In this document: one piece after another, positions 1 to 64,000 of the stretch
Numbering within the stretch: the stretch's first letter is position 1
How the letters are laid out: every line of letters starts with the position of its first letter
NCBI GenBank assembly: GCA_029846755.1
Contig: JARWBI010000003.1
Span: forward strand, 124,001 to 188,000
From: Falsirhodobacter flavus
GTDB lineage: Bacteria; Pseudomonadota; Alphaproteobacteria; Rhodobacterales; Rhodobacteraceae
Reading direction: 5' to 3'
Length of the DNA: 64,000 nucleotides
The notes under the pieces: generated by a model
What the model was told of the DNA's origin: nothing
Database searches by the model: none
The model's input: the letters and a program-made list of their open reading frames with translations, nothing else
Program-made: the position numbers and the translations under genes

Positions 1-69
1 GACGAACGTCTCATCACTGAAGCCGGGCCTTTCGTCGAAAAATGGAACGCGGCGCTGGCCGGGAAATGA
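1..69 (+). CDS. ABC transporter substrate-binding protein, C-terminal fragment
   Basis: Only the last 22 codons are in the window (ending in EKWNAALAGK and a TGA). The sequence alone does not identify a family. It lies 47 bases upstream of, and on the same strand as, a fused iron/organic-anion type ABC permease and its ATPase. The gene in this position is normally the periplasmic substrate-binding protein, so that identity is inferred from context. The 5' part lies outside the window. Confidence 0.5.
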   Translation, partial: DERLITEAGPFVEKWNAALAGK

Positions 70-116
70 CACGGCGGGCGGTCTTGCACCGCCCTGCCAG
101 CCTTTAGGAAAAACCG

Positions 117-1835
117 ATGACGGATATCAGCGATACCGGCGCCTCGCGGCAGCCGATCGACCGATCGCGCCTGATCTTCTGGGGCGTTGCTGCCCTGACC
201 ACGGTGCTGGTCGCGGGGCCGATCGTGCCGATCGTGATACAGGCCTTTCTGGACAAGCCGCTTTACGACACCTCGGCAGATTTCACCCTCGGCAATTTTA
301 CGCGCCTCGCGTCCGAGCCGGGAATGGGGCGGGTGTTCTTCAACACCCTCTATTTCGGCCTTCTGACGATGGTGCTGGCACAGGTGTTCGGCGCGGTCAT
401 GGCGGTGCTGGTGGGGCGCACGAACCTGCCCGGACGGTCGTGGATGGGCGAGATCTTCATCTGGCCTCTGTTCGTGTCCAACCTCGTGATCGCCTTCGGC
501 TGGTTCACGATGTATGGCCCGTCGGGTTTCATGACGCTGGCGGCCAAGACTTATCTTGGGGGCGCGCCGTGGAACCTCTACACCGTTACGGGCATGGGCA
601 TCGTCGCGGGGCTGAGCCAGGCGCCGCTGACCTATCTGATGTGCCTTGCTGCCGTCACCAAGGCAGACCCGCAGCTGGAAGACGCCGCGCGGTCGGCGGG
701 AGCCGGGCCGTTCCGGGCGCTGTGGTCGGTGACGATCCCAATGATCCGGCCCGCCGTGATCTATTCAGCGGTGCTGAACTTCGTCGTCGGGATCGAGATG
801 CTGGCCATTCCGCTGCTGTTCGGCGGCCCCTCGGGCATCCAGACGGTGACGACATTCCTGTATGACAAGGGCATCAACGCCGCCGTGCGGCCCGAATACG
901 GCATCGTCGGTGCGGCCGCGATCCTGCTGCTGATCCTCGTGGCGCTGCTGGTCTGGCTGCAAGGGTATCTGATGCAGGCCTCAGGGCGCTTCGTGACCGT
1001 GCGCGGCAAGGCGAGCCGTCCGTCCATCCTCGATCTGGGCAAATGGCGCTGGCCGGCCTTCGCCTTCGTCTTCGCCTTTGTGTTCTTTACGATCCTGTCG
1101 GTCTTCGGCGGCATCTTCATGCGGTCGGCCGTCACTTTCCTGACCCCGCTGATCCCGTTCTGGAAGGTCCTGACCACCGCCAACTTCGATCTGGTCTTCG
1201 CTTCATCGACCTATACGCGGTCCATCGTCAATTCGGTCGTGGTCGCGACCGTCGGGGCGGCGATCGGCACCTTCTTCATCTGCGTCATCGCGCTGGTCGC
1301 GCGCCGGTCCGAATTCCGCTTCCGCCGTCCGCTGGAATATGTGGCGCTGTTCCCGCGCTCGCTTCCCGGGATCATCGCGGGTCTGGGCTTCTTCTATGCC
1401 GTGATCTGGCTGCCGGGGGCAGACATGATCCGGGGCACGATCTTCGTGCTCATCATCGCCTTCATGGTGCGCTACATCCCCGTGGGCTTCGGCGCCATCG
1501 CGCCCGCTCTCGCCCAGATCGGCGAGGAGCTGGACCGCGGCTCGCGCATCTCGGGCGCGGACTGGTGGACGACGGTGACGCGGATCATCATGCCGATCCT
1601 GAAGCCGGCGCTGTTCAGCTGCTATGCCCTTCTGTTCATCCACTTCTTCAAGGAATACGTCACCGCCGCATTCCTGTATCAGCCGGGGTCCGAGATCATC
1701 GGCACCACCATGCTGCAACTGGTGGCGCAGGGCGACAACGGCCCGGTTTCCGCCCTTGCCACCATCCAAGTCATCATCACGGCGCTGTTCGTCATCATCG
1801 CGCGCCGCCTGCTGGGAGCCAAGATCTATGGCTGA
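117..1835 (+). CDS. ABC transporter permease, two fused MetI-like domains (ferric/organic-anion type)
   Basis: A 572-residue inner-membrane protein with about a dozen hydrophobic segments. It contains two complete binding-protein-dependent permease modules: residues about 75-285 and 365-570. Each carries an EAA-type loop that contacts the ATPase (EDAARSAGAGPFRALW near residue 190; EELDRGSRISGADWW near 472). This fused layout is typical of the FbpB/AfuB/ThiP family, whose members import ferric ions, thiamine, polyamines or organic acids. The start is supported by an AGGAA element about 6 bases upstream. The gene overlaps the following ATPase by 8 bases. The neighbouring CoA-transferase, lyase and aldolase make a carboxylic-acid substrate more likely than iron, but this is inference. 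Confidence 0.88.
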   Translation: MTDISDTGASRQPIDRSRLIFWGVAALTTVLVAGPIVPIVIQAFLDKPLYDTSADFTLGNFTRLASEPGMGRVFFNTLYFGLLTMVLAQVFGAVMAVLVGRTNLPGRSWMGEIFIWPLFVSNLVIAFGWFTMYGPSGFMTLAAKTYLGGAPWNLYTVTGMGIVAGLSQAPLTYLMCLAAVTKADPQLEDAARSAGAGPFRALWSVTIPMIRPAVIYSAVLNFVVGIEMLAIPLLFGGPSGIQTVTTFLYDKGINAAVRPEYGIVGAAAILLLILVALLVWLQGYLMQASGRFVTVRGKASRPSILDLGKWRWPAFAFVFAFVFFTILSVFGGIFMRSAVTFLTPLIPFWKVLTTANFDLVFASSTYTRSIVNSVVVATVGAAIGTFFICVIALVARRSEFRFRRPLEYVALFPRSLPGIIAGLGFFYAVIWLPGADMIRGTIFVLIIAFMVRYIPVGFGAIAPALAQIGEELDRGSRISGADWWTTVTRIIMPILKPALFSCYALLFIHFFKEYVTAAFLYQPGSEIIGTTMLQLVAQGDNGPVSALATIQVIITALFVIIARRLLGAKIYG

Positions 1836-2904
1836 TCTCGTCCTTGAAAACCTGACCATCAAATACGGCGGCGTGACGGCGGTCGAAAACCTGAACATCC
1901 ACGTCGCCTCGGGCGAGTTCCTGACGCTGCTGGGACCGTCGGGCTGCGGCAAGTCCACCTCGCTTTTCGCGGTGGCGGGGCTGAACCATGCCACGTCCGG
2001 CATCATCCGGGTGGGCGACAAGGTGCTGTTCGACGGCGACCCGCGCAACACCGTGCCGCCGGAACGGCGCAACATCGGGCTGGTGTTCCAGTCCTATGCG
2101 CTTTGGCCGCATAAATCGGTGGCCGACAACCTCGCCTTTCCGCTGATCCTGCGGAAGATGGGCAAGTCCGAGCGCGACGCGCGCATCAAGGAGGCGCTTG
2201 GGCTGGTCGAGATGCTGCCCTATGCCGACCGCTTCCCGTTCGAGCTGTCGGGTGGCCAGCAGCAACGCGTGGCGCTGGCCCGCGCGCTGGTCTATCGCCC
2301 GCCGCTGCTGCTGCTGGACGAGCCGCTGTCGAACCTTGATGCGAAACTGCGCGAACGGGCGCGGGTCTGGCTGCGCGAGTTGCAGGAACGGCTGAACGTC
2401 ACCACCATCTACGTCACCCACGATCAGGCCGAGGCGCTCGCCGTTTCCGACCGCATCGCGGTGATGAGCATGGGCCGGATGCGCCAGCTTGGCAGCCCGC
2501 GCGACATCTATGAACGTCCCGCCGACAGCTTTGTTGCGGATTTCATCGGATCGTCGAACTTCCTGGATGCAAAGCTGGTGCAGAACGGGGCCGATGCCGC
2601 GCGGGTTCGGCTGGTGGATGGCACGGAAATCACCACCGCGCCGGGGCGCGCCGCCAAGGACGGATCGCTGGTCGTCGCCGTCCGCCCCGAACGCATCGAG
2701 GTCGTGTCCGAGATGGGGCCGAACTGCCTGCGCGTGACGGTGGACCAGAAGGTCTATCTCGGGTCGGTCTGGCAATATGTCGTGCGGTCGGGCGCGATGG
2801 AGTTCCGCATCCAGACCACGTGGGAGATCGACGATCCTTCCGTCATCGTGCGCATCCCGCCCGAGCATTGCGCCGTCTTTGCCGAAAAATTCGCGGGGAA
2901 CTGA
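1828..2904 (+). CDS. ABC transporter ATP-binding protein (PotA/FbpC-like)
   Basis: A 358-residue cytoplasmic ATPase that energises the preceding permease. Walker A GPSGCGKST lies near residue 37, the Q-loop region FQSYALWPH follows, the ABC signature LSGGQQQR is near 140, Walker B LLLLDEPLSNLD near 161, and the switch histidine is in YVTHDQAEAL. The C-terminal 120 residues fit a TOBE/OB-fold regulatory domain as in MalK, PotA and FbpC proteins. I chose the ATG at 1828, which overlaps the permease stop, because the protein then begins directly with the ABC fold (MADLVLENLTIKYGG). An upstream in-frame extension only shadows the permease gene. Its stop is 3 bases from the CoA-transferase start, implying one operon. 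Confidence 0.93.
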   Translation: MADLVLENLTIKYGGVTAVENLNIHVASGEFLTLLGPSGCGKSTSLFAVAGLNHATSGIIRVGDKVLFDGDPRNTVPPERRNIGLVFQSYALWPHKSVADNLAFPLILRKMGKSERDARIKEALGLVEMLPYADRFPFELSGGQQQRVALARALVYRPPLLLLDEPLSNLDAKLRERARVWLRELQERLNVTTIYVTHDQAEALAVSDRIAVMSMGRMRQLGSPRDIYERPADSFVADFIGSSNFLDAKLVQNGADAARVRLVDGTEITTAPGRAAKDGSLVVAVRPERIEVVSEMGPNCLRVTVDQKVYLGSVWQYVVRSGAMEFRIQTTWEIDDPSVIVRIPPEHCAVFAEKFAGN

Positions 2905-2907
2905 GCG

Positions 2908-4074
2908 ATGATCCGCTTCGATGCCACCCTTCGCGGCCCGCTGCACGGCATACGCGTGATCGACCTGTCGCGGCTGGTCGCGGGCAACATGCTGTCGCTG
3001 CAACTGGCCGATTTCGGTGCCGACGTCATCAAGGTGGAGCCGCCGCAGGGCGATCCGCTGCGCGATTGGCGCGATGGCGGGCAATCGCTGCACTGGAAGA
3101 CCTATGGGCGCAACAAGCGCTCCATCGCGCTGAACCTGCGCGAGCCCGAGGCGATGGCGGCGCTGCGCCGCCTGCTGCAGACGGCGGATGTCTTCATCGA
3201 GAATTTCCGCCCCGGCACGCTGGAGGAGATGGGTCTCGGCCCGGATGCGCTTTCGGCGATCAACCCGCGTCTTGTGACGGTGCGGATCTCCGGCTTCGGG
3301 CAGACGGGGCCTTATGCACGGCTTCCCGGCTTCGGCACGCTGGTTGAGGCGATGAGCGGTTTCGCCGCCCGCACCGGCTTTGCCGACCGCGAACCCGTCC
3401 TGCCGCCTCTGGCGCTGGCCGACATGATCGCCGGGATCACCGGGGCCAATGCCGCGATGATGGCGCTGTTCGCGCGCGAACGCGGCGAGGCGCAAGGGCA
3501 GGTGATCGACCTGTCGCTGCTGGAGCCGATCTTTTCCGTCCTCGGGCCGGAAGCCGCGATCTACAAGATGACGGGCAAGGTCAAGGAGCGTTCGGGATCG
3601 GCATCGAATACCGTCTCGCCGCGCAACGTCTATCGGTGCAGCGACGGCAAGTTCGTGGCGCTGTCGGGATCCACGCAGACGGTCGCGATGCGGATCTTCG
3701 ACGTGATCGGCCATCCCGAGATGAAGACCGATCCCCGCTTTGCCACCAATGCTGCGCGTATCGCCCATCGCGACATCGTGGACACCGCCGTCGCGCAGTG
3801 GTTCCTGACCCGTCCGCGCGACGAGGCGCTGGGCGGGATGCGCGCCGCCGGGGCGACGGTCGGCCCCGTCTATGACATCGCCGACATCGCCGGGGACGCG
3901 CATTTCGCGCAGCGCGAGATCATCGTGGAGGTGGAGGACGCCCATAACGGCAGCCTTCCCCAGCACAACATCTTCCCCCGCCTGTCCGCGACCGCCGGGG
4001 GCTTCCGCCTGCCCGCGCCCGAGATCGGAGAGCATACGGACGAGATCCTGGCCGAGATCGGGATGGGATCATGA
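2908..4074 (+). CDS. CaiB/BaiF-type (family III) CoA-transferase
   Basis: A 388-residue family III CoA-transferase, the usual length for the family. These enzymes move CoA between carboxylic acids through an aspartyl-CoA thioester. The N-terminal signature GIRVIDLSRLVAGNM is present, and the expected catalytic aspartate is visible in LADMIAG at about residue 172. Family members include formyl-CoA, carnitine, succinyl-CoA:citramalate and mesaconate transferases. The gene follows the ABC ATPase by 3 bases and overlaps the CitE-like lyase by 4 (ATGA). Together they suggest that an imported acid is activated to a CoA ester and then cleaved. The specific acid cannot be read from the sequence. Confidence 0.9.
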   Translation: MIRFDATLRGPLHGIRVIDLSRLVAGNMLSLQLADFGADVIKVEPPQGDPLRDWRDGGQSLHWKTYGRNKRSIALNLREPEAMAALRRLLQTADVFIENFRPGTLEEMGLGPDALSAINPRLVTVRISGFGQTGPYARLPGFGTLVEAMSGFAARTGFADREPVLPPLALADMIAGITGANAAMMALFARERGEAQGQVIDLSLLEPIFSVLGPEAAIYKMTGKVKERSGSASNTVSPRNVYRCSDGKFVALSGSTQTVAMRIFDVIGHPEMKTDPRFATNAARIAHRDIVDTAVAQWFLTRPRDEALGGMRAAGATVGPVYDIADIAGDAHFAQREIIVEVEDAHNGSLPQHNIFPRLSATAGGFRLPAPEIGEHTDEILAEIGMGS

Positions 4075-4913
4075 TCCGTTCGTTGCTTTACGTTCCGGGC
4101 AATACGCCGCGTTTTCTGCAAAAGGCGGGGCAGCGCGGCGCGGATGCCGTCATCATCGACCTTGAAGACGCGGTGCCCGAGGCCGCCAAGACCGCCGCGC
4201 GCGAGGCGCTGGCCGAAAGCGTGTCGATGGTGGGCGGGCGCGTCTTCGTGCGCGTCAACATGGGCGCGCGGTTGCTGGACGACGCCGCAGCGGCAGTGCG
4301 CGCGGGGGCGGATGGATTGTATCTGCCCAAGGTCGGCTCGGTCGACATCCTGCACCGGCTTGCCGATCACATCGCCCCGTTGGAAACGAAGCCCACCGCC
4401 TTCGTTCCGCTGATCGAAGACCCCGAGGGGCTGTTCGAGGCCCGCGCCATCGCGAAAGGCCCGCGCGTCATGGCCCTGTCGGCGGGCGGCGAGGATCTGG
4501 CCACCGCGATGGGCGCCAGACCCACCGCAGAAGTGCTGCGCGTGCCCAAGCTTTTGATCCACTATGCCGCCAAGGCGGCGGGCGTTCTGTCCTTCGGCAT
4601 GTTCCGCAGCACGGTGGACTATAGCGACAGCGCCGGTATCCGCGCCGCCGTCGAGGAGGCGCGCACCTTCGGCTTCGACGGCGCGACCTGCATCCACCCT
4701 GCCGTCGTCCCCATCCTGAACGAAGGCTTCGCCCCCACGCGCGAAGACATCGACTGGGCGCGCCGCGTTCTGGCGGCCAACGCCGCCGAGGCCAAAGCCG
4801 GGCGCGGGGCCTTCACGCTCGACGGCAAATTCATTGATGCGCCCATCGTCGCTCGGGCGCAACGTCTGCTGGACGCGATCGACGGCCAGCGCGAACACGG
4901 GAACACAGCATGA
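4071..4913 (+). CDS. CitE-like HpcH/HpaI-family CoA-ester lyase
   Basis: A 280-residue protein of the CitE/HpcH-HpaI TIM-barrel family, which performs retro-Claisen/aldol cleavage of acyl-CoA esters such as citramalyl-CoA, malyl-CoA and citryl thioesters. Visible hallmarks are the N-terminal RSLLYVPGN, the metal-binding acidic segment IIDLEDAVP, the barrel strand LYLPKV, and LIEDPEG followed by ALSAGGEDLA. It is not fused to other citrate lyase subunits, and citrate lyase alpha and gamma are absent, so it probably acts on a free CoA ester. Coupling to the CoA-transferase (4-base overlap) supports a citramalyl-CoA-like or beta-hydroxyacyl-CoA substrate. Confidence 0.88.
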   Translation: MIRSLLYVPGNTPRFLQKAGQRGADAVIIDLEDAVPEAAKTAAREALAESVSMVGGRVFVRVNMGARLLDDAAAAVRAGADGLYLPKVGSVDILHRLADHIAPLETKPTAFVPLIEDPEGLFEARAIAKGPRVMALSAGGEDLATAMGARPTAEVLRVPKLLIHYAAKAAGVLSFGMFRSTVDYSDSAGIRAAVEEARTFGFDGATCIHPAVVPILNEGFAPTREDIDWARRVLAANAAEAKAGRGAFTLDGKFIDAPIVARAQRLLDAIDGQREHGNTA

Positions 4914-5782
4914 CGACCATCGGCTTCCTTGGCTTCGGCGAGGCGTCCTTCAACATCGCCGACGGATTGCGCGAGGAGGGGATGACCGGCATCCGTGCCT
5001 TCGATGCGGCATGGCAGACCCCGCCCGCCGCCGCGATGATCGCAGATCGTGCCGAAGCGGCAGGCGTCGCGCTGGACCCGTCGGCGGCGGCCCTGATTGC
5101 GGCAGTGGACATCGTGGTCTGCTCCATCAGCGCGAATGCGGCGGTGCCGGTGGCGCGTGAGGTGGCCCCCCTGCTTCGGTCGGGGCAGGTCTATGTCGAT
5201 CTCAACTCTGCCGGTCCCGATACCAAGCTGGCGGTCGAACGCCTGATCCCCAAGGGAGTCGCCTTTGTCGATGTTGCGGTGATGGGCACGGTTCCGGGCA
5301 ATCGGCACAGGGTGCCGATGCTCGCCTCGGGGGCGGGAGCGGCCGCGTTCGCCGCCTTCGGCAACGCGTTCGGCATGGCGATCACCGCGCTGGACGGCCC
5401 GGCGGGCAAGGCGTCCGCGTCCAAGATGTTCCGCTCCATCTTCATGAAAGGCTATGTGATGCTTCTGCTGGAAGCGGTCGTCGCGGGCCGGAAATTCGGG
5501 ATCGAGGAGGATGTCCTCGCCTCGATCGGGCAATCGCTGGGCGTTGCGGATTTCCGCGCCACCGCAAGCGATCTGATGTGCCGCGCCGTCATCCATGCCG
5601 AACGGCGCGAGCATGAGATGGCCGAGGTCGTGGCCACGCTGGACAGCCTGGGCGTCGATGCCACCATGTCGGTCGCGGGCCGCGAAAAGCTGGAATGGTG
5701 TGTCCGTCAGGGCTTTCGCGAGCATTTCGGCGGCAAGCCCCCCGCCGATTTCCAAGACATCTTTGCCGCCCTCCAGACATAA
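4910..5782 (+). CDS. NAD(P)-dependent dehydrogenase, 6PGDH-like with DUF1932 C-terminal domain
   Basis: A 290-residue two-domain dehydrogenase. The N-terminal Rossmann fold opens with IGFLGFGEASFNIADGL, a divergent GxGxxA nucleotide site. The all-alpha C-terminal half, from about residue 190, matches the DUF1932 type found beside 6-phosphogluconate dehydrogenase-like domains. A lysine in GKASASKMFRS sits where beta-hydroxyacid dehydrogenases keep their catalytic lysine. It overlaps the lyase by 4 bases (ATGA) and precedes the RraA-like aldolase by 10. Relatives in aromatic-acid and hydroxy-acid operons reduce or oxidise short hydroxy/keto dicarboxylates. The substrate here is unknown. Confidence 0.85.
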   Translation: MTTIGFLGFGEASFNIADGLREEGMTGIRAFDAAWQTPPAAAMIADRAEAAGVALDPSAAALIAAVDIVVCSISANAAVPVAREVAPLLRSGQVYVDLNSAGPDTKLAVERLIPKGVAFVDVAVMGTVPGNRHRVPMLASGAGAAAFAAFGNAFGMAITALDGPAGKASASKMFRSIFMKGYVMLLLEAVVAGRKFGIEEDVLASIGQSLGVADFRATASDLMCRAVIHAERREHEMAEVVATLDSLGVDATMSVAGREKLEWCVRQGFREHFGGKPPADFQDIFAALQT

Positions 5783-5792
5783 GGAATATCCC

Positions 5793-6491
5793 ATGGCCAA
5801 TTCCGGCTTTCGCATCTTCACCCGCATCGACCGGCCCGATCCCGCGCTGGTCGAAGGGTTCCGTGGGCTTCCCGTCGCCAATATCGGGGATTCGATGAAC
5901 CGCGCCTCGATGCTGGATGCGCGGCTGCGGCGGATCAGCCGCGTCGACATGCTGGGCACGGCGTTCACCGTCAAATCGCGCGCGGGGGACAATCTGATGC
6001 TGCACAAGGCGCTGGACATGGCCCAGCCCGGCGATGTCATCCTGTTCGACGGCCATGGCGATCTTACCAGCGCCATCACGGGCGAATTGATGATGCAGAC
6101 GGCGGTGGAAAGGAAGCTCGGGGGTGTCGTGATCGACGGGGCCATCCGCGACCTTGCGACGCTGCGCGATCTGCCCTTGCCGATCTATGCAGCGGGTGTC
6201 ACCCCGGCGGGCCCCTACAAGGACGGCCCGGGCGAGATCAATGTGCCGATCACGGTGGGCGGCGCGGTGGTGCATCCCGGCGACATCATCGTGGGGGACG
6301 AGGACGGCGTCGTCGTCATCCGTCCCGCCGACGCAGCCGATATCCTGCAGAAGACCCGCAAGAAGCAAGCCGCAGAGGTCGAGAAGATGGCCGCGATCAA
6401 GGCAGGGTCCGCCGACGTATCGTGGATCGACCGCGAACTTGCCGCCAAGGGCTGCGAGATCATCGACGGCATCTGGCACTCGCGCGGCTGA
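5793..6491 (+). CDS. RraA-family aldolase/decarboxylase (HMG/CHA aldolase type)
   Basis: A 232-residue RraA-fold protein. Family members either inhibit RNase E (RraA proper) or act as divalent-metal class II aldolases, cleaving 4-hydroxy-4-methyl-2-oxoglutarate or 4-carboxy-4-hydroxy-2-oxoadipate to pyruvate plus pyruvate/oxaloacetate, often with oxaloacetate decarboxylase activity. The conserved GVVIDGAIRD segment is the metal/substrate motif of the aldolase branch, and GDIIVGDEDGVVVI is the conserved C-terminal core. The ATG at 5793 has a good AAGGAA site at 5781-5786. An upstream in-frame extension would overlap the previous gene and was rejected. As last gene of a catabolic operon an aldolase role is favoured over RNase regulation. 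Confidence 0.87.
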   Translation: MANSGFRIFTRIDRPDPALVEGFRGLPVANIGDSMNRASMLDARLRRISRVDMLGTAFTVKSRAGDNLMLHKALDMAQPGDVILFDGHGDLTSAITGELMMQTAVERKLGGVVIDGAIRDLATLRDLPLPIYAAGVTPAGPYKDGPGEINVPITVGGAVVHPGDIIVGDEDGVVVIRPADAADILQKTRKKQAAEVEKMAAIKAGSADVSWIDRELAAKGCEIIDGIWHSRG

Positions 6492-6531
6492 CGCCGCAGG
6501 GCGGCCGACAGGGATGAGCGCCTTTCAGACG

Positions 6532-6557
6532 GCGGGGGCGGATTTCTCCACCCCCGC
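6532..6557. terminator. Candidate bidirectional stem between convergent genes
   Basis: A perfect 7-base inverted repeat (GCGGGGG at 6532-6538, CCCCCGC at 6551-6557) with a 12-base loop lies in the 73-base gap between the RraA-like gene and the convergent alcohol dehydrogenase. No T-run follows, so it is only a plausible terminator or transcript-end stabiliser. Confidence 0.35.
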
Positions 6558-6564
6558 GCGTCGC

Positions 6565-7614
6565 TCAGCCTGCCATCTGTCCGATATCCATGACGAAGCG
6601 ATACTTCACCTCGCCCTTCAGCATGCGAGCATAGGCGTCCTCGATCTCGTCCGGGCGGATCATCTCGATGTCCGAGGTGATGCCGTGCTGGGCGCAGAAA
6701 TCCAGCATCTCTTGCGTTTCGGGAATGCCGCCGATCATGGATCCTGCGATGGCGCGGCGCTTCATGATGAGGTTGAACGCGTTGGGCGAGGGATGCGGCG
6801 TTGCCGGTGCGCCGACCAGCGTCATCGTGCCGTCGCGTTTCAGCAGCGCAAGGAAGGCGTCCAGATCATGCGGCGCGGCGACGGTGTTCAGGATGAAGTC
6901 GAAGCTCTTGGCGTGGGCTGCCATCTCGTCTGCGTTGCGGGACACCACGACCTCGTCCGCGCCCAGCTTCAGCGCATCCTCGCGCTTGGACTCGGAGGTG
7001 GTGAAGGCCACCACATGCGCGCCCATCGCGTGGGCCAGTTTCAGCCCCATATGGCCGAGCCCGCCGATGCCGACGACGCCGACCTTCTTGCCCGGCCCGG
7101 CACCCCAGTGGCGCAGCGGCGAATAGGTGGTGATCCCGGCGCAGAGCAGCGGCGCCACGGCGGCAAGCTGATCCTCGGGGTGGGTGATCTTCAGAACGTA
7201 ACGGTCGTGGACGACGACCGATTGCGAATAGCCGCCCAGCGTATGGCCGGGTGCGTCCGCGCTCGGGCCGTTATAGGTGCCGACCATGCCGTCGCAGAAA
7301 TTCTCCAGCCCGTCGGCGCATTCGGCGCAGTGCTGACAACTGTCCACGATGCAGCCGACGCCGACCAGATCGCCGACCTTGTGCGACGTGACATGCGCCC
7401 CGACCTCGGCCACGCGGCCCACGATCTCGTGCCCCGGAACGCAGGGATAGAGCGTGCCCGCCCATTCGCCCCGCGCCTGATGCAGGTCCGAATGGCAGAT
7501 GCCGCAATAGATGATCTCGATCCGAACGTCATGCGCGCCGACCTCGCGGCGGGTGATCTCCATACGGTCAAGCGGTTGGTCCCCCGCAGGGGTGCCATAG
7601 GCAAGAATGGTCAT
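6565..7614 (-). CDS. Zinc-dependent NAD(P) alcohol/aldehyde dehydrogenase (YahK/CAD type)
   Basis: A 349-residue medium-chain dehydrogenase of the cinnamyl-alcohol-dehydrogenase branch, the same length as E. coli YahK. Catalytic zinc ligands are visible in YCGICHSDLHQ and GHEIVG, and the structural zinc cysteines in CQHCAECADGLENFC. The cofactor loop is GIGGLGHMG, followed by a stretch (TTSESKRED) usual for NADPH enzymes. It reversibly reduces a broad range of aldehydes. I start at the ATG at 7614 (MTILAYGTPAG), which matches the family N-terminus; an alternative start ten codons upstream adds no conserved sequence. Monocistronic, facing the preceding catabolic operon. Confidence 0.9.
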   Translation of the reverse strand: MTILAYGTPAGDQPLDRMEITRREVGAHDVRIEIIYCGICHSDLHQARGEWAGTLYPCVPGHEIVGRVAEVGAHVTSHKVGDLVGVGCIVDSCQHCAECADGLENFCDGMVGTYNGPSADAPGHTLGGYSQSVVVHDRYVLKITHPEDQLAAVAPLLCAGITTYSPLRHWGAGPGKKVGVVGIGGLGHMGLKLAHAMGAHVVAFTTSESKREDALKLGADEVVVSRNADEMAAHAKSFDFILNTVAAPHDLDAFLALLKRDGTMTLVGAPATPHPSPNAFNLIMKRRAIAGSMIGGIPETQEMLDFCAQHGITSDIEMIRPDEIEDAYARMLKGEVKYRFVMDIGQMAG

Positions 7615-7762
7615 GATGAGGCCCCATCTTCTGATATCCGGCAAGTATCTAGCCCCCCGGCGGCATCGAGGCTACCCACCCGCCGCGATTTTCGGCGCCA
7701 CCTTGTCCGATTGGATGTCCATGCCGATATCGCGCGGTGAGGATTGCAACGAAAGGCACTGC

Positions 7763-8770
7763 ATGAGACAGATCACCATCGCGGCACCCGGCGGGCTGGA
7801 TCGGCTGCGTCTTTCCGATGCCGCCGATCCCGGCGCACCCGGGCGTGGAGAGATCCGCGTGCGGATCAAGGCCAATTCGCTGAATTATCACGACTATCTG
7901 GTCGTCAGCCGCGAGGGGAATGCCCCAGATGGCCGCATCCCGATGTCCGATGGCGCAGGCACCGTTGAGGCGGTTGGCGATGGCGTGACCGAATTCGCGC
8001 CCGGCGACAGCGTGGTGTCCTGCTTCTTTCCGCGCTGGCAGGACGGTGATGATCGGCCTTCGGATTTCGAAGCCGTTCCTGGCGACGGGATCGACGGCTA
8101 TGCGCGCGAGACTGTGGTCCTGCCCGCCGATTGGTTCACCCTTGCGCCCCGGGGCTGGAGTCACGAAGAAGCCGCCACGATCACGACCGCTGGCCTGACC
8201 GCATGGCGGGCCCTGGTGGTGGATGGCAGGCTGAAGGCGGGCGATGTCGTGGCGGTTCTGGGCACGGGGGGCGTGTCCGTCTATGCGTTGCAGATCGCGC
8301 GGGCCATGGGTGCGCGGGTGATCGCGACATCTTCATCGGACGAAAAACTGGAGCGGCTTCGGTCGTTGGGTGCGGAACATGTCATCAACTACCGCAAAAC
8401 GCCCGAATGGGGGCAGGAGATGCGCCGACTGACCGGAGGCCGGGGCGTCGATCATGTCGTCGAGGTCGGCGGTGCCGCGACATTGCCGCAATCGATCATT
8501 GCCGGTCGGGCGGGCGCGCATCTTGCGCTGATCGGCGTTCTGACCGGGATGGGGGGCGAGGTTCCAACCGCATTGCTGATGGCGCGGCAGCAACGCCTGC
8601 AAGGGCTGATCGTGGGCTCGCGCAGGCATCAGCGCGACTTCGTGGCCGCGCTGGATGCGACGGGCCTGCGTCCGGTGATCGACCGAAGCTTCGATCTGGC
8701 CGATCTGGCGGCGGCGTTCCGCCATCAGGAATCGGGCGGCCATTTCGGCAAGATCTGTGTCACGGTCTGA
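7763..8770 (+). CDS. Zinc-independent MDR oxidoreductase (quinone-oxidoreductase-like)
   Basis: A 335-residue medium-chain dehydrogenase/reductase. It has the groES-like N-terminal fold (VRIKANSLNYHDYL) and a Rossmann cofactor loop (VLGTGGVSVYALQIA), but lacks the catalytic cysteine-histidine zinc set and the structural zinc cluster. This places it with quinone-oxidoreductase and enoyl-reductase-like MDR proteins that reduce activated double bonds or carbonyls with NADPH. The ATG at 7763 has a GAAAGG site 6 bases upstream; earlier in-frame starts run into the promoter region. Its stop overlaps the start of a cytochrome c gene (TGATG), which is unusual for this family and suggests translational coupling. 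Confidence 0.85.
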   Translation: MRQITIAAPGGLDRLRLSDAADPGAPGRGEIRVRIKANSLNYHDYLVVSREGNAPDGRIPMSDGAGTVEAVGDGVTEFAPGDSVVSCFFPRWQDGDDRPSDFEAVPGDGIDGYARETVVLPADWFTLAPRGWSHEEAATITTAGLTAWRALVVDGRLKAGDVVAVLGTGGVSVYALQIARAMGARVIATSSSDEKLERLRSLGAEHVINYRKTPEWGQEMRRLTGGRGVDHVVEVGGAATLPQSIIAGRAGAHLALIGVLTGMGGEVPTALLMARQQRLQGLIVGSRRHQRDFVAALDATGLRPVIDRSFDLADLAAAFRHQESGGHFGKICVTV

Positions 8771-9192
8771 TGGCGATTGTCCCGAGGCAGTCCGTTCAGA
8801 TCATTGCGCTTGTGCTTCTGTCGCTATGGCCCGCCGCGGCACGCGCGCAGGATGCGGAGGCGGGGCGAAAGCTGTTCCGCCGATGCGCTGCATGTCATGC
8901 GCTGGTGCCGGGACCGCCGCTGCGCGCCGGCCCGCATCTGGACGGGGTGGTGGGGCGGGCGATCGGATCGCTGTCCGACTACAGCTACAACGGCTCGTTG
9001 CGCAATGCGGGCCGCGCGGGCGGGACATGGACCGAGGAAAGGCTTTCGCAATTCATCGCGGACCCGCGCGCGATGTTTCCGGATACCAAGATGAATTTCG
9101 CGGGTATCCCCTCGGACCAAGAACGGCGCGATCTGGTCGCCTTTCTGGCGACCTTGGGGGATCCGGCCCCGACTAGGCCCGCCGCCCGATGA
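8770..9192 (+). CDS. Periplasmic class I cytochrome c (c2/c550 type)
   Basis: A 140-residue protein with a cleavable signal peptide (hydrophobic LALVLLSLWPAA core ending in ARAQ-like residues near position 24). One haem-binding motif, CAACH, is followed by the glycine/proline segment GPPLRAGPHLDGVVGRAIG seen in mitochondrial-type cytochromes c. The distal methionine ligand is likely the M in DTKMNFAG. It would carry single electrons in the periplasm. It is translationally coupled to the preceding MDR oxidoreductase. Its last 20 bases overlap the convergent DMT transporter gene. Confidence 0.9.
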   Translation: MAIVPRQSVQIIALVLLSLWPAAARAQDAEAGRKLFRRCAACHALVPGPPLRAGPHLDGVVGRAIGSLSDYSYNGSLRNAGRAGGTWTEERLSQFIADPRAMFPDTKMNFAGIPSDQERRDLVAFLATLGDPAPTRPAAR

Positions 9193-10060
9193 TGAGAAGA
9201 CCCGAAAGGACGATCATCGCCGAGCCGATCAGCATGAACCCCGTCATGTCCTCGCCAAACAAGGCCGCGCCCAGCGCAAGGCCGAAGACGAGCCGCACAT
9301 AGCGGAACGGGGCCACGGCGGACACCTCGCCGGTGCGCATGGCCTTCATCAGACAGCTATAGGCGGCAATGCCGCTTGCCACGGCACCGACGGCAAGCTG
9401 CGCCGCTTCGGCATCCGGCATCACGAAGGGGGCCTGCGACCAGGCCGAGACGAGGGCACCGGCGGCGATCACCGCCGAAAATCCGTAGAACCCCAGGACC
9501 GCGGTCCCAAGCGAGGCGGGTGCCGCCCTGCTTGCCAGATCGCGGCCTGCAAATCCGAGCATGCCCAGAACCGCCAGCAGCGACAGAAGGGAAAAGCTCT
9601 CGCTTCCCGGCCGGAGGATGACAAGCACGCCGCCCATTCCGATCAGGATCGCGGCCCAGCGGCGCCAGCCGACCCTTTCGCCGAAAAGGACCGCGGCGGC
9701 TGCGACGACGACGATCGGCGTCGCCTGAAGGATCACGGTCGCCGCAGACAGCGGGATAAGCGCCAGCGCGAGGATGTAGAACAGCCGCCCGCAAATTTCG
9801 AACAGCACGCGGAGCCGCATGGGGAAGGAAACGACGTCGCGCGTGAACAGCCTTTGCCGGGCTACGCCCGCCAGAATGGCAAAGGCGAGCGCGCCGCCAC
9901 AGCCGAACATGAGCAGGACCTGACCGACCGGAAGGCTTTGTGAGAGCGCCTTGACGAATGCGTCTTCAACAGCGAAGGCGGCCATCGCCGCGATCATCCA
10001 CGCCGCGCCGAGGGCATTGGCCCTGCCGGTCGATACGATGTTGCGTGGGTCCGTTGTCAT
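9173..10060 (-). CDS. EamA/DMT-superfamily inner-membrane transporter
   Basis: A 295-residue protein with ten predicted membrane spans in two EamA repeats (AWMIAAMAAFAVEDAFVKAL near the N-terminus and the second half from about residue 150). This is the standard drug/metabolite exporter layout; members export amino acids, nucleosides, osmolytes or drugs. The ATG at 10060 (MTTDPRNIVS) gives a short cytoplasmic leader before the first span. A longer in-frame reading would run through the divergent ribbon-helix-helix gene and its promoter and was rejected. Substrate unknown. The 3' end overlaps the cytochrome c gene. Confidence 0.87.
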   Translation of the reverse strand: MTTDPRNIVSTGRANALGAAWMIAAMAAFAVEDAFVKALSQSLPVGQVLLMFGCGGALAFAILAGVARQRLFTRDVVSFPMRLRVLFEICGRLFYILALALIPLSAATVILQATPIVVVAAAAVLFGERVGWRRWAAILIGMGGVLVILRPGSESFSLLSLLAVLGMLGFAGRDLASRAAPASLGTAVLGFYGFSAVIAAGALVSAWSQAPFVMPDAEAAQLAVGAVASGIAAYSCLMKAMRTGEVSAVAPFRYVRLVFGLALGAALFGEDMTGFMLIGSAMIVLSGLLIIGRRA

Positions 10061-10112
10061 GGGGTCTTGATGCACCAAGGTGTGCCGGTCGGGCAACAGG
10101 GTTTTCGGTCGC

Positions 10113-10153
10113 TTGACGGATGCGCATGGAATACGCATATTCTGCGCATGGAA
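10113..10153 (+). promoter_or_regulatory. Sigma70-type promoter with 11-bp direct repeats (candidate autoregulatory operator)
   Basis: TTGACG at 10113-10118 and CATATT at 10136-10141 form a -35/-10 pair with an exact 17-base spacer, upstream of the ribbon-helix-helix gene. The 11-base sequence TGCGCATGGAA occurs at 10121-10131 and again at 10143-10153, a period of 22 bases or about two helical turns, flanking the -10. Ribbon-helix-helix repressors commonly bind such tandem repeats on their own promoter, so autorepression is likely but inferred. Confidence 0.6.
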
Positions 10154-10175
10154 CCCTCCATCGAAAGGCCCGCCA

Positions 10176-10385
10176 ATGAGCGTCCGTCTGAACCTCGTGC
10201 TGTCCGATGATCTGAACTCCGAGATCGAACGGATCGTGTCCGACAGCGAAACCAACAAGTCCGAGATCATCCGCAAGGCATTGCAGCTTTTCCTTGCAGC
10301 GCAGGAAGGCAAGAAGCAGGGCCTGAAGCTGGGCCTTGTGGAGCCGACGACGCGGACCATGCAGACCGAGTTCATCGGGCTGTGA
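10176..10385 (+). CDS. Small ribbon-helix-helix (CopG/Arc-type) DNA-binding protein
   Basis: A 69-residue protein. Residues 1-45 fit a ribbon-helix-helix fold: beta strand SVRLNLVLSDDL, first helix NSEIERIVSD, turn SETNKS, second helix EIIRKALQLFLAA. Such dimers bind DNA through the paired beta strands and serve as antitoxins or small repressors. The ATG at 10176 follows a GAAAGG site. The C-terminal 20 residues are polar and could form a partner-binding tail. The next gene starts inside its stop codon region (4-base overlap), so the two are translationally coupled, as in antitoxin-toxin or regulator-effector pairs. Its own promoter bears matching direct repeats. Confidence 0.8.
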   Translation: MSVRLNLVLSDDLNSEIERIVSDSETNKSEIIRKALQLFLAAQEGKKQGLKLGLVEPTTRTMQTEFIGL

Positions 10386-10651
10386 TCGAGAAGGTCGACC
10401 TCAACGCCCCACCCGAGAACCATACCGTGAAGGTATCGGTTCAACCGGATGAGAAAAGCGGGGATATCTGGGTCCGCAACATCAAGGATCTCGTGCTTTT
10501 CTTCGTCGCGATCGCCTTTGTTGGCGTGATCCTCTGGATCTGCCTTGAAGCGATCCGATCGACCGCGTCGTCGCAGGACGAAAAGCGATGGGCGCAATCC
10601 GTGCTGTCGGCGGCGACGGGCGGGATCATTGGATACCTCGTTCGCCGGTAA
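10382..10651 (+). CDS. Small membrane protein coupled to the ribbon-helix-helix regulator
   Basis: An 89-residue protein starting at GTG 10382, which overlaps the previous stop. Layout: polar cytoplasmic head of about 33 residues, one strong transmembrane span (LVLFFVAIAFVGVILWICL, about 37-56), a charged loop, and a weaker hydrophobic C-terminal segment (VLSAATGGIIGYLV) ending in RR. I recognise no family. Position suggests that it is the effector controlled by the upstream DNA-binding protein: either a membrane-acting toxin or a stress-response membrane protein. Neither role is demonstrated. Confidence 0.65.
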   Translation: MIEKVDLNAPPENHTVKVSVQPDEKSGDIWVRNIKDLVLFFVAIAFVGVILWICLEAIRSTASSQDEKRWAQSVLSAATGGIIGYLVRR

Positions 10652-11174
10652 GCGCCTTGGCGGTTACTGTGCGCTGAATATCCTCCGCAGGACCGCATTC
10701 GCTGCTCGTCCCCCGGATGTATCCGCTTCCATCCGGCCGCACAGGGTCCGGTCGCCGTTCGGAAGCAGGTCTATGACGGCGATGTGGTCGCTCGACTTCC
10801 GTTCGACCAACGACAGGTCAAGTTCCCGGCGTAGGTTGTCACGCGATCACGCGTTACGACCGCTGCTGAAAGAACCTGTTTTCCGATATCGCCATGACGT
10901 TTTCGCAGAATGCCGACTGGGCTGGTATAATGCTCTTGCTGGTCCATCTATGCAGCCGCCTGAAAGTCCTTTCCGTTTCCGCGGATGAGCGTCTTGAGAA
11001 AACTGCGGATATTCCCGGGTTCGACCTGAGCATCGGCAACTGGTGCGCCGTCGTCGGCGACGACGATATGCCCGACGATGCGATGGCACAATGTATCGAT
11101 CGTTTCTCGAACCGTCCGAGACGCCGGAATGGCGGGCGATCCCCGATGCTCGGCACCGGCACGGGCGGCGGCGC
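10652..11174. other. 523-base stretch without an intact gene; decayed coding DNA
   Basis: No complete gene is visible. On the minus strand two short frames read like protein. One ends with TAA at 10664 (about 58 codons with segments such as SDHIAVIDLLPNGD and NAVLRRIFSAQ) but has an in-frame stop upstream and no start. The other ends with TAG at 10948 (VADAQVEPGNIRSFLKT). I could not assign either to a family. With the mmsA pseudogene next door this looks like a graveyard of inactivated genes. Confidence 0.5.
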
Positions 11175-11683
11175 TTAGCGCGCGACTGGCGTTGTGAACT
11201 CGGCGCCTTCGCTGATGCTTCCGGGCCAGCGCTGCATGATCGACTTTTGCTTTGTAAAGAAGCGTACGCCAGCCGCCGAAGCCGTGCCAGGCAATCGGCA
11301 CCGGGATCGGGACGTTGATGCCGACTTCATAAGTTACGGGATGCCGCAGGCGAATTCGATGATGTCGATGCCGCGTTCGACCTCGCCCTGAGCGTCGGTG
11401 AAGACCTTGCCGTGCTCGCGCGTGATCGCCTCGGCCAGCTTGTCCTTGTTTGGACGCACCAGCGCAAGGAAGGCATTCATCAGCCGCGCGCAGCGGATCG
11501 GCGGCATGTTCGACCATGCGGGGAAGGCAGCCTGGGCGGCGGCGACGGACTGATCGACCGTGGCGCGGGTTGCAAGCGAAACCTGCCCCGTGACCGCGCC
11601 CATGGCCGGATCGGTCACAGGCTGGCTCGTCTCGCCCGGCAGCAGCCGCCGATGTAATGCCCGATCTGGGCGTGATCCTTCAC
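11175..11683 (-). pseudogene. mmsA: Methylmalonate/malonate-semialdehyde dehydrogenase remnant
   Basis: Reading the minus strand from GTG 11683, three frames together spell MmsA. The N-terminus reads HAQIGHYIGG, then after a frame slip GETSQPVTDPAMGAVTGQ continuing to EHGKVFTDAQGEVERGI and IIEFACGIP. A stop follows; the next recognisable piece is [20 protein letters not shown], which belongs about 310 residues further on in intact enzymes. After another small deletion and frame change comes the family C-terminus [12 protein letters not shown] and SEGAEF with TAA at 11175. The intact enzyme is about 500 residues and makes acetyl- or propionyl-CoA from semialdehydes. With the catalytic region deleted this copy is dead. 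It lies 10 bases downstream of an intact aminotransferase that would have supplied its substrate. Confidence 0.85.
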
Positions 11684-11693
11684 CGGGGAAATC

Positions 11694-13016
11694 TCAGGCG
11701 ATCTTGCGCAGGATGTCTGCGAGCTTGGTGAACAGCACGTCGATCTCGGCTTCCGAGATGACGAGCGGCGGGGACAGCGCGATGATGTCGCCTGTGACGC
11801 GGATCATCAGCCCGTCTGCCCATGCGGCCTTCATCGCCTCGGCCCCGCGGGCGCCGACGGCACCGGGGCGGCTTTCCAGTTCGATCCCGGCGACGAGGCC
11901 GAGGTTGCGCAGGTCCTTCACATGCGGGAGCCCCTTCAGCGAATGCACCGCCTCCTGCCATTTCGGCGCCAGACCGTCGGCGCGGGCGAACAGGTCCTCT
12001 TCGCGGTAGGTGTCGAGCGAGGCGAGCGCCGCCGCGACCGCCACCGGATGCGCGGAATAGGTATAGCCGTGGAAGATCTCGATCGGCGTGTCAGCATTCT
12101 CCATCGCAGACCTATGGATATTGCTGTCCACGATCACCGCGCCCATCGGGATCGCCCCGTTGGTCAGCCCCTTGGCGGTGGTGATGATGTCGGGCTTCAC
12201 GCCGAAATATTCCGCTGCCGAAGCGCGGCCAAGGCGGCCATAGGCGGTGATGACTTCGTCGAATATCAGAAGGATGCCGTAGCGGTCGCAGACCTCGCGC
12301 AGGCGCTTCAGATATCCGACCGGGGGCAGCAGAACGCCCGTGGATCCGGCCATCGGTTCGACGATCACGGCGGCGATGGTCGAGGGATCGTGCAGTTCCG
12401 CAATGCGGATCAGATCGTCGGCCAGTTCCGCGCCATGTTCGGGGCAGCCCTTGCTGAAGGCGTTGCGGGCAAGGTCATGCGTATGGCGCAGGTGATCGAC
12501 CCCGGCCAGCATCGTGCCGAAATGCATCCGGTTCCTGACGATCCCCCCGACCGAGATGCCGCCGAACCCGGTGCCGTGATACCCCCGCTCGCGTCCGATC
12601 AGGCGAGTGCGGGCCGCATCGCCGCGCATCCGGTGATAATGCAGCGCAATCTTCAGCGCGGTATCGACGGATTCCGAGCCGGAATTGGTGAAGAACACAT
12701 GATCCAGCCCCTTGGGGAACATGCTCGCCAGCCGCGAGGACAGCTCGAACGCCTGCGGTGTGCCGAAGTTGAAATGAGGGGCATAATCCAGCGTTGCGAT
12801 CTGCTTCTGCACCGCCTCGGTCACGCGGCGGGCATTGTGGCCCGCGTTGACGCACCAGAGCCCCGCGGTCCCGTCCAGGATCCGCCGCCCGTCGCTGCTG
12901 GTGTAATACATCCCGTCCGCCGCCACGATCATGCGCGGATCGGCCAGGAATTCGCGGTTCGGCGTGAACGGCATCCAGAAGCTGCCGGGATCGTTGGGGA
13001 TGCTTGCGTCTTGCAT
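11694..13016 (-). CDS. Class III omega-amino-acid:pyruvate aminotransferase
   Basis: A 440-residue PLP-dependent class III aminotransferase. Visible features are the N-terminal WMPFTPNREF typical of beta-alanine/omega-amino acid:pyruvate transaminases, FTNSGSESVDTALKIA for the phosphate cup, IFDEVITAYGRLG with the PLP-pairing aspartate, and TTAKGLTNGAIPMGA with the Schiff-base lysine. It moves an omega-amino group (beta-alanine, taurine-like or putrescine-derived) to pyruvate, yielding a semialdehyde. A GGAGAGG site precedes the ATG. Downstream lies a wrecked mmsA, the usual next enzyme. The divergent XRE-cupin gene 134 bases away is the likely regulator. Confidence 0.9.
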   Translation of the reverse strand: MQDASIPNDPGSFWMPFTPNREFLADPRMIVAADGMYYTSSDGRRILDGTAGLWCVNAGHNARRVTEAVQKQIATLDYAPHFNFGTPQAFELSSRLASMFPKGLDHVFFTNSGSESVDTALKIALHYHRMRGDAARTRLIGRERGYHGTGFGGISVGGIVRNRMHFGTMLAGVDHLRHTHDLARNAFSKGCPEHGAELADDLIRIAELHDPSTIAAVIVEPMAGSTGVLLPPVGYLKRLREVCDRYGILLIFDEVITAYGRLGRASAAEYFGVKPDIITTAKGLTNGAIPMGAVIVDSNIHRSAMENADTPIEIFHGYTYSAHPVAVAAALASLDTYREEDLFARADGLAPKWQEAVHSLKGLPHVKDLRNLGLVAGIELESRPGAVGARGAEAMKAAWADGLMIRVTGDIIALSPPLVISEAEIDVLFTKLADILRKIA

Positions 13017-13150
13017 TATACCTCTCCGTGGTTGGGTTCAGAAGGCCATGCAACCCACGCGTCGGACAAGATCGATTTGCAGTCTCGGCCCGCTTGCCGC
13101 AGGCATTGGGATTTTCTAGCCTTCGCTTTCGATGGGAAGCGGGAAAGCGG

Positions 13151-13711
13151 ATGACGGATTCGGCGGACGCGATGGTTGCGATGCGGCTCAGGGTCGTGCG
13201 GAGGTCGAAGGGGCTGTCGCAGCGCGAGCTTGCCCGGCGCGCGGGCGTCGGCAGCGGGACGATCTCGCAGATCGAAGCGATGGCGATGCAGCCTTCGGTG
13301 TCGGTGCTGAAGAAGATCCTCGACGGCATCCCGATGGACCTTGCCAGCTTCTTCAGCTTCGAGCTGGCCGAGGAGAAGGCCCGCGTCTTCCGCCGGGCCG
13401 AGCATGTGAACATCGGCGCCTCGGGGATCAGATACCTGCTGATTGCGGCACAACGGCGCGACCGTGCGATCCAGATGCTGCATGAATTCTATGATCCGGG
13501 TCGCGATTCCGGTCGCCACACCCTGTCGCACGCGGGCGAGGAGTGCGGCGTCATCATCGCCGGCCGGCTGGAGGTGACCATCGGCGACGAGGTGCATTTG
13601 CTGGGGGCGGGCGATGCCTATTACTTCACCAGCAGCACGCCGCACAGGTTCCGCAATGTGGGCGATACCGTCTGCGAGGTCGTCAGCGCCTGCACCCCGC
13701 CGACGTTCTGA
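13151..13711 (+). CDS. XRE-family regulator with C-terminal cupin domain (PuuR-like)
   Basis: A 186-residue regulator. The helix-turn-helix occupies residues about 10-65 (GLSQRELARRAGVGSGTISQ), and the cupin sensor domain about 105-180 (HAGEECGVIIAGRLEV and LLGAGDAYYFTSSTPHRF). This layout is that of PuuR and related regulators of polyamine and amino-acid catabolism, where the cupin binds the small-molecule inducer. The start at 13151 keeps the helix-turn-helix at the N-terminus. Upstream in-frame codons run into the divergent promoter. It is divergent from the aminotransferase gene and most likely controls it. Confidence 0.88.
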   Translation: MTDSADAMVAMRLRVVRRSKGLSQRELARRAGVGSGTISQIEAMAMQPSVSVLKKILDGIPMDLASFFSFELAEEKARVFRRAEHVNIGASGIRYLLIAAQRRDRAIQMLHEFYDPGRDSGRHTLSHAGEECGVIIAGRLEVTIGDEVHLLGAGDAYYFTSSTPHRFRNVGDTVCEVVSACTPPTF

Positions 13712-13713
13712 AC

Positions 13714-14208
13714 CTACAGCCGTTCGGCGAACAACCGGGTCAGGGGGATCTGGTTCTTGACGAACGGGGTCTTGATGACGACGAAGCTGAAATACTTGTC
13801 GATGCCCACGTCGCGGTCGATCAGCGCTTCGATGATGTTCTGGTAATCCACGATCCCCGAAGTCACGAATTTCGCAAGGTAATCGTAACCGCCCGAGACG
13901 AGGTGGCATTCGATGCAGCTGTCGATCTTCTCCAGCGCTTCCTGGAACCGCGCGAAATCGGTCTGGCGGTGGTTCTTCAGCGTGAATTCGGTGAAGACGG
14001 TCAGCGTCTCGCCCAGTTTGGCCACGTCGATCTGCGCCGAGTATCCGACGATATAGCCCGCCTGCTGCAATTTCTTGACCCGCATCAGGCAGGGCGAGGG
14101 CGACAGCGCCACCAGATCGGCCAGTTCCACATTCGTGATACGCCCGTTCTTCTGCAACTCGGCCAGAATCTTCACGTCGATGCGGTCGAGCTTCAGGCGC
14201 GGGGTCAT
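13714..14208 (-). CDS. Lrp/AsnC-family transcriptional regulator
   Basis: A 164-residue Lrp-type protein of normal family length. The N-terminal winged helix-turn-helix begins with LDRIDVKILAELQKNGRITN and includes LVALSPSPCLMRVKKL as the recognition region. The C-terminal RAM ligand-binding domain carries CHLVSGGYDYLAKF, a strongly conserved segment. Such proteins sense amino acids and control their metabolism. The ATG at 14208 has an AGGAAAG site. It is divergent from a DAO-type FAD oxidoreductase gene (159-base gap), its probable target, and ends 2 bases from the convergent XRE-cupin gene. Confidence 0.9.
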   Translation of the reverse strand: MTPRLKLDRIDVKILAELQKNGRITNVELADLVALSPSPCLMRVKKLQQAGYIVGYSAQIDVAKLGETLTVFTEFTLKNHRQTDFARFQEALEKIDSCIECHLVSGGYDYLAKFVTSGIVDYQNIIEALIDRDVGIDKYFSFVVIKTPFVKNQIPLTRLFAERL

Positions 14209-14366
14209 CTCGTCTTTCCTCCCAATGGGCTGCTTCCTTTTCCTGCACCTTGGCGTCGCTGCCAAGCCCCGCCCAATCGAAAGGATATGCCGTATGTGCA
14301 GCGGGATGCGGCAGATATGTCGGGGCGATGCGCGATAGCCTTGCTGGAAACGATCCGGAGACGCCC

Positions 14367-15686
14367 ATGCCCGCCCCGCTCTTGCATATCGACACCGACG
14401 ATTTCCTGCCCGCCGATGCCGATTGCGTCGTCATCGGCGGCGGGATTGCTGGGGTCTGCGCAGCGTATTGGCTGGCACGGGCGGGCCAGCGCGTCGTGCT
14501 GCTGGAAAAGGGGCGCATCGGTGCCGAGCAGTCCAGCCGGAACTGGGGCTGGTGCCGCCAGCAGAACCGGGACGCCCGCGAATTGCCGCTGTCCACGCGC
14601 AGCCTCGATCTGTGGGACGAAATGATGCGCGACCTGGGCCCGAAGATCGGATTTCGGCGCTGCGGGCTGCTTTATCTGTCCGACAACGCGGCAGAGATCG
14701 AGGGCTGGGCAAACTGGGGCCGTTTCGCGCGTGGCGAAGGGGTCGATACCCGCATGCTGACCGGGGCCGAGGCAACCGGGCGCGGCGCGGCCACCGGAAA
14801 GTCCTGGCTGGGCGGTGTCTGGTCGCCCTCGGACGGAACGGCGGACCCGGCCAGCGCAGCGCCGGTGATCGCGGGCGGCATCGTCAAACATGGCGGCCAC
14901 GTGATCCAGACCTGCGCCGCACGCGGGATCGAGATGGCGGGCGGGCGCGTCGCTGGCGTCATCACCGAACGCGGCACGATCCGCACATCGGTCGTGGTGG
15001 TCGCGGGCGGCGCATGGGCGGGCAGTTTCCTGCACCAGCTGGGCGTCGATTTCCCGCAGGCTTCGGTCCGCAGTTCGATCCTTTCGGTGATGCCGGGGGC
15101 GACCGGACTGCCTGACGCGCTGCATACCGCCGCGGTTTCCGCCACGCGGCGAGGCGATGGGGGCTATACGCTCGCCATCTCGGGGCGGGCAAGCGTGGAC
15201 CCTACGCCCTCGATGCTGCACGGTGCCAAACACTTCCTGCCGATGTTCGCCAAACGCTGGCGCTCGCTGCGGCCCGGCGGTCTGCAAGGCTGGCGCGCGG
15301 GGTTCGAGACGCGGGCGATCTGGGCGCTGGACCGCGAAACGCCGATGGAGCGGATGCGGGTTCTGGACCCGAAACCCTCGGCCGCGCTGGTGAACGAGAC
15401 GCTGGCGCGGGCCCGCAAGCTGCTGCCTGCATTGCGCGACGTCCCGGTGCAGGCAAGCTGGGCCGGGTTCATCGACAGCACGCCCGACGGGGTTCCCGTC
15501 ATCGATCAGGCGCTGCCGGGGCTGGTGGTCGCGGCGGGCCTGTCGGGGCATGGTTTCGGCATCGGCCCGGGCGTCGGTCATCTGGTCGCCGACCTCGTGC
15601 TGGGCCGCACCCCGATCACCGAGGTGGCGCAATATCGGCTGGATCGGTTCCAGGGCAGCCAATGGGGCAAGGTCGCGAAATTCTGA
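14367..15686 (+). CDS. DAO-family FAD-dependent amine/amino-acid oxidoreductase
   Basis: A 439-residue flavoprotein. The dinucleotide motif is CVVIGGGIAGVCAAYWLARAG near residue 20, followed by VLLEKGRIGAEQSSRNWGW, which matches the FAD-binding start of glycine/sarcosine/D-amino-acid oxidases. The C-terminal DAO signature GLVVAAGLSGHGFGIGPGVG is intact. It should oxidise an amino acid or N-methylated amine to an imine. The start is supported by a CCGGAG site 6 bases upstream. It is divergent from the Lrp-type regulator gene and convergent with a second, shorter DAO oxidoreductase. The exact substrate is undetermined. Confidence 0.87.
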   Translation: MPAPLLHIDTDDFLPADADCVVIGGGIAGVCAAYWLARAGQRVVLLEKGRIGAEQSSRNWGWCRQQNRDARELPLSTRSLDLWDEMMRDLGPKIGFRRCGLLYLSDNAAEIEGWANWGRFARGEGVDTRMLTGAEATGRGAATGKSWLGGVWSPSDGTADPASAAPVIAGGIVKHGGHVIQTCAARGIEMAGGRVAGVITERGTIRTSVVVVAGGAWAGSFLHQLGVDFPQASVRSSILSVMPGATGLPDALHTAAVSATRRGDGGYTLAISGRASVDPTPSMLHGAKHFLPMFAKRWRSLRPGGLQGWRAGFETRAIWALDRETPMERMRVLDPKPSAALVNETLARARKLLPALRDVPVQASWAGFIDSTPDGVPVIDQALPGLVVAAGLSGHGFGIGPGVGHLVADLVLGRTPITEVAQYRLDRFQGSQWGKVAKF

Positions 15687-15688
15687 CA

Positions 15689-16771
15689 TCAGAACCGCGC
15701 GATGCCGAACGGCTCCAGCGGTGTGCTGCATCGCCCCGTCGTAACCAGTTCCGCCATCGCATCGCCGACGCCGGGGCCAAGCTGGAACCCGTGGCCACAG
15801 AACCCGAAAGCGTGGAACAGCCCCGGCGTCGTCGCGGACGCACCCATGACGGGCAGGCCGTCGGCGACATAGCCCTCGGCCCCCGACCATTGCCGGATCA
15901 CCGCCACATCGCGCAAAGCCGGAACAAGGCGCGCCGCCTCGCGCAGTTGCGCAGGCAGACGGGCGGGGTCGATATGGGCGCGGCCATTGATGACAGGCGT
16001 GCGGTCGGATGCGCCGCCGAACACGACATTGCCCCGTTCGACCTGCCGCAGATAGGCGCCATGCGCGGCGGACCAGACGCCGACCACCGGCAGGATGCGA
16101 TGCGGCAGCGGCTCTGTTACGCCCATTTGAGGGCCAAGGACGGTGATCGGAACATTCTCGCCGAACCGGGCGGCGATCCCCGCACCTTCGGCCCCTGCGC
16201 AATTCACCAGTGCATCCGCAGTGAAGGTCCCACGCGAGGTTTGAACCGTAAACCCGTCCATCGAAACGATGTCCGCCTGATCGACAATCACTGCCCCAAG
16301 CGCCGCTGCTGCATCGGCAAAGGCGGGCGCGATCAGCCGCGGATTGGCCGACCCATCCTGCGGCGAAAAGGACGCGCCGATGGCATCCGGCCCCAGCCCG
16401 GGAAAACGGCGGCGGATTTCGGGCGGGGTCAGCTCCTCCAACTCCAGCCCCCAGGGGCGGGCGTCGGCGGCGAAGCGGCGCATCAGGTCCAGCCCCTCCG
16501 GATCAAATATCAGGCGCAGATGGCCCGTCGCGCGGAATTCCACATCGCGGCCCAGCAGCCGTTCCGCTTCGTTCCACAGCGCAAGCGATCGGTGGGCCAG
16601 CGGCATCTGCGGCAGGTATCGCCCGCTGCGGCGGATATTGCCGAAGCTGGCCACGGTTGCCCCCGCGCCGATGCGGCCCTTGTCGATCAGCGTGACCGAT
16701 ACGCCCCGACGCGCAAGGAAAAAGGCCGTCGCCGTGCCCATCAACCCGCCGCCCAGAACGATCACGCGCAT
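15689..16771 (-). CDS. DAO-family FAD oxidoreductase (D-amino-acid dehydrogenase/glycine-oxidase-like)
   Basis: A 360-residue flavoprotein beginning with the FAD motif MRVIVLGGGLMGTATAFFLA and a following VTLIDKGRIGAGAT. The DAO C-terminus GLFHAFGFCGHGFQLGPGVG is intact. The ATG at 16771 has a GGAG site and places the dinucleotide fold at the extreme N-terminus; an upstream in-frame start adds only basic, unstructured sequence. It shares a 97-base divergent promoter region with the LysR gene; that region contains one copy of a palindrome repeated downstream of lysR, so this enzyme is probably part of the LysR regulon. It likely feeds the HyuAB-type pathway, which is inference. Confidence 0.85.
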   Translation of the reverse strand: MRVIVLGGGLMGTATAFFLARRGVSVTLIDKGRIGAGATVASFGNIRRSGRYLPQMPLAHRSLALWNEAERLLGRDVEFRATGHLRLIFDPEGLDLMRRFAADARPWGLELEELTPPEIRRRFPGLGPDAIGASFSPQDGSANPRLIAPAFADAAAALGAVIVDQADIVSMDGFTVQTSRGTFTADALVNCAGAEGAGIAARFGENVPITVLGPQMGVTEPLPHRILPVVGVWSAAHGAYLRQVERGNVVFGGASDRTPVINGRAHIDPARLPAQLREAARLVPALRDVAVIRQWSGAEGYVADGLPVMGASATTPGLFHAFGFCGHGFQLGPGVGDAMAELVTTGRCSTPLEPFGIARF

Positions 16772-16843
16772 CTTCGTCTCCTGTCTCTTGCCCAAGGGAA
16801 CGCGGAGGGGCAGAGTTTGACAAGGACGGGTTCTTCGGCGCGT

Positions 16844-16860
16844 CATAAGTCCAGCCTATG
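16844..16860. promoter_or_regulatory. Candidate LysR operator, copy 1
   Basis: CATAAGTCCAGCCTATG, an imperfect palindrome in the divergent region between the FAD oxidoreductase and lysR genes, ending 8 bases before the lysR ATG. It matches copy 2 (17730-17748) at 14 of 17 positions. Position and symmetry fit LysR-type autoregulation. Confidence 0.6.
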
Positions 16861-16868
16861 GGGAAGCG

Positions 16869-17735
16869 ATGCGCGCAAGACAGCTTGAGGTTTTCGTGGC
16901 GGTCATGCGCGCCGGGTCGATCACGGCGGCGGCCCGGATGCTGAACATCTCGCAGCCCGCGCTAAGCCAGATCCTGCTGCATGCCGAGGATGAGCTAGGC
17001 TTTTCGCTTTTCTCACGCGACAAGGGCCGCCTGCGTCCGACCCCCGAGGCGCTGGAGCTGTTCCCCGAGGCGGAGGCCCTGTTCGGCGGGCTGGAGGGTC
17101 TGCGCCGCAAGACCGCCGATCTGCGTCTTGGCCGCGCGGGGCTGGTGCGGATCGCGGCGTCTCCGCCGCCCGCGATGTCGTTTCTGCCGGGTGTGCTGGC
17201 GGCCTATCGCGCCGCGCATCCCGATGTGGTGCTGCGCGCGCATGTTGCGCCGCTGCTGAACCTGATCGCGATGCTGCGCGCGGGCGATGCGGTCATGGCG
17301 CTGGCGCTGGACGATCACGTCCCCCCGGATCTGGAGGCGGAACCGCTGGGCGGGACGGGCTTCTGCTGTTTGCTGCCCGAAGGCCATCCGCTGGCATCCG
17401 AAGTCTCGATCGACCTTGCCGCGCTGGACGGGCCGCTGATCTCCTATCGCCACACCACCCGCCCGCATGAGGAGCTTTCCGCCTTTGCCCGCGCCCGGGG
17501 CCTGCGGTTCGAGCCTGCGCTGGAGATCGACCTGTCCATCACCGCCGTCGGATTCGTGCAGGCCGGGCTTGGGATTGCGGTCGTGGATGGGTTGATGCCC
17601 TGGCACCAGTTCGCGGGGATCGTCATGCGGCCCCTGCGCGACGGCCCTTCGCTGCCGCTGTCGCTGCTGACGCTGAAGGGCCGCGTCCTGTCCGTCGCCG
17701 AGGAGAAGATGCGCGAGGCGATCCGCGCGGCATAA
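16869..17735 (+). CDS. LysR-type transcriptional regulator
   Basis: A 288-residue LysR regulator. The winged helix-turn-helix occupies residues 1-60 (RQLEVFVAVMRAGSITAAAR and LNISQPALSQILLHAEDEL), followed by the periplasmic-binding-protein-like effector domain from about 90 to the end. It sits between an oppositely oriented DAO oxidoreductase gene and the HyuAB operon on its own strand. Two copies of one palindrome lie immediately before its start and across its stop, so it probably controls both flanking units and itself. The co-inducer is presumably the pathway substrate or an intermediate. Confidence 0.92.
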   Translation: MRARQLEVFVAVMRAGSITAAARMLNISQPALSQILLHAEDELGFSLFSRDKGRLRPTPEALELFPEAEALFGGLEGLRRKTADLRLGRAGLVRIAASPPPAMSFLPGVLAAYRAAHPDVVLRAHVAPLLNLIAMLRAGDAVMALALDDHVPPDLEAEPLGGTGFCCLLPEGHPLASEVSIDLAALDGPLISYRHTTRPHEELSAFARARGLRFEPALEIDLSITAVGFVQAGLGIAVVDGLMPWHQFAGIVMRPLRDGPSLPLSLLTLKGRVLSVAEEKMREAIRAA

Positions 17736-17748
17736 GCCCGGCTTATGC
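17730..17748. promoter_or_regulatory. Candidate LysR operator, copy 2 (perfect palindrome)
   Basis: GCATAAGCCCGGCTTATGC is a perfect 9+1+9 inverted repeat overlapping the lysR stop codon and lying about 75 bases before the HyuA start. It repeats the motif found upstream of lysR. This is the expected location of an activator site for the HyuAB operon. Confidence 0.65.
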
Positions 17749-17821
17749 ACCGCCCCGTCATGCGTCTTGGACGCAGCGCCCGTCCTCTGCTTGCTTGGAT
17801 GAAACAAGCGGAGACTGGCAG

Positions 17822-19840
17822 ATGGACTGGAAGATCGGGGTCGATATCGGCGGCACCTTCATGGATTTCTGCGCGCTGGAGGCAGGCACGGGCCGTGTCG
17901 CCTCGATGAAGGTGCTGACGACGCCGGACGATCCGGGGGCGGAACTGCTGGAGGGGTTTCGTCTTCTGGCCACGCGCGAGGGGCTCGAGCCCTCTGCCGT
18001 CAGCCGGTTCGTCCACGGCACCACGGTCGGGATCAACACGATCATTCAGCGCAAGGGCGCGCGGCTCGCGCTCATCACCAATGCCGGGTTCGAGGATGTG
18101 ATCGAGCTTGCCCGCCTGCGGATGCCCGAGATGTATTCGCTGTTCTGCCACCGCCCCGACCCGCTGATCCCGCGCGACATGATCTTCGGCATCCCTGCGC
18201 GGATGCGGGCGGATGGAACCGAAACCGCCGCGCCGGACGACGCCGCCATCGCCGCCGCCGTTGCCCGCGCACAGGCCGCAGGGGCCGAGGGCGTGATCGT
18301 CGCCCTGCTCCATTCCTGGCGCGACGGCCGGCAGGAGGCGGCAGTGAAGGCGAGGGTCGAAGCGCTGGCCCCGGATCTGTTCGTCTTCACCTCCTCCGAG
18401 GTCTGGCCGGTGATCCGCGAATATGAACGCACGTCCACCGCGATCCTGAACGGCTATGTCCATCCGCGCGTGTCAGGATACCTGACGGCGCTGGAGGATC
18501 GCCTTGCGGGGCAGGGAGTTCCGGCCCGCGCGATGCTGACGAAGTCCAACGGCGGGCTGATGACGGCGGGCGAGGGGCGGCGCGATTGCGTGTCCATGCT
18601 GCTGTCCGGCACGGCATCCGGTGTGATCGGCGCGTCGTGGCTGGCGCGGCAGGCGGGCGAGACGCGCATCCTGACGCTGGATATCGGCGGCACCTCGGCT
18701 GACTTTGCATTGATCGTGGATGGAGAGGTGCAATTCGGCACGGACGAGCTGATCGGAGAATTCCCGCTGCATATCCCGTCCGTCTCGGTCAGCTCCATCG
18801 GGATCGGCGGCGGGTCCATTGCCAGCGTGGACGCGCAGGGCGTGCTGCGGGTCGGGCCGGAATCGGCGGGATCGAACCCCGGACCCGCCTGCTATGCCCG
18901 CGGCGGCACGCGCGCGACGGTGACGGATGCGATGGCCGTCTGCGGCTGGCTGGGTCACAGCCAGATGGCTTATGGCCAGCTTTCCATGGATGTGGCGCTG
19001 GCGCGGCAGGCTGTTCGGGTGCTGGCCGATGCGCTGGGCCGCAGCGTCGAGGAAACCGCTCAGGCGATCCTCGACATCGCCGTGTCCGAGATGTTCGTCG
19101 AGGTTGAGAAGCTGTCTTCCCGCGCCGGGGTCGACCTGCGGGACTTCGCGCTGATGCCCTTCGGCGGCGGCGGTCCGATGCTGGGGGCGTTCCTTGCGCG
19201 CGAGTTGGGAATGTCGCGGGTGATCGCTCCGCGCCGTCCCGGCGTCGTATCGGCCCTTGGCGGGCTGGTGGCCGACCTGCGCGGCGATTTCATCCGCACC
19301 GTCTTTGCCGATCTGGGCGTGCCCCTGGCCGAGCCCTTCCGCGCCCTGGCGGACGAGGGGCGCGCATGGCTGACGGCTCAGGGCCATCGCGGCCCGGCCG
19401 ATCTGCGGCTGTCCGCCGACATGCGCTATGCCGGACAAAGCTACGAGATCGAGACGGATCTGCAACCGGCATGGCTGGACGATCCGGCCCGGATGGCACG
19501 CGCGTTCCACGAAACCCATGCCCGCATCTATGACTTCCACGACCCCGACGGCCGGATCGAGATCGTGAACCTGCGCCTTTCGGCCATCGGCGCGGGGCCG
19601 AAGCCCGAGTTTCCCGTCGAAACGGTCGATCCGTCGCCCGCGACCGCGCAGCGCCACGTTCCGGTCCATCTGGGCAGCCTGCGCGACGTGCCGCTGTATG
19701 ACCGCGCGGCACTGGGCAGCGGTGCAACCTTCGACGGTCCCGCCATCGTCGCGCAGGAAGACACGACCTTCGCCATTCCCGGCGGTGCATCCGCTCGCGT
19801 GGACGCCCACCTTAACATCCACCTGACCTTTGCGGAGTGA
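17822..19840 (+). CDS. Hydantoinase/oxoprolinase family protein, subunit A (HyuA-like)
   Basis: A 672-residue ATP-dependent amidohydrolase subunit. The N-terminal actin-like ATPase signature is GVDIGGTFMDF at residues 6-16, then FVHGTTVGINTI, and a second phosphate motif ILTLDIGGTSADFALI near residue 285. Glycine-rich PFGGGGPMLGAFLA lies in the C-terminal third. With HyuB it hydrolyses cyclic amides (5-oxoproline, N-methylhydantoin) or carboxylates ketones (acetone carboxylase relatives). The start was taken at MDWKIGVDIGG, leaving the ATPase motif at the expected position. First gene of the seven-gene operon, 86 bases after lysR. Confidence 0.9.
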   Translation: MDWKIGVDIGGTFMDFCALEAGTGRVASMKVLTTPDDPGAELLEGFRLLATREGLEPSAVSRFVHGTTVGINTIIQRKGARLALITNAGFEDVIELARLRMPEMYSLFCHRPDPLIPRDMIFGIPARMRADGTETAAPDDAAIAAAVARAQAAGAEGVIVALLHSWRDGRQEAAVKARVEALAPDLFVFTSSEVWPVIREYERTSTAILNGYVHPRVSGYLTALEDRLAGQGVPARAMLTKSNGGLMTAGEGRRDCVSMLLSGTASGVIGASWLARQAGETRILTLDIGGTSADFALIVDGEVQFGTDELIGEFPLHIPSVSVSSIGIGGGSIASVDAQGVLRVGPESAGSNPGPACYARGGTRATVTDAMAVCGWLGHSQMAYGQLSMDVALARQAVRVLADALGRSVEETAQAILDIAVSEMFVEVEKLSSRAGVDLRDFALMPFGGGGPMLGAFLARELGMSRVIAPRRPGVVSALGGLVADLRGDFIRTVFADLGVPLAEPFRALADEGRAWLTAQGHRGPADLRLSADMRYAGQSYEIETDLQPAWLDDPARMARAFHETHARIYDFHDPDGRIEIVNLRLSAIGAGPKPEFPVETVDPSPATAQRHVPVHLGSLRDVPLYDRAALGSGATFDGPAIVAQEDTTFAIPGGASARVDAHLNIHLTFAE

Positions 19841-19844
19841 TCCC

Positions 19845-21809
19845 ATGTTCGACAAGATGACGCTTCAGGTTCTGGCCAACCACGCCCGCGCCGCCGCCGA
19901 GAACATGGCCCACACCCTGCACCGCACCGCGCATTCCGCCTTCGTCAAGGAAACGCAGGATTTCACGGTGATGCTGATGGACAAGGGCGGCGATACCTTC
20001 GCCGTGCCGATGGACCTCGGCGCGACATGGTATCCGGGGCTGACTTATGGCCGCGCGATCGACATGGTGGATGACTACCGCCCCGGGGACGTGGCCTTCA
20101 CCAACGATCCCTACTCCGGCCATGTCGCGACCCATGCCCCTGATACCCACCTGTGGAAGCCGGTCTTCGCAGGCGATGAGATCGTGGCATGGACGGGCGG
20201 CCATATCCACAACACCGACATGGGCGGCGCAGTCCCGGCCTCGCTGTCCCGGTCGCTGACGGAAATCCATCAGGAGGGCATACGCTTCCCGCCGATGAAA
20301 CTGGTGCGCGAAGGCGTCTTCGAAGAACAGATCCTGCGGATCATGCAGACCAATGTGCGTAAGCCCGCGCTGAACATCGGCGACATTAAGGCGCTGGTCG
20401 GGGCGCTGAACACCGGGGAACGAAAGGTCCACCAGATGATCGCGCGGTTCGGCAAGCAGGGGTTCGTTCAAGGCGTCGCCGCGCTGAAGGATCAGGCCGA
20501 GGCGCAGGCGCGTGACATCCTGCGCCAGATCCCGGACGGTGACTACCGCTTTGCCGACTATGCCGACGAGGACAGCGACCACGCCAACCCTTGCCGCCTG
20601 AACCTGACCCTGCGCATTCGCGGCGATGAGGCGGTGCTGGATTTCACCGGGTCGGACCCGCAGCTTGCCAGCTCGCTCAATGTGCCATCGGGGGGCGATC
20701 CGCGGCATACGATCCTGCTGGTGGGGATCTATTACGTCCTCTACACCCTGAACCCGCGCATCCTGCTGAACACCGGGCTCACGCGCCCCTTCACCTGCAT
20801 CGCGCCCGAGGGGACCGTTCTGAACCCCGTCGCCCCGGCGGCGGTGGGGATGCGGTCGCTGACCTGCGCGCGGCTGCGGTCGGTGATCTTCGGCGCGTTT
20901 TCGCAGGCGATCCCGGACCGGATGCCCGCCGCGCCTGCGGGAAACAACTGCATCGTCAACGTCATGACGCGGGACGAACGCAGCGCGCGCACCGTCATCG
21001 CCGCGATCAACCCGGTGGTCGGCGGCGGTGGTGGGATGCCGTGGCGCGACGGCACCAACGGATCGGGCGCGGATGCCGCCTATCTGAAGAACACGCCGAT
21101 CGAGATCACCGAAACCGAGGTGCCGGTGGAGTTCGTCCGCTATGGTCTCGCGCAGGACAGCGGCGGGGCGGGACGTTGGCGCGGCGGTCTGGCGACGGAA
21201 ATGGCGTTCCGCGTCTTCACCCCCGATACCCGCATCACCGCCCGCAATCGCGACCGTTCCTTCTTCCGCCCCTGGGGGATCCTGGGCGGGCGCGCGGCGG
21301 GTCTGGCCGACATGGTCGTCAACCCCGAAACGCCCGAGGAGAGCCGGACCGGATCGAAGGACACCGCGATCCTCGGGCCGGGGGATGTGCTGGCGATCCG
21401 GTCGGCGGGCGGCGGCGGGCGCGGCAACCCGGCCGAGCGCGAGGTCTGGCGGGTGGAGCAGGACGTCGCGCGGGGCTATGTCTCGGCCGAGGCGGCGCGG
21501 CGCGACTATGGCGTCGTGCCGGGGGATGCCGAGGCGACGGCGAAGCTGCGTGCGGGAATGGTGGCAAATGCGGGCCATTTCCATTTCGGCCCCGAACGCG
21601 ACGGATTCGAGGCACGCTGGACGAACGACGCCTATGACGCGCTGACCGCGATCCTTGCCGGGCTGCCGATCCACTGGCGCTTCTTCGCCAAGACCGAGAT
21701 CTTCCGCCGGATGGACGGCTTGGGCGCGTCTGCGGTCCATCGCGCGCATCTGGCGGTGTGCCAGCGGTTCCCTGACATGCCGCGCCCCTTGGCCGAGGCC
21801 GCCGAATGA
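19845..21809 (+). CDS. Hydantoinase B/oxoprolinase family protein, subunit B (HyuB-like)
   Basis: A 654-residue partner of HyuA. Family landmarks include FTNDPYSGHVATHAPDTHL, the metal-ligand region GGHIHNTDMGGAVP, and FTGSDPQLASSLNVPSGGDP. Residues up to about 565 form the normal HyuB body; roughly 90 further residues (GHFHFGPERDGFEARW onwards, rich in histidine and aromatic residues) extend beyond typical HyuB proteins and may be a separate small domain. Starts 4 bases after HyuA behind a GCGGAG site, and overlaps the 2Fe-2S protein gene by 4. Forms the cytoplasmic HyuAB heteromer. Confidence 0.88.
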   Translation: MFDKMTLQVLANHARAAAENMAHTLHRTAHSAFVKETQDFTVMLMDKGGDTFAVPMDLGATWYPGLTYGRAIDMVDDYRPGDVAFTNDPYSGHVATHAPDTHLWKPVFAGDEIVAWTGGHIHNTDMGGAVPASLSRSLTEIHQEGIRFPPMKLVREGVFEEQILRIMQTNVRKPALNIGDIKALVGALNTGERKVHQMIARFGKQGFVQGVAALKDQAEAQARDILRQIPDGDYRFADYADEDSDHANPCRLNLTLRIRGDEAVLDFTGSDPQLASSLNVPSGGDPRHTILLVGIYYVLYTLNPRILLNTGLTRPFTCIAPEGTVLNPVAPAAVGMRSLTCARLRSVIFGAFSQAIPDRMPAAPAGNNCIVNVMTRDERSARTVIAAINPVVGGGGGMPWRDGTNGSGADAAYLKNTPIEITETEVPVEFVRYGLAQDSGGAGRWRGGLATEMAFRVFTPDTRITARNRDRSFFRPWGILGGRAAGLADMVVNPETPEESRTGSKDTAILGPGDVLAIRSAGGGGRGNPAEREVWRVEQDVARGYVSAEAARRDYGVVPGDAEATAKLRAGMVANAGHFHFGPERDGFEARWTNDAYDALTAILAGLPIHWRFFAKTEIFRRMDGLGASAVHRAHLAVCQRFPDMPRPLAEAAE

Positions 21810-22096
21810 CGGGCCGCATCGTCCGGCTGGCCGAGACGCACCGCGCCCCCGTGGCCTTTCGGTTCGACGGGCAGGACATGGCGGGGATGGAGGGCGATAC
21901 CGTGCTGACCGCGATCCTGTGCCACAGGGGCAGCCTGCGCGCGGCCGAGTTCGGACCGGAACGGCGGGCGGGGTTCTGCCTGATGGGCGCCTGTCAGGAT
22001 TGCTGGATCTCGCAGGAGGACGGCCCGCGCCTACGCGCTTGTCAAACCCCGTTGCGGGCTGGAATGCGGCTCTGGTCGGACGGGTGGCGCGAATGA
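21806..22096 (+). CDS. [2Fe-2S] ferredoxin-like subunit of an oxidoreductase (HcnA/SoxA type)
   Basis: A 96-residue ferredoxin-like protein. Four cysteines for a 2Fe-2S cluster are visible at 58, 63, 66 and 79 (GFCLMGACQDCW then RACQ), with a fifth at 39. Small proteins of this type are the alpha-like subunits of hydrogen cyanide synthase, opine oxidase, sarcosine oxidase-like and D-hydroxyproline dehydrogenase complexes, always encoded beside the FAD subunit. Here the genes overlap by 4 bases on both sides (HyuB before, FAD oxidoreductase after), so a heteromeric dehydrogenase is expected. Confidence 0.88.
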   Translation: MTGRIVRLAETHRAPVAFRFDGQDMAGMEGDTVLTAILCHRGSLRAAEFGPERRAGFCLMGACQDCWISQEDGPRLRACQTPLRAGMRLWSDGWRE

Positions 22097-23529
22097 CCCG
22101 CATTCTGATCGTCGGTGCGGGTCCTGGGGGCATCCGCGCGGCAGAGGCGCTGGTACGGGCGGGGCTGCGCCCGGTGGTGGTGGACGAAGGTGCGCGGGCG
22201 GGCGGGCAAATCTATCGCCGCCCGCCGCATGGGTTCCTGCGCGACGCCCGCGCGCTTTACGGCAGCGAGGCCCATAAGGCCGAGGCGCTGCACGCCTGCT
22301 TCGACCGGATGGTCGCGCAAGGGCGGCTGGATTATCTGCCGGGGTGTGCCGTCCATTCATTGCGGGATGGGCTTGCCCATCTGACGGGGCGCGCGCCGAT
22401 CGCCTATGACCGCCTGATCCTCGCGACCGGCGCGACGGACCGGCTGATGCCGGTGCCGGGCTGGCAATCGGCCGGTGTCTTTTCACTGGGGGCAATGCAG
22501 ATCGCGCTGAAGGCACAAGGCGTGGCGCTTGGGCAGCGGATCGTGCTGGCCGGATCGGGGCCGCTGCTGACGCTGCTGGCATCGCAGCTGGTCAAGGCGG
22601 GGGCGGGGCTGGCGGCGGTGCTGGACACCTCGCGGATGGGCGATCAGCTGCGGGGCGGGGTTGGCATGGCGCTGGCCCGCCCGCTGGTCACGCTGCGCGG
22701 GGCGCGGATGCGGTTGGGGCTACCCTATCACGCGGGAGTGGTTCTGGACGCGATCGACGCCGGTGCGGTGCGCTGGCGCGACGCGCGTGGCCATGCGCAG
22801 GTGACCGAATGCGACGCGGTGGGCCTCGGCTGGCACCTGCGGGCGGAAACGCAGCTTGCCGACCTTGCTGGCGCGCAATTCGACTGGTCCGAGGTCTGGC
22901 AGCAATGGCTGCCCCGCATCGACGATCTGGGTCGCGCGGGGCCGGGGCTTTACCTTGCCGGGGACGGGGTGCGCATTCTTGGCGCGGACGGGGCGGAACT
23001 CGCCGGGCGGCGGGCGGCAGCGGCCTGCCTGCACGATCTGGGGCTCGAAGCCCCCGTGCCGGACCTGCGCCGGACCGAACGGTTTGCCGCCGCTTTGGCC
23101 CGCGCCTTTCCATGGCCCGCCGTGGATGTGCCGGACAGCACCGTCGTTTGCCGCTGCGAAGGGATCACGGCGGGGGAATTGCGCGCCACCGTGGACCGGA
23201 CCGGCCCCGAGGCCAACCGGGTGAAATCGCTGGCCCGGATCGGCATGGGGCGGTGTCAGGGCCGCTATTGCCAGCTTGCCGCCGTGGACCTGATCGCATG
23301 CCATGCGGGCACATCCCGCGCGTCGGTGGGGCGCTTGCGCGGCCAGCCCCCGGTTCGGCCCGTGACGGTGGCCGACCTGCTGGCCGCAGAATCTTCTGCC
23401 GTCGGCACCAAGCCGGAGGATTCTGCCGCCGCTTCCAGTCTTTCGGCAGCTTCCGCTTCACCCCTCGCCGCACCCTGTTTGCAAGCCACCCCGAGGATGC
23501 CATGTTCGCCTTCCGCCCCGAAGACCTGA
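22093..23529 (+). CDS. FAD/NAD-dependent oxidoreductase with C-terminal BFD-like [2Fe-2S] domain (HcnB/opine-oxidase type)
   Basis: A 478-residue flavoprotein. The N-terminal FAD motif is ILIVGAGPGGIRAAEALVRA and GGQIYRRPP is the conserved follow-on. A second nucleotide-binding site lies near residue 150 (IVLAGSGPLLTLLASQLV). Cysteines in VVCRCEGITAGE and GMGRCQGRYCQ, from about residue 352, form the BFD-like iron-sulphur domain that marks HcnB, opine oxidase and hydroxyproline dehydrogenase subunits. It probably oxidises a secondary amine such as an imino acid together with the 96-residue partner. Its last 28 bases overlap the aldehyde dehydrogenase start. Confidence 0.88.
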   Translation: MTRILIVGAGPGGIRAAEALVRAGLRPVVVDEGARAGGQIYRRPPHGFLRDARALYGSEAHKAEALHACFDRMVAQGRLDYLPGCAVHSLRDGLAHLTGRAPIAYDRLILATGATDRLMPVPGWQSAGVFSLGAMQIALKAQGVALGQRIVLAGSGPLLTLLASQLVKAGAGLAAVLDTSRMGDQLRGGVGMALARPLVTLRGARMRLGLPYHAGVVLDAIDAGAVRWRDARGHAQVTECDAVGLGWHLRAETQLADLAGAQFDWSEVWQQWLPRIDDLGRAGPGLYLAGDGVRILGADGAELAGRRAAAACLHDLGLEAPVPDLRRTERFAAALARAFPWPAVDVPDSTVVCRCEGITAGELRATVDRTGPEANRVKSLARIGMGRCQGRYCQLAAVDLIACHAGTSRASVGRLRGQPPVRPVTVADLLAAESSAVGTKPEDSAAASSLSAASASPLAAPCLQATPRMPCSPSAPKT

Positions 23530-24962
23530 CCCTGCCCATCGGCCATTTCATCGGCGGCGCCTATGTCGAAGGCGCCCCCGAGACGGAGGTGCGTGCGCCT
23601 TCGACCGGGCAAGTGCTGGCCACCGTGCCCCGCGCCGATGCGGGCGTCGTGGACCGGGCGGTTACGGCGGCGCGGGCGGCGCTGACATCCTCGGGCTGGG
23701 GCGGTCTTCGCCCGCGCGAACGCACGGCGGCGCTGCACCGCTGGGCAGATCTGATCGAGGCCGAAGCCGCAGTGCTGGCCCGGCTGGAGGCTGTCTGTTC
23801 CTCGCGCCCGGTCAGCCATGCGGCGACGGGCGATGTGACGGTGACGGCCGAACAGATCCGCTTCTTCGCCGAATTCGCCGACAAGGAGGGCGGCGATCTG
23901 GTTCCAACAGGGGATGGCAGCTTCGGCTTCATCGCGTCCGGGCCTTATGGCGTCATCGGTGCGATCGCGCCGTGGAACTTCCCGATCTCGATGGCCGGAT
24001 GGAAGCTCGCGCCCGCGCTGGCGGCGGGCAATGCCGTCGTGCTGAAACCGTCCGAGATGACACCCTTCACCGCGCTTTACATGGCGGAACTTTCGGTCCG
24101 CGCGGGCATTCCGGCAGGGCTGGTCAATGTGGTGCTGGGCGACGGTGCGGTGACGGGGACGGCGATCACGGGTCATCCGGGGATCGACAAGGTCTCCTTC
24201 ACCGGATCGACACGCGCGGGCGCCGCGATCATGGAAAACATCGCGCGGACGGGCATCAAGCCAATGACGCTGGAACTGGGCGGCAAGAGCCCGATGGTCG
24301 TCTTCAACGATGCCGATCTGGATTTGACCGCGCAATGCCTTGAAAATGGCATCCTGCCGAATGCGGGCCAGTTCTGCGTCGCCGGATCGCGGATCATCGT
24401 GCAGCGCGGCATCGCGGACGCCTTGGCCGCGCGGCTGGCGGAACGGTTCGCGCGCCACCGCCCTGCCGCCACATGGGAAGACGAGGCTGGATTTTCGCCC
24501 ATCATCTCGGAAGGGCAGCTGGAACGGATCGACGGTATTGTTCGCGACGCGGCAGCGCAGGGGGGCGAGATCCTCTGCGGCGGGACGCGCTTCGATCACG
24601 AGGGCAGCTTCTATCGCCCGACGCTGATCGGCGGCGTCACGGCGCAGAACCCGGCCGTGACCGAGGAAATCTTCGGCCCCGTCGCCACCTTCCAGACCTT
24701 CCAGACCGAGGATGAGGCGATGGCGCTGGCCGCCCACCCGACCTATGGGCTTTGCGCCGGGCTTTTCACGCGCGATCTGTCCCGCGCGCTGCGCTTGACG
24801 CGGCGGCTAGAGGCTGGAACCGTATGGGTGAACCGCTATGGCCGGTCGCGCGACCACATCCTGCCGACGGGGGGGTGGAAGTCTTCGGGTCTTGGCAAGG
24901 ATCTGGGGCGCGAGGCCTATGCGGCGAACCGCCGGACGAAATCCGTCCTGATCGACCTTTGA
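23502..24962 (+). CDS. NAD(P)-dependent aldehyde dehydrogenase
   Basis: A 486-residue aldehyde dehydrogenase. Visible are IGAIAPWNFPISMAGWKLAP for the cofactor and active-site asparagine, FTGSTRAGAAIM, the catalytic glutamate in LELGGKSPMVVF, and the nucleophilic cysteine in NAGQFCVAGSR. It oxidises an aldehyde or semialdehyde to the acid, probably the product of the preceding oxidoreductase. I start at ATG 23502 (MFAFRPEDLTLPIG), where a GAGG site precedes. The enormous upstream in-frame reading is a shadow of the flavoprotein gene. Confidence 0.92.
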   Translation: MFAFRPEDLTLPIGHFIGGAYVEGAPETEVRAPSTGQVLATVPRADAGVVDRAVTAARAALTSSGWGGLRPRERTAALHRWADLIEAEAAVLARLEAVCSSRPVSHAATGDVTVTAEQIRFFAEFADKEGGDLVPTGDGSFGFIASGPYGVIGAIAPWNFPISMAGWKLAPALAAGNAVVLKPSEMTPFTALYMAELSVRAGIPAGLVNVVLGDGAVTGTAITGHPGIDKVSFTGSTRAGAAIMENIARTGIKPMTLELGGKSPMVVFNDADLDLTAQCLENGILPNAGQFCVAGSRIIVQRGIADALAARLAERFARHRPAATWEDEAGFSPIISEGQLERIDGIVRDAAAQGGEILCGGTRFDHEGSFYRPTLIGGVTAQNPAVTEEIFGPVATFQTFQTEDEAMALAAHPTYGLCAGLFTRDLSRALRLTRRLEAGTVWVNRYGRSRDHILPTGGWKSSGLGKDLGREAYAANRRTKSVLIDL

Positions 24963-24972
24963 AGGATAAAAC

Positions 24973-26004
24973 ATGAAAACGCACAAGATAGCCCTTATTC
25001 CCGGCGACGGGATCGGCGTTGACGTGACCGACGCGGCGATGGAGGTTTTGGCCGCGACCGGCGTTTCGCTGGACCCGGTGCGTTTCGACTGGTCCTGCGA
25101 GACCTATCTGCAAACGGGGCGCATGATGCCCGGGGACGGGATCGACACGCTTCGGGCCTTCGATGCGATCTTCCTTGGTGCGGTCGGCTGGCCTGCGACG
25201 GTGCCGGACAGCGTCTCGCTGCACGGGTTGCTGCTGCCGATCCGCAAGGCGTTCGACCAATATGCAAACATCCGCCCGCACCGCCTGCTGCCGGGGGTCG
25301 AGGGGCCGCTGAAGGCGCAAGGCTTCGACATCCTGTGCATCCGCGAAAATACCGAAGGCGAATATTCCGGCGCGGGCGGGCGCGTCCATCAGGGGCGGGA
25401 CAACGAGGTGGCGGTGGAATCCGCAATCTTCACCCGCAAGGGGGTCGAGCGCATCCTGCGCTTCGGCTTCGATCAGGCGCGGGCGCGGCGGGGGCATCTG
25501 ACCTCGGTCACGAAATCGAACGCACAGAAATATTCGATGGTGTTCTGGGACGAGGTCACGCGCGAGATCGCCGCCGAATACCCGGACGTGACCGTCAGCC
25601 ACATGCATATCGACGCGATGGCGGCCAAGATGGTGATGGCGCCGCAGGATCTGGACGTGATCGTCGCCTCGAACCTGTTCGGCGACATCCTGACCGATCT
25701 GGGCGCGGCGATCCAGGGCGGGCTCGGCTTTGCCGCATCAGCCAATATCTGCCCCGACCGCAGCGGCCCGTCGATGTTCGAACCGGTGCACGGATCGGCG
25801 CCCGACATCGCGGGCCGCAACATCGCAAACCCCATCGCCGCCATCTGGTCCGGCGCGATGATGCTGGACCATCTGGGCGAAAGCGATGCCGCCAAAGCCG
25901 TCCTTGCCGCCATCGAAGCCGTGACCGCCCGGGGCATCGGCATCCGACCCGGATCGCATGGCACCGCCGCTATCACCGCCGCCATCGTCGAGGAACTGAA
26001 ATGA
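24973..26004 (+). CDS. Tartrate/D-malate dehydrogenase (TtuC/DmlA type)
   Basis: A 343-residue member of the isopropylmalate/isocitrate dehydrogenase family, in the decarboxylating D-malate/tartrate branch. Landmarks: IALIPGDGIGVDVTDAAMEV at the N-terminus, FDAIFLGAVGWP, IRENTEGEYSG for substrate phosphate or hydroxyl contact, and the metal-binding SNLFGDILTDLGAA. FDWSCETYLQTGRMMPGDG is a segment typical of tartrate dehydrogenase. Uses NAD and a divalent metal to oxidise and decarboxylate a beta-hydroxy acid. Overlaps the next dehydrogenase gene by 4 bases. Confidence 0.87.
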   Translation: MKTHKIALIPGDGIGVDVTDAAMEVLAATGVSLDPVRFDWSCETYLQTGRMMPGDGIDTLRAFDAIFLGAVGWPATVPDSVSLHGLLLPIRKAFDQYANIRPHRLLPGVEGPLKAQGFDILCIRENTEGEYSGAGGRVHQGRDNEVAVESAIFTRKGVERILRFGFDQARARRGHLTSVTKSNAQKYSMVFWDEVTREIAAEYPDVTVSHMHIDAMAAKMVMAPQDLDVIVASNLFGDILTDLGAAIQGGLGFAASANICPDRSGPSMFEPVHGSAPDIAGRNIANPIAAIWSGAMMLDHLGESDAAKAVLAAIEAVTARGIGIRPGSHGTAAITAAIVEELK

Positions 26005-27434
26005 AACTGACCGATCCCGGACTTTTCCGTCAGGCCGCGCTGATCGGCGGCGAATGGATCGCCCGCCCGGATATGGAGGTGACGAACCCCGCCACGGGCC
26101 GCGCCATCGGCACCATGCCCGACTGCACCGCCGAGGAGACGGAAACCGCGATCACTGCCGCCGAACGCGCGATGGTCGGCTGGCGCGCGCGCACCCATGC
26201 CGAACGGGCCGACATCCTGATGCGCTGGTATCAGCTGATGCTGGACAATGCCGAGGACCTGGCGCAGATCCTGACCGCCGAACAGGGCAAGCCGCTGACC
26301 GAGGCGCGCGGAGAGGTCGTCTATGGCGCGTCCTTCCTGCGCTGGTTCGCCGAGGAAGCGCGGCGCATCAACGGCAAGATCATCCCTTCCCCCATGCCCG
26401 GCAAGAAGATCTTCGCGATGAAGGAGCCGGTCGGCGTCTGCGCGATCATCACGCCGTGGAACTTTCCCATCGCGATGATCACCCGCAAGGTCGCGCCGGG
26501 CTTGGCCGCAGGCTGCACGATGGTGGTGAAACCGTCCGATTTCACGCCCTATTCCGCGCTGGCGGTGGCGGTTCTGGCCGAACGCGCAGGCATTCCGGCG
26601 GGCGTTCTGAACATCCTGACCGGTCGGCCCGAGGCGATCGGCGGCGCGCTGACCGCCAGCCCCGTGGTGCGCAAGCTGTCCTTCACCGGATCGACCCGCG
26701 TGGGGGCGCTGCTGGCCCAGCAATGTGCACCCACGCTGAAGAAGATGTCGCTGGAACTGGGGGGCAACGCACCCTTCATCGTCTTCGACGACGCCGATCT
26801 GGATGCGGCGGTCGAAGGGGCGATGGTGTCGAAGTTCCGCAATGGCGGGCAGACCTGCGTCTGTGCCAACCGCATTTTGGTGCAGGCGGGCATCCATGAC
26901 GCCTTCGTGGCGGCGCTGGCGCGGCGGGTGGATGCGCTGACGGTCGGCCCCGGCACCGAAGGGGTCGCCATCGGCCCGATGATAAACGCCGCCGCCATTG
27001 CCAAGATCCGCGATCACGTCGCCGATGCCGAAGCGAAGGGGGCCAGCCGTGCCACCGCCGCCCGCGATCTGCCGGACGCCTATGCAGATCCGGTGGTGCT
27101 GACGGGGGCCTCGCTGGACATGCGTCTTGCAACCGAGGAAACCTTCGGACCCGTCGCTCCGATCTTCCGCTTCGACACCGAGGCCGAGGCGCTGGAAATT
27201 GCCAATGGGACGCCCTTCGGCCTTGCCGCCTATTTCTTCACCCGCGACATGGCCCGCGCCTTCCGTGTGGCCGAGGCGCTGGAATTCGGGATGGTCGGGC
27301 TGAACACCGGCGCGATCAGCCATGCCGAGGCCCCCTTCGGCGGCGTCAAATCGTCCGGCCTTGGCCGCGAGGGAGCCCAAGAGGGGATCGAGGAGTATCT
27401 GGAAACAAAGGCGTTCCATTTCGGGGGGCTGTGA
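26001..27434 (+). CDS. Succinate-semialdehyde dehydrogenase family protein (GabD-like)
   Basis: A 477-residue aldehyde dehydrogenase with the GabD-type N-terminus (ALIGGEWIARPD and VTNPATGRAIGTMPD). Key features are CAIITPWNFPIAMITRKVAP, the glutamate in LELGGNAPFIVF, the catalytic cysteine in GGQTCVCANRILVQ, and the C-terminal GVKSSGLGREGAQEGI. It oxidises C4-C5 omega-semialdehydes to diacids. It is the last gene of the HyuAB operon. Its last 89 bases overlap the 3' end of an oppositely oriented glycosyltransferase gene. Glutarate-semialdehyde or similar substrates are also possible. Confidence 0.9.
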   Translation: MKLTDPGLFRQAALIGGEWIARPDMEVTNPATGRAIGTMPDCTAEETETAITAAERAMVGWRARTHAERADILMRWYQLMLDNAEDLAQILTAEQGKPLTEARGEVVYGASFLRWFAEEARRINGKIIPSPMPGKKIFAMKEPVGVCAIITPWNFPIAMITRKVAPGLAAGCTMVVKPSDFTPYSALAVAVLAERAGIPAGVLNILTGRPEAIGGALTASPVVRKLSFTGSTRVGALLAQQCAPTLKKMSLELGGNAPFIVFDDADLDAAVEGAMVSKFRNGGQTCVCANRILVQAGIHDAFVAALARRVDALTVGPGTEGVAIGPMINAAAIAKIRDHVADAEAKGASRATAARDLPDAYADPVVLTGASLDMRLATEETFGPVAPIFRFDTEAEALEIANGTPFGLAAYFFTRDMARAFRVAEALEFGMVGLNTGAISHAEAPFGGVKSSGLGREGAQEGIEEYLETKAFHFGGL

Positions 27435-28539
27435 AGTCGGGCAGCTCGATGGGCGGGAACAGCACCGGAGCCGCGCTTTCCGCCAGACCGGCGATGGCGC
27501 GGTCATAGACCGCTTCGTAATCCCCGATCATGCGCGCGCGGCTGAACAGCCGTTCGGCGCGGGCGCGGGGGATGGCGCGGGGAATGGTCATCGCCTCGCG
27601 GATGGCCCGGTCGAAGGCAGCGTCGTCATCGGGGGGCGAGAAACGGGCCGCCTCGCCAAGGATTTCGCGTGCGGCGCCCATGTCGAACGAGGCAATGGGA
27701 ACGCCGCAGGCCATCGCCTCGACGGCCACCAGCCCGAAGGGTTCGTCCCACAGCGGCGTGAACAGCAGAACCGAGGCCGCGCCGATGCGCCGCGCCAGAT
27801 CGCCCGCATCCAGATGACCGCCATAGCGCACGGTGCTTCCAAGGAAGGGCACCACCTCGGCCTCGAAATAGGCGCGGTCTTCCAGTATCCCGTAAAGGTC
27901 CAGCGTCAGGCCCAGCCTCTGCGCGGCCTGAACGGCCAGATGCGGACCCTTGTTGCGCGTGATCCGGCCCGCCCAGACCGCACTGCCATCCCCAACGGGG
28001 TTGAACGGCCACGAGGACAGGTCGATCCCGTTGTGAACAACATGCGCCTCGTTCGGGGTGCCTTCGGGCCACCAGCAATCGGTCTGCTTCTGCGAGGTGA
28101 CGGTGAACCGCGACCAGGGCGCCGCGCTTTCGCGGATGGCGCGATGCAGGGTGTCGAACGGCGGGATATGCAGCGACGTGACCATCGGCAGTCGATGCAC
28201 CCGCGCGAGGCGCGGGGGATAGCGGTGCAGCGAATTGTTGTGAACGACGTCATACCCGCCTGAAAGCAGTTCCGCACAGGCACCGGCAAAACCCCGGTCG
28301 AGGTAGTCGTGCAGGGTCCGCGTCTCCACATAGTCGTTCCAGGGATAGATCGTCTCGTAATGCTGCGGCAGGATGGGGCGGATGCGGAACCGCGGATCGC
28401 TGTCGCCCGCCGCGAACAGCGTGACGTCGTGACCGCGGTCCATCAGCCCCTGCGCAAGGTGCCAGGCATGCGCCTCCATCCCGCCCATGAAGGGCGGCGC
28501 GATGGGGTGGCGGACATGGGCGATCAGCGCGACCCTCAT
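27346..28539 (-). CDS. Glycosyltransferase family 4 protein
   Basis: A 397-residue GT-B glycosyltransferase. The N-terminal acceptor domain begins MRVALIAHVRHPIAPPFMGG with GGMEAHAWHLAQGL, and the donor-binding domain holds FTPLWDEPFGLVAVEAMACG, the conserved family 4 EX7E-type motif. Transfers a sugar from a nucleotide donor in the cytoplasm. Last gene of the nine-gene cluster, overlapping the GT2 gene by 4 bases. The C-terminal 40 residues are proline-rich and are encoded antisense to the end of the semialdehyde dehydrogenase gene, so this tail may be non-conserved. Confidence 0.87.
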   Translation of the reverse strand: MRVALIAHVRHPIAPPFMGGMEAHAWHLAQGLMDRGHDVTLFAAGDSDPRFRIRPILPQHYETIYPWNDYVETRTLHDYLDRGFAGACAELLSGGYDVVHNNSLHRYPPRLARVHRLPMVTSLHIPPFDTLHRAIRESAAPWSRFTVTSQKQTDCWWPEGTPNEAHVVHNGIDLSSWPFNPVGDGSAVWAGRITRNKGPHLAVQAAQRLGLTLDLYGILEDRAYFEAEVVPFLGSTVRYGGHLDAGDLARRIGAASVLLFTPLWDEPFGLVAVEAMACGVPIASFDMGAAREILGEAARFSPPDDDAAFDRAIREAMTIPRAIPRARAERLFSRARMIGDYEAVYDRAIAGLAESAAPVLFPPIELPDFTAPRNGTPLFPDTPRSPLGLPRGQGRTI

Positions 28540-29510
28540 TCCGCGGCGACGGCCCCGCCCGGAACCAGAAGCGCCTTCTGCCCGGGATCGGCGGACCCCG
28601 CGGCGATGTCTAGCCCGCGCTGCTGCTTCAGCGCGTTCAGGATGCGGCGCGTGTTGGCATAGGGCATATGCGCCTCCTGCCGGGTGAAGGCGATGTCATC
28701 TTCGTCGGGCGCGCGCAGGATGCGGATGCGCGGCCCGGAATTGTCGATCAGACCCATCAGCATGAAGGCATAGAGCCAGTGCTCCATCGTCCGGTAACCC
28801 CATTTCTGCGCAAACAGTTCTGCATTGCAGACGACGCTGTGCAGGTGATGGACCGGAGGCATGTGGTGGGGGTGATACTGGTGATAGACCTTGGCGCCGG
28901 CGATCCAGCCGATGGGGCAGCCTGCGACACTCGCGGTCTTCCCGAAATCGGTATCCTCGCCGCCATATCCGGTGAAACGTTCGTCAAAGCCGCCGAGCGC
29001 GCGGAACCTGTCCGCCCGCAGTGCAAAGTTCAGCGACCAGAAGCAACGGTAGTCGGTGCAGATTTCGACCCCATCGGCGGGAGGGCCCTGGCGGTCGGAG
29101 TGGCGTTCGGCCACGGCATCGAAGTCCTGCACCGTCCAGCCCGGCGCATTGGCCCCGCCGGGCAGGTACATCACCTCGCCCATCAGGATACCGTCAAGAT
29201 CATGAGAGGTGTAATCCGCCACCAGTGTCGGGGCCGGGATGCAGTCCACGTCCAGAAAGATCAGGAGATCGCCCGTCGCCGCCGCAGCCGCTGCGTTGCG
29301 GGCGGCAGCCAGTGGCAGTTCGTCCCCGGGAACATGGATCTGACGCACCGGGAAAGGCATTTCCGGCAGGTCGTCATAGGGCGCGTCCTGCATTCGGGCG
29401 ATCACCATTTCGCGTGGAAGGACCGTTTGGTGGGAAAGCCCGACCATGACGTTCCGCAGGTGTTCGGCGCGGCCGCTGGCAATGGTCAGGATCGATGCGG
29501 ACAGGGTCAT
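28536..29510 (-). CDS. Glycosyltransferase family 2 protein (GT-A with galactosyltransferase-type C-terminus)
   Basis: A 324-residue GT-A enzyme. The donor-binding DxD is in LLIFLDVDCIPAPTLV near residue 88. The downstream segment FRALGGFDERFTGYGGEDTD is the acceptor-side motif of galactosyltransferase-type GT2 proteins, with the catalytic acid in the GGEDTDF stretch. The ATG at 29510 starts just before the first beta strand (LSASILTIASGRAE). A longer frame through the upstream gene was rejected. It overlaps the terminal GT4 gene by 4 bases and starts 7 bases after the MurG-like gene ends. Confidence 0.85.
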   Translation of the reverse strand: MTLSASILTIASGRAEHLRNVMVGLSHQTVLPREMVIARMQDAPYDDLPEMPFPVRQIHVPGDELPLAAARNAAAAAATGDLLIFLDVDCIPAPTLVADYTSHDLDGILMGEVMYLPGGANAPGWTVQDFDAVAERHSDRQGPPADGVEICTDYRCFWSLNFALRADRFRALGGFDERFTGYGGEDTDFGKTASVAGCPIGWIAGAKVYHQYHPHHMPPVHHLHSVVCNAELFAQKWGYRTMEHWLYAFMLMGLIDNSGPRIRILRAPDEDDIAFTRQEAHMPYANTRRILNALKQQRGLDIAAGSADPGQKALLVPGGAVAAE

Positions 29511-29517
29511 GGAAGCC

Positions 29518-30660
29518 TCAGGACGTGACGGGGATGGGGATGATATTTTCCGCGCGCGGCGCAGATGACAGGCGATCGGCCAGATCTTCAATCCAGCCGG
29601 CGGCGCGGGACGCCCCACCGTTCCCGGCCAGCGAGCGCTGGCGGGCAGGATCGTGCATCGCACGCGCCGCCTCTACCGCGTGCCGCCAGGCACGGGCCGA
29701 GGATGGGAGCGCCGGACAGTGCCACGCGGCACCCGCATCCTGAAGCGCGCGGGCCTTGAAGACCTGCTCGTCGAAATAGCGCCATTCCGGGACGGCGATC
29801 CATGGGCGGCCTGCGGCAAGGATCTGCTGGCATGTCGTGTTGCCGGTCGAGGCGACGATCAGGTCCGCCGCCCCGATATGATCCGCGATGCCGTCGACCC
29901 AGCCCAGATGCTGAAGGTTCGAAGGTTCGGTCGCGTGCCAGTCCCGCGCGATCCGGCCCGCCGTGATCCAGCCTGCCTGCGGAAAGGCCCGCGCCCCGAC
30001 ACCGAGCGGCGCAGCGGCGAACCCGTCGCCCCCTGCGCCCGAGATGACCAGCACTACCTCCGCTTCTGCCGCGATGCCCAGCCGTGCGCGTGCCTCTATA
30101 CGGTCGGGGATCGGTGCCTCGGGGCAGCCAAGGCCGGGGGCGAACATCATCCGCGCCCTCATAACCGCGTCCCAGTCAGGCTGCGCAAGATCGGCATGGA
30201 ACGGTGCGAGTATACCCGCTGCGCCGTCATAGGCGGCCCTGTGCCCCGGATCGCTCCGGTCGCCATGTTGCAGCACGGCGACATGCGGAACCGAACAGAT
30301 ACGGGCCAATTGCGCGATTTCGGCAGACACGTCGCAGATCATGAGGGCAGGTGCGGTTTCGGCGAACCATCCGGCGATGGTCGCCATCGCCGTGCGGATA
30401 CCGGGCCAGCCGAGCGGCGCACAGTGAAGCGTTTCGGGCGTCGGGATGTGGTCGAGCCCGGGTATCTCGGCCCCCGAGGGTTCGAACAGCGACGGAATGC
30501 GCAGGACGCGAACACCGGGGCGAAGGGTGGGGAAGATATCGTCGCGGGCCGAAAAGACCGTGACGGGGCGATCGGCGGGAAGCGCATTGACCAGCGCGGC
30601 GCAGCGTTCGGCATGGCCGCGACCCTGATGGTGCACGAAATATCCGATCGGCGCCTTCAT
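29518..30660 (-). CDS. MurG/GT28-like glycosyltransferase
   Basis: A 380-residue GT-B protein. It begins IGYFVHHQGRGHAERCAALV, the histidine- and glycine-rich loop seen in MurG-like and diacylglycerol glucosyltransferase families. The C-terminal half has VVLVISGAGGDGFA and DLIVASTGNTTCQQILAAGRP, matching the GT28 C-terminal donor-binding domain. Overlaps the preceding glycosyltransferase-phosphatase gene by 4 bases. The acceptor may be a lipid or a short saccharide; the sequence does not decide. A longer in-frame reading upstream is a shadow of the preceding gene. Confidence 0.82.
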   Translation of the reverse strand: MKAPIGYFVHHQGRGHAERCAALVNALPADRPVTVFSARDDIFPTLRPGVRVLRIPSLFEPSGAEIPGLDHIPTPETLHCAPLGWPGIRTAMATIAGWFAETAPALMICDVSAEIAQLARICSVPHVAVLQHGDRSDPGHRAAYDGAAGILAPFHADLAQPDWDAVMRARMMFAPGLGCPEAPIPDRIEARARLGIAAEAEVVLVISGAGGDGFAAAPLGVGARAFPQAGWITAGRIARDWHATEPSNLQHLGWVDGIADHIGAADLIVASTGNTTCQQILAAGRPWIAVPEWRYFDEQVFKARALQDAGAAWHCPALPSSARAWRHAVEAARAMHDPARQRSLAGNGGASRAAGWIEDLADRLSSAPRAENIIPIPVTS

Positions 30661-32645
30661 GCGACATTCGCCTGCAACAGGCCGAGCTGCCCCAGACCTT
30701 CGATCACGCCCGAGGCAGAGCGGGCACGCACACGCATCAGCCCGTCGCGCGGGGGCAGGGCGGCAAGTTCGTCGCTTGCATTGCCGACGACAATGGCGGC
30801 CCCGCATTCGGTCAGCATGTCGAAATCGTTGCCGCTGTCCCCCGCCGCGATGCAATCGGCAAGGCTCAGGCCGTAACGCCCTGCCAGTGCGGCCACGGCA
30901 CGCGCCTTTCCAGCGCCCGTCGGCAGCACGTCGATCAGGCGGCCGTGCGAGTGGATGACCCGCGCCCGCAGCCCTGCAAGCTCCATCGCGCAGCGGATCC
31001 GCTCGGCGCATTGCGCATCGCCGAAAAGGCTCAGCTTATGGGCTTTCTGATCGACCGAGGGTTGCCATTCGGGCGCAATGCCTTCCAGCACCGCTGCGAC
31101 CGCGTCCCGGTCCCAGCCCTCGTCGATCCGGTGGCAGTAATCCAGCCAAAGGTGCAGTCCGCCGCCTTCGCGCAAGAAAATCTCGGTCCCGACCGAGGTG
31201 ATGAAGGCCTCGGGTTCCGGAAGATTCCATTGGCGCAGGACGGCACGGGCTTCGGGAAGTGAGCGGCCGGTGGCGACGACGAAGGGACACGGCGCGGTCG
31301 AAACCCAGTCGGCAAAGCGGCGCGCGCCATCATGGCATCCGGTCAGCGTATTGTCGATATCGCAGACCAGCAGACGGGACGGGCGCGGCGCGATCCAGCG
31401 CGGGGCGGGGGCAAGGCTTCGATAGACCGCCATGCTTTCCTCGGCATAGGCGGACCATGCGAACCGCCCGATCCCCGCCTTGGCATTGCGCGAGGCCTGC
31501 GCCCAACGGGCCGAATCTTCCAGAAGCGTGCGGCAGGCGCGGGCGATGTCGCCGGGATCTGCCGGATCGACCAGAAGCCCGTGATCCAGATCGCCAAGGA
31601 TCGCGGACGGCCCGCCATGGCGTGTGGCAACCACGGGAAGCCCCGCCTGCGCCGCCTCCAGCAGCGTCAGGCCGAAGGGTTCGAACAGGGCTGGATTCAC
31701 GAAAACGCCCCGCGTCCGGGCGGCAAGGCGATAGATTGCCGCGACCTGCCTCGTATCGTGGGCGGGTGGCATCGCGAAACGTCCGGCGCATCCCGCCCCG
31801 GCATCACGAAGCGCGTCGATGACGGCCCGCGCCTCCGGTCCCGCGCGGTCGTGCTGCCCGGCAAGGATCACGAGGTTCGCGTGTTCGTTCAACTCGGGTG
31901 TCCGGGCGAAGGCATGGACCAGCCCGATCAGGTTCTTCTTGGCGACCGGACGGGCGATGGCAAGGATCATGGGCAGGTCCGGTCGGTCCAGACCCGCCAA
32001 AAGCGAACGCGCGGGTCTTGCATCGGTCGATGTCGCGGGGACCCCCGGCAGGATGCGATGCACCCGCCCGATCGCGGCGGGATCATAGGCCAGCACCTGC
32101 CGTTCCGCCTCGTCGCGGCTGGACACGATGATGGCGCGTGCGGACGCGATGGCCTTGCGTTCCGCAGCGACGCGGCGCGGCTCGCTCAGCGCCGCGCCTT
32201 CCTTGTCCAGCGCAAGCGAATGGGGGGTATAGACCACCGGGATGCCATACGCGGCGCCCGCTGCGAATGCGATCTCGGCGGCATCGGCGAAATGGGCGTG
32301 CAGGATGTCGGGGCGCGGCCCATGCGCAAGCTCGGCCACCAGCGCTTCGGTCAATGCCGGAAGCTCGTCCCACAGCGCGCCTTTGGTCAGGTATTCGGTG
32401 CGGTCGGTACGAAGGCGGCGAATGAAGGCGCGGGGGGACAAGGGTTCTTCGGCCCGCAGATAGGCCGGTCCGAAATCGGCGAAGGCGCGCGTGACGATAT
32501 CGACCCGGCTCACGCCACCAAGACGCGCCTGTTCAAGCGCGGCGCCGATGACATAGGCGATATGGCCGCCCGTGTCTTCGGACATGCCGTATTGGACCGG
32601 CGGTGCCTTGAGGCAACCGCCAAGGGCGATGTGCATGATGTGCAT
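30657..32645 (-). CDS. Sucrose-phosphate-synthase-like glycosyltransferase fused to HAD-IIB phosphatase
   Basis: A 662-residue bifunctional protein. Residues 1 to about 415 form a GT4 glycosyltransferase resembling bacterial sucrose synthase/sucrose-phosphate synthase (MHIALGGCLKAPPVQYGMSE at the N-terminus, YTPHSLALDKEGA, and the donor motif NPALFEPFGLTLLEAAQAGL). Residues about 425-662 form a Cof-type HAD phosphatase (LLVCDIDNTLTG with the nucleophile aspartate; IAAGDSGNDFDML near the end). This layout makes a sugar-phosphate conjugate and removes the phosphate, as in sucrose or glucosylglycerate-type synthesis. Sucrose, mannosylglycerate or a glycoconjugate precursor are all possible products. 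Start at 32645; a second ATG 9 bases downstream is equally usable. Confidence 0.83.
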   Translation of the reverse strand: MHIMHIALGGCLKAPPVQYGMSEDTGGHIAYVIGAALEQARLGGVSRVDIVTRAFADFGPAYLRAEEPLSPRAFIRRLRTDRTEYLTKGALWDELPALTEALVAELAHGPRPDILHAHFADAAEIAFAAGAAYGIPVVYTPHSLALDKEGAALSEPRRVAAERKAIASARAIIVSSRDEAERQVLAYDPAAIGRVHRILPGVPATSTDARPARSLLAGLDRPDLPMILAIARPVAKKNLIGLVHAFARTPELNEHANLVILAGQHDRAGPEARAVIDALRDAGAGCAGRFAMPPAHDTRQVAAIYRLAARTRGVFVNPALFEPFGLTLLEAAQAGLPVVATRHGGPSAILGDLDHGLLVDPADPGDIARACRTLLEDSARWAQASRNAKAGIGRFAWSAYAEESMAVYRSLAPAPRWIAPRPSRLLVCDIDNTLTGCHDGARRFADWVSTAPCPFVVATGRSLPEARAVLRQWNLPEPEAFITSVGTEIFLREGGGLHLWLDYCHRIDEGWDRDAVAAVLEGIAPEWQPSVDQKAHKLSLFGDAQCAERIRCAMELAGLRARVIHSHGRLIDVLPTGAGKARAVAALAGRYGLSLADCIAAGDSGNDFDMLTECGAAIVVGNASDELAALPPRDGLMRVRARSASGVIEGLGQLGLLQANVA

Positions 32646-32753
32646 GGAAAATCCGTTATGCAGGTTCCGGTCAAACCTTTTCGTGACGCGTTGGTTCCTG
32701 CGGATTTCCCCATGTCGTCGCAATTCGGCGGCGCACTCTGCCGGAGCGGTAGT

Positions 32754-34691
32754 TCAGCCGAATTCGTTCACTTTCAGGCGGCGCTCCACCAGGTCCATGA
32801 TTGCTTGCGGGGTATGCGATCTGTCCGGAAACCTTTGCGCCAGACCGATATGGCGGGCAAGGGACATATCGCGCATGTGGGCGGTGTTTTCCGGGACCGG
32901 GCGCAGGCTGGAATACCCGTCCAGAAACGCCTTTGACAGCGGATTGAGGCTGGCGACCTCCCAGCCCGAACGCAATGCGAATTCGTCCAGATGCGCAAGG
33001 AAGTTGCCAAGGTCGATGGATGGCAGTCCGTTCGCGCAAAGGTCGAGGTCCAGAAGCCAGATGCGCCCCTCGTCGACCAGCACCTGATCGGGATAAAAGT
33101 CGCGGTGGATGATCGTGGCCCGTTCGGGGGCAAGCGGCGCGTTGCACAGACGCTGGCACAGAGCCTGCGCGGTGGGGATGCCTTCCAGCGTGCGGCGCAG
33201 CACGTCCGCCTCGTCGGCCATCGACCAGTCCCGATCCGCCGGGACGCCGGACGAATGCAGCCTTGCCAGCGAACGTCCGGTGTCGTGGAAGGGCGTGCGG
33301 CAAGCATCGGGGGCGACGAAATCGGCAAGGACCGCGCCGGGCGCCAGATCCTGCAGCCACAGATGCATGCGCGGGAGATCGCCCCTCACCGCAGTGACGC
33401 CTGTATCGCCGCTGCCGTCCAGCCCCGCCTGCCGCAACCGGGCATGGAGCCTTGGCGTCCGCGCGTCCGGCCCCTTCACCCGCAGCTTTCCGATCAGGGC
33501 GCCGCCCGGCATGTCATAGCGCAGCAGCGCCCGCCGGCCCGGCTTCGACCGGATCAGCCTAGCCGATGCGATCGGATGCCCCGAAATCCGCGCCATCGTC
33601 CGGGGGTCGGTGGCGATCTGCATGGTCGAGGGAAGGATCTCCTCCGCCCGCGACAGGAGGCGGCTTGCCAGCCCGTGCCAATCCGGCGCGCGGGTGCGGA
33701 AGCCTTCGGTTGCAAGGGCGGCAAGCGCGGCTGCGTGATGCACGGCAAGGTTCTGCGGAAGCGCCCCATACCCGTCAAGGAAGGCCGCCCCGTCGCCGGG
33801 CTTCCCCGTCAGCCTGTCATGGTCGATGCGGGCAAGGAAGCTGCCGATGTCGCGGGCGGGATCGCCCATCCCGGCTTCGTCCCAATCGACGAAGGCGATG
33901 CGACCTTGCGTCAGCATGACCTGATCCGCGCTGAAATCCCCATGACAGGGCACTTGCGCCGCGTTGTGCAAAAGCAGGTCCAGCATTCCGCGCAGACGGC
34001 GGATGCGTTCGCCCAGATCCGGCGCAAGCGATTCCAGATCGTCCAGCGCGGGGGGCGGGCGGCTTTGCGGCAGGGCGGGCAGGTCCGCGCGCGAGCGGTG
34101 AAGCGCAGCAAGCGCAGCGCCGATCGCTTCATGTGTATCAGGCATGGCGTCGGCGGCAGCGCCGTGCAGCCATTGTGTTGCGATCATCCCGCTTGCCTCG
34201 TCCAGCGACAGGACGGCGGGGCCGCCGACCGCTGCACCGAATGTCGCTCCGATCCGCGCACGGTCCCATGTCGCTTTCGACATCGCCTTTATCATGGCAT
34301 CGCCGTCGCGCAGGACCATGCGGCGTTCCGGCTTGTATCGAAGCGGGACCGCCCCCGCCGGAAGTGCCCCGCGCCGCAGGGCGGTGATGCGCTTGTCCGC
34401 CTCGGGTGGCATGACGATCACCGCATGTTCGGGCAGGCGTTTCGACAATGCGGCTCGGCGGGGGCTCATCTCGTCCGCATCGAAACGGGCCCGCGTCAGC
34501 GCACGCAGGGTGACGAAGCCCGACGCCGTGCGGAAGGTCGCCATGCAGCTCGTTCCGGGTTTGTAGCGCAGATGGAACGGCTCCACGGGAACGCCCAGCA
34601 CCTCGGCGACCGCCGCCGCATCGAGCGTCAGCGCCAGCCCCGGCAGCGCCGGATCGCGCGCGATCACCTCCAGATCAGCCGGTTGCAGCAT
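32754..34691 (-). CDS. Tandem aminoglycoside-phosphotransferase-like kinase (two APH domains)
   Basis: A 645-residue protein with two protein-kinase-like small-molecule kinase domains in series. Each carries the catalytic loop and metal motif: CHGDFSADQVML followed by AFVDWDEAGMGDPARDIGSF near residues 247-275, and IHRDFYPDQVLV followed by LLDLDLCANGLPSIDLGNF near 527-555. Single-domain relatives phosphorylate choline, homoserine, sugars or antibiotics. Both copies appear catalytically competent, which is unusual. Overlaps the ABC exporter gene by 17 bases, so it belongs to the glycosyltransferase operon; a sugar or polyol primer is a reasonable substrate. The 108-base gap to the next gene is the largest inside the cluster. 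Confidence 0.8.
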   Translation of the reverse strand: MLQPADLEVIARDPALPGLALTLDAAAVAEVLGVPVEPFHLRYKPGTSCMATFRTASGFVTLRALTRARFDADEMSPRRAALSKRLPEHAVIVMPPEADKRITALRRGALPAGAVPLRYKPERRMVLRDGDAMIKAMSKATWDRARIGATFGAAVGGPAVLSLDEASGMIATQWLHGAAADAMPDTHEAIGAALAALHRSRADLPALPQSRPPPALDDLESLAPDLGERIRRLRGMLDLLLHNAAQVPCHGDFSADQVMLTQGRIAFVDWDEAGMGDPARDIGSFLARIDHDRLTGKPGDGAAFLDGYGALPQNLAVHHAAALAALATEGFRTRAPDWHGLASRLLSRAEEILPSTMQIATDPRTMARISGHPIASARLIRSKPGRRALLRYDMPGGALIGKLRVKGPDARTPRLHARLRQAGLDGSGDTGVTAVRGDLPRMHLWLQDLAPGAVLADFVAPDACRTPFHDTGRSLARLHSSGVPADRDWSMADEADVLRRTLEGIPTAQALCQRLCNAPLAPERATIIHRDFYPDQVLVDEGRIWLLDLDLCANGLPSIDLGNFLAHLDEFALRSGWEVASLNPLSKAFLDGYSSLRPVPENTAHMRDMSLARHIGLAQRFPDRSHTPQAIMDLVERRLKVNEFG

Positions 34692-36429
34692 CGCGCGCCC
34701 TTCCGCCCTGTTGCAGGCGCCACAGCGCGGCGTAACGCCCCCCCTGCGCCAGAAGCGCATCATGCGGGCCATCTTCGGCCACCTTGCCGCCATGGAGCAG
34801 GACGACCCTGTCCATCTGCGCCGCAAGGGCAAGGTTATGGGTGACCAGCAACGTCGTGCGCCCCCGGGCCAGCTTGGCCAATGCGCGGGCCACGGCATCC
34901 TCGCTGGCGCTGTCCAGCCCGGCGGTCGGCTCGTCCATCATCAGAAGCGGCGCGTGGCGCAAGGCCGCCCGCGCGATTGCCAGCCGCTGGCGCTGTCCGG
35001 CCGAAAAGTTCGCCCCGCGTTCGGAGACCTGGGTGTCATATCCCATCGGCAGCGCGGCGATGAAACCGTCCGCGTCGGCCAGACGCGCCGCCGCCACGAT
35101 CTCGGCCCGCGTCACGTCGCGGCCCGCGCCAAGGGCAATGTTTTCCGCAATTGTGGTCGAGAACAGCAACGGCTCTTGCGCGACGAAGCTGATCTGGCGC
35201 CGAAGCGATTCCAGCGTGACGGTGCCGATATCGGTGCCGTCCACCGCGACCGTCCCCCCGTCCGGGTCGCGCAGCCGAAGCAGCAGCGTCAGAAGCGTCG
35301 ATTTGCCGATGCCCGACGGCCCGGTGATCGCAACGCGCTGCCCGGCGGGGATATGCAGGTCCAGCCCGCGCAGGACCGGATCGCCGCCATAGCCGAAATC
35401 GACGCCGCGAAAATCGATGTCGCCGCGAAATGCCGGGGCGGGCCGCGCATCGTTGCGGTCGCGCACGGTGGGCACCCGGTCCAGAAGGTCGAACACCCGG
35501 TCGCTTGCCGCTGCGGCCTTTGCCAGACGGCCGGAATATTTGGCATATTCGCGCACCGGGCGGAACGTGTTCTTGAGGTAGGTCAGAAAAACCAGCAACT
35601 CGCCGGGGCTGAGCCGACCCGAAATCACCGCATGCGCGCCGAACCACAGGATCGCGGCGGTGGCAACGCCCACCATCGCATCCACCAGCCGCTCCAGCCC
35701 CGCCGAGAGCCGCCCGGACCGGACGCCGTCCGTCAGGCTACGCTCGTTGGCCGATGCGAACATCCGCGTGACGGTGCCCTCCAGCCCAAGAGCCTGGATT
35801 GCGCGCATCCCGGCCAGCGCCTCGCCCGCCGTGGCGGCGATGGCGCCCTCGCGCTTGCGCTGCGCGCGGCTGGCCTGACCGATCCGGGCGCCCACCCGCC
35901 GCGTTGCCAGCCACAGCAGCGGCAGCGGCACCAGCGCGATCAGGGCAAGCCGCCAGTCCAGCCACAGCATCACGCCGATCATCCCGGCCAGCACCATGAC
36001 GTTGCCCATCAGCGGCAGCATCGCCGTGACGGCGGTGTCCTTCAGCATCCCTACATCGCCGACTAGGCGCAGCGTGATGTCCCCCGCCCGCGATTTTTCG
36101 TGAAAATCCGCCGACAGGCGCTGCACATGGGCAAACAGGTCCGACCGGACGCGGGTCAGGATGCGCCCGCCGACCAGCGAGAAGATCGTGCTTGCGATGA
36201 ACTGAAACACGGCGCGGAATGCGGTGATGGCGATCAGCGCCGCCGCGCAGATGCCGATGACGGCCCCGGCAGAGGTCGGCTGGCCGCGCAGCACGCTGTC
36301 CACGACGAATTTCAGCGGCCAAGGCTCCAGCAGCTTCATCGCGGTGGCGGCCAGAAGCGCGGCCATTCCGCCGGAAAGGATGAGCCCCTCGCCGCGCATA
36401 TAGGGGCGGAAGCGGGCAAGCGCGCTCAT
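34675..36429 (-). CDS. ABC exporter, fused membrane and ATPase domains (MsbA-like)
   Basis: A 584-residue half-transporter, acting as a homodimer. Residues 1-320 hold six membrane spans of the type I exporter fold; residues 335-584 hold the ATPase: Walker A ITGPSGIGKST at about 369-378, signature FSAGQRQRLAIARA near 482, Walker B LLMMDEPTAGLD near 505, and the switch histidine in LVTHNL. MsbA-like exporters flip lipid-linked glycans or export oligosaccharides and peptides. Embedded among seven glycosyltransferases, it most likely exports the cluster's product across the inner membrane. Overlaps the next gene by 4 bases. Confidence 0.9.
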   Translation of the reverse strand: MSALARFRPYMRGEGLILSGGMAALLAATAMKLLEPWPLKFVVDSVLRGQPTSAGAVIGICAAALIAITAFRAVFQFIASTIFSLVGGRILTRVRSDLFAHVQRLSADFHEKSRAGDITLRLVGDVGMLKDTAVTAMLPLMGNVMVLAGMIGVMLWLDWRLALIALVPLPLLWLATRRVGARIGQASRAQRKREGAIAATAGEALAGMRAIQALGLEGTVTRMFASANERSLTDGVRSGRLSAGLERLVDAMVGVATAAILWFGAHAVISGRLSPGELLVFLTYLKNTFRPVREYAKYSGRLAKAAAASDRVFDLLDRVPTVRDRNDARPAPAFRGDIDFRGVDFGYGGDPVLRGLDLHIPAGQRVAITGPSGIGKSTLLTLLLRLRDPDGGTVAVDGTDIGTVTLESLRRQISFVAQEPLLFSTTIAENIALGAGRDVTRAEIVAAARLADADGFIAALPMGYDTQVSERGANFSAGQRQRLAIARAALRHAPLLMMDEPTAGLDSASEDAVARALAKLARGRTTLLVTHNLALAAQMDRVVLLHGGKVAEDGPHDALLAQGGRYAALWRLQQGGRARDAATG

Positions 36430-37532
36430 GCCGCCACCGTTACGCCCGCAAGCGACAGGACCTGCGCCGCCACCCGGTCCCATGTGTGATGGGCCATCAC
36501 ATGCGTCCGCGCCGCAGCGCCCAGTCTTTGCCGCAGGGGTGCATCCGCCGCAAGGCGTTCCAGCACATCCGCCAGCGCCGCAGGATCGTCCGGCGCGCAA
36601 AGCAGACCGAGCCGCCCGTGATCCAGCATCCGGTCCATGTCGCCGACCCGGCTTGCGACGATCGGCAGCGCCGCACCCATATAGTCGAACAGCTTCAGCG
36701 GCGAGAAGTAGAAGGGCTGCGAGGCGGAATAGGGGGCGACCGCCACGTCCAGCCGCGCCAGATGCGTGGCGATTTCGGCATGGGGCACCATTCCGGTCAC
36801 CTCGGCCCTGATCGCATCCAGCTGCGGGGCAAGCCTTTCACGGTCCGGCCCGTCGCCGATTATGAGCATATGTGCCTGCATGCGGCCTTGCAGGATCGCC
36901 ACCGCGTCCAGCAGCACTCCGATGTCATGCCACGGGCGCAAGGATCCGAGGAATCCCACGGTGAATGGGCCCGGCACATGCGGCAGCGCCGGGCGCGAGG
37001 CCTCGATGGCATTGGGGATCACCTCGACCCGTGCGGCACCGTGGCTCCGGGCGTAATCGGCGACGGCATGGCTGACGGCTACCACCGCGCCCGCCGCGCC
37101 GATGCTGCGGCGCGTGCTTTGCGCGGCTTCGGCGGGATGGGTCAAGGTGCGATGGCGAGTCTGTTCCTCGATCAGCGGGGCGTTGATCTCCAGCACGGTG
37201 GGGATGCGGTGCGCGGCGCCGTGTTCGGCCCCGGCATTGGCATAAAGCGAATGGCGTTCATAGATGAGGTCGAACGGCCCTTCTGCGACCAGCGCCGCGT
37301 CCAGCACCCGGTTCGCCGCCAGCAGTGCGTCGGTCCGTTCCGGCCCGCTGCCCGCAACCGGGATGGTCACGACGCGCACATCCAGCGGGGTGCCTTCGGT
37401 GCGCGGCGAGAACAGCGTCACCTCGGCGCCCGTCGCCCGAAACGCCCGCACCATCGCCTGAACGTGGATTGACGCGCCCTTGCTGCCGAAGACCGGAATC
37501 CCGGGATCCATCGAGACATATGCGATCCGCAT
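36426..37532 (-). CDS. Glycosyltransferase family 4 protein
   Basis: A 368-residue GT-B enzyme beginning MRIAYVSMDPGIPVFGSKGA, with SIHVQAMVRAFRATGAEVTL as the typical first alpha-beta unit. The donor-binding domain contains VGFLGSLRPWHDIGVLLDAV and the DGPDRERL segment, followed by SPLKLFDYMGAALPIVAS. Both it and the next gene in transcription order overlap neighbours by a few bases. A GTG one codon upstream is an alternative start. Sugar donor and acceptor are unknown. Confidence 0.86.
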   Translation of the reverse strand: MRIAYVSMDPGIPVFGSKGASIHVQAMVRAFRATGAEVTLFSPRTEGTPLDVRVVTIPVAGSGPERTDALLAANRVLDAALVAEGPFDLIYERHSLYANAGAEHGAAHRIPTVLEINAPLIEEQTRHRTLTHPAEAAQSTRRSIGAAGAVVAVSHAVADYARSHGAARVEVIPNAIEASRPALPHVPGPFTVGFLGSLRPWHDIGVLLDAVAILQGRMQAHMLIIGDGPDRERLAPQLDAIRAEVTGMVPHAEIATHLARLDVAVAPYSASQPFYFSPLKLFDYMGAALPIVASRVGDMDRMLDHGRLGLLCAPDDPAALADVLERLAADAPLRQRLGAAARTHVMAHHTWDRVAAQVLSLAGVTVAA

Positions 37533-38713
37533 CACGCCGCCCCCCGGACCGATTGCAACCCGTCGAAGATGGCACGAAGCGCGGCGGCGCTGCAGGTGAC
37601 GTCGTAATCCGCCTCGATCCGCGCGCGGGCGGCCTTGGACTGGCGCAGGCGCAGGGCGTCATCGTCCAGCAGCCGCGCCAAGGCATCGGCCAGCGATGCG
37701 GCGTCGCCTTCGCGCGCCAGAAGCCCCGTCGTTCCGTCCACCAGTTCGGGAATGCCCGTGACCGGCGTTGCCACCACCGGACAGCCCAGCGCCATCGCCT
37801 CCAGCAGCACGGTGGGCATGCCGTCGCGGTTGCCATCGTCGCCCACGACGCAGGGGCAGGCCAGCACCGCCGCCGACCGCATTGCCGCCACGACATCCGC
37901 CTGCGGCATCGCGCCTTCCAGCGTTACCCCGGTCAGGTCCGATGCTTCGATCTGAGCGGCCAGTTCCGCCCGCATCTCGCCCGCGCCGATGATCCGGCAG
38001 GTCGTGCTGCGGCCCCCGGCGTGCAGGATGCGCAAGGCTTCGATCAGGATATGGAAGCCCTTCTTCTCGACCAGCCGCCCGACGGCGACGATCCCCGCCG
38101 TGCCGGGCGGCTGCCATGGCATTCCCGCAAGATCCATTCCGTTGTAGATGCGCGTGACGTCGCGCCCGAAGCGCCGCCCGAGGAAGTCGCGGTTGAAATC
38201 GGATACGGTGATCACCGCTGCGGCATCGCGGATCTTCAGCCCGAGGTTTCGGTTCTCGGCATAGTCCATGAAGATGTCCTTGGCGTGCAGCGTCATGGAC
38301 CATGTGATCCCCGCCAGCCGCGCGGCGATGCGCGCCACGGTCGAGGCGACGGTGCCGAAATGCGCGTGCAGATGCGTGACGCCCCGCGCGCGGCATTCCT
38401 GTGCCAGCAATACGCCCTGAAGGATGTCGCGGCCCGTCGCCTCGGGGAATTCGGTCAGACGCTGCCACGCGCCGGGAATCGACTGGATCGCGGCCAGTTG
38501 CGGCCAGCTTTCGTCGATGCCCTTGATCCGGTCCGGAATGCGCGTGACCGAAGCCCGCACGCGCGAGATGATGTCCTGGAAATGCGTCTCCTCGACCGAG
38601 CGGAGGGCGAATATCTCCAGTTTGCGGCCCGCCGCCTCGTGGGCAAGGATTTCGTTCACGACGAAGGTTTCGGAAAAGCGGGGATAGCGTTTGACGACAT
38701 AGCCGATGGTCAT
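37532..38713 (-). CDS. Glycosyltransferase family 4 protein (WcaL/colanic-acid type)
   Basis: A 393-residue GT4 enzyme. The N-terminus MTIGYVVKRYPRFSETFVVN resembles colanic-acid glycosyltransferase WcaL proteins, which share the YPxxSETFxxNE pattern. The donor-binding half has AVGRLVEKKGFHILIEAL and DGMPTVLLEAMALGCPVVAT with the paired acidic residues. Overlaps the preceding MurG-like gene by 4 bases. It supports an exopolysaccharide or glycolipid function for the cluster. The long upstream in-frame reading is a shadow of the neighbouring gene. Confidence 0.87.
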   Translation of the reverse strand: MTIGYVVKRYPRFSETFVVNEILAHEAAGRKLEIFALRSVEETHFQDIISRVRASVTRIPDRIKGIDESWPQLAAIQSIPGAWQRLTEFPEATGRDILQGVLLAQECRARGVTHLHAHFGTVASTVARIAARLAGITWSMTLHAKDIFMDYAENRNLGLKIRDAAAVITVSDFNRDFLGRRFGRDVTRIYNGMDLAGMPWQPPGTAGIVAVGRLVEKKGFHILIEALRILHAGGRSTTCRIIGAGEMRAELAAQIEASDLTGVTLEGAMPQADVVAAMRSAAVLACPCVVGDDGNRDGMPTVLLEAMALGCPVVATPVTGIPELVDGTTGLLAREGDAASLADALARLLDDDALRLRQSKAARARIEADYDVTCSAAALRAIFDGLQSVRGAA

Positions 38714-39915
38714 GCGACTGCCTCCGTGATCGTCTGGTTCAAAAGATGGGCGGCGCGCGCCCGCATGCGGTCCAGCCCGTCCATGTCCAGCATGGCGCGG
38801 CCAAGCTCGGCCCGAGGGGGCGGGCCTGCCATCCAGTCCGACAGGCTCGCGGGGGTCAGATCGTCCGGGCGGATCATCCCGACCGCGCCCTTGGCCGCCA
38901 GCCGTTCGGCGCGCAGAAGCTGTTCCAGCCGCGGCGCAACGCGGGGCACGATCAGCGTGGGGCGCCGCAGCGAAAGCGCCTCCGTCACGGTGTTGTAGCC
39001 GCCCATCGCGATGATCCGCGCGGCTCCTTGCATAAGCAGCAGCGGTTCGGGCAGGAAATCGACGATCTCCATATCCACGCGCGCGCCGATGCGGGCGTCC
39101 AGCCGGGCACGCGCCTCGGGCGGCATCTGCGTTCCGGTCAGGATGATCCCCCGATGCCCGGCGGGAAGCGTCGCCTGCGAGAACGCTTCGCACAGCGCCG
39201 CCCCGTCGCGGCCCCCGCCCACGGCGCAGAGGATATAGGGCGCGCGTCCCGCATCGACGTCGATGGGCCCGGGCAGGCGTGCGCGCTGGTCCAGATATCC
39301 CAGCGAATGCGCCTTTGCGGTGAAATCCTCGCCGAACGCATATTCGGCGCTCAGATCGAAGAAGGCGGGATCGCCATAGATCCAGACCTCGTCGAACCAG
39401 TCGCGGATGGCGGCGAAGTTGCGGCGGCGCAGCCATTGCGCACGCACCGTTTCGGCGCTGTCGATCACGTCACGCAGACCGAGGACGATCTTCGCCCGTC
39501 CGCGTTTGCGCAGCGCGGCCAGTGGGCGGTCCAGTTCCGACTGCGCGCCGCGCGGCACGTTGTCGACAATCACCAGATCGGGGTCATAGGCGGTCAGCGC
39601 GCCCTTGATCGTATCCGAACGCAACCGTGCCAGATCGCGCAGATCGAGCCCAAGGCTGCGGGCGTGATAGCTGCCATCCGCGCGCTTGCCATAGGCGGGC
39701 AGGGTCAGCACATCGACCCCGGGGGGCAGGGTGAAGGCGCCCGCCTCCTGCATTCCGGCGATCATCAGCACGTCCGGCGCGGGATCGAGCCGCTTGAGTG
39801 CCCCGGCCAGCAGCATGTTGCGCCGCAGGTGGCCGAAGCCTAGCGTGTCGTGGGAATAAAGCACCACGCGCTTCTGGCGGCCGGCCTGTCCGATATCGAA
39901 GGTCTGATGCTTCAT
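38710..39915 (-). CDS. MurG/GT28-like glycosyltransferase, first gene of the cluster
   Basis: A 401-residue GT-B protein. VVLYSHDTLGFGHLRRNMLL matches the glycine-histidine acceptor loop of MurG-like enzymes, and IIAMGGYNTVTEALSLRRPT the GT28 C-terminal donor site. I chose the ATG at 39915 (MKHQTFDIG) because a GGAGCGAGAA ribosome site lies directly upstream; two earlier in-frame starts lack one. It heads a leftward operon running to 27346 and shares a 208-base divergent region with a two-component system, whose regulator may control it. Confidence 0.83.
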   Translation of the reverse strand: MKHQTFDIGQAGRQKRVVLYSHDTLGFGHLRRNMLLAGALKRLDPAPDVLMIAGMQEAGAFTLPPGVDVLTLPAYGKRADGSYHARSLGLDLRDLARLRSDTIKGALTAYDPDLVIVDNVPRGAQSELDRPLAALRKRGRAKIVLGLRDVIDSAETVRAQWLRRRNFAAIRDWFDEVWIYGDPAFFDLSAEYAFGEDFTAKAHSLGYLDQRARLPGPIDVDAGRAPYILCAVGGGRDGAALCEAFSQATLPAGHRGIILTGTQMPPEARARLDARIGARVDMEIVDFLPEPLLLMQGAARIIAMGGYNTVTEALSLRRPTLIVPRVAPRLEQLLRAERLAAKGAVGMIRPDDLTPASLSDWMAGPPPRAELGRAMLDMDGLDRMRARAAHLLNQTITEAVA

Positions 39916-40123
39916 TTCTCGCTCCGCCGATGTGTCCATGTCACGGCTTACGGCCTGCCGGCGCGGATATTCCCGCGCAGATGACATTTTTATGAATACG
40001 CTCTTTGCGGAAACTGGCCCCGCTTGCCGTCGGCTTCAAATTAGAACTTTACGAGACGGCCCCGCGGGGGGTGGAGCCTGCCGTCAATCCGCCTATCGTG
40101 GGCGTTCCAAGGAGGCAGGTGCC

Positions 40124-41728
40124 ATGAAAATCCGCAGCAAACTTCTGGCCAGCCACGGCATCCTTGCCATGTGCGTGACCGTCATCTGCGGCTTCATCCT
40201 TGTCGCGCTGGAGACGACGGACCGGAACCGGCGCCTGATGGAGGAGAGCTACGAGCATCTGCGCCGCCTGAACGAGCTGAACTCCGACACCAACCGGATG
40301 TCCGAGCAGATCGCCGAACTGTTCAGCGTCGGGTTGGCGGGGCAGGAGGAGGTGGGCGAGGTTTCCGCCGGGCTTCTGGCGCGACTGAACACGCTGGAGG
40401 CCAGCCTCGTGGCCGAGGTCGCGGCGGCGCGAAGCGAAAGCCAGCGCCGCCGCGAGGAGGAGATGCTGCACTGGATCCGCGAGATCAGGGACCGCAGCGC
40501 CGAATTGGCGGAAGTGGCACAGCAGGTCGCAGGCCTGCTTGGCGCAGGGCGGGTGGACGAGGCGCGGACGCTTTACGCCGAACGGGTGGAAGACGGTCTG
40601 GACGACGAGATTTCGGGCATGATGCGCGCCGCGACGGCGGCGGACGAGCGGCGGCTGCTGGATGCCATCGACCGATGGGATCGGCAGACCGAGCTTCTGC
40701 GCGCGCTGGCCATCAGCGCGGTCGTCGTGGGCACGGCGCTGGCGATCGGCAATGCGCTGGTGATGGACAGGCTGGTCTCGCGCCCCATAGCGGCATTGGC
40801 CAGCGCGGTCGACGATCTTGCCAGCGGCCGGGCGGGCCGCCCGAGCCCCGGCAGACGCGGGGACGAGCTTGGCCATCTGGCGGATCGTTTCGACCAGATG
40901 GCCCAGCAGATCGGCAAGCAGCAGGCCGAACTGCGCGCCGCCCGCGATTCGCTTGCGCTGGATGTCGCGGACCGCACCGCCAGCCTGCGCCGCCGCACGG
41001 CAGAGCTGGAGGCGGCGAATGCCCGCCTGACCGACATCAACGAAACGCGCACCCAGTTCTTCGCCGATGTCAGCCACGAATTGCGCACCCCCCTGACCGT
41101 GATCCGCGGGCAGGCCGAGGTTGCTCTTCGTCAGCCCGAAGCGACGGCGGACGATCTTCGTCACACGATGGGCCAGATCGTCCGCCGCGTGGGGCAGATG
41201 GGACGGCTGGTGGACGATCTTCTGTTCCTTGCCCGGTCCGAGGCGGGGGTCATCGGTTTCACCATTCGCGATACGATGATGCAGGAAGTTCTGGCCGAGG
41301 TGGTGATGGACGGCGGCCCGCTGAAGCGCGAGCGCAGCGTGACCATCCGGCTTCTTCAGCCGTCCGATCCGCTGATGCTGCGCGCCGATCCCGACCGCAT
41401 CCGGCAGGCCATCGTGATCCTGCTGGACAATGCGATCAGCCACGCCCCCGAAGGCAGCGCCGTCACGCTTGCCCTGGAAAGCACCGGCGACGAGGCCCGC
41501 CTTTCCGTCAGCGACGAGGGCGAAGGGTTCGCGGTCGAGGATGGCGACCGCGTGTTCGAGAGGTTCTATCGCGGCAAGACGAAGATTGCGCGCCGGGGGG
41601 CGGGGCTGGGCCTTCCCATCGCGCGCTGGATCGTGGAACAGCATGGCGGGCGCATCGGGATCGGCAAGGCCGAAATCGGCGCGCGCGTGGAGATGAGCCT
41701 GCCGCTGGCCGCACAAGGAGGTGCATGA
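40124..41728 (+). CDS. Membrane sensor histidine kinase with HAMP domain
   Basis: A 534-residue kinase. First transmembrane span at about 10-30 (ILAMCVTVICGFILVAL), a helical sensor region of roughly 170 residues rich in charged heptads (four-helix-bundle type), second span at about 203-225, and a HAMP linker (DRLVSRPIAALASAVDDLA) to about 285. The phospho-acceptor histidine is H318 in FFADVSHELRTPL. The catalytic domain has the N-box LLDNAISHA, GEGFAV and GAGLGLPIARWIV. AAGGAGG precedes the ATG by 8 bases. Stop and start of the response regulator overlap. Signal unknown; no extra cytoplasmic sensor domain. Confidence 0.9.
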   Translation: MKIRSKLLASHGILAMCVTVICGFILVALETTDRNRRLMEESYEHLRRLNELNSDTNRMSEQIAELFSVGLAGQEEVGEVSAGLLARLNTLEASLVAEVAAARSESQRRREEEMLHWIREIRDRSAELAEVAQQVAGLLGAGRVDEARTLYAERVEDGLDDEISGMMRAATAADERRLLDAIDRWDRQTELLRALAISAVVVGTALAIGNALVMDRLVSRPIAALASAVDDLASGRAGRPSPGRRGDELGHLADRFDQMAQQIGKQQAELRAARDSLALDVADRTASLRRRTAELEAANARLTDINETRTQFFADVSHELRTPLTVIRGQAEVALRQPEATADDLRHTMGQIVRRVGQMGRLVDDLLFLARSEAGVIGFTIRDTMMQEVLAEVVMDGGPLKRERSVTIRLLQPSDPLMLRADPDRIRQAIVILLDNAISHAPEGSAVTLALESTGDEARLSVSDEGEGFAVEDGDRVFERFYRGKTKIARRGAGLGLPIARWIVEQHGGRIGIGKAEIGARVEMSLPLAAQGGA

Positions 41729-42402
41729 TGGATCTTCTGATCGTGGAGGACGATGCCGAGATCGCGGAATTCCTGCAGAAAGGTTTGCAGGTAGAAGGTT
41801 ACCATCCGCACCGCGTCGGCAGTCGCGCCGAAATGGAGGCCGTGCTGGCCGACCGGACATGGCCGCTGGTCATCCTCGATCGCATGCTTCCCGATGGCGA
41901 CGGTGCCGATATCTGCGCGGACCTGCGGCGCCGGGATGCCGATGTGATGATCCTCATGCTGACTGCCCGCGACACGCTGGAGGAGAAGCTGGAGGGTCTG
42001 CGTGCCGGGGCGGACGATTACATCACCAAGCCCTTTGCGTTCGAGGAATTGCTGGTGCGGATCGAAACGCTGCTTCGCCGCAGCGGTGCGCGGCAGGAAA
42101 AGATCGAACTGGGCGATCTGAAGCTGGACCTGTCCCACAAATGCGCGACGCGCGATGGGCAGGACCTTGGCCTGACCCCGACAGAATTCGCATTGCTGCG
42201 GTTTCTGGCCGAACGGCCCGGCACCATCGTGAACCGCATGGAGATCCTTGCAGGCGTGTGGGGCAAGAGCTTCGATCCCAACACGAATCTGGTCGAGGTC
42301 TATATCGCGTATCTTCGCAAGAAGGTGGACGGGCCATTCACGACCCGCCTGATCCGCAACGTCCGCGGCTTCGGTTATGTGATCGAGGATGTCCCGGCCT
42401 AG
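41728..42402 (+). CDS. OmpR/PhoB-family response regulator
   Basis: A 224-residue regulator. The receiver domain has acidic residues EDD at 7-9, the phosphorylated aspartate D51 in VILDRMLPDGDG, and the conserved lysine in DDYITKPFAFEELL. The C-terminal winged helix carries LTPTEFALLRFLAERPGT and VEVYIAYLRKKVD, the OmpR signature. Two adjacent ATGs exist (41725 and 41728). AAGGAGG at 41715-41721 is better spaced for the second. Partner of the preceding kinase. Its 3' end overlaps the convergent kinase gene by 4 bases. Confidence 0.92.
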   Translation: MDLLIVEDDAEIAEFLQKGLQVEGYHPHRVGSRAEMEAVLADRTWPLVILDRMLPDGDGADICADLRRRDADVMILMLTARDTLEEKLEGLRAGADDYITKPFAFEELLVRIETLLRRSGARQEKIELGDLKLDLSHKCATRDGQDLGLTPTEFALLRFLAERPGTIVNRMEILAGVWGKSFDPNTNLVEVYIAYLRKKVDGPFTTRLIRNVRGFGYVIEDVPA

Positions 42403-43838
42403 AGCACCAGCGAGGCCGGAATGGCGATGGTGCAGACGATCCCCGCCGGGTCGTAGCGCAGCGACGTCTCGCCCCCCGGGGCGAACTGCATGCTTTGCGT
42501 GATGACGGTTTCGCCATATCCCCGGCGCGTCGGGGGCGCGACCGGGGGGCCGCCCATCTCGCGCCATTCGATCACCAGAAGGCCCGAAGGTGTCTCGCGG
42601 CGAGCCGTCACGGCGACGCGTCCGGTATCGGTCGAAAGCGCGCCATGCTTGACCGCGTTCGTCGTCAGTTCATGCGATATGAGGCCGAGGGCGATGGCGG
42701 CTTCTGGCGTGATGCGCTTGTCGACCCCGTCCATGGTGACCCGGCCCTTGTCGCTCCCGGCGAAGGGCGCGGTTTCCGCCTCGATCACGTCGTGGACGGA
42801 TAGGCCACTCCACGCGCTGCCGGCCAGAAGGTTGTGGGTTGCCGAAAGGGCGCGGATGCGGCTGGTGAAGGCCGTCTCGAACTCGCGATAAGAGCCGGAA
42901 TGGCGGAACGTCTGCCGGCTGATCGACAGGACCAGCGCCAGGGTGTTCTTCACGCGGTGGTCCAGCTCGCCCATCAGTAGCCGCTGCTGCCGTTCCAGCG
43001 CCTTGCGCTTGGTGATGTCGAACAGCGAAATCACGCAGCCGCCCGGCAGCCCGCCCGGCACGTCCAGCGGCGCGGCGCTCAGGATGAAGTCCTCGGCCCC
43101 TGCCAGAACCTCGATGCCGCGCACGGGCGTGCCGCCCAGAACGGTGGCCACGATTTCGGACAGGCTGGCATAGCCGGTCGAGGCGTCGGGCTGAAGCGCC
43201 AAAAGCCTTTCCACCAGCGCACCCTCGGGATCAGCGCCGATGATCCTGCGGGCCGGGGCGTTGCTGTGGCTGACGCGGCCATCTTCGTCGCAGACCAGAA
43301 CCGCTTCGTTGGCCGAGGCGATGATCGACCGGGCCGCGCGTTCGTTCTGCTCGGCCCGTTCGGCGCGGATGCGCTCGGTCACGTCGGTCAGGGTGATCGC
43401 ATGGCCGTCCACGGTTCCAAGGCGCAGCGGGTTGCTGGTGGCGACAAGGTGGCGCGCGGCGGGATGCGCGGGCACTTCCATCGACACCCGTGCGGGCATT
43501 GCAGTCAACAGTTGCTGCGCCGTTTCGCGCCCGCCCGGGACCAGATCGGCCAGCAATGTGCCCTGAACCTCGTTCGCGGCCGTGCCCAGAAGCTGAAGGA
43601 AATGCGCGTTGGCATAGAGGATCCGCCCCGCACCGTCCACCGCGGCGGCCCCGGCGTCCATCACCTCGATGAAGGCGCGGAAGGCTTCGGTATCGCCGCC
43701 GATCGAAAAGACCTCCGGGTGGTCCGCCATGCCGATGACCAGCGCGTCGACCTCGCCTTCGCGGATCGCGCGCAGGGTCTCCTCTGCCTCCAGAAGACGG
43801 CGGCGCAGTTCGGCAAGGGCATCCGCAGAGATGCTCAT
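42399..43838 (-). CDS. HWE-family histidine kinase with tandem PAS domains, in the kai operon
   Basis: A 479-residue soluble kinase with no membrane span. A short coiled coil (residues 1-30) precedes two PAS-like sensor domains (about 45-155 and 170-275, including [17 protein letters not shown] and [15 protein letters not shown]). The HWE phospho-acceptor histidine is H294 in [16 protein letters not shown]. The ATP domain has [19 protein letters not shown] and the HWE-type IEWREMGGP. It overlaps kaiB by 4 bases (ATGA), so kaiC, kaiB and this kinase form one leftward operon. It is the natural candidate output or input kinase of the KaiBC timer. No response regulator follows in the operon. Confidence 0.88.
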
Positions 43839-44116
43839 TCGTCTTGCAGCCGCAGGTTCACCAGCACCTTCTGCTCGTCCGACAGATCGCCGATGATCTT
43901 GCGCAGCGGCACCGGCAATTCGCGCACCAACGTCGGGATCGCCACGATATCGTGTTCCCGCGCCAGCTTGGGGTTCTGCCGCAGGTCGATCACCTCGATC
44001 TCGTATCGTCCGGGCAGGTGTTCTTCGCAGATCCGCTCCAGGTTCGAGATTGCGGCAAGCGATTTCGGCGTCTGCCCGGCGACGTAGAGGACCAGCTTCT
44101 TCTTCTTGGCTTCCAT
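43835..44116 (-). CDS. kaiB: Circadian clock protein KaiB
   Basis: A 93-residue thioredoxin-like KaiB. The N-terminal strand [20 protein letters not shown] and the family core [40 protein letters not shown] are intact. KaiB switches between a ground-state and a thioredoxin fold and binds the CI ring of KaiC. Three ATGs lie in a row (44122, 44119, 44116). I use the last because the AGGA site overlaps the first and is correctly spaced only for the third. It starts 9 bases after the kaiC stop. Confidence 0.93.
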
Positions 44117-44124
44117 CATCATTC

Positions 44125-45801
44125 CTACGCCTTGCGGCTCGCCTCCATCGCGGCGGCGTCGCTGTCTGCCTGACGGCGATAATCGACTTCGGCTTCGTTT
44201 ATCAAGCCGAGTTCGCGTTCGGTCGCGGCAAGCTGCGCCTGAAGTTCCGCGATCTGGGCGGTGGCCGCCCTGCGGCGATCCTCGGCGGCGGCGCGGTCGC
44301 GGGCCACTTCCAGGCGTCGGGCGGCCTCGGCCCGGCGGGCCTTGGCTTCCTCGCCCCGGCGGGCCGATCCGGTCAGGGCGCCGTTTTCGCCCAGATAGGG
44401 GGGCAGGAGGCTGATGCCCCGATCGCTCATCACGAATTCGCGGACCTGGTTGGAATGGGCCATGCCGCGGGCCTTCAGCAAATAAAGTTCGCGATTGAAC
44501 TCGCCGTTCACCTCGCGGTTCAGCATCAGGATCCACGCATCCATGAGCGAGGAAAGCCCGGCATCGGTCGCGGCCGTGCCCTCGTGCGAATGTGCCAGAT
44601 GGGTGAAGACTGCGGTGATGCCGCGCGCCTTCAGGAAATCGACCATGCGCAGAAGCATCGCCTGAACCTCCAGCCGGTCGCCCGATTCAAGGAAGGCCGA
44701 GATCGGGTCCAGCACCACGAGCGACGGGTCGAACTTCGTCACCTCGCGCAGCATGATGGCCAGATGCATCTCCAGGCTGTAGAAGGTCGGACGGGCGGCG
44801 ATGTGGCGCAGCAGGTCGCCATCGATCCACCGCTGCAGATCGAGGCCGATGGACCGCATGTTGCGGACCGCCTGAGCCGCCGATTCCTCAAACGAGAAAT
44901 AGAGCGCCCGTTCCCCTCGCGCGCAGGCCGCATCCGCGAAACTTGCCGCCAGCGACGATTTGCCCGACCCCGCTACGCCCGAGATCAGGATCGAACTGCC
45001 CCGGTGAAACCCGCCGCCCGAAACCATGGCGTCAAGGTCGGGAACGCCCGAGCGGACCCGTTCCTCGGACACCTTGTGGTCCAGCCCGAGCGAGCTGACC
45101 GGCAGGACCGAAAAGCCGTCGGCATCGATCAGGAACGGGTATTCGTTGGTCCCATGCGCCGTGCCGCGATACTTGACGATCCGCATCCGGCGGGTGGAGA
45201 TCTGGTTGTGGACGCGGTGATCCAGCAGGATCACGCAATCGGACACATATTCCTCCAGCCCCTGCCGGGTCAGCGTGCCGTCGCCGCGTTCGGCGGTGAT
45301 GACGGTGGTCATCCCCTTGTCCTTCAGCCAGTCGAACAGCCGCCGGATCTCGGCCCGCAGGATGGCGGGGTTGGAGAAGGCCGAGAACAGGCTTTCGATG
45401 GTGTCGAGGACGACGCGTTTGGCCCCGATGGAATCGATGGCCAGTTCAAGCCGCAGGAACAACCCTTCAAGATCGTAATCCCCGATCTCGGCCAGTTCGG
45501 CGGGATCGACGGCGATATGTTCGATAGCGATCCTGTCTTCGGCGATCAACTCGTCCAGTCCGAAGCCCAGCGAGGCGACGTTGCTGACGATATCGACCGG
45601 GCGTTCCTCGAAAGTGACGAAGACGCCATTCTCGCCATGCTCCCGCGCGCCCTGGATCAGGAAGGTCGAGGCGAACAGCGTCTTGCCGCACCCCGCCGAG
45701 CCGCAGACCAGAGACGGGCGCCCGGTCGGAAGCCCGCCATGGGTAAGATCGTCGAAGCCGGCAATCCCGGTGGGTGATTTCGATATGCCGACTGCCACCA
45801 T
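44125..45801 (-). CDS. kaiC: Circadian clock ATPase/kinase KaiC with C-terminal coiled-coil extension
   Basis: A 558-residue double-RecA protein. CI: Walker A GSAGCGKT at 34-41 with catalytic glutamates E65-E66. CII: Walker A GVAGSGKS at 275-282 with E305-E306. The autophosphorylation pair that is Ser-Thr in cyanobacteria is Ser417-Ser418 here ([10 protein letters not shown]). Residues from about 475 to 558 form an alanine- and arginine-rich heptad segment absent from 519-residue cyanobacterial KaiC but known in Rhodobacter-type KaiC, where it builds a coiled coil that joins hexamers. The start at 45801 places the fold ([15 protein letters not shown]) at the N-terminus. kaiA is not present in the window. 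First gene of the kaiC-kaiB-kinase operon. Confidence 0.94.
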
Positions 45802-45971
45802 GACCTCATCCTTCGGGCTCAGATCGGGATACTTATCGCGAGCAGCCCGAATTGCCAATCGTAGCGTCAAGTCCCCGGTATGCCGCCGCATTCCATCTGT
45901 GAGGTTTATAGTCAGCACTCTGAAATCCCGCGTCGGATCACCGCCCGGCGGGAAATTCGGAGTTGACATCG

Positions 45972-45993
45972 GGCGGCGCGACATCGCGCCGCC
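45972..45993. promoter_or_regulatory. Perfect 10-bp inverted repeat upstream of kaiC
   Basis: GGCGGCGCGA (45972-45981) and TCGCGCCGCC (45984-45993) are exact complements separated by CA, about 170 bases upstream of the kaiC start. It could be a regulator site for the kai operon or the remnant of a terminator. No T-run follows. Confidence 0.35.
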
Positions 45994-46018
45994 GTCCCTT
46001 GGGAAAGGGGGTCTATCG

Positions 46019-46210
46019 CCCGTCCATAATGATCTGCGGGATTTCGACGTGGCGACGCAGCCGATCTTCATTGATCTCGGAGGAATGCCAGCACTGGTCT
46101 TCGGCGCCAAGGCCGGACTGGTCTATGCGCTGGACCGGGCCACGGGCCAGCCGCTGACCGAGGTGCAGGAGGTGCTCGTCAAGCCCGGCACCATCCCGGG
46201 CGAGCAATAG
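46019..46210 (+). pseudogene. Fragment of a PQQ-dependent sugar/quinate dehydrogenase
   Basis: An open stretch reads PVHNDLRDFDVATQPIFIDL, then GGMPALVFGAKAGLVYALDR and ATGQPLTEVQEV. This is the propeller blade of membrane-type PQQ dehydrogenases (glucose/quinate type), where the usual reading is HxDLWDxDxxxQP, PALxxxTKxGxxxxLDRxTG and VEE. Only about 60 of some 650-800 residues remain, ending in a stop after PGEQ. No start or neighbouring domains are visible. It is a relic, not a functional gene. Confidence 0.6.
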
Positions 46211-46329
46211 CAGCCACCCAGCAGGGGCATCGGCAGGGAAATCTGGAAGGCCCATCCAGAATCGCCCGAGGCGCGCGATCTGCTGGTGCGCATGGGTCTG
46301 GCAAAAAAGGCGGGCAGCTTCCCGACGGG

Positions 46330-46961
46330 CGCGCCGCTGTTCATCTGGCAGGGCAAGACCCTGCGGCAGAACGCCGCCTGGGAACGCCCGGCGCGCGCGA
46401 GATGATGCGCATGAACGACGGTGTCGCCCAGAGATAGAACCGGCATCGCATCACGAGGGGCAGGTTCGGATCGGCGCGACGGACCTTGTCGGGCTGATCT
46501 GGCTTCCGGCTCTGATCCAGGTCGTCCGACAGCGTTTCCCGAAGATCCGTGTCACGGCCGACATCGCTGGCGGCGCCCGGCTTTATGAGCGGCTGGAGCG
46601 GAACGAGTTGGCTGTCGCCATCATTCCCGGGCATTTTCCAGCCCGTCGATGAATGCCCATCCGCTTGCCTGGATGGCCAGCCCGTCGATTCGGCGCTGAC
46701 AGCGCCTTACCGCAACTGGTTTTTCGAAAACGGCCTCATGCTGAACAACGTGCTGTCATGCAACAGCTTCGGAATGGTGGCCAAGCTGACGATGTCGGGG
46801 CTTGGCAGCTATCTTCCTCCAACCTATCTCGCCCCGCAGATCGCGGCGCGGGAGCTTCGGAACTGGCGCTGCATGGGTCACCCTTGCGGGCGGATGCCTT
46901 CGCCGCTGGTCGACATGCGTCTGCCGGTCATTCACGAAGTGCAGGATTGTCGGAAGGATAG
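46330..46961 (+). pseudogene. LysR-type regulator remnant, multiply frameshifted
   Basis: Pieces of one LysR protein occur in order but in different frames: end of the DNA-binding domain (APLFIWQGKTLRQN), then VRIGATDLVGLIWLPALIQV and GGARLYERLERNELAVAIIP of the effector domain, a stop at 46652, then APYRNWFFENGLMLNNVLS and LTMSGLGSYLPPTYLAPQIA, and finally the C-terminus in further shifted frames (RADAFA, PLVD, IHEV). The N-terminal helix-turn-helix is missing. With at least three frame changes and an internal stop it cannot make a regulator. Adjacent to the PQQ dehydrogenase relic, which it may once have controlled. Confidence 0.72.
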
Positions 46962-46970
46962 CCTGCCGCG

Positions 46971-48260
46971 TCAGGCGAGCCCCGCCAGATGCGCGGCGAT
47001 TCCAAGGCAGGCAGCTGCCGACAGGACCGCAGGCACCCCAAGTCTCGGGCTGGACAGGGCCAGCGCCGCCAACGCGGACAAGCCCGCCGCCGTCCAATGG
47101 ATCGATGTCCAGACTGGCAGGACCATCGCCAGTGGTCCGGCCTGCGCTTCGGTCCAGATGACGTGGATGGCGAACCAGATCGCAAGGTTCAGGATGACGC
47201 CGACGACCGCCGCCGTCACGGCCGCCAGCGCCGCCGATAGCGCCCGGTTCTGGCGGAGCCGCTCCATGAAGGGCGCGCCGATCAGAATCCACGCGAAACA
47301 GGGTGCAAAGGTCACCCATGTCGCCAGAAGCCCGCCGAGGGTTCCGGCAAGCAGCGGCGAAGGCCACCCGGCCTCGCGGTAGGCTGCAAGAAAGCCGACG
47401 AATTGCAGCACCATGATAAGCGGGCCAGGGGTCGTTTCCGCCATGCCCAGCCCGTCCAGCATCTCGCCCGCCGAAAGCCAGCCCCGCGCCTCGACCGCGT
47501 CCTGCGCTACCCATGCCAGCACCGCATAGGCCCCGCCGAAACCAAGCGCCGCCATGCGCGAGAACAGCGCCGCGATGTCGGCAAAGACCCCCGGCGTCAG
47601 CAGAAGGATCGGCAGCAGCCACAGCGCCAGCGCTGCTGCTCCCGCCAGAAACGCGCCGCGCGGCGCTGGCCCCACCGACGCCGCCAGAAGCGTCCCATCG
47701 TCTGCACCGTCGTCGGGAGCGGTCCCGCGCGCACCGACGAGGCCGATCAGCGCCGCCACCGCCACGATCAGCGGGAACGGGGCGCCGAAGACAAAGATGG
47801 CCATGAAGGACGCCGCCGCCACCGTCAGCATTCCCGGCCCACGCAGGGCCCGCCTTCCGACCCGCAGCACGGCCTGCACGACGATGGCCAGCACCGCCGC
47901 CTTCAGCCCGAAGAAGGCCGCTGCCACCAGCGGCACGTCGCCGAAGCCGACATAGACCCAGCTGAGCGCCATGATCGACACCAGCCCCGGCAGGATGAAC
48001 AGCATCCCCGCCAGAAGCGCCCCGCGCACCCCGTGCATCAGCCAGCCGACATAGGTTGCAAGCTGCTGCGCCTCGGGCCCCGGCAGCAGCATGCAGAAGT
48101 TCAGCGCGTGCAGGAACCGCCCTTCGCCCAGCCAGCGGCGTTCCTCGACAAGGATGCGGTGCATGACGGCGATCTGGCCGGCCGGGCCGCCGAAGGACAA
48201 GAGCGCGATGCGTGCCCAGACACGGGCGGCATCGCGCAGGGACGGGTGGGACGGCGTCAT
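46971..48260 (-). CDS. chrA: Chromate efflux transporter ChrA (long-chain type)
   Basis: A 429-residue membrane protein with two homologous CHR domains, the bidomain form. The N-terminal signature SFGGPAGQIAVMHRILVEER, the LPGPEAQQLATYVGW motif, and the repeat in the second half (FGGAYAVLAWVAQDAV, GMAETTPGPLIMVLQFVGF) are diagnostic. ChrA exports chromate (and takes sulphate antagonistically) at the inner membrane. The start at 48260 has a GAGGAAG site. Monocistronic; no chrB regulator is adjacent, though a LysR pseudogene lies immediately downstream. Confidence 0.92.
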   Translation of the reverse strand: MTPSHPSLRDAARVWARIALLSFGGPAGQIAVMHRILVEERRWLGEGRFLHALNFCMLLPGPEAQQLATYVGWLMHGVRGALLAGMLFILPGLVSIMALSWVYVGFGDVPLVAAAFFGLKAAVLAIVVQAVLRVGRRALRGPGMLTVAAASFMAIFVFGAPFPLIVAVAALIGLVGARGTAPDDGADDGTLLAASVGPAPRGAFLAGAAALALWLLPILLLTPGVFADIAALFSRMAALGFGGAYAVLAWVAQDAVEARGWLSAGEMLDGLGMAETTPGPLIMVLQFVGFLAAYREAGWPSPLLAGTLGGLLATWVTFAPCFAWILIGAPFMERLRQNRALSAALAAVTAAVVGVILNLAIWFAIHVIWTEAQAGPLAMVLPVWTSIHWTAAGLSALAALALSSPRLGVPAVLSAAACLGIAAHLAGLA

Positions 48261-48415
48261 GCTTCCTCGCGCATAGCTCGCCCCGATGTGGCGCAGCGCA
48301 GCGCGCCCCGTCAAGTAGGCCGGATATCGCCAATCCGCGCGGTGTCATCGGTTTTTCACGCGGTGACCCCGCCCGGTCGCGCTATGGTTTCCGCCAATCG
48401 AGATGGAGGGAAGGG

Positions 48416-50140
48416 ATGGCCGATTTTCGCGTGAACACCTTGACCGACCGGAGCCAGGAACGACCGGACATCGCCGTTCTTGCCGATGGCAGCTTCGTGG
48501 TGGTCTGGGCCTCGGACTATTACAATTCCGACCGGGATATCGATGTGGAATATATCGCGATGCAGCGCTACTCTGCATCTGGGGCGCGGATCGGCGACGA
48601 GACGATCGTGTCGGATCTGGGATATGAGGTGGATGCCCCCTCGGTCACGGCCCTTGGCGATGGCGGGTTCGCCATCTCGTGGGAAGCGGAGGAGGGGCCG
48701 ACCGACATCGACACGCGCATCCACAGCCGCGTCGTCAACGCCGATGGCAGTTTTCGCGCTGCCGAGGTGAATGTCAGCCAGCCCGCACGCGAGGATGACG
48801 AATTCGACGTGCCGCAGATGGCCCCGCTTGCCAATGGCGGCTATATCACCTTTTTCGCGGGCGATGACGGCGACACCTTCACCGATGTGTTCGCGCGCGT
48901 GACCGGGGCGGATGGCAAACCCACCGATCAGTATCGGCTGAACACAACCACCAAATTCGACCAAAGCGGCGTGCAGGCCGCGCGCTTGACGAACGGCGGC
49001 GTCGTCGCTGTCTGGGACAGCGACCATTCCACCGTGAACGAGGCCGGGAACGAGGTCGAAGACGTGCGCGCCCGGATCCTCGACCCGAACGGGCGGCCGA
49101 TGACCCCCGAGATCGTCATCAGCCGCGAGAATGACGGCATGACCAATTGGCTTGGCGCCAGCTATCCCGTCAGCCATCTGGCGGTCGAAGGGTTGGACAG
49201 CGCCCGGTTCGTGGTGACATGGCGCGAGACCTGGCTCGACGCGCTGCCGGGCGGCGATACGGCGCATCTTTATCGCGGGCAGGTGTTCGACAATTGGGGG
49301 CGTGCTGTCGGAAAGGAATTCACCGTCAACAGCACCCTATCGGACATTCCGAACCACGCGGTCATCACGCGTCTGGATGGCGGTTTCTTCGTAGCCTGGG
49401 ACAGTGCGGTGAACCCCGACGATCCCTATGAGGATATTAGGGGGCAGTATTTCACCAACGCCGGGAACAAGATCGGCGGGGAGTTCACCGTTTCAACCCA
49501 CTCGGCGAACGCGCAGGAGCATCCGGCGGTCGAAACGCTGGCCGATGGGCGGATCGTCGTGACGTGGCAGACGGAATATGTCTATTCCGACAGCGTCGAC
49601 GTCGCGGCGCGCATCATCGATCCCGGGCGGATCGGCGGTCCGATGCAGACTGGGACCGCAGGTAACGATGTGATGGCAGGCACTTTCATGAAGGAAGTCA
49701 TCCGCAGTTATTCGGGAAACGACAGGCTCGGCGGCAAGGGCGGGAACGATACGCTTCTTGCCGGGTCCGGAAATGACCGGCTGGATGGCGGCGCGGGACA
49801 TGACATCCTTGGCGGCGAAGGCGGCAACGACGTTCTGATCGGGGGATCCGGCAGCGACCGATTGGTCGGCGGCACCGGCAATGACCTCATGTCGGGCGGT
49901 TCGGGGGCGGACAGGTTCGTTTTCCACACCGGGCATGGCAAGGATCGGATTGTGGATTTCACCCCCGGCGCGGATCGGATCGACCTGAGGGGCGTGAGCG
50001 CGATCACCGATTTCGACGACCTGCGCGCCGATCACGCCGTTCAGGACGGCGGCGATGTGGTCATCCGCTATGGCGCCTCCGCCTTCCGGCTGGAGGATGT
50101 GCGGCTTTCGGCGCTGGATGCGGACGACTTCCTGTTCTGA
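48416..50140 (+). CDS. RTX-type calcium-binding protein with seven N-terminal repeats
   Basis: A 574-residue, acidic, probably type I-secreted protein. It lacks a signal peptide. Residues about 10-410 hold seven copies of a roughly 55-60 residue unit centred on a DGxFVVxW-like strand (for example LADGSFVVVWASD, LGDGGFAISWEAE, LTNGGVVAVWDSD, LDGGFFVAWDSA, LADGRIVVTWQTE), which suggests a seven-bladed beta-propeller. Residues about 415-505 hold RTX nonapeptides (GGxGxDxLx), followed by a hydrophobic-acidic tail ending DADDFLF as in type I secretion signals. Function may be adhesion or surface layer. Start has GGAGGG. No transporter or peptidase domain nearby. Its end overlaps the MarR gene by 73 bases. 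Confidence 0.82.
   Translation: MADFRVNTLTDRSQERPDIAVLADGSFVVVWASDYYNSDRDIDVEYIAMQRYSASGARIGDETIVSDLGYEVDAPSVTALGDGGFAISWEAEEGPTDIDTRIHSRVVNADGSFRAAEVNVSQPAREDDEFDVPQMAPLANGGYITFFAGDDGDTFTDVFARVTGADGKPTDQYRLNTTTKFDQSGVQAARLTNGGVVAVWDSDHSTVNEAGNEVEDVRARILDPNGRPMTPEIVISRENDGMTNWLGASYPVSHLAVEGLDSARFVVTWRETWLDALPGGDTAHLYRGQVFDNWGRAVGKEFTVNSTLSDIPNHAVITRLDGGFFVAWDSAVNPDDPYEDIRGQYFTNAGNKIGGEFTVSTHSANAQEHPAVETLADGRIVVTWQTEYVYSDSVDVAARIIDPGRIGGPMQTGTAGNDVMAGTFMKEVIRSYSGNDRLGGKGGNDTLLAGSGNDRLDGGAGHDILGGEGGNDVLIGGSGSDRLVGGTGNDLMSGGSGADRFVFHTGHGKDRIVDFTPGADRIDLRGVSAITDFDDLRADHAVQDGGDVVIRYGASAFRLEDVRLSALDADDFLF
49656..49921 (+). repeat. RTX calcium-binding nonapeptide repeats
   Basis: Tandem glycine/aspartate-rich units such as GKGGNDTLL, GSGNDRLDG, GAGHDILGG, GEGGNDVLI, GSGSDRLVG, GTGNDLMSG and GSGADRFVF, encoded within the RTX gene. 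Each follows GGxGxDxUx, which binds calcium in a parallel beta-roll after export. Confidence 0.85.
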
Positions 50141-50589
50141 GCCAGGGCCGCATCGCGCAACCCGTCAAGCACCTCGCAAAGCGCGGTGCCGTCGATCCCG
50201 AGGGCGCCGTGCGACGCTTCCCAGACAGGAACCGCACGCTCCAGCACCGCAAGCCCGGCATGGGTCAGCGCCAGCCGCTTCGCCCGCCGGTCGCGGGCAT
50301 CGGGGGTCGCCGTCAGCAGGCCGCGCCCCTCCAGCACCTTCACGGCGGCGGTCAGCGTCGTGCGGTCCATCGCCAGCAGGTCCGCAACCGACCCGAGCGT
50401 CGGCGGTTCGGGTCGGTTGAGCGAGATGAGCAGCGAGAACTGCCCGCCCGTGATCCCGACCGGGCGCAGGGCGTCGTCGAAATGCCGTGCCAGCGCCCGC
50501 GCCGCGCGTTGCGTATGCAGGCACAGGCAGTGGTCCCTGACATGCAGGGTCATGGCAAAGGTGGCGCGGGCGGGGGCGGCATTTGACAT
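50068..50589 (-). CDS. MarR-family transcriptional regulator
   Basis: A 173-residue MarR protein. The winged helix-turn-helix spans about 45-120: ITGGQFSLLISLN, LGSVADLLAMDRTTLTAAVK and the wing LTATPDARDRRAKRLALT, a strong MarR signature. The C-terminal 30 residues (serine-rich) lie beyond the usual domain and are encoded over the 3' end of the RTX gene. MarR proteins repress nearby genes and release DNA on binding phenolic or oxidised ligands. It is divergent from a glutathione transferase gene across a promoter containing a perfect palindrome. Confidence 0.9.
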   Translation of the reverse strand: MSNAAPARATFAMTLHVRDHCLCLHTQRAARALARHFDDALRPVGITGGQFSLLISLNRPEPPTLGSVADLLAMDRTTLTAAVKVLEGRGLLTATPDARDRRAKRLALTHAGLAVLERAVPVWEASHGALGIDGTALCEVLDGLRDAALAQNRKSSASSAESRTSSSRKAEAP

Positions 50590-50612
50590 GAACCAATTAT
50601 GTTGATATCAAC
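50583..50612 (+). promoter_or_regulatory. Promoter with MarR-type palindromic operator for the GST gene
   Basis: TTGACA at 50583-50588 and TATCAA at 50606-50611 form a -35/-10 pair with exactly 17 bases between them, reading toward the glutathione transferase gene. The perfect palindrome GTTGATATCAAC (50601-50612) covers the -10 box and lies 12 bases before the divergent marR gene, so bound MarR would block both directions. Confidence 0.65.
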
Positions 50613-50653
50613 GTAAACGTCAATCACGCGATTCCGGATCAGGGAGAATGGGA

Positions 50654-51331
50654 ATGCTGCGGGACTGCGAATTATCCGTCACGGCTTTCGACTGGGTGCC
50701 GGGCTTTGCCCAAGGCCTCGTGCGCGATCTGCGGGTCCGATGGGCGCTGGAGGAGGCAGGCATCCCTTATGGAGTCGATCTGCTGAATCAGGGCACGCAG
50801 GGCGGGGCGGCGAACCTCGCGCGCCAGCCCTTTGGCCAGGTGCCGAGCCTGAGGATGGGCGACGGGTCGATGTTCGAAAGCGGTGCGATCGTCTGGCGTA
50901 TCGCGCAGGAAAGCGACGTGCTTCTGCCGTCCGATGCTGCGGGCCGCGACGCTGCGCTGTCATGGCTGTTCGCCGCGCTCAACACGGTGGAGCCTCCGAT
51001 CTCCATGCTGGCACAGTTGGAGATCTTTTCGACCGACAAGGAAGCCGCCACTCGGCTGCGTCCCGAAATCGTCGATGCAATCCGGCTACGGCTTTCTGCG
51101 CTGGAGCGGGAGCTTTCGGGCCGCGATTGGCTGACGGACCGTTTCACGGTGGGCGATCTGATGATGGCCGCCGTCCTGCGCATGGTGGACCGGGACATGC
51201 TGGGGAATTTCCCGGCGGTCTCGGCCTATCTCGACCGCTGCATCGACCGCCCCGCCTTTCGCAAGGCCCTGGCCGACCAGCTTCGCCCCTTCGCCCAGAA
51301 CGAGGCGCGCTACGCCTCGATGATGCAATGA
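50654..51331 (+). CDS. Glutathione S-transferase family protein
   Basis: A 225-residue GST. The N-terminal thioredoxin-like half contains RWALEEAGIPYGVDLL and the cis-proline glutathione motif FGQVPSLRMGDGSMFESGAI. The helical C-terminal domain has LTDRFTVGDLMMAAVLRMVD, with the N-capping motif of GSTs. Two starts are possible; 50654 has a better-spaced AGGGAG site than 50648. It likely conjugates or reduces electrophiles and peroxides. Controlled by the divergent MarR-type protein, and followed 14 bases later by a DUF1428 gene. Confidence 0.88.
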   Translation: MLRDCELSVTAFDWVPGFAQGLVRDLRVRWALEEAGIPYGVDLLNQGTQGGAANLARQPFGQVPSLRMGDGSMFESGAIVWRIAQESDVLLPSDAAGRDAALSWLFAALNTVEPPISMLAQLEIFSTDKEAATRLRPEIVDAIRLRLSALERELSGRDWLTDRFTVGDLMMAAVLRMVDRDMLGNFPAVSAYLDRCIDRPAFRKALADQLRPFAQNEARYASMMQ

Positions 51332-51345
51332 CGAGGAGATGAGAG

Positions 51346-51699
51346 ATGAGCTATGTCGACGGTTTCATCCTTGCCGTGCCGACCGCGCGGAAAGCGGAAT
51401 ACATCGCCCATGCCGCGCTGGCGGCCCCGTCCTTTCGCCGTCACGGCGCGCTGCGGGTGGTGGAGACCTGGGGCGACGACGTGCCCGAGGGGAAGGTGAC
51501 CGACTTCCAGCGCTCGGTTCAGGCCAAGCCGGACGAAACGGTCTGCTTTTCCTGGATCGAATGGCCCGACAAGGCGACGCGCGACGCCGCCATGCCCAAG
51601 GTCTTCGAGGAGATGGAGACGCTTATGAAAGACCATCCGATGCCGTTCGACGGGCAGCGGATGGTCTATGGCGGGTTCCAGTCGGTGCTGGACGACTAG
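51346..51699 (+). CDS. DUF1428 family protein
   Basis: A 117-residue protein matching the DUF1428/YbaA-like family across its length: MSYVDGFILAVPTARKAEYI at the N-terminus, WGDDVPEGKVTDFQRSVQAK and DETVCFSWIEWPDKATRDAA, ending MVYGGFQSVLDD. The fold is a dimeric alpha-beta ferredoxin-like barrel. Biochemical role unknown. It is probably cotranscribed with the glutathione transferase and thus in the MarR regulon, so a part in electrophile or oxidant stress is plausible. Confidence 0.88.
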   Translation: MSYVDGFILAVPTARKAEYIAHAALAAPSFRRHGALRVVETWGDDVPEGKVTDFQRSVQAKPDETVCFSWIEWPDKATRDAAMPKVFEEMETLMKDHPMPFDGQRMVYGGFQSVLDD

Positions 51700-51700
51700 G

Positions 51701-53017
51701 TCACTCCAGCTGGCGGCCGCGCGATTCCACATCGACCAGCCAGACCGCAAGCGCCGCCGCCAGCAGGATCGCCGCGATGACCGCGAGCGACAGCGTGAAG
51801 TGCGTCGCCATGATCGGCGCGATCAGCGACGGGGCGAACAGCCCGCCGAACCGTGCCATCGCACCCGCCGTCCCCATGCCGCTGGCACGCAGCGGAGTGG
51901 GATAAACCTCGGGGGTGAAGGCATATAGCGCGCCCCATGTGCCCAGAAGCGCGAAGCTCAGCAGAAGCGAAGCGCCGGCCACGACTCCGGCGCTGTCGCC
52001 CAGACCGTAGATCAGGCTGCCGACCGCCGCCAGCAGCAGGAACCCCACGAGCGTCGGCTTGCGCCCCCAGCGATCCACGCCATAGGCCGACAGCGCGTAG
52101 CCGGGCAGTTGCACCAGCGCCAGCAGGATCAGAAAGACCTGCCCGCGCATGAAACCGAACCCCTCGCCGGCCATGCGGATCGGCAGATAGACGAACAGCC
52201 CGTAATAGGCGATCGAGACCAGCATCCACGCCGCGAACAGGCACAGGCTGCGGCGGCGCATCTCTGGCGCGAACAGGTCCAGCACGGACCGGCGCTCCAT
52301 CTTCTCGGGGGCGAGCGTTCCGATGGGGGTGGACGATCCGTTGCGGCGGGCGACACGTTCCAGAACGCTGCGCGCTTCCTCGGTTCGCCCGGATTTGGCC
52401 AGATACAGCGGCGATTCAGGAATGTGGAAGCGCAACATGACCCCGATCAGCGCCGGAAGCCCCGTCACGAAGAAGATCACCCGCCACGCGTCGTCGCCCA
52501 TCGTGGCCGCAGCCAGCGCCAGCACGGCAAGGACAATGGTGCCGACGGCCCAGAACGTCTCCATCAGCACCAGCCAGCGCCCGCGTTTCGAAGATGGCAG
52601 GAATTCGGCCAGCATCGTGTAATCGACGGGCAGCGTCCCGCCCACGCCCAGCCCGGTCAGGAACCGCAGCACCAGCAGCCATTGCAGATCCGGCGCGAAG
52701 GCCGAGGCGACCCCCGCGACGGCGTCGATCAGAACTGCGGCCAACAGCACGGGCCGCCGCCCGACCCGGTCGGCCAGCCGCCCGAAGACGAAGGCGCCGA
52801 TCAGCATGCCGACAAAGAACATCGTGCCCGTGCGCAGCGCCTCGGGCATCGTGACCCCGAAGGTCGCGGCGATCGAAGGGGCGCTGAACCCGATGGACAG
52901 CACCTGCATCGCGTCGGCCATCCAGACAAGGCCGAAGATGATGAAAAGACGGTATTGGAACGGCCCTACGCCTGCGGCGCGGATCCCCTGTTCGACGGTG
53001 ATCGTGGGAGCGGACAT
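51701..53017 (-). CDS. MFS transporter (sugar-porter/AAHS-like)
   Basis: A 438-residue twelve-span major facilitator. Loop 2-3 has the MFS motif FGRLADRVGRRPVLL, and the symmetry mate is in GVDRWGRKPTLVGFL after span 8. RFLTGLGVGGTLPVDYTMLAE after span 4 is typical of the aromatic-acid:H+ symporter and SV2-like groups. The long loop between spans 6 and 7 (PESPLYLAKSGRTEEARSVL) is as in these families. The start at 53017 (MSAPTITVEQGI) fits the cytoplasmic N-terminus. Likely imports an organic acid. Divergent from the RutG-like permease (226-base gap). Confidence 0.88.
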   Translation of the reverse strand: MSAPTITVEQGIRAAGVGPFQYRLFIIFGLVWMADAMQVLSIGFSAPSIAATFGVTMPEALRTGTMFFVGMLIGAFVFGRLADRVGRRPVLLAAVLIDAVAGVASAFAPDLQWLLVLRFLTGLGVGGTLPVDYTMLAEFLPSSKRGRWLVLMETFWAVGTIVLAVLALAAATMGDDAWRVIFFVTGLPALIGVMLRFHIPESPLYLAKSGRTEEARSVLERVARRNGSSTPIGTLAPEKMERRSVLDLFAPEMRRRSLCLFAAWMLVSIAYYGLFVYLPIRMAGEGFGFMRGQVFLILLALVQLPGYALSAYGVDRWGRKPTLVGFLLLAAVGSLIYGLGDSAGVVAGASLLLSFALLGTWGALYAFTPEVYPTPLRASGMGTAGAMARFGGLFAPSLIAPIMATHFTLSLAVIAAILLAAALAVWLVDVESRGRQLE

Positions 53018-53243
53018 CGATTCTCTCTGCGATTGCGGAACGGCCCCTCTTTGCGGGTCGATGCGCCCGTCTCTGTGCCTTGCAAAAAGGCGCACCCTTA
53101 TGCGGATGCCGGTAAAGCCGCGCTTTGCATAGCGCAGCCGCCACGGTCCGTCATGCAAATTTTACACGGGGCCGCAGCAGCCTTGCGCCGTTGCCCGATC
53201 CGGGGCAGAGCCAGCCCGATCAACCAGACGGGGACCCAAGGGG

Positions 53244-54530
53244 ATGAGCTATTTTCCGAAGTGGCCGCTTGCACGCGGCGCGGTGGTGATGCCGGACGAG
53301 CGGCTTCCTCTGGGCGCGGCGGTGCCGATGGGCATCCAGCACCTTCTGGCGATGTCGGGATCGACCATCCTTGCGCCGCTGCTGATGGGGTTCGATCCGA
53401 ACCTTGCGATCCTGTTTTCGGGGATCGGCACGCTGATCTTCTTCGTCTGCACGGCGGGGCGGATGCCCAGCTATCTCGGCTCGTCGTTTTCGTTCATCGC
53501 GGTGGTGATCGCGGCAACGGGATATGCAGGGGCGGGCGCCAATGCCAATATCGGGCTGGCGTTGGGCGGCATCATCGCGGCGGGCGCGCTTTACACGCTG
53601 ATCGGGCTGATCGTCATGGCAACCGGCACGGGATGGGTCGAACGGCTGATGCCCCCGGCGGTAACGGGCGCGATCGGCGCCTCCATCGGGCTGAACCTTG
53701 CGCCGGTCGCGGTGCAGGGGGTCGAAGGGACGGGTCCGCATATGCTGGTGGCGCTGCTGACGCTGGCGGCGGTGGCGCTTTTCTCGGTCTATGGCGGGGT
53801 TGCGCTGCGGCGGGTGTCGATCCTGCTCGGGATTGCGGTCGGCTATGTCGCGGTGCTGGTGCTGGGCAACGGGATGGGGCTGCTGCCGCCCATCGATTTC
53901 GCCGCCCTTCGCGCCGCGCCCTGGTTCGGGATGCCGCAGTTCCACGCGCCGGAATTCGACGGTCGCGCGATGATGCTGATCGCCCCGGTCGCGCTGATCC
54001 TCGTGGCGGAAAACCTTGGCCACATCAAGGCCATCGGTGCGATGACCGGTCAGAACATGGACCGCTTCATCGGGCGCGGCTTCGTGGGCGACGGGATCGC
54101 GACGATGATCTCGGGCGCGGGGGGCGGCACCGGGGTCACCACCTATGCCGAGAATATGGGCGTGATGGCGGTGACGCGGGTGTTCTCGACCCTGATCTTC
54201 GTGATCTCGGCAGTGGTGGCCATCGCGCTGGGCTTCCTGCCCAAGTTCGGCGCGCTTCTGGCGACGATCCCGGCGCCGGTGCTGGGCGGGCTGGCGGTTG
54301 CGGTGTTCGGGCTGATCGCCGCGGCGATGGCGCGGCTGTGGGTGGACAACCGCGTGGATTTCTCGGACCCACGCAACCTGTTCACGGTGGGCACGGCGCT
54401 GATCTTCGGGGCAGGTGATTTCACCTTCACCCTTGGCGGCTTCACCGTCGGCGGGATCGGCACGGCGACGCTGGCCGCCATCGTCATCTATCAGCTGCTT
54501 GGTTTCAGCGCCAAAAGGGCGGGGGCGTAA
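53244..54530 (+). CDS. Uracil/xanthine permease of the RutG type (NCS2 family)
   Basis: A 428-residue proton-coupled nucleobase transporter with about 14 spans. The N-terminus (VVMPDERLPLGAAVPMGIQH and MGFDPNLAILFSGIGTLIFF) follows E. coli RutG closely, including the pre-span segment, so I keep the full-length start. SYLGSSFSFIAVVIAATGYA and the substrate-site region LVAENLGHIKAIGAMTGQNM, GGGTGVTTYAENMGVM are NCS2 hallmarks. Imports pyrimidine or purine bases. No rutA-F genes are adjacent. The 3' end overlaps the convergent chorismate-lyase-like gene by 40 bases. Confidence 0.86.
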   Translation: MSYFPKWPLARGAVVMPDERLPLGAAVPMGIQHLLAMSGSTILAPLLMGFDPNLAILFSGIGTLIFFVCTAGRMPSYLGSSFSFIAVVIAATGYAGAGANANIGLALGGIIAAGALYTLIGLIVMATGTGWVERLMPPAVTGAIGASIGLNLAPVAVQGVEGTGPHMLVALLTLAAVALFSVYGGVALRRVSILLGIAVGYVAVLVLGNGMGLLPPIDFAALRAAPWFGMPQFHAPEFDGRAMMLIAPVALILVAENLGHIKAIGAMTGQNMDRFIGRGFVGDGIATMISGAGGGTGVTTYAENMGVMAVTRVFSTLIFVISAVVAIALGFLPKFGALLATIPAPVLGGLAVAVFGLIAAAMARLWVDNRVDFSDPRNLFTVGTALIFGAGDFTFTLGGFTVGGIGTATLAAIVIYQLLGFSAKRAGA

Positions 54531-54979
54531 AGCTCCCGCACCACCGCGACATCGCCGCGGCCGGGAAGCGACAGCGCGGCATGCATTTCCAGAATGTGGT
54601 CCGCCCCGTCCACCGTGCTGGCCGCCATCAGCCTTCGCTCTGGCGCATATGCTTCCAGCAGCACCCCGAAGGGCGTTCCCGTCGTCAGCAGGCGAGACGC
54701 CACGCCGGGCGGCAGACGGTCCGGCAGATACCAGTTCTCGGCGCGCGAGACGACCGTATCGGCCCATGCAAGTTCCACCCGGCGATAGCGGAGGGGGGCG
54801 CCGTCCAGCGGGGTATCGGTCCCGCGCGGCAGTTCCCGATCCTCGATCACCCTGGCGGAGAGATGGCCGGGCAGCCCCGCGCCGCACCACGCCTCCAGCG
54901 CCGCCGAGGCGGTCGGGTGGCGCAAGATGAATTCAAGAAGCGTTTCGGCCCCGGCGGACAAGGTCACCTCGGTCAACAT
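54491..54979 (-). CDS. Chorismate-lyase-like protein (UbiC/DUF98 fold)
   Basis: A 162-residue protein aligning with chorismate pyruvate-lyases. The arginine in RYRRVELAW matches the substrate-binding arginine of UbiC, ENWYLPDRLP follows, TTGTPFGVLLEAY is the flap region, and the glutamate in VVRELYAPALL matches the catalytic glutamate. UbiC makes 4-hydroxybenzoate for ubiquinone; this branch (DUF98-like) is less well characterised. The start at 54979 is within a divergent region facing a prephenate-dehydrogenase-like gene, giving two chorismate-pathway proteins side by side. Could instead be a UTRA-like ligand-binding domain. Confidence 0.6.
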   Translation of the reverse strand: MLTEVTLSAGAETLLEFILRHPTASAALEAWCGAGLPGHLSARVIEDRELPRGTDTPLDGAPLRYRRVELAWADTVVSRAENWYLPDRLPPGVASRLLTTGTPFGVLLEAYAPERRLMAASTVDGADHILEMHAALSLPGRGDVAVVRELYAPALLALKPSS

Positions 54980-55200
54980 GTCGGTCCTGCGGCGGCTTAG
55001 AGGAAAACGCGCGGCCTTGCCAGCCCATGAGGAACGGCATATGTGGGCAGGCATGAGACTGGAACAGACGCCCTTCGCCCGTTCGTATTATCCGCTGCCC
55101 TAGCAGCGGAGCCGTCTTGACGCCTTCCGCCGCACTGCCAGCGGTCGAAAGGCAAGATGCACGACACCCCTGGCCCGTTTTTCCCAACCGGATCAGGATC

Positions 55201-55917
55201 ATGCTTGAAACACCCACCGTCACCATCATCGGCTTCGGCGCCTTCGGGGCGCTGGCTGCGGCGGCGCTTGCCCCTCATCTGCGGATCGTCGTCCACGATC
55301 CCTGTCCGCACGCCCGCGCCTCTGCCGCGTCGTCGGGGTTCGAGGTGCTGGACGATCCCGCGCGGATCGGGGGCGATTTCATCCTGCTGGCCGTGCCCGT
55401 GCCTGCAATGGAGGACTGCCTGACGCATCTTGCGCCGCATCTGCGCCCCGGTCAGGTCGTGATCGACACCTGTTCGATCAAGGAGGAACCGGCTCGCATG
55501 ATGCGCCGCGTGCTGCCGCCGGGGGTGGAAGGGCTGCCGACCCATCCGATGTTCGGCCCGAACAGTGCAGCGCGGGGCGTTCGGGGTCTGCGCATCGTCA
55601 TCTGTCCGCAAGGCGAGCGCTGGCGCCGGATCGCCGCCTTCCTTCGCGCCCGGCTCGGCCTTCGCGTGATCCTCGCCACCCCCGAGGATCACGACAGGCA
55701 GGCGGCGGTGGGGCAGGGGTTGGTGCATCTGTTGGCCCGCGCATTCGAGGCGGTCGGCGCGCCGATGATCCGCACCCGCAGCTTCGATCTGCTCTCCGAC
55801 GCCTTCGCCATGGTCCGCAGCGACCCACCCGAGGTCTTCGCCGCCGTGACGCGTGGCAATCCGCATATGGCCGATGCGCGCGAAAGACTGGTCCGCGCCA
55901 TCACCGACCTTTCCTAG
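55201..55917 (+). CDS. Prephenate/arogenate dehydrogenase-like protein (TyrA family)
   Basis: A 238-residue protein with a Rossmann N-terminus (VTIIGFGAFGALAAAALAPH), DTCSIKEEPARMMRRVLP, and the TyrA substrate motif GLPTHPMFGPNSAARGV. The conserved histidine in ATPEDHDRQAAVGQGLVHLL marks the helical half. It is shorter than usual TyrA enzymes (280 or more residues), lacking part of the C-terminal dimerisation region. Converts prephenate or arogenate toward tyrosine with NAD(P). The ATG at 55201 has a CAGGATC site. Divergent from the chorismate-lyase-like gene. Confidence 0.8.
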   Translation: MLETPTVTIIGFGAFGALAAAALAPHLRIVVHDPCPHARASAASSGFEVLDDPARIGGDFILLAVPVPAMEDCLTHLAPHLRPGQVVIDTCSIKEEPARMMRRVLPPGVEGLPTHPMFGPNSAARGVRGLRIVICPQGERWRRIAAFLRARLGLRVILATPEDHDRQAAVGQGLVHLLARAFEAVGAPMIRTRSFDLLSDAFAMVRSDPPEVFAAVTRGNPHMADARERLVRAITDLS

Positions 55918-55965
55918 GCCCCCGCCGGGACCTAGATCAGCGGAATGCAGAATTCTGGGGAAACG

Positions 55966-56829
55966 ATGACGGAGCAACGGATCATCCGGATCTGCGAAAG
56001 CGACTTTCCCATTCGTCAGGCCCTTGCGCTGGACCGAACGGCGCTGGCCGTCATCACGGGGGTCGACGGTCCCTCCTATCGCCCCGAGGGTGCGACGATG
56101 GTGATCGGCCCGGACGGGCGGGCGTTCGGCAACCTGTCTTCGGGCTGCCTGGATGCCGACGTGGTCCAGCGGGCAGCGGTCGTTCTGGCAAGCGGCCGGG
56201 CCGAGACGTTGCGCTATGGCCGGAATTCACCCTTTTTCGACATTGCGCTGCCCTGCGGCGGCGGATTGGACATCACCGTGATCCCCGACCCGCCCCGCCC
56301 TGCGCTGGAGGGGGCCGCATCGCAGCTTGCACTGCGGCAGGTGGCGCGGATCGACCTGTCGCCAGACCTTGTGCTGGAAATCCGCCCGCAGGTCCGCTTC
56401 ATCGTTTTTGGACAGGGGCCGGAGACGAGCTGTTTCGCGCGGCTTGCGCAGCAGGCCGGATATCCGGTGGATCTTTTCTCGCCCGATCCTGAAACGCTGG
56501 AGGGCGCGGGTTTCGGCACCGTCGATCGGTTGATGGAATGGCCCGCGGCACTGGCGGCGGATGCGCGCAGCGCGGTGGCGGTATTCTTTCACGATCATGA
56601 CCGCGAGCCGCCCCTGCTGGAAGCGGCGCTTGCCAGCCCGGCCTTCTATGTCGGTGCGCAGGGCAGCCTGCGCGCGCATCGGGCGCGATGCGCGGCGCTG
56701 GAGGCGCGGGGCGTGCCGGCGGGGCGGCTTGCGTCGCCCTTCGGCCTCATCCCGTCTACCCGCGATGCAAGAACGCTGGCGGTGTCGGTCCTTGCCCATG
56801 TCCTGGAGGTCGACTCGCTGCGGGACTGA
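55966..56829 (+). CDS. XdhC/CoxI-family molybdoenzyme maturation factor
   Basis: A 287-residue XdhC-type protein. N-terminal signature AVITGVDGPSYRPEGATMVI, the cysteine motif GNLSSGCLDADVV and FDIALPCGGGLDITVI, which bind the molybdenum cofactor and its sulphur in XdhC. C-terminal Rossmann domain from about 140 (FIVFGQGPETSCFARLAQQA) with the conserved GAQGSLRAHRAR and PFGLIPSTRDARTLAVSVLA. It sulphurates and inserts Moco into xanthine-oxidase-family enzymes. No molybdo-subunit gene lies nearby. Starts 48 bases after the TyrA-like gene, so the two may be cotranscribed. Confidence 0.87.
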   Translation: MTEQRIIRICESDFPIRQALALDRTALAVITGVDGPSYRPEGATMVIGPDGRAFGNLSSGCLDADVVQRAAVVLASGRAETLRYGRNSPFFDIALPCGGGLDITVIPDPPRPALEGAASQLALRQVARIDLSPDLVLEIRPQVRFIVFGQGPETSCFARLAQQAGYPVDLFSPDPETLEGAGFGTVDRLMEWPAALAADARSAVAVFFHDHDREPPLLEAALASPAFYVGAQGSLRAHRARCAALEARGVPAGRLASPFGLIPSTRDARTLAVSVLAHVLEVDSLRD

Positions 56830-56832
56830 CGC

Positions 56833-57036
56833 TCAGGCCGCGTTGCGCTGGGCAAAGATCTTCTGCCAGCCAAGCACGGTCTGTTCCTCCAGATAGAGAA
56901 GCCCCGCCACATCCTCGGCCGAAAGCCCGTCGGCCAGCAGCAGAAGGGCATTGGCCATGCGCATCTGCAGCACCTCGGGTTTCTTGCTGTTCAGCGTTTT
57001 CAACAGGGTGTCGCGGGTTTCGTCGGAAAGTTGCAT
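56833..57036 (-). CDS. Small helix-turn-helix protein of unknown function
   Basis: A 67-residue all-helical protein with a likely helix-turn-helix in residues 35-62 (GLSAEDVAGLLYLEEQTVLG then WQKIF). The pattern resembles the isolated N-terminal DNA-binding unit of IS630-type transposases or stand-alone HTH proteins. No transposase body or terminal repeats are present. Lies between xdhC (convergent, 3 bases away) and bhcR (same strand, 37 bases downstream of it). No clear ribosome site. Real gene is probable, function unknown. Confidence 0.55.
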   Translation of the reverse strand: MQLSDETRDTLLKTLNSKKPEVLQMRMANALLLLADGLSAEDVAGLLYLEEQTVLGWQKIFAQRNAA

Positions 57037-57073
57037 GGGCTCGTGCTGGTGGCTTCAACGGACGGCGCATGTG

Positions 57074-57892
57074 TCACATCCGGGACGCCGCCGCAAGCGG
57101 GGCTCCGATTTGGCGGCCGATCTCGGCGGCGGCCTCGCGCACCATTTCGCCGATAACGGCGATGCGCTCGTCCGGCAGACGCTGGACCGGGCCGGAGACC
57201 GAGATGCCGGCCACCGCCTCGCCATGCATGTTCACGATGGGCGCGGCGACGCAGCGCATCCCCGGCGTGCGTTCTTCGTCATCGACAGCGAAGCCTTGCG
57301 ACCGCGCCAGATCCAGCGCGCTGCGCAGCGCCTCGGGTGTCGTCAGCGTCCGGGGGGTGAAGCGTTCCAGCGGCTGCGACAGCAGCGCAGCCAGACGGTC
57401 ATCACCTTGCGCCGACAGCAGCGCCTTGCCGATCCCCGAGGCGTGCATCGCGGAAATCGTGCCGGGTGGGAAAAAGGCCCGGATCATCTCGTGCGTTTCG
57501 ACCTGGCTCAGGAACATCACCCGACCCTGCCATTCCGCGCCAAGGTTCGACGTCTCGCCGCTGCGCTCGGTCAGGGCGCGCATGACGGGACGGGCGCGTT
57601 CGACGACATTGGTGCGGCGCAAAAAGCTTGACCCGATACGGAATGCGGCGGGGCCGACATGCCACTCCTGCCCCTCGGCGCTGATTTCGACGAATTGGCG
57701 GGCCTCCAGCGTGGCAAGGACGCGGTGGATGGTGGCGACGGACTGCTCCAGGCCCGTCGCGATGCCCGTCAGCGTCGCGCTGCCATTGTCGGACAGGAAC
57801 TGCATCACATCCAGCGCCCGGTCCAGCGCCTGAATCGTCGGCGCTTCGGCGGAGAACATGGCTTTCGGTCGGCCGCGTTTGGCAGGGGGCAT
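57074..57892 (-). CDS. bhcR: IclR-family regulator BhcR of the beta-hydroxyaspartate cycle
   Basis: A 272-residue IclR protein. Winged helix-turn-helix at about 20-80 (TIQALDRALDVMQFLSDNGS and GLEQSVATIHRVLATLEARQ), then the GAF-like effector domain with MRALTERSGETSNLGAEWQG and RCVAAPIVNMHGEAVAGISV. In bhc clusters the divergent IclR protein BhcR senses glyoxylate and controls bhcABCD. The orientation here is the same: divergent, with a 147-base shared promoter region containing inverted repeats. I use the ATG at 57892, preceded by GGAAGGTG, rather than 57910. Confidence 0.92.
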   Translation of the reverse strand: MPPAKRGRPKAMFSAEAPTIQALDRALDVMQFLSDNGSATLTGIATGLEQSVATIHRVLATLEARQFVEISAEGQEWHVGPAAFRIGSSFLRRTNVVERARPVMRALTERSGETSNLGAEWQGRVMFLSQVETHEMIRAFFPPGTISAMHASGIGKALLSAQGDDRLAALLSQPLERFTPRTLTTPEALRSALDLARSQGFAVDDEERTPGMRCVAAPIVNMHGEAVAGISVSGPVQRLPDERIAVIGEMVREAAAEIGRQIGAPLAAASRM

Positions 57893-57924
57893 GACAGGCA
57901 CCTTCCGCATGAAAAATGGCAAGT

Positions 57925-57983
57925 TCCGGCCAGCGCCGGATATTTTTGAATATTTCACTCAGCAAAAAAGTTTTTCAAGAAAA
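57925..57983. promoter_or_regulatory. bhcR-bhcA divergent control region with three inverted repeats
   Basis: An AT-rich island in otherwise GC-rich DNA. Inverted repeats: TCCGGC/GCCGGA (57925-57940, 4-base loop), TGAA/TTCA with a TAT centre (57947-57957), and TTTTC/GAAAA around AA (57972-57983). One or more of these is probably the BhcR operator. Which one is not determined by the sequence. Confidence 0.5.
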
Positions 57984-58039
57984 TTTCGCGCGCCGTCTGG
58001 CGCTGTTACGCTGACCAGGACGATCGAGGAGGAGCGTTC

Positions 58040-59218
58040 ATGCAGAACCCAGTGTTCATTCCGGGTCCGACCAATATTCCCGACTTCATTCGCAAGGCGG
58101 TTGACATGCCGACGTTGGACCACCGTTCGGCCACCTTCGCCGCGATCCTGCGCCCCGCGCTGGAAGGTGTGCGCCGGGTCGTGAAATCCGACCGGGCGGA
58201 GGTGCTGGTTTTTCCCTCGACCGGGACCGGCGGGTGGGAGGCTGCGATCTCCAACACCCTTTCCCCCGGCGACCGCGTCCTTGCCGCCCGGCACGGCATG
58301 TTCAGCCACCGCTGGGTCGACATGTGTGAACGCCACGGGCTGGAGATGGAGGTGGTGGAGGCCCCGTGGGGCGCCGCGCTTCCGGCCGACCGCTTTGCCG
58401 AAATCCTCGGGGCGGATCGGGATCACCGGATCAAGGCGGTCATTGCCACCCATAACGAGACGGCCACGGGCGTGCGGTCCGACATCGCCGCCGTCCGGCA
58501 GGCGCTGGACGGGGCTGGGCATCCGGCGCTGCTGCTGGTGGATGGCGTCAGTTCCATCGGGTCGATGGATTTCCGCATGGACGAATGGGGCGTGGATATC
58601 GCCGTCACCGGATCGCAGAAGGGATTCATGCTGCCCCCCGGCCTGGCGATCCTTGCGCTGTCGCCGCGGGCGATGGCGGCGGTGAAATATGCCGCCTTGC
58701 CCCGCTGCTTCTTCGACTTCCGCGACATGGCCGATGCGCAGGCGAAGGGGCTCTATCCCTACACCCCGCCGGTCGGGCTGTTGAACGGGCTGCATGTCGC
58801 CTGCGAGGCGTTGCTGGCCGAGGGGCTGGACGCGGTCTTTGCCCGCCATCGCCGCATCGCGGATGGGGTGCGGGCGGCGGCCGGCGCATGGGGCCTGCCG
58901 CTTTGCGCAAATGATCCGGCGGCGTTTTCTGATACCGTCAGCGCGATCCGCACGCCGGACGGGTTCGACGCGAACCTGCTGGTGCATCGGGCTGCCACCG
59001 TCTACGGCACCTTCTTCGGCACGGGGCTTGGCCAGCTTTCGGGCCGGGCCTTCCGCATCGGGCATCTGGGCAGCATGACCGACGCGATGGCCCTGTCCGG
59101 CATCGCCACGATGGAGATGTGCATGGCCGATCTGGGCCTGCCGATCCGGCTCGGATCGGGCGTTGCCGCCGCGCAGGACGTCTATCGCCACCGCGATGCG
59201 ATGAGGGTGGCGGCATGA
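58040..59218 (+). CDS. bhcA: Aspartate-glyoxylate aminotransferase BhcA
   Basis: A 392-residue class V PLP aminotransferase. It begins QNPVFIPGPTNIPDFIRKAV, has PTLDHRSATFAAILRPALEG, LVFPSTGTGGWEAAISNTLS and the PLP lysine K194 in VTGSQKGFMLPPG. BhcA transfers the amino group of aspartate to glyoxylate, giving oxaloacetate and glycine, the step that closes the beta-hydroxyaspartate cycle. First gene of the operon, with a strong GAGGAGGAG ribosome site. Overlaps bhcB by 4 bases. Sequence alone resembles serine-glyoxylate aminotransferases; the neighbourhood settles the call. Confidence 0.92.
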   Translation: MQNPVFIPGPTNIPDFIRKAVDMPTLDHRSATFAAILRPALEGVRRVVKSDRAEVLVFPSTGTGGWEAAISNTLSPGDRVLAARHGMFSHRWVDMCERHGLEMEVVEAPWGAALPADRFAEILGADRDHRIKAVIATHNETATGVRSDIAAVRQALDGAGHPALLLVDGVSSIGSMDFRMDEWGVDIAVTGSQKGFMLPPGLAILALSPRAMAAVKYAALPRCFFDFRDMADAQAKGLYPYTPPVGLLNGLHVACEALLAEGLDAVFARHRRIADGVRAAAGAWGLPLCANDPAAFSDTVSAIRTPDGFDANLLVHRAATVYGTFFGTGLGQLSGRAFRIGHLGSMTDAMALSGIATMEMCMADLGLPIRLGSGVAAAQDVYRHRDAMRVAA

Positions 59219-60165
59219 TCCCGACCTTCGACGATGTGCTGCTGGCGCAGGATCGCATCCGCCCCCATATCCACCGCACCCCGGTCCTGACCTCGCGCAT
59301 GATCGACGAAATGGCGGGCGCGAGCCTGTTCTTCAAATGCGAGAACTTGCAGAAGGCGGGCGCGTTCAAGGCGCGCGGGGCATCCAATGCGGTGTTTGGA
59401 TTGTCGGAAACGCAGGCGGGACGCGGGGTTGCAACGCATTCATCGGGTAATCACGGAACATGCCTTGCCTATGCCGCCGGTCGGCGGGGCATCCCCTGCA
59501 CGGTGGTCATGCCCCACACCGCCCCGCAGGCCAAAAAGGATGCCGTTCGTGGATACGGCGCCCGCGTGGTTGAATGCGAGCCGTCCACCAGCAGCCGCGA
59601 GGCAGTCTTTGCCGAGGTCATGGCGGGAACGGGGGCGGAATTCGTCCACCCCTATAACGATGTGCGTGTCATCGCGGGGCAAGGCACCTGCGCGCTGGAG
59701 TTGGAGACGCAGGTGGATGGGCTGGATGCGGTGATCGCCCCCATCGGCGGGGGGGGGATGGTGTCGGGCACCGTCCTTGCGCTGTCCGAAGCCGCGCCGG
59801 ATCGCCGCATCTTCGCCGCCGAGCCGGAGCAGGCAGACGATGCCGCCCGCAGCTTCCGCGCAGGCCGCATCATTGCCGACGATGCGCCAAGCACCATCGC
59901 CGACGGCCTGAAGGTGCCGCTGAAGGAACTGACATGGCATTTCGTCCGGCAGATCGAGGATATCCTGACAGTGTCCGAGGCCGAAATCGTCGCGGCGATG
60001 GAACTCATCTGGAAAAGGCTCAAGATCGTGGCCGAGCCGTCCAGCGCCGTGCCGCTGGCCGCGATCCTGAAGAACCGCGACATCTTCGCGGGCCGGCGCG
60101 TCGGCGTCATCCTGACCGGCGGCAATGTGGACCTGAGGAAACTGCCATGGGGAGGCATCGAATGA
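59215..60165 (+). CDS. bhcB: beta-Hydroxyaspartate dehydratase BhcB
   Basis: A 316-residue PLP fold-type II enzyme of the serine/threonine dehydratase family. PLP lysine K52 in KAGAFKARGASNAV, substrate loop THSSGNHGTCLAYA, and the glycine-rich phosphate cup APIGGGGMVSGTVLAL are intact. BhcB dehydrates (2R,3S)-beta-hydroxyaspartate to iminosuccinate. No C-terminal ACT regulatory domain is present, consistent with this branch and unlike biosynthetic threonine deaminase. Start overlaps the bhcA stop, and its own stop overlaps bhcC. Confidence 0.92.
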   Translation: MIPTFDDVLLAQDRIRPHIHRTPVLTSRMIDEMAGASLFFKCENLQKAGAFKARGASNAVFGLSETQAGRGVATHSSGNHGTCLAYAAGRRGIPCTVVMPHTAPQAKKDAVRGYGARVVECEPSTSSREAVFAEVMAGTGAEFVHPYNDVRVIAGQGTCALELETQVDGLDAVIAPIGGGGMVSGTVLALSEAAPDRRIFAAEPEQADDAARSFRAGRIIADDAPSTIADGLKVPLKELTWHFVRQIEDILTVSEAEIVAAMELIWKRLKIVAEPSSAVPLAAILKNRDIFAGRRVGVILTGGNVDLRKLPWGGIE

Positions 60166-61325
60166 ACGTCGAAAGCAAGCTGAACGGGTTCGAGGTGGGA
60201 TACGACATTCCCGCGCTTCCGGGGATGGACGAGGCCGATATCCAGACGCCCTGCCTGATCCTCGATCTTGATGCGCTGGAGGCCAACATTCGCAAGATGG
60301 GGGATCATGCGCGTGCGAACGGGATGCGCCACCGCAGCCACGGCAAGATGCACAAATCCGTGGATGTTCAGAAATTGCAGCAAGAACTCGGCGGCGCGGT
60401 TGGCGTTTGCTGCCAGAAGGTGTCCGAGGCCGAAGTCTTCGCCCGCGGCGGCATCCGCGACATCCTCGTGACCAACGAGGTGCGCGATCCGGCCAAGATC
60501 GACCGTCTGGCGCGGATGCCGAAGCTGGGTGCGAAACTGACCGTCTGCGTGGACGATGTGGCGAACGTGGCTGAACTGTCGGCGGCGGCCCTGCGCCACG
60601 GCACCGAACTGTCCTGCTATGTCGAAATCGATTGCGGCGCGGGCCGCTGCGGCGTGACCACCCCCGAGGCGGTGGTGGAGATCGCCCGTGCCATCGACGC
60701 CGCGCCGGGGCTGCGTTTCACCGGCATCCAGGCCTATCAGGGCGCGATGCAGCATATCGAGGGGTTCGAGGACCGGCGCGCCAAGCTGGACGCCGCCTTT
60801 GCCTTGGTCCGATCGGCGGTCGAAGCGCTGAACGCTGCGGGACTGCCGCCGGAATTCGTCTCGGGCGGCGGCACCGGGTCCTATTATTTCGAAAGCGCAT
60901 CGGGGGTCTATAACGAGCTGCAATGCGGCTCCTATGCCTTCATGGATGCCGATTACGGGCGCATCCGCGACAAGGACGGCCAGCGGATCGATCAGGGCGA
61001 ATGGCAGAACGCGCTGTTCATCCTGACCAGCGTGATGAGCCATGCGAAAGCAGACAAGGCGATCTGCGATGCGGGACTGAAGGCGCAGTCGGTGGATAGC
61101 GGGCTGCCCTTCGTCTTCGGACGGGACGATGTTCGCTATGTCAAATGTTCGGACGAACACGGGGTCATCGACGATCCGCAAGGCGTTTTGCGTGTGAATG
61201 ACAAGCTGCGGTTGGTGCCAGGCCATTGCGATCCGACCTGCAACGTCCACGATTGGTATGTGGGGGTGCGGGACGGCAAGGTCGAACAGGTCTGGCCGGT
61301 TTCCGCGCGCGGGCGGGCCTATTGA
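60162..61325 (+). CDS. bhcC: beta-Hydroxyaspartate aldolase BhcC
   Basis: A 387-residue fold-type III PLP enzyme (D-threonine-aldolase/alanine-racemase-like). PLP lysine is about K62 in RHRSHGKMHKSVDV. The barrel strands CYVEIDCGAGRCGV and FVSGGGTGSYYFES hold phosphate contacts. C-terminal metal ligands are likely in SDEHGVI and VPGHCDPTCNVHDWYVGV, the conserved HCDPTCN motif. BhcC condenses glyoxylate and glycine into beta-hydroxyaspartate, the entry step of the cycle. Overlaps bhcB by 4 bases and bhcD by 1 (TGATG). Confidence 0.93.
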   Translation: MNVESKLNGFEVGYDIPALPGMDEADIQTPCLILDLDALEANIRKMGDHARANGMRHRSHGKMHKSVDVQKLQQELGGAVGVCCQKVSEAEVFARGGIRDILVTNEVRDPAKIDRLARMPKLGAKLTVCVDDVANVAELSAAALRHGTELSCYVEIDCGAGRCGVTTPEAVVEIARAIDAAPGLRFTGIQAYQGAMQHIEGFEDRRAKLDAAFALVRSAVEALNAAGLPPEFVSGGGTGSYYFESASGVYNELQCGSYAFMDADYGRIRDKDGQRIDQGEWQNALFILTSVMSHAKADKAICDAGLKAQSVDSGLPFVFGRDDVRYVKCSDEHGVIDDPQGVLRVNDKLRLVPGHCDPTCNVHDWYVGVRDGKVEQVWPVSARGRAY

Positions 61326-62254
61326 TGCTGGTGCTACCCGAAGCCGCCATCGCGGGGCTGCTCACGCGCGAGGATTGCTTCGATGCGGTCGAAGGCGTCT
61401 TTGCCGCAATGGCGGAGGGGGCGGCGCGGAACTTCCCCGTGATCCGCGAGAGCCTTGGTCATGCCGACGCGATCTATGGCGTGAAGTCGGGATTTGGCGG
61501 GGCGCTCGGCCTCAAATCCGGGGGTTTCTGGCCGCGGAATGGGGCACGCGGCCTGACGAACCACCAATCCACGATCCTGCTGTTCGACCCCGATACCGGG
61601 CAGTGCAGCGCGGCGGTGGGGGGCAACCTCATCACCGCGCTGCGAACGGCGGCGGCGGCGGCGGTGTCGATACGGCATCTGGCGCGGCCCGATGCCGGGG
61701 TGCTGGGGATCGTCGGGGCGGGACATCAATCGGCGTTCCAGCTTCGCGCCGCGCTGGACCAGCGCCCGTTCCGAAAGGTGCTGGCGTGGAACCGTTCGCC
61801 CAAGGGTCTGGATCGTCTTGCTGCCGTCGCGGCCGATGCGGGCGTGCCGTTCGAAGCGGCCCCGCTGGACCGCCTGGAAACGGAGGCGGAGGTGATCGTC
61901 ACGATCCTGTCCTCCTTCGCGCCGGTGCTTCGCCGCGTCCGCCCCGGCACGCATCTGGCCTGCATGGGCACGGATACGCGCGGCAAACAGGAAATCGCGC
62001 CGGCCATCCTGCAATCGGCCAGCCTGTTCACGGATGAGGTCCAGCAGGCCGTTACCATCGGCGAATGCCAGCACGCGGTAAATCCCGACATCGTGCCTCT
62101 GGGCCGCGTGATCGGCGGCCATGCCAGACGCACCAGCGATGACGAGGTGACGCTGTTCGACGGCACCGGCGTTGCGCTTCAGGATCTGGCCGTCGCGGCG
62201 CGGGTGGTCGAACGCGCCCGCGCGGCGGGGATCGGGACGGAGGTGCCGTTCTAG
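61325..62254 (+). CDS. bhcD: Iminosuccinate reductase BhcD
   Basis: A 309-residue protein of the ornithine cyclodeaminase/mu-crystallin family. FGGALGLKSGGFWPRN contains the substrate-binding lysine region, the NAD(P) fold begins at GVLGIVGAGHQSAFQLRAAL near residue 125, and RPGTHLACMGTDTRGKQEI is the conserved loop with the catalytic aspartate. BhcD reduces iminosuccinate to L-aspartate with NADH. Last gene of bhcABCD, start overlapping the bhcC stop. Without the operon context the annotation would be only cyclodeaminase-like. Confidence 0.92.
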   Translation: MLVLPEAAIAGLLTREDCFDAVEGVFAAMAEGAARNFPVIRESLGHADAIYGVKSGFGGALGLKSGGFWPRNGARGLTNHQSTILLFDPDTGQCSAAVGGNLITALRTAAAAAVSIRHLARPDAGVLGIVGAGHQSAFQLRAALDQRPFRKVLAWNRSPKGLDRLAAVAADAGVPFEAAPLDRLETEAEVIVTILSSFAPVLRRVRPGTHLACMGTDTRGKQEIAPAILQSASLFTDEVQQAVTIGECQHAVNPDIVPLGRVIGGHARRTSDDEVTLFDGTGVALQDLAVAARVVERARAAGIGTEVPF

Positions 62255-62315
62255 TCACGAAACCGTCGCGTTTGCGCTTTACCCGCGCTGGACCTGCCGC
62301 AAACGGAAGACCGTG

Positions 62316-62930
62316 ATGAAACTTGGTATCGAGCCGACCCTCCACCAACCCGTCAGCCTGCATGAGGCGGTGCTGGGCGCCTATGTCGAGATCGGCGAGG
62401 GCAGCATCCTCAGCAATGCCGCGCTGGACGACTATTCCTATTGCGGGCCGCGCTGCGACATCGCCAATGCGCGGATCGGGCGGTTTTCCAACATCGCATC
62501 GAACGTGCGGATCGGGCCGACCGACCATCCGCTGGACCGGGCGAGCCTGCACCATTTCCTGTATCGCTCGGCCTGGTATTGGGACGATGCCGAAGACGAT
62601 GCCGCGTTTTTCGAGGCGCGCAAGACGCGGCTGGCCCATATCGGCCATGACACATGGATCGGTCATGGAGCCATCGTGAAGCCCGGCATCACCATCGGCG
62701 ACGGCGCGGTGGTCGCGGCGGGCGCGGTCGTCACGCGCGACGTTCCGCCCTACATGATCGTGGCGGGGCTGCCTGCAACGCCGATGCGCCCGCGCCTTGC
62801 GCCTGAACTGGCCGGGCGAATGCAGGCGCTGGCATGGTGGTTCTGGCCGCATGACGTCCTGCGCGAACGGCTGGACGATTTTCGCAGTCTGCCGCCCGAG
62901 GATTTCCTGAACCGTTACGAGCGCAGCTGA
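62316..62930 (+). CDS. Left-handed beta-helix acetyltransferase, phosphonate-metabolism type (DapH/GlmU-related)
   Basis: A 204-residue hexapeptide-repeat protein. Repeats run through LGAYVEIGEGSILSNAALDD and IANARIGRFSNIASNVRIGP; then TDHPLDRASLHHFLYRSAWY, IGHDTWIGHGAIVKPGITIG and AAGAVVTRDVPPYMIVAGLP form the active-site and C-terminal coils. The NHPxxRASLHHFTYRS-like segment is characteristic of the family found in phn gene clusters. No other phosphonate genes are within the window. Starts 61 bases after bhcD, so cotranscription is possible. Its end overlaps the DUF1003 gene by 16 bases. Confidence 0.85.
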   Translation: MKLGIEPTLHQPVSLHEAVLGAYVEIGEGSILSNAALDDYSYCGPRCDIANARIGRFSNIASNVRIGPTDHPLDRASLHHFLYRSAWYWDDAEDDAAFFEARKTRLAHIGHDTWIGHGAIVKPGITIGDGAVVAAGAVVTRDVPPYMIVAGLPATPMRPRLAPELAGRMQALAWWFWPHDVLRERLDDFRSLPPEDFLNRYERS

Positions 62931-63427
62931 ACGACCCGGCAAAGCTCGGCGATCTGGTCGGCCTGACGGTCCAGTTTCTCGTGCAGGTGCATGATCTCCA
63001 ATTCCGCCTTGAGGTTCACCTCGTAGTCGTTGTTGGCGGTCGTGCGGTCCTTCATCCCTTGCCGGTTCTGCGACATCATGATGACCGGGGCCTGTATCGC
63101 GGCCAGCATCGACAGCACAAGGTTCAGGAACACGAAGGGATAGGGGTCGAACACGTCGCGCAGGGGCAGCAGTGCCGTATTGATCGCCACCCAGACCGCC
63201 AGCACGGCGGCAAAAGCGATGATGAACGTCCACGAGCCGCCGAAACCTGCGACCCGGTCGGCAAGACGCTGTCCGAAGGTCGCCTCGTTTCCGATGACGT
63301 CGTTGCTGTTCGCCGTCAGCGAGTGGCGCCGTGCGATGGCCTTCAGCACCCGGCCTTCGCGCGGTGAAAGTCCGGCCGTGTCCGATTGAAGCAGACGCTG
63401 GGCAAGTTGCTGGATCTCGGTTTCCAT
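62915..63427 (-). CDS. DUF1003 family membrane protein
   Basis: A 170-residue inner-membrane protein with the DUF1003 core: FGQRLADRVAGFGGSWTFII, span one at about 65-85, the proline-containing DPYPFVFLNLVLSMLAAIQAP loop and span two, followed by the motif VIMMSQNRQGMKDR and a cytoplasmic coiled coil (LKAELEIMHLHEKLDRQADQ). Function is unestablished. The ATG has a GGAGAG site. It is divergent from a LacI-type regulator gene (78-base gap). Confidence 0.88.
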   Translation of the reverse strand: METEIQQLAQRLLQSDTAGLSPREGRVLKAIARRHSLTANSNDVIGNEATFGQRLADRVAGFGGSWTFIIAFAAVLAVWVAINTALLPLRDVFDPYPFVFLNLVLSMLAAIQAPVIMMSQNRQGMKDRTTANNDYEVNLKAELEIMHLHEKLDRQADQIAELCRVVQLRS

Positions 63428-63460
63428 TGCGCTCTCCTTTCACGATCTTTTCGTCCGGCA

Positions 63461-63481
63461 TTTTTTCTTGTAAAGAAAAAA
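63461..63481. promoter_or_regulatory. Perfect AT-rich palindrome upstream of the LacI-type gene
   Basis: Nine-base arms TTTTTTCTT (63461-63469) and AAGAAAAAA (63473-63481) around GTA, between the divergent DUF1003 and LacI-family genes. Likely an operator for the regulator; it could instead be a hairpin. Stands out from the GC-rich surroundings. Confidence 0.5.
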
Positions 63482-63505
63482 CTTCACACGCGACACGAGG
63501 GGCAG

Positions 63506-64000
63506 GTGACAGCAAGATTTCCACGCACGATGGAGGAATTTGCCATTGCCTGTGGCGTCTCCCGTCCCACGCTTTCGAAATTCTTCGAAAACCCCGACAG
63601 CGTCAAAGGCTCCACCCGCCAGCGGATCGAGACGAAGCTGGAGGAAACGGGGTATCGCCCGAACCTTTACGCGCGCAACCTGAACCGCAAGCGGACGCGG
63701 ACGGTGGGGATCGTCGTGCCGTCGATCAACGATCCCTTCTATGCCGGGCTGGTGACGCGGCTGGAGCTTTTGCTGCGCGCACAGGGATACTGGCCGCTGG
63801 CCATATCGCCCCACGGGCAGCCAGAGCTGGAGGGCGAGGCGCTTCTGACGCTGCAATCATTAAAGGTGGGTGGGGCGCTGATCGCACCCTTGGGGTTCGC
63901 GTCCGATCTTGGCGCGATGGCGCGGTTTGCCGACGGCACGCCTTGCGTGTTTCTGGACAATGCCATTGGCACGCTTGGCCCCTTCGTCGGCACCGACAAC
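63506..64000 (+). CDS. LacI-family transcriptional regulator, N-terminal part
   Basis: 165 codons are visible before the window ends. Helix-turn-helix in residues 8-30 (TMEEFAIACGVSRPTLSKFF), hinge helix with GYRPNLYARNLNRKRTRTVG, then the periplasmic-binding-protein-like sugar-sensing domain (VGIVVPSINDPFYAGLVTRL, VGGALIAPLGFASD, VFLDNAIG). I start at GTG 63506 with GAGGGG upstream; an ATG eight codons later would cut the first helix. LacI-type regulators repress sugar or polyol operons, so the target probably lies beyond the right edge. Confidence 0.88.
   Translation, partial: MTARFPRTMEEFAIACGVSRPTLSKFFENPDSVKGSTRQRIETKLEETGYRPNLYARNLNRKRTRTVGIVVPSINDPFYAGLVTRLELLLRAQGYWPLAISPHGQPELEGEALLTLQSLKVGGALIAPLGFASDLGAMARFADGTPCVFLDNAIGTLGPFVGTDN

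Follow-up and report, generated by a model that had tools for sequence, protein, structure and literature searches.

The described system closest to the locus analysed here is KaiBC of Cereibacter (Rhodobacter) sphaeroides (PDB 8DBA, 8FWI, 8FWJ; PMC10076222), in which KaiC is reported to form a dodecamer, to phosphorylate itself and to be reset by ATP/ADP. The kaiC gene of this species was found in nine plasmid records, on plasmids of 114-157 kb. PMC4794148 describes operons of kaiC, kaiB and a PAS histidine kinase gene in Rhodopseudomonas palustris and in R. sphaeroides, and the R. palustris order, which we compare by published gene order alone, is identical to the three-gene order presented below. 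In the main text of the C. sphaeroides study, the terms "histidine kinase" and "operon" occur 0 times (PMC10076222). In the cyanobacterial SasA-RpaA system, a histidine kinase is thought to read the Kai state, as is proposed here for Falsirhodobacter flavus.

The window, a stretch of 64,000 nucleotides of the F. flavus genome, carries kaiC, kaiB and a PAS-PAS-HWE histidine kinase gene as a single operon on the minus strand (45801-42399). The features of interest are the following:

44125..45801, minus strand: kaiC, 558 aa, with CI and CII ATPase domains, Ser417-Ser418 and, at 479-558, a C-terminal tail that is a homologue of the KaiC-RS coiled coil
43835..44122, minus strand: kaiB, 95 aa for the first of three possible ATG starts
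42399..43838, minus strand: PAS-PAS-HWE histidine kinase, 479 aa, HWE_HK at 291-372
43659..43823, minus strand: Kai-restricted N-terminal segment of the kinase, approximately residues 6-60, proposed KaiB-KaiC docking element
41721-42402, plus strand: OmpR-type response regulator, convergent with the HWE kinase and overlapping a kinase ORF at 39932-41728

The tight linkage of the three genes claimed in the sequence-only reading is seen in the 2-nt gap between the kaiC stop and the kaiB start (44122; alternative starts at 44119 and 44116) and in the 4-nt overlap (ATGA) of the kaiB stop with the kinase start. A megablast search with a 24 kb query matched a plasmid of F. algicola only over 42442-45789 of the window, which is the operon without its flanks, so that the three genes behave as a unit. 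F. algicola, Falsirhodobacter sp. 20TX0035 and Rhizobium sp. BG4 have KaiC, KaiB and an HWE kinase with the N-terminal segment in common with the window, while the genes flanking their operons are unrelated to those found here. RepC gave 0 matches on the contig carrying the window and four on other contigs of the genome. Identity to the F. algicola and C. sphaeroides proteins is 87% and 78% for KaiC and 92% and 80% for KaiB, whereas the kinase is 71% identical to its F. algicola counterpart and only 46% to that of C. sphaeroides, which likewise carries the segment. The operon is the F. flavus version of the known C. sphaeroides three-gene system, which shares the kaiC-kaiB-HWE kinase order, the Ser-Ser pair, the tail and the lack of KaiA, and whose hourglass-like biochemistry and gene order are already published.

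KaiC itself retains the intact ATPase sites and the serine pair first ascribed to it: the two Walker A motifs and the two Glu-Glu pairs are all in place, Pfam matches two KaiC ATPase domains and residues 417-418 are Ser-Ser. Among 86 KaiC relatives, 84 keep Ser-Ser (the remaining two have Ser-Ala) and 84 have the long C-terminal tail (the other two stop at a contig edge); these features and the operon are ordinary for this kind of KaiC and less special than had been implied. The claim of a C-terminal extension built of heptads stands in part. The 80-residue tail, rich in Ala, Arg and Glu, aligns without gaps to 8DBA, whose coiled coil is solved, but in a simple periodicity test 27% of 5000 shuffles equalled or exceeded its best a/d heptad score, and heptads identified by periodicity alone were therefore rejected. 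Since the periodicity of the tail is not significant, the coiled coil is assigned through the alignment with 8DBA.

Scores place the protein with the R. sphaeroides KaiC (951 bits against 8DBA) rather than with that of S. elongatus (about 338 bits), and with 353 bits it falls below the 546-bit cut-off of the NCBIfam equivalog TIGR02655 circ_KaiC, which upholds the Rhodobacter-type assignment. In a KaiC tree it groups with Falsirhodobacter inside a 34-row clade (SH-aLRT 100) that includes C. sphaeroides; no cyanobacterial KaiC1 is among the rows, and placement among KaiC1/2/3 comes from TIGR02655 and the 8DBA and S. elongatus scores. The phylogeny proposed as a check thus bore out the grouping with C. 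sphaeroides, while its KaiC1 part is answered by these scores and not by the tree. A search of the whole genome gave 0 matches for kaiA, as had been anticipated, one for kaiB and one for kaiC at E<=1e-30 (4 of 16 first-look candidates scored). Judged by its sequence, with kaiB adjoining kaiC and no kaiA match in the genome, the system is a KaiBC system without KaiA; KaiC is, by its ATPase domains, Ser-Ser and coiled-coil extension, of the KaiC2 / KaiC-RS type and, by its circ_KaiC score and the kaiA search, not the cyanobacterial KaiC1 of the KaiABC oscillator.

HWE kinases are marked by the His of an HRxxN box and a W-x-E motif. The kinase of the operon has HRVKN at 294-298, with H294, R295 and N298 invariant among 31 such kinases, and WRE at 425-427, and Pfam matches HWE_HK (E 8.7e-25; 87.7 bits, cut-off 22.8) and two PAS domains; by domain and motifs it is classed as an HWE histidine kinase. 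A Foldseek search with the whole kinase ranked Brucella LOV-HK first. Among the known clock kinases, CikA combines GAF and pseudo-receiver domains, and a CikA-type kinase was rejected on the absence of Pfam matches to either. The N-terminal domain of SasA is KaiB-like. The SasA model (PRK09303) matched KaiB and not the F. flavus kinase, whose N-terminal segment does not resemble KaiB (hhalign probability 0.2%), which discounts a SasA-type kinase as well. The Kaic-HK group, described as having a KaiB-like Nt_HK and a histidine kinase after kaiC without kaiB (PMC3164672), is excluded by the kaiB present here.

What is new is the N-terminus of the kinase, an unnamed segment of approximately 55 residues that our searches have so far placed only beside such timers. 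Across the 31 kinases conservation peaks at its residues 9-35, where the mean majority is 0.81; the HWE domain reaches 0.65, the ATPase domain 0.61 and PAS1 0.49. Its A24, I25, D31 and A32 are invariant, while residues 36-50 are poorly conserved (0.47). The segment always stands ahead of a PAS domain and is predicted as a helix and a beta hairpin. In both models the blocks of residues 21-50 have pLDDT values of 52-72, which fits a fold that depends on a partner but also a poor prediction. Searches of 23 members against Pfam and NCBIfam returned chance-level matches only (best E 0.029 and 0.015, respectively), and the sequences of solved PDB chains gave no match of weight (best E 0.12); a Foldseek search with segment plus PAS had PAS and LOV proteins among the first 50 matches listed. 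No description of the segment was found in the literature sources searched, text strings of its sequence included; among the articles listed, one mentions both KaiC and HWE (PMC10359499), and KaiC is incidental there.

The distribution of the segment follows that of the Kai genes. With KaiC as the sole criterion, 86 kaiC loci were collected. Of these, 84 were testable, and 77 of the testable loci have the segment directly after kaiB, on proteins with unrelated outputs; two have kaiB only (L135, L144), five have neither and none has the segment without kaiB. The five loci lacking both share one Ignavibacteria-centred clade with L135 and are therefore not independent cases. With at most the best 16-17 first-look candidates per genome scored (up to 63 were found among those listed), 385 alphaproteobacterial genomes gave five segment matches, all beside kaiB, and 398 genomes of the phylum gave 11, of which ten lie beside kaiB and one beside a kaiC-kaiB remnant. 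In these two evenly drawn samples together the segment is Kai-linked in 15/15 matching genomes, one with the remnant only; as only the best candidates were scored, copies away from kai loci may be missed in them. All candidates were scored in 40 genomes selected because their kai locus carries the segment, and the 42 matches, in 41 proteins, all fell in kai loci (41/41), so these genomes hold no further copies. Of 72,556 plasmids searched by tblastn (single-sequence queries, E<=1e-4), 13 records carry the segment, all among the 16 that bear kaiC. In the genome G766, kaiC and kaiB have shrunk to an 84-aa in-frame remnant, and in the protein that follows only the first 24 of 54 segment positions match, with PAS sequence still behind them.

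These observations bear on the reading that the segment is a mere PAS N-cap or the dimerisation helix of an old family, kept in the kai operon by descent and making no contact with Kai proteins. Its invariable position before PAS agrees with this, the helix might form a dimer coil and gene order by itself would hold family and operon together. We nevertheless consider it rather unlikely, since genomes with dozens of first-look candidates show no copy outside kai loci, the segment core is conserved above the kinase and PAS domains, the segment is retained while the C-terminal half is swapped and, in the one case of G766, loss of kaiC and kaiB goes together with a truncated segment. The proteins it precedes are HWE kinases, GGDEF-EAL proteins, receiver-bearing hybrid kinases and one PAS protein about 235 aa long (types assigned by motif, HWE additionally by Pfam for four members). 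The same variety weighs against the kinase being an input that senses oxygen or redox state through its PAS domains and feeds KaiB-KaiC through the segment, because the exchanged part resembles an output; moreover, ATP/ADP resets KaiC-RS in vitro when the kinase is absent (PMC10076222). An input role has been suggested for R. sphaeroides, where the rhythm period changes with oxygen (PMC5520375, PMC10931921), and two PAS domains were matched in our kinase, but we regard this direction of signalling as improbable.

Our preferred reading, to which we give a probability of roughly 0.6, is that the three genes specify an R. sphaeroides-type timer independent of KaiA, together with a dedicated signalling arm, in which the kinase is docked via its segment and passes phosphate to a regulator elsewhere. 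By homology, KaiC would be a dodecamer held through its C-terminal tails; at high ATP it would phosphorylate itself at Ser417/Ser418, and binding of KaiB would raise its ATPase activity and aid the return to the dephosphorylated state, so that the timer would be hourglass-like, with the ATP/ADP ratio as its reset. This behaviour is established for the C. sphaeroides proteins and we infer it for F. flavus KaiBC. The HWE kinase would read the Kai state through the segment docked on the KaiB-KaiC assembly, and docking would alter kinase activity through the PAS domains; the segment may thus carry the timer signal to the cell. The view of the kinase as the likely signalling arm, proposed at first from its overlap with kaiB, gains support from this Kai-restricted segment.

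The operon holds no response regulator, as the sequence-only reading had stated, so the target of the phosphate would lie elsewhere in the genome. The nearest receiver gene, the OmpR-type regulator, adjoins the HWE kinase in convergent orientation with ends overlapping by 4 nt; it is very improbable as the partner, as it overlaps the ORF of its own kinase and, in F. algicola, C. sphaeroides and Rhizobium BG4, the operon has no such gene as a neighbour. The idea of a dedicated receiver close to operons of the HWE type was also rejected: the examined flank holds a receiver gene in 8/32 HWE-type loci, the OmpR gene of the window included, and an arrangement is shared only by the near-identical pair L079/L111. 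For HWE/HisKA2 kinases in Alphaproteobacteria PhyR is a usual target, and PhyR of the general stress response is the first candidate for the target of the kinase. PhyR-like proteins were matched in all 19 segment-bearing genomes (in G1043 by partial matches only), but PhyR is near-universal in this class.

PhyR being itself a stress pathway, the Kai proteins could serve a stress response rather than timekeeping, as is cited for Legionella KaiC2-type proteins (PMC5520375). This appears unlikely, as KaiC here is the molecule of the C. sphaeroides hourglass and R. palustris shows KaiC-dependent fitness in daily cycles (PMC4794148), although stress and timing roles are compatible with each other.

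Beyond the locus itself, we lean slightly towards viewing the first approximately 55 residues of the kinase as a portable module for Kai docking, specific to the clade of Ser-Ser, long-tailed KaiC, which would link KaiA-less KaiB-KaiC timers of bacteria and archaea to whichever output the host provides, be it an HWE kinase, a hybrid kinase, c-di-GMP enzymes or a PAS-only protein. It would then serve as an adaptor for clock output, with no relationship to the KaiB-like SasA domain. While structures and kinetics are available for the oscillator of KaiBC systems that lack KaiA, the segment offers a concrete handle on how the timer acts on the cell: it could be used for binding tests in the solved R. 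sphaeroides system, and as a genome marker it may point to the Kai-controlled proteins and the pathways that stand under such timers.

Three genes of the window, all on the minus strand and in head-to-tail order, make up its kai operon:

45801-44125, minus strand: kaiC, two KaiC ATPase stretches (Pfam)
44122-43835, minus strand: kaiB, KaiB (Pfam)
43838-42399, minus strand: histidine kinase, PAS and HWE_HK (Pfam)

Between the kaiC stop and the kaiB start lie 2 nt, and kaiB and the kinase gene overlap stop to start in an ATGA, which together with the Pfam domains bears out the linked kaiC-kaiB-HWE kinase operon proposed in the sequence-only reading; the Ser417-Ser418 pair and the roughly 80 extra C-terminal residues ascribed there to KaiC are likewise present, the tail measuring 80 residues. 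In the genome (4.02 Mb, 51 contigs) kaiB and kaiC are matched once each (kaiC at E<=1e-30) and, in agreement with the same reading, kaiA not at all, while one of the 13 HWE domain matches there (12 over the cut-off) falls in the kai operon. The operon is real and was well described, yet it belongs to an already known type. A kaiC-B-PAS/HK operon is reported for R. palustris and R. sphaeroides (PMC4794148), a kinase or PAS protein accompanies the R. sphaeroides kaiBC genes (PMC5520375, PMC6627678, PMC10931921), and almost all non-cyanobacterial kaiC-kaiB clusters in one comparison have a kinase or GGDEF/EAL gene behind them (PMC3164672). R. sphaeroides KaiC is described as a dodecamer joined via the coiled coil of its tails, and phosphorylation there as independent of KaiA; the cue is given as the ATP/ADP ratio and the KaiB-KaiC system is read as an hourglass (PMC10076222). 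A two-serine pattern is reported for cyanobacterial KaiC2 (PMC5520375).

The window KaiC scores 951 bits against R. sphaeroides KaiC (PDB 8DBA), with the tail aligned without gaps, versus about 338 bits against S. elongatus KaiC; it shares 78% identity with C. sphaeroides KaiC and 87% with the Falsirhodobacter algicola protein. The same three genes are carried by plasmids of C. sphaeroides, F. algicola and Rhizobium sp. BG4, and also by a Sinorhizobium sp. B11 plasmid, but there the kinase is annotated as two genes, being broken into two overlapping reading frames (locus L079, 9976-11458). When 24 kb of the window were compared with plasmids by megablast, F. algicola matched only at 42442-45789, the operon itself, so the unit moved without its flanks or the flanks were replaced. 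The operon is rare in the family: among 295 sampled genomes (E<=1e-30), KaiC of at least 79% identity occurs in two, the own genome included, and three others carry KaiC of 27-31% identity.

Convergent with the kinase, and overlapping its end by 4 nt, is a gene pair at 39932-42402 (plus strand), which we take to be a HAMP-type kinase and an OmpR-type regulator. A short, early-stopping open stretch at 45995-46210 (plus strand), opposite the region upstream of kaiC, presumably resembles the end of a PQQ-dependent dehydrogenase and is perhaps a gene remnant. The protein encoded at 48212-50140 (plus strand) has glycine-aspartate repeats close to its C-terminus and is presumably of the RTX type, and 58043-60000 shows DNA similarity (megablast) to bhcA-bhcB of the beta-hydroxyaspartate pathway on Paracoccus plasmids.

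A 102-row KaiC tree (quick method) places the window KaiC with Falsirhodobacter, within a 34-row alphaproteobacterial clade (SH-aLRT 100) with HWE kinases. Among the 33 rows scanned, exactly one kaiB is found in 31 (31/31 with flank) and two stop at a contig edge; kaiB is also present in the 34th (genome G051). Elsewhere in the tree two tandem kaiB genes are usual: of 51 loci whose sequence extends 1200 nt or more past kaiC, 40 hold two, four hold one, five none, one (L118) three and one (L114) four. The phosphosites are Ser-Ser in 84 of 86 gathered KaiC and Ser-Ala in the other two, and the long tail is seen in 84/86, the remainder reaching contig edges, so both features are what this kind of KaiC ordinarily shows.

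These 86 loci comprise 80 chosen by KaiC alone (the best 80 of at least 557, from 84,980 species genomes), five plasmid loci and the window. At most of them, one conserved segment starts the protein behind the last kaiB, corresponding to about residues 6-60 of the window kinase. Two loci stop at kaiC; the other 84 have kaiB and segment in 77, kaiB only in two (L135, L144), neither in five, all Ignavibacteria, and the segment without kaiB in none (75, 2, 5 and 0 among the 82 loci that extend 1200 nt or more past kaiC; two shorter loci have both). The segment is followed by a PAS domain and then by varied outputs, typed by sequence motifs: an HWE kinase, a hybrid kinase with receiver, GGDEF-EAL or, in Bacteroidales, a kinase-less protein of ~235 aa. 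In the latter, found behind kaiC-kaiB-kaiB (L113, L141, L147 and others), the segment is joined to a PAS-like part and the end is helical; no kinase or enzyme motif was seen in this protein. In two Betaproteobacteria (L122, L134) a single protein has two segment copies, each followed by a PAS-like domain, and Methylobacterium sp. J-077 has two kaiC-kaiB-kaiB-hybrid kinase loci (L235, L236), each with a segment copy.

A profile of the segment (A5) matched 5/385 alphaproteobacterial genomes (E<=1e-6) and 11/398 genomes of the phylum (E<=0.001), once each; with the own genome in both samples, 15 distinct genomes were matched, at most 16-17 first-look candidates being scored per genome. In 14 of the 15, kaiB lies directly upstream of the segment gene. 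In the fifteenth (G766; locus L196, 4577-7941), kaiC and kaiB have shrunk to an 84-aa in-frame remnant, in which positions 3-39 of the KaiC model run into positions 60-91 of KaiB. The adjoining protein matches segment positions 1-24 only, its PAS still following; this is a natural joint decay of kaiC-kaiB and the segment. Conversely, kaiB occurs in 14 of the 385 genomes and the segment is absent from nine of these, seven with KaiC of 36-39% identity; genome G617 has KaiC of 50% identity, without kaiB or segment. Scoring every candidate in 40 genomes, selected from the gathered loci because their kai locus includes the segment, gave 42 matches spread over 41 proteins. Thirty were returned as loci, all with kaiB within 1.5 kb, and of the other 12, ten lie inside gathered kai loci by coordinates and two, of genome G1032, were read directly in kai loci. 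Across 72,556 plasmids (two tblastn queries), the 13 distinct records with the segment are all among 16 kaiC records, the other three having KaiC of 35-39% identity. Within the limits of candidate scoring, the segment is restricted to kai loci, unlike the HWE domain with its 13 matches in the own genome. Pfam, NCBIfam and solved-chain sequences gave no match of weight, and no description of it was found in a literature search. That it is KaiB-like was rejected by comparison with KaiB.

Over 31 kinases, residues 9-35 have a mean majority frequency of 0.81, residues 36-50 of 0.47 and residues 51-66 of 0.73, against 0.49 in PAS1, 0.59 in PAS2, 0.65 in the HWE region and 0.61 in the ATPase region. 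Two AlphaFold2 models concur on a first helix at 5-26, two strands (32-35, 42-45) and a second helix that starts at 50 or 51 and ends at 59. For residues 21-50 the full-length model has block confidences of 53-67; the model of residues 1-165 gives 52-72 there, compared with 92-93 for its first helix and 80-95 for its PAS blocks. High conservation with weak predicted packing is compatible with a stretch that may gain its fold upon binding a partner.

Gene structure, homology and residue conservation of the kai operon are established, as is a timer cycle for the homologous R. sphaeroides KaiB-KaiC (PMC10076222). The segment would dock on KaiB-KaiC and the kinase would be an output rather than an input, the role suggested for the R. 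sphaeroides kai-linked kinase/PAS protein being that of a redox input (PMC5520375, PMC10931921). As a possible target, the own genome encodes a PhyR-like protein (locus L062, 4245-7638, contig C22). Its neighbours, which we take to be NepR-, EcfG- and HisKA2-kinase-like, give the locus the look of a general stress response locus. PhyR-like proteins matched in 19/19 segment-bearing genomes tested (partial matches only in G1043), which is weak evidence for the target because the PhyR-type stress pathway is common in the class. The segment makes the question of how a KaiA-less timer signals directly testable.
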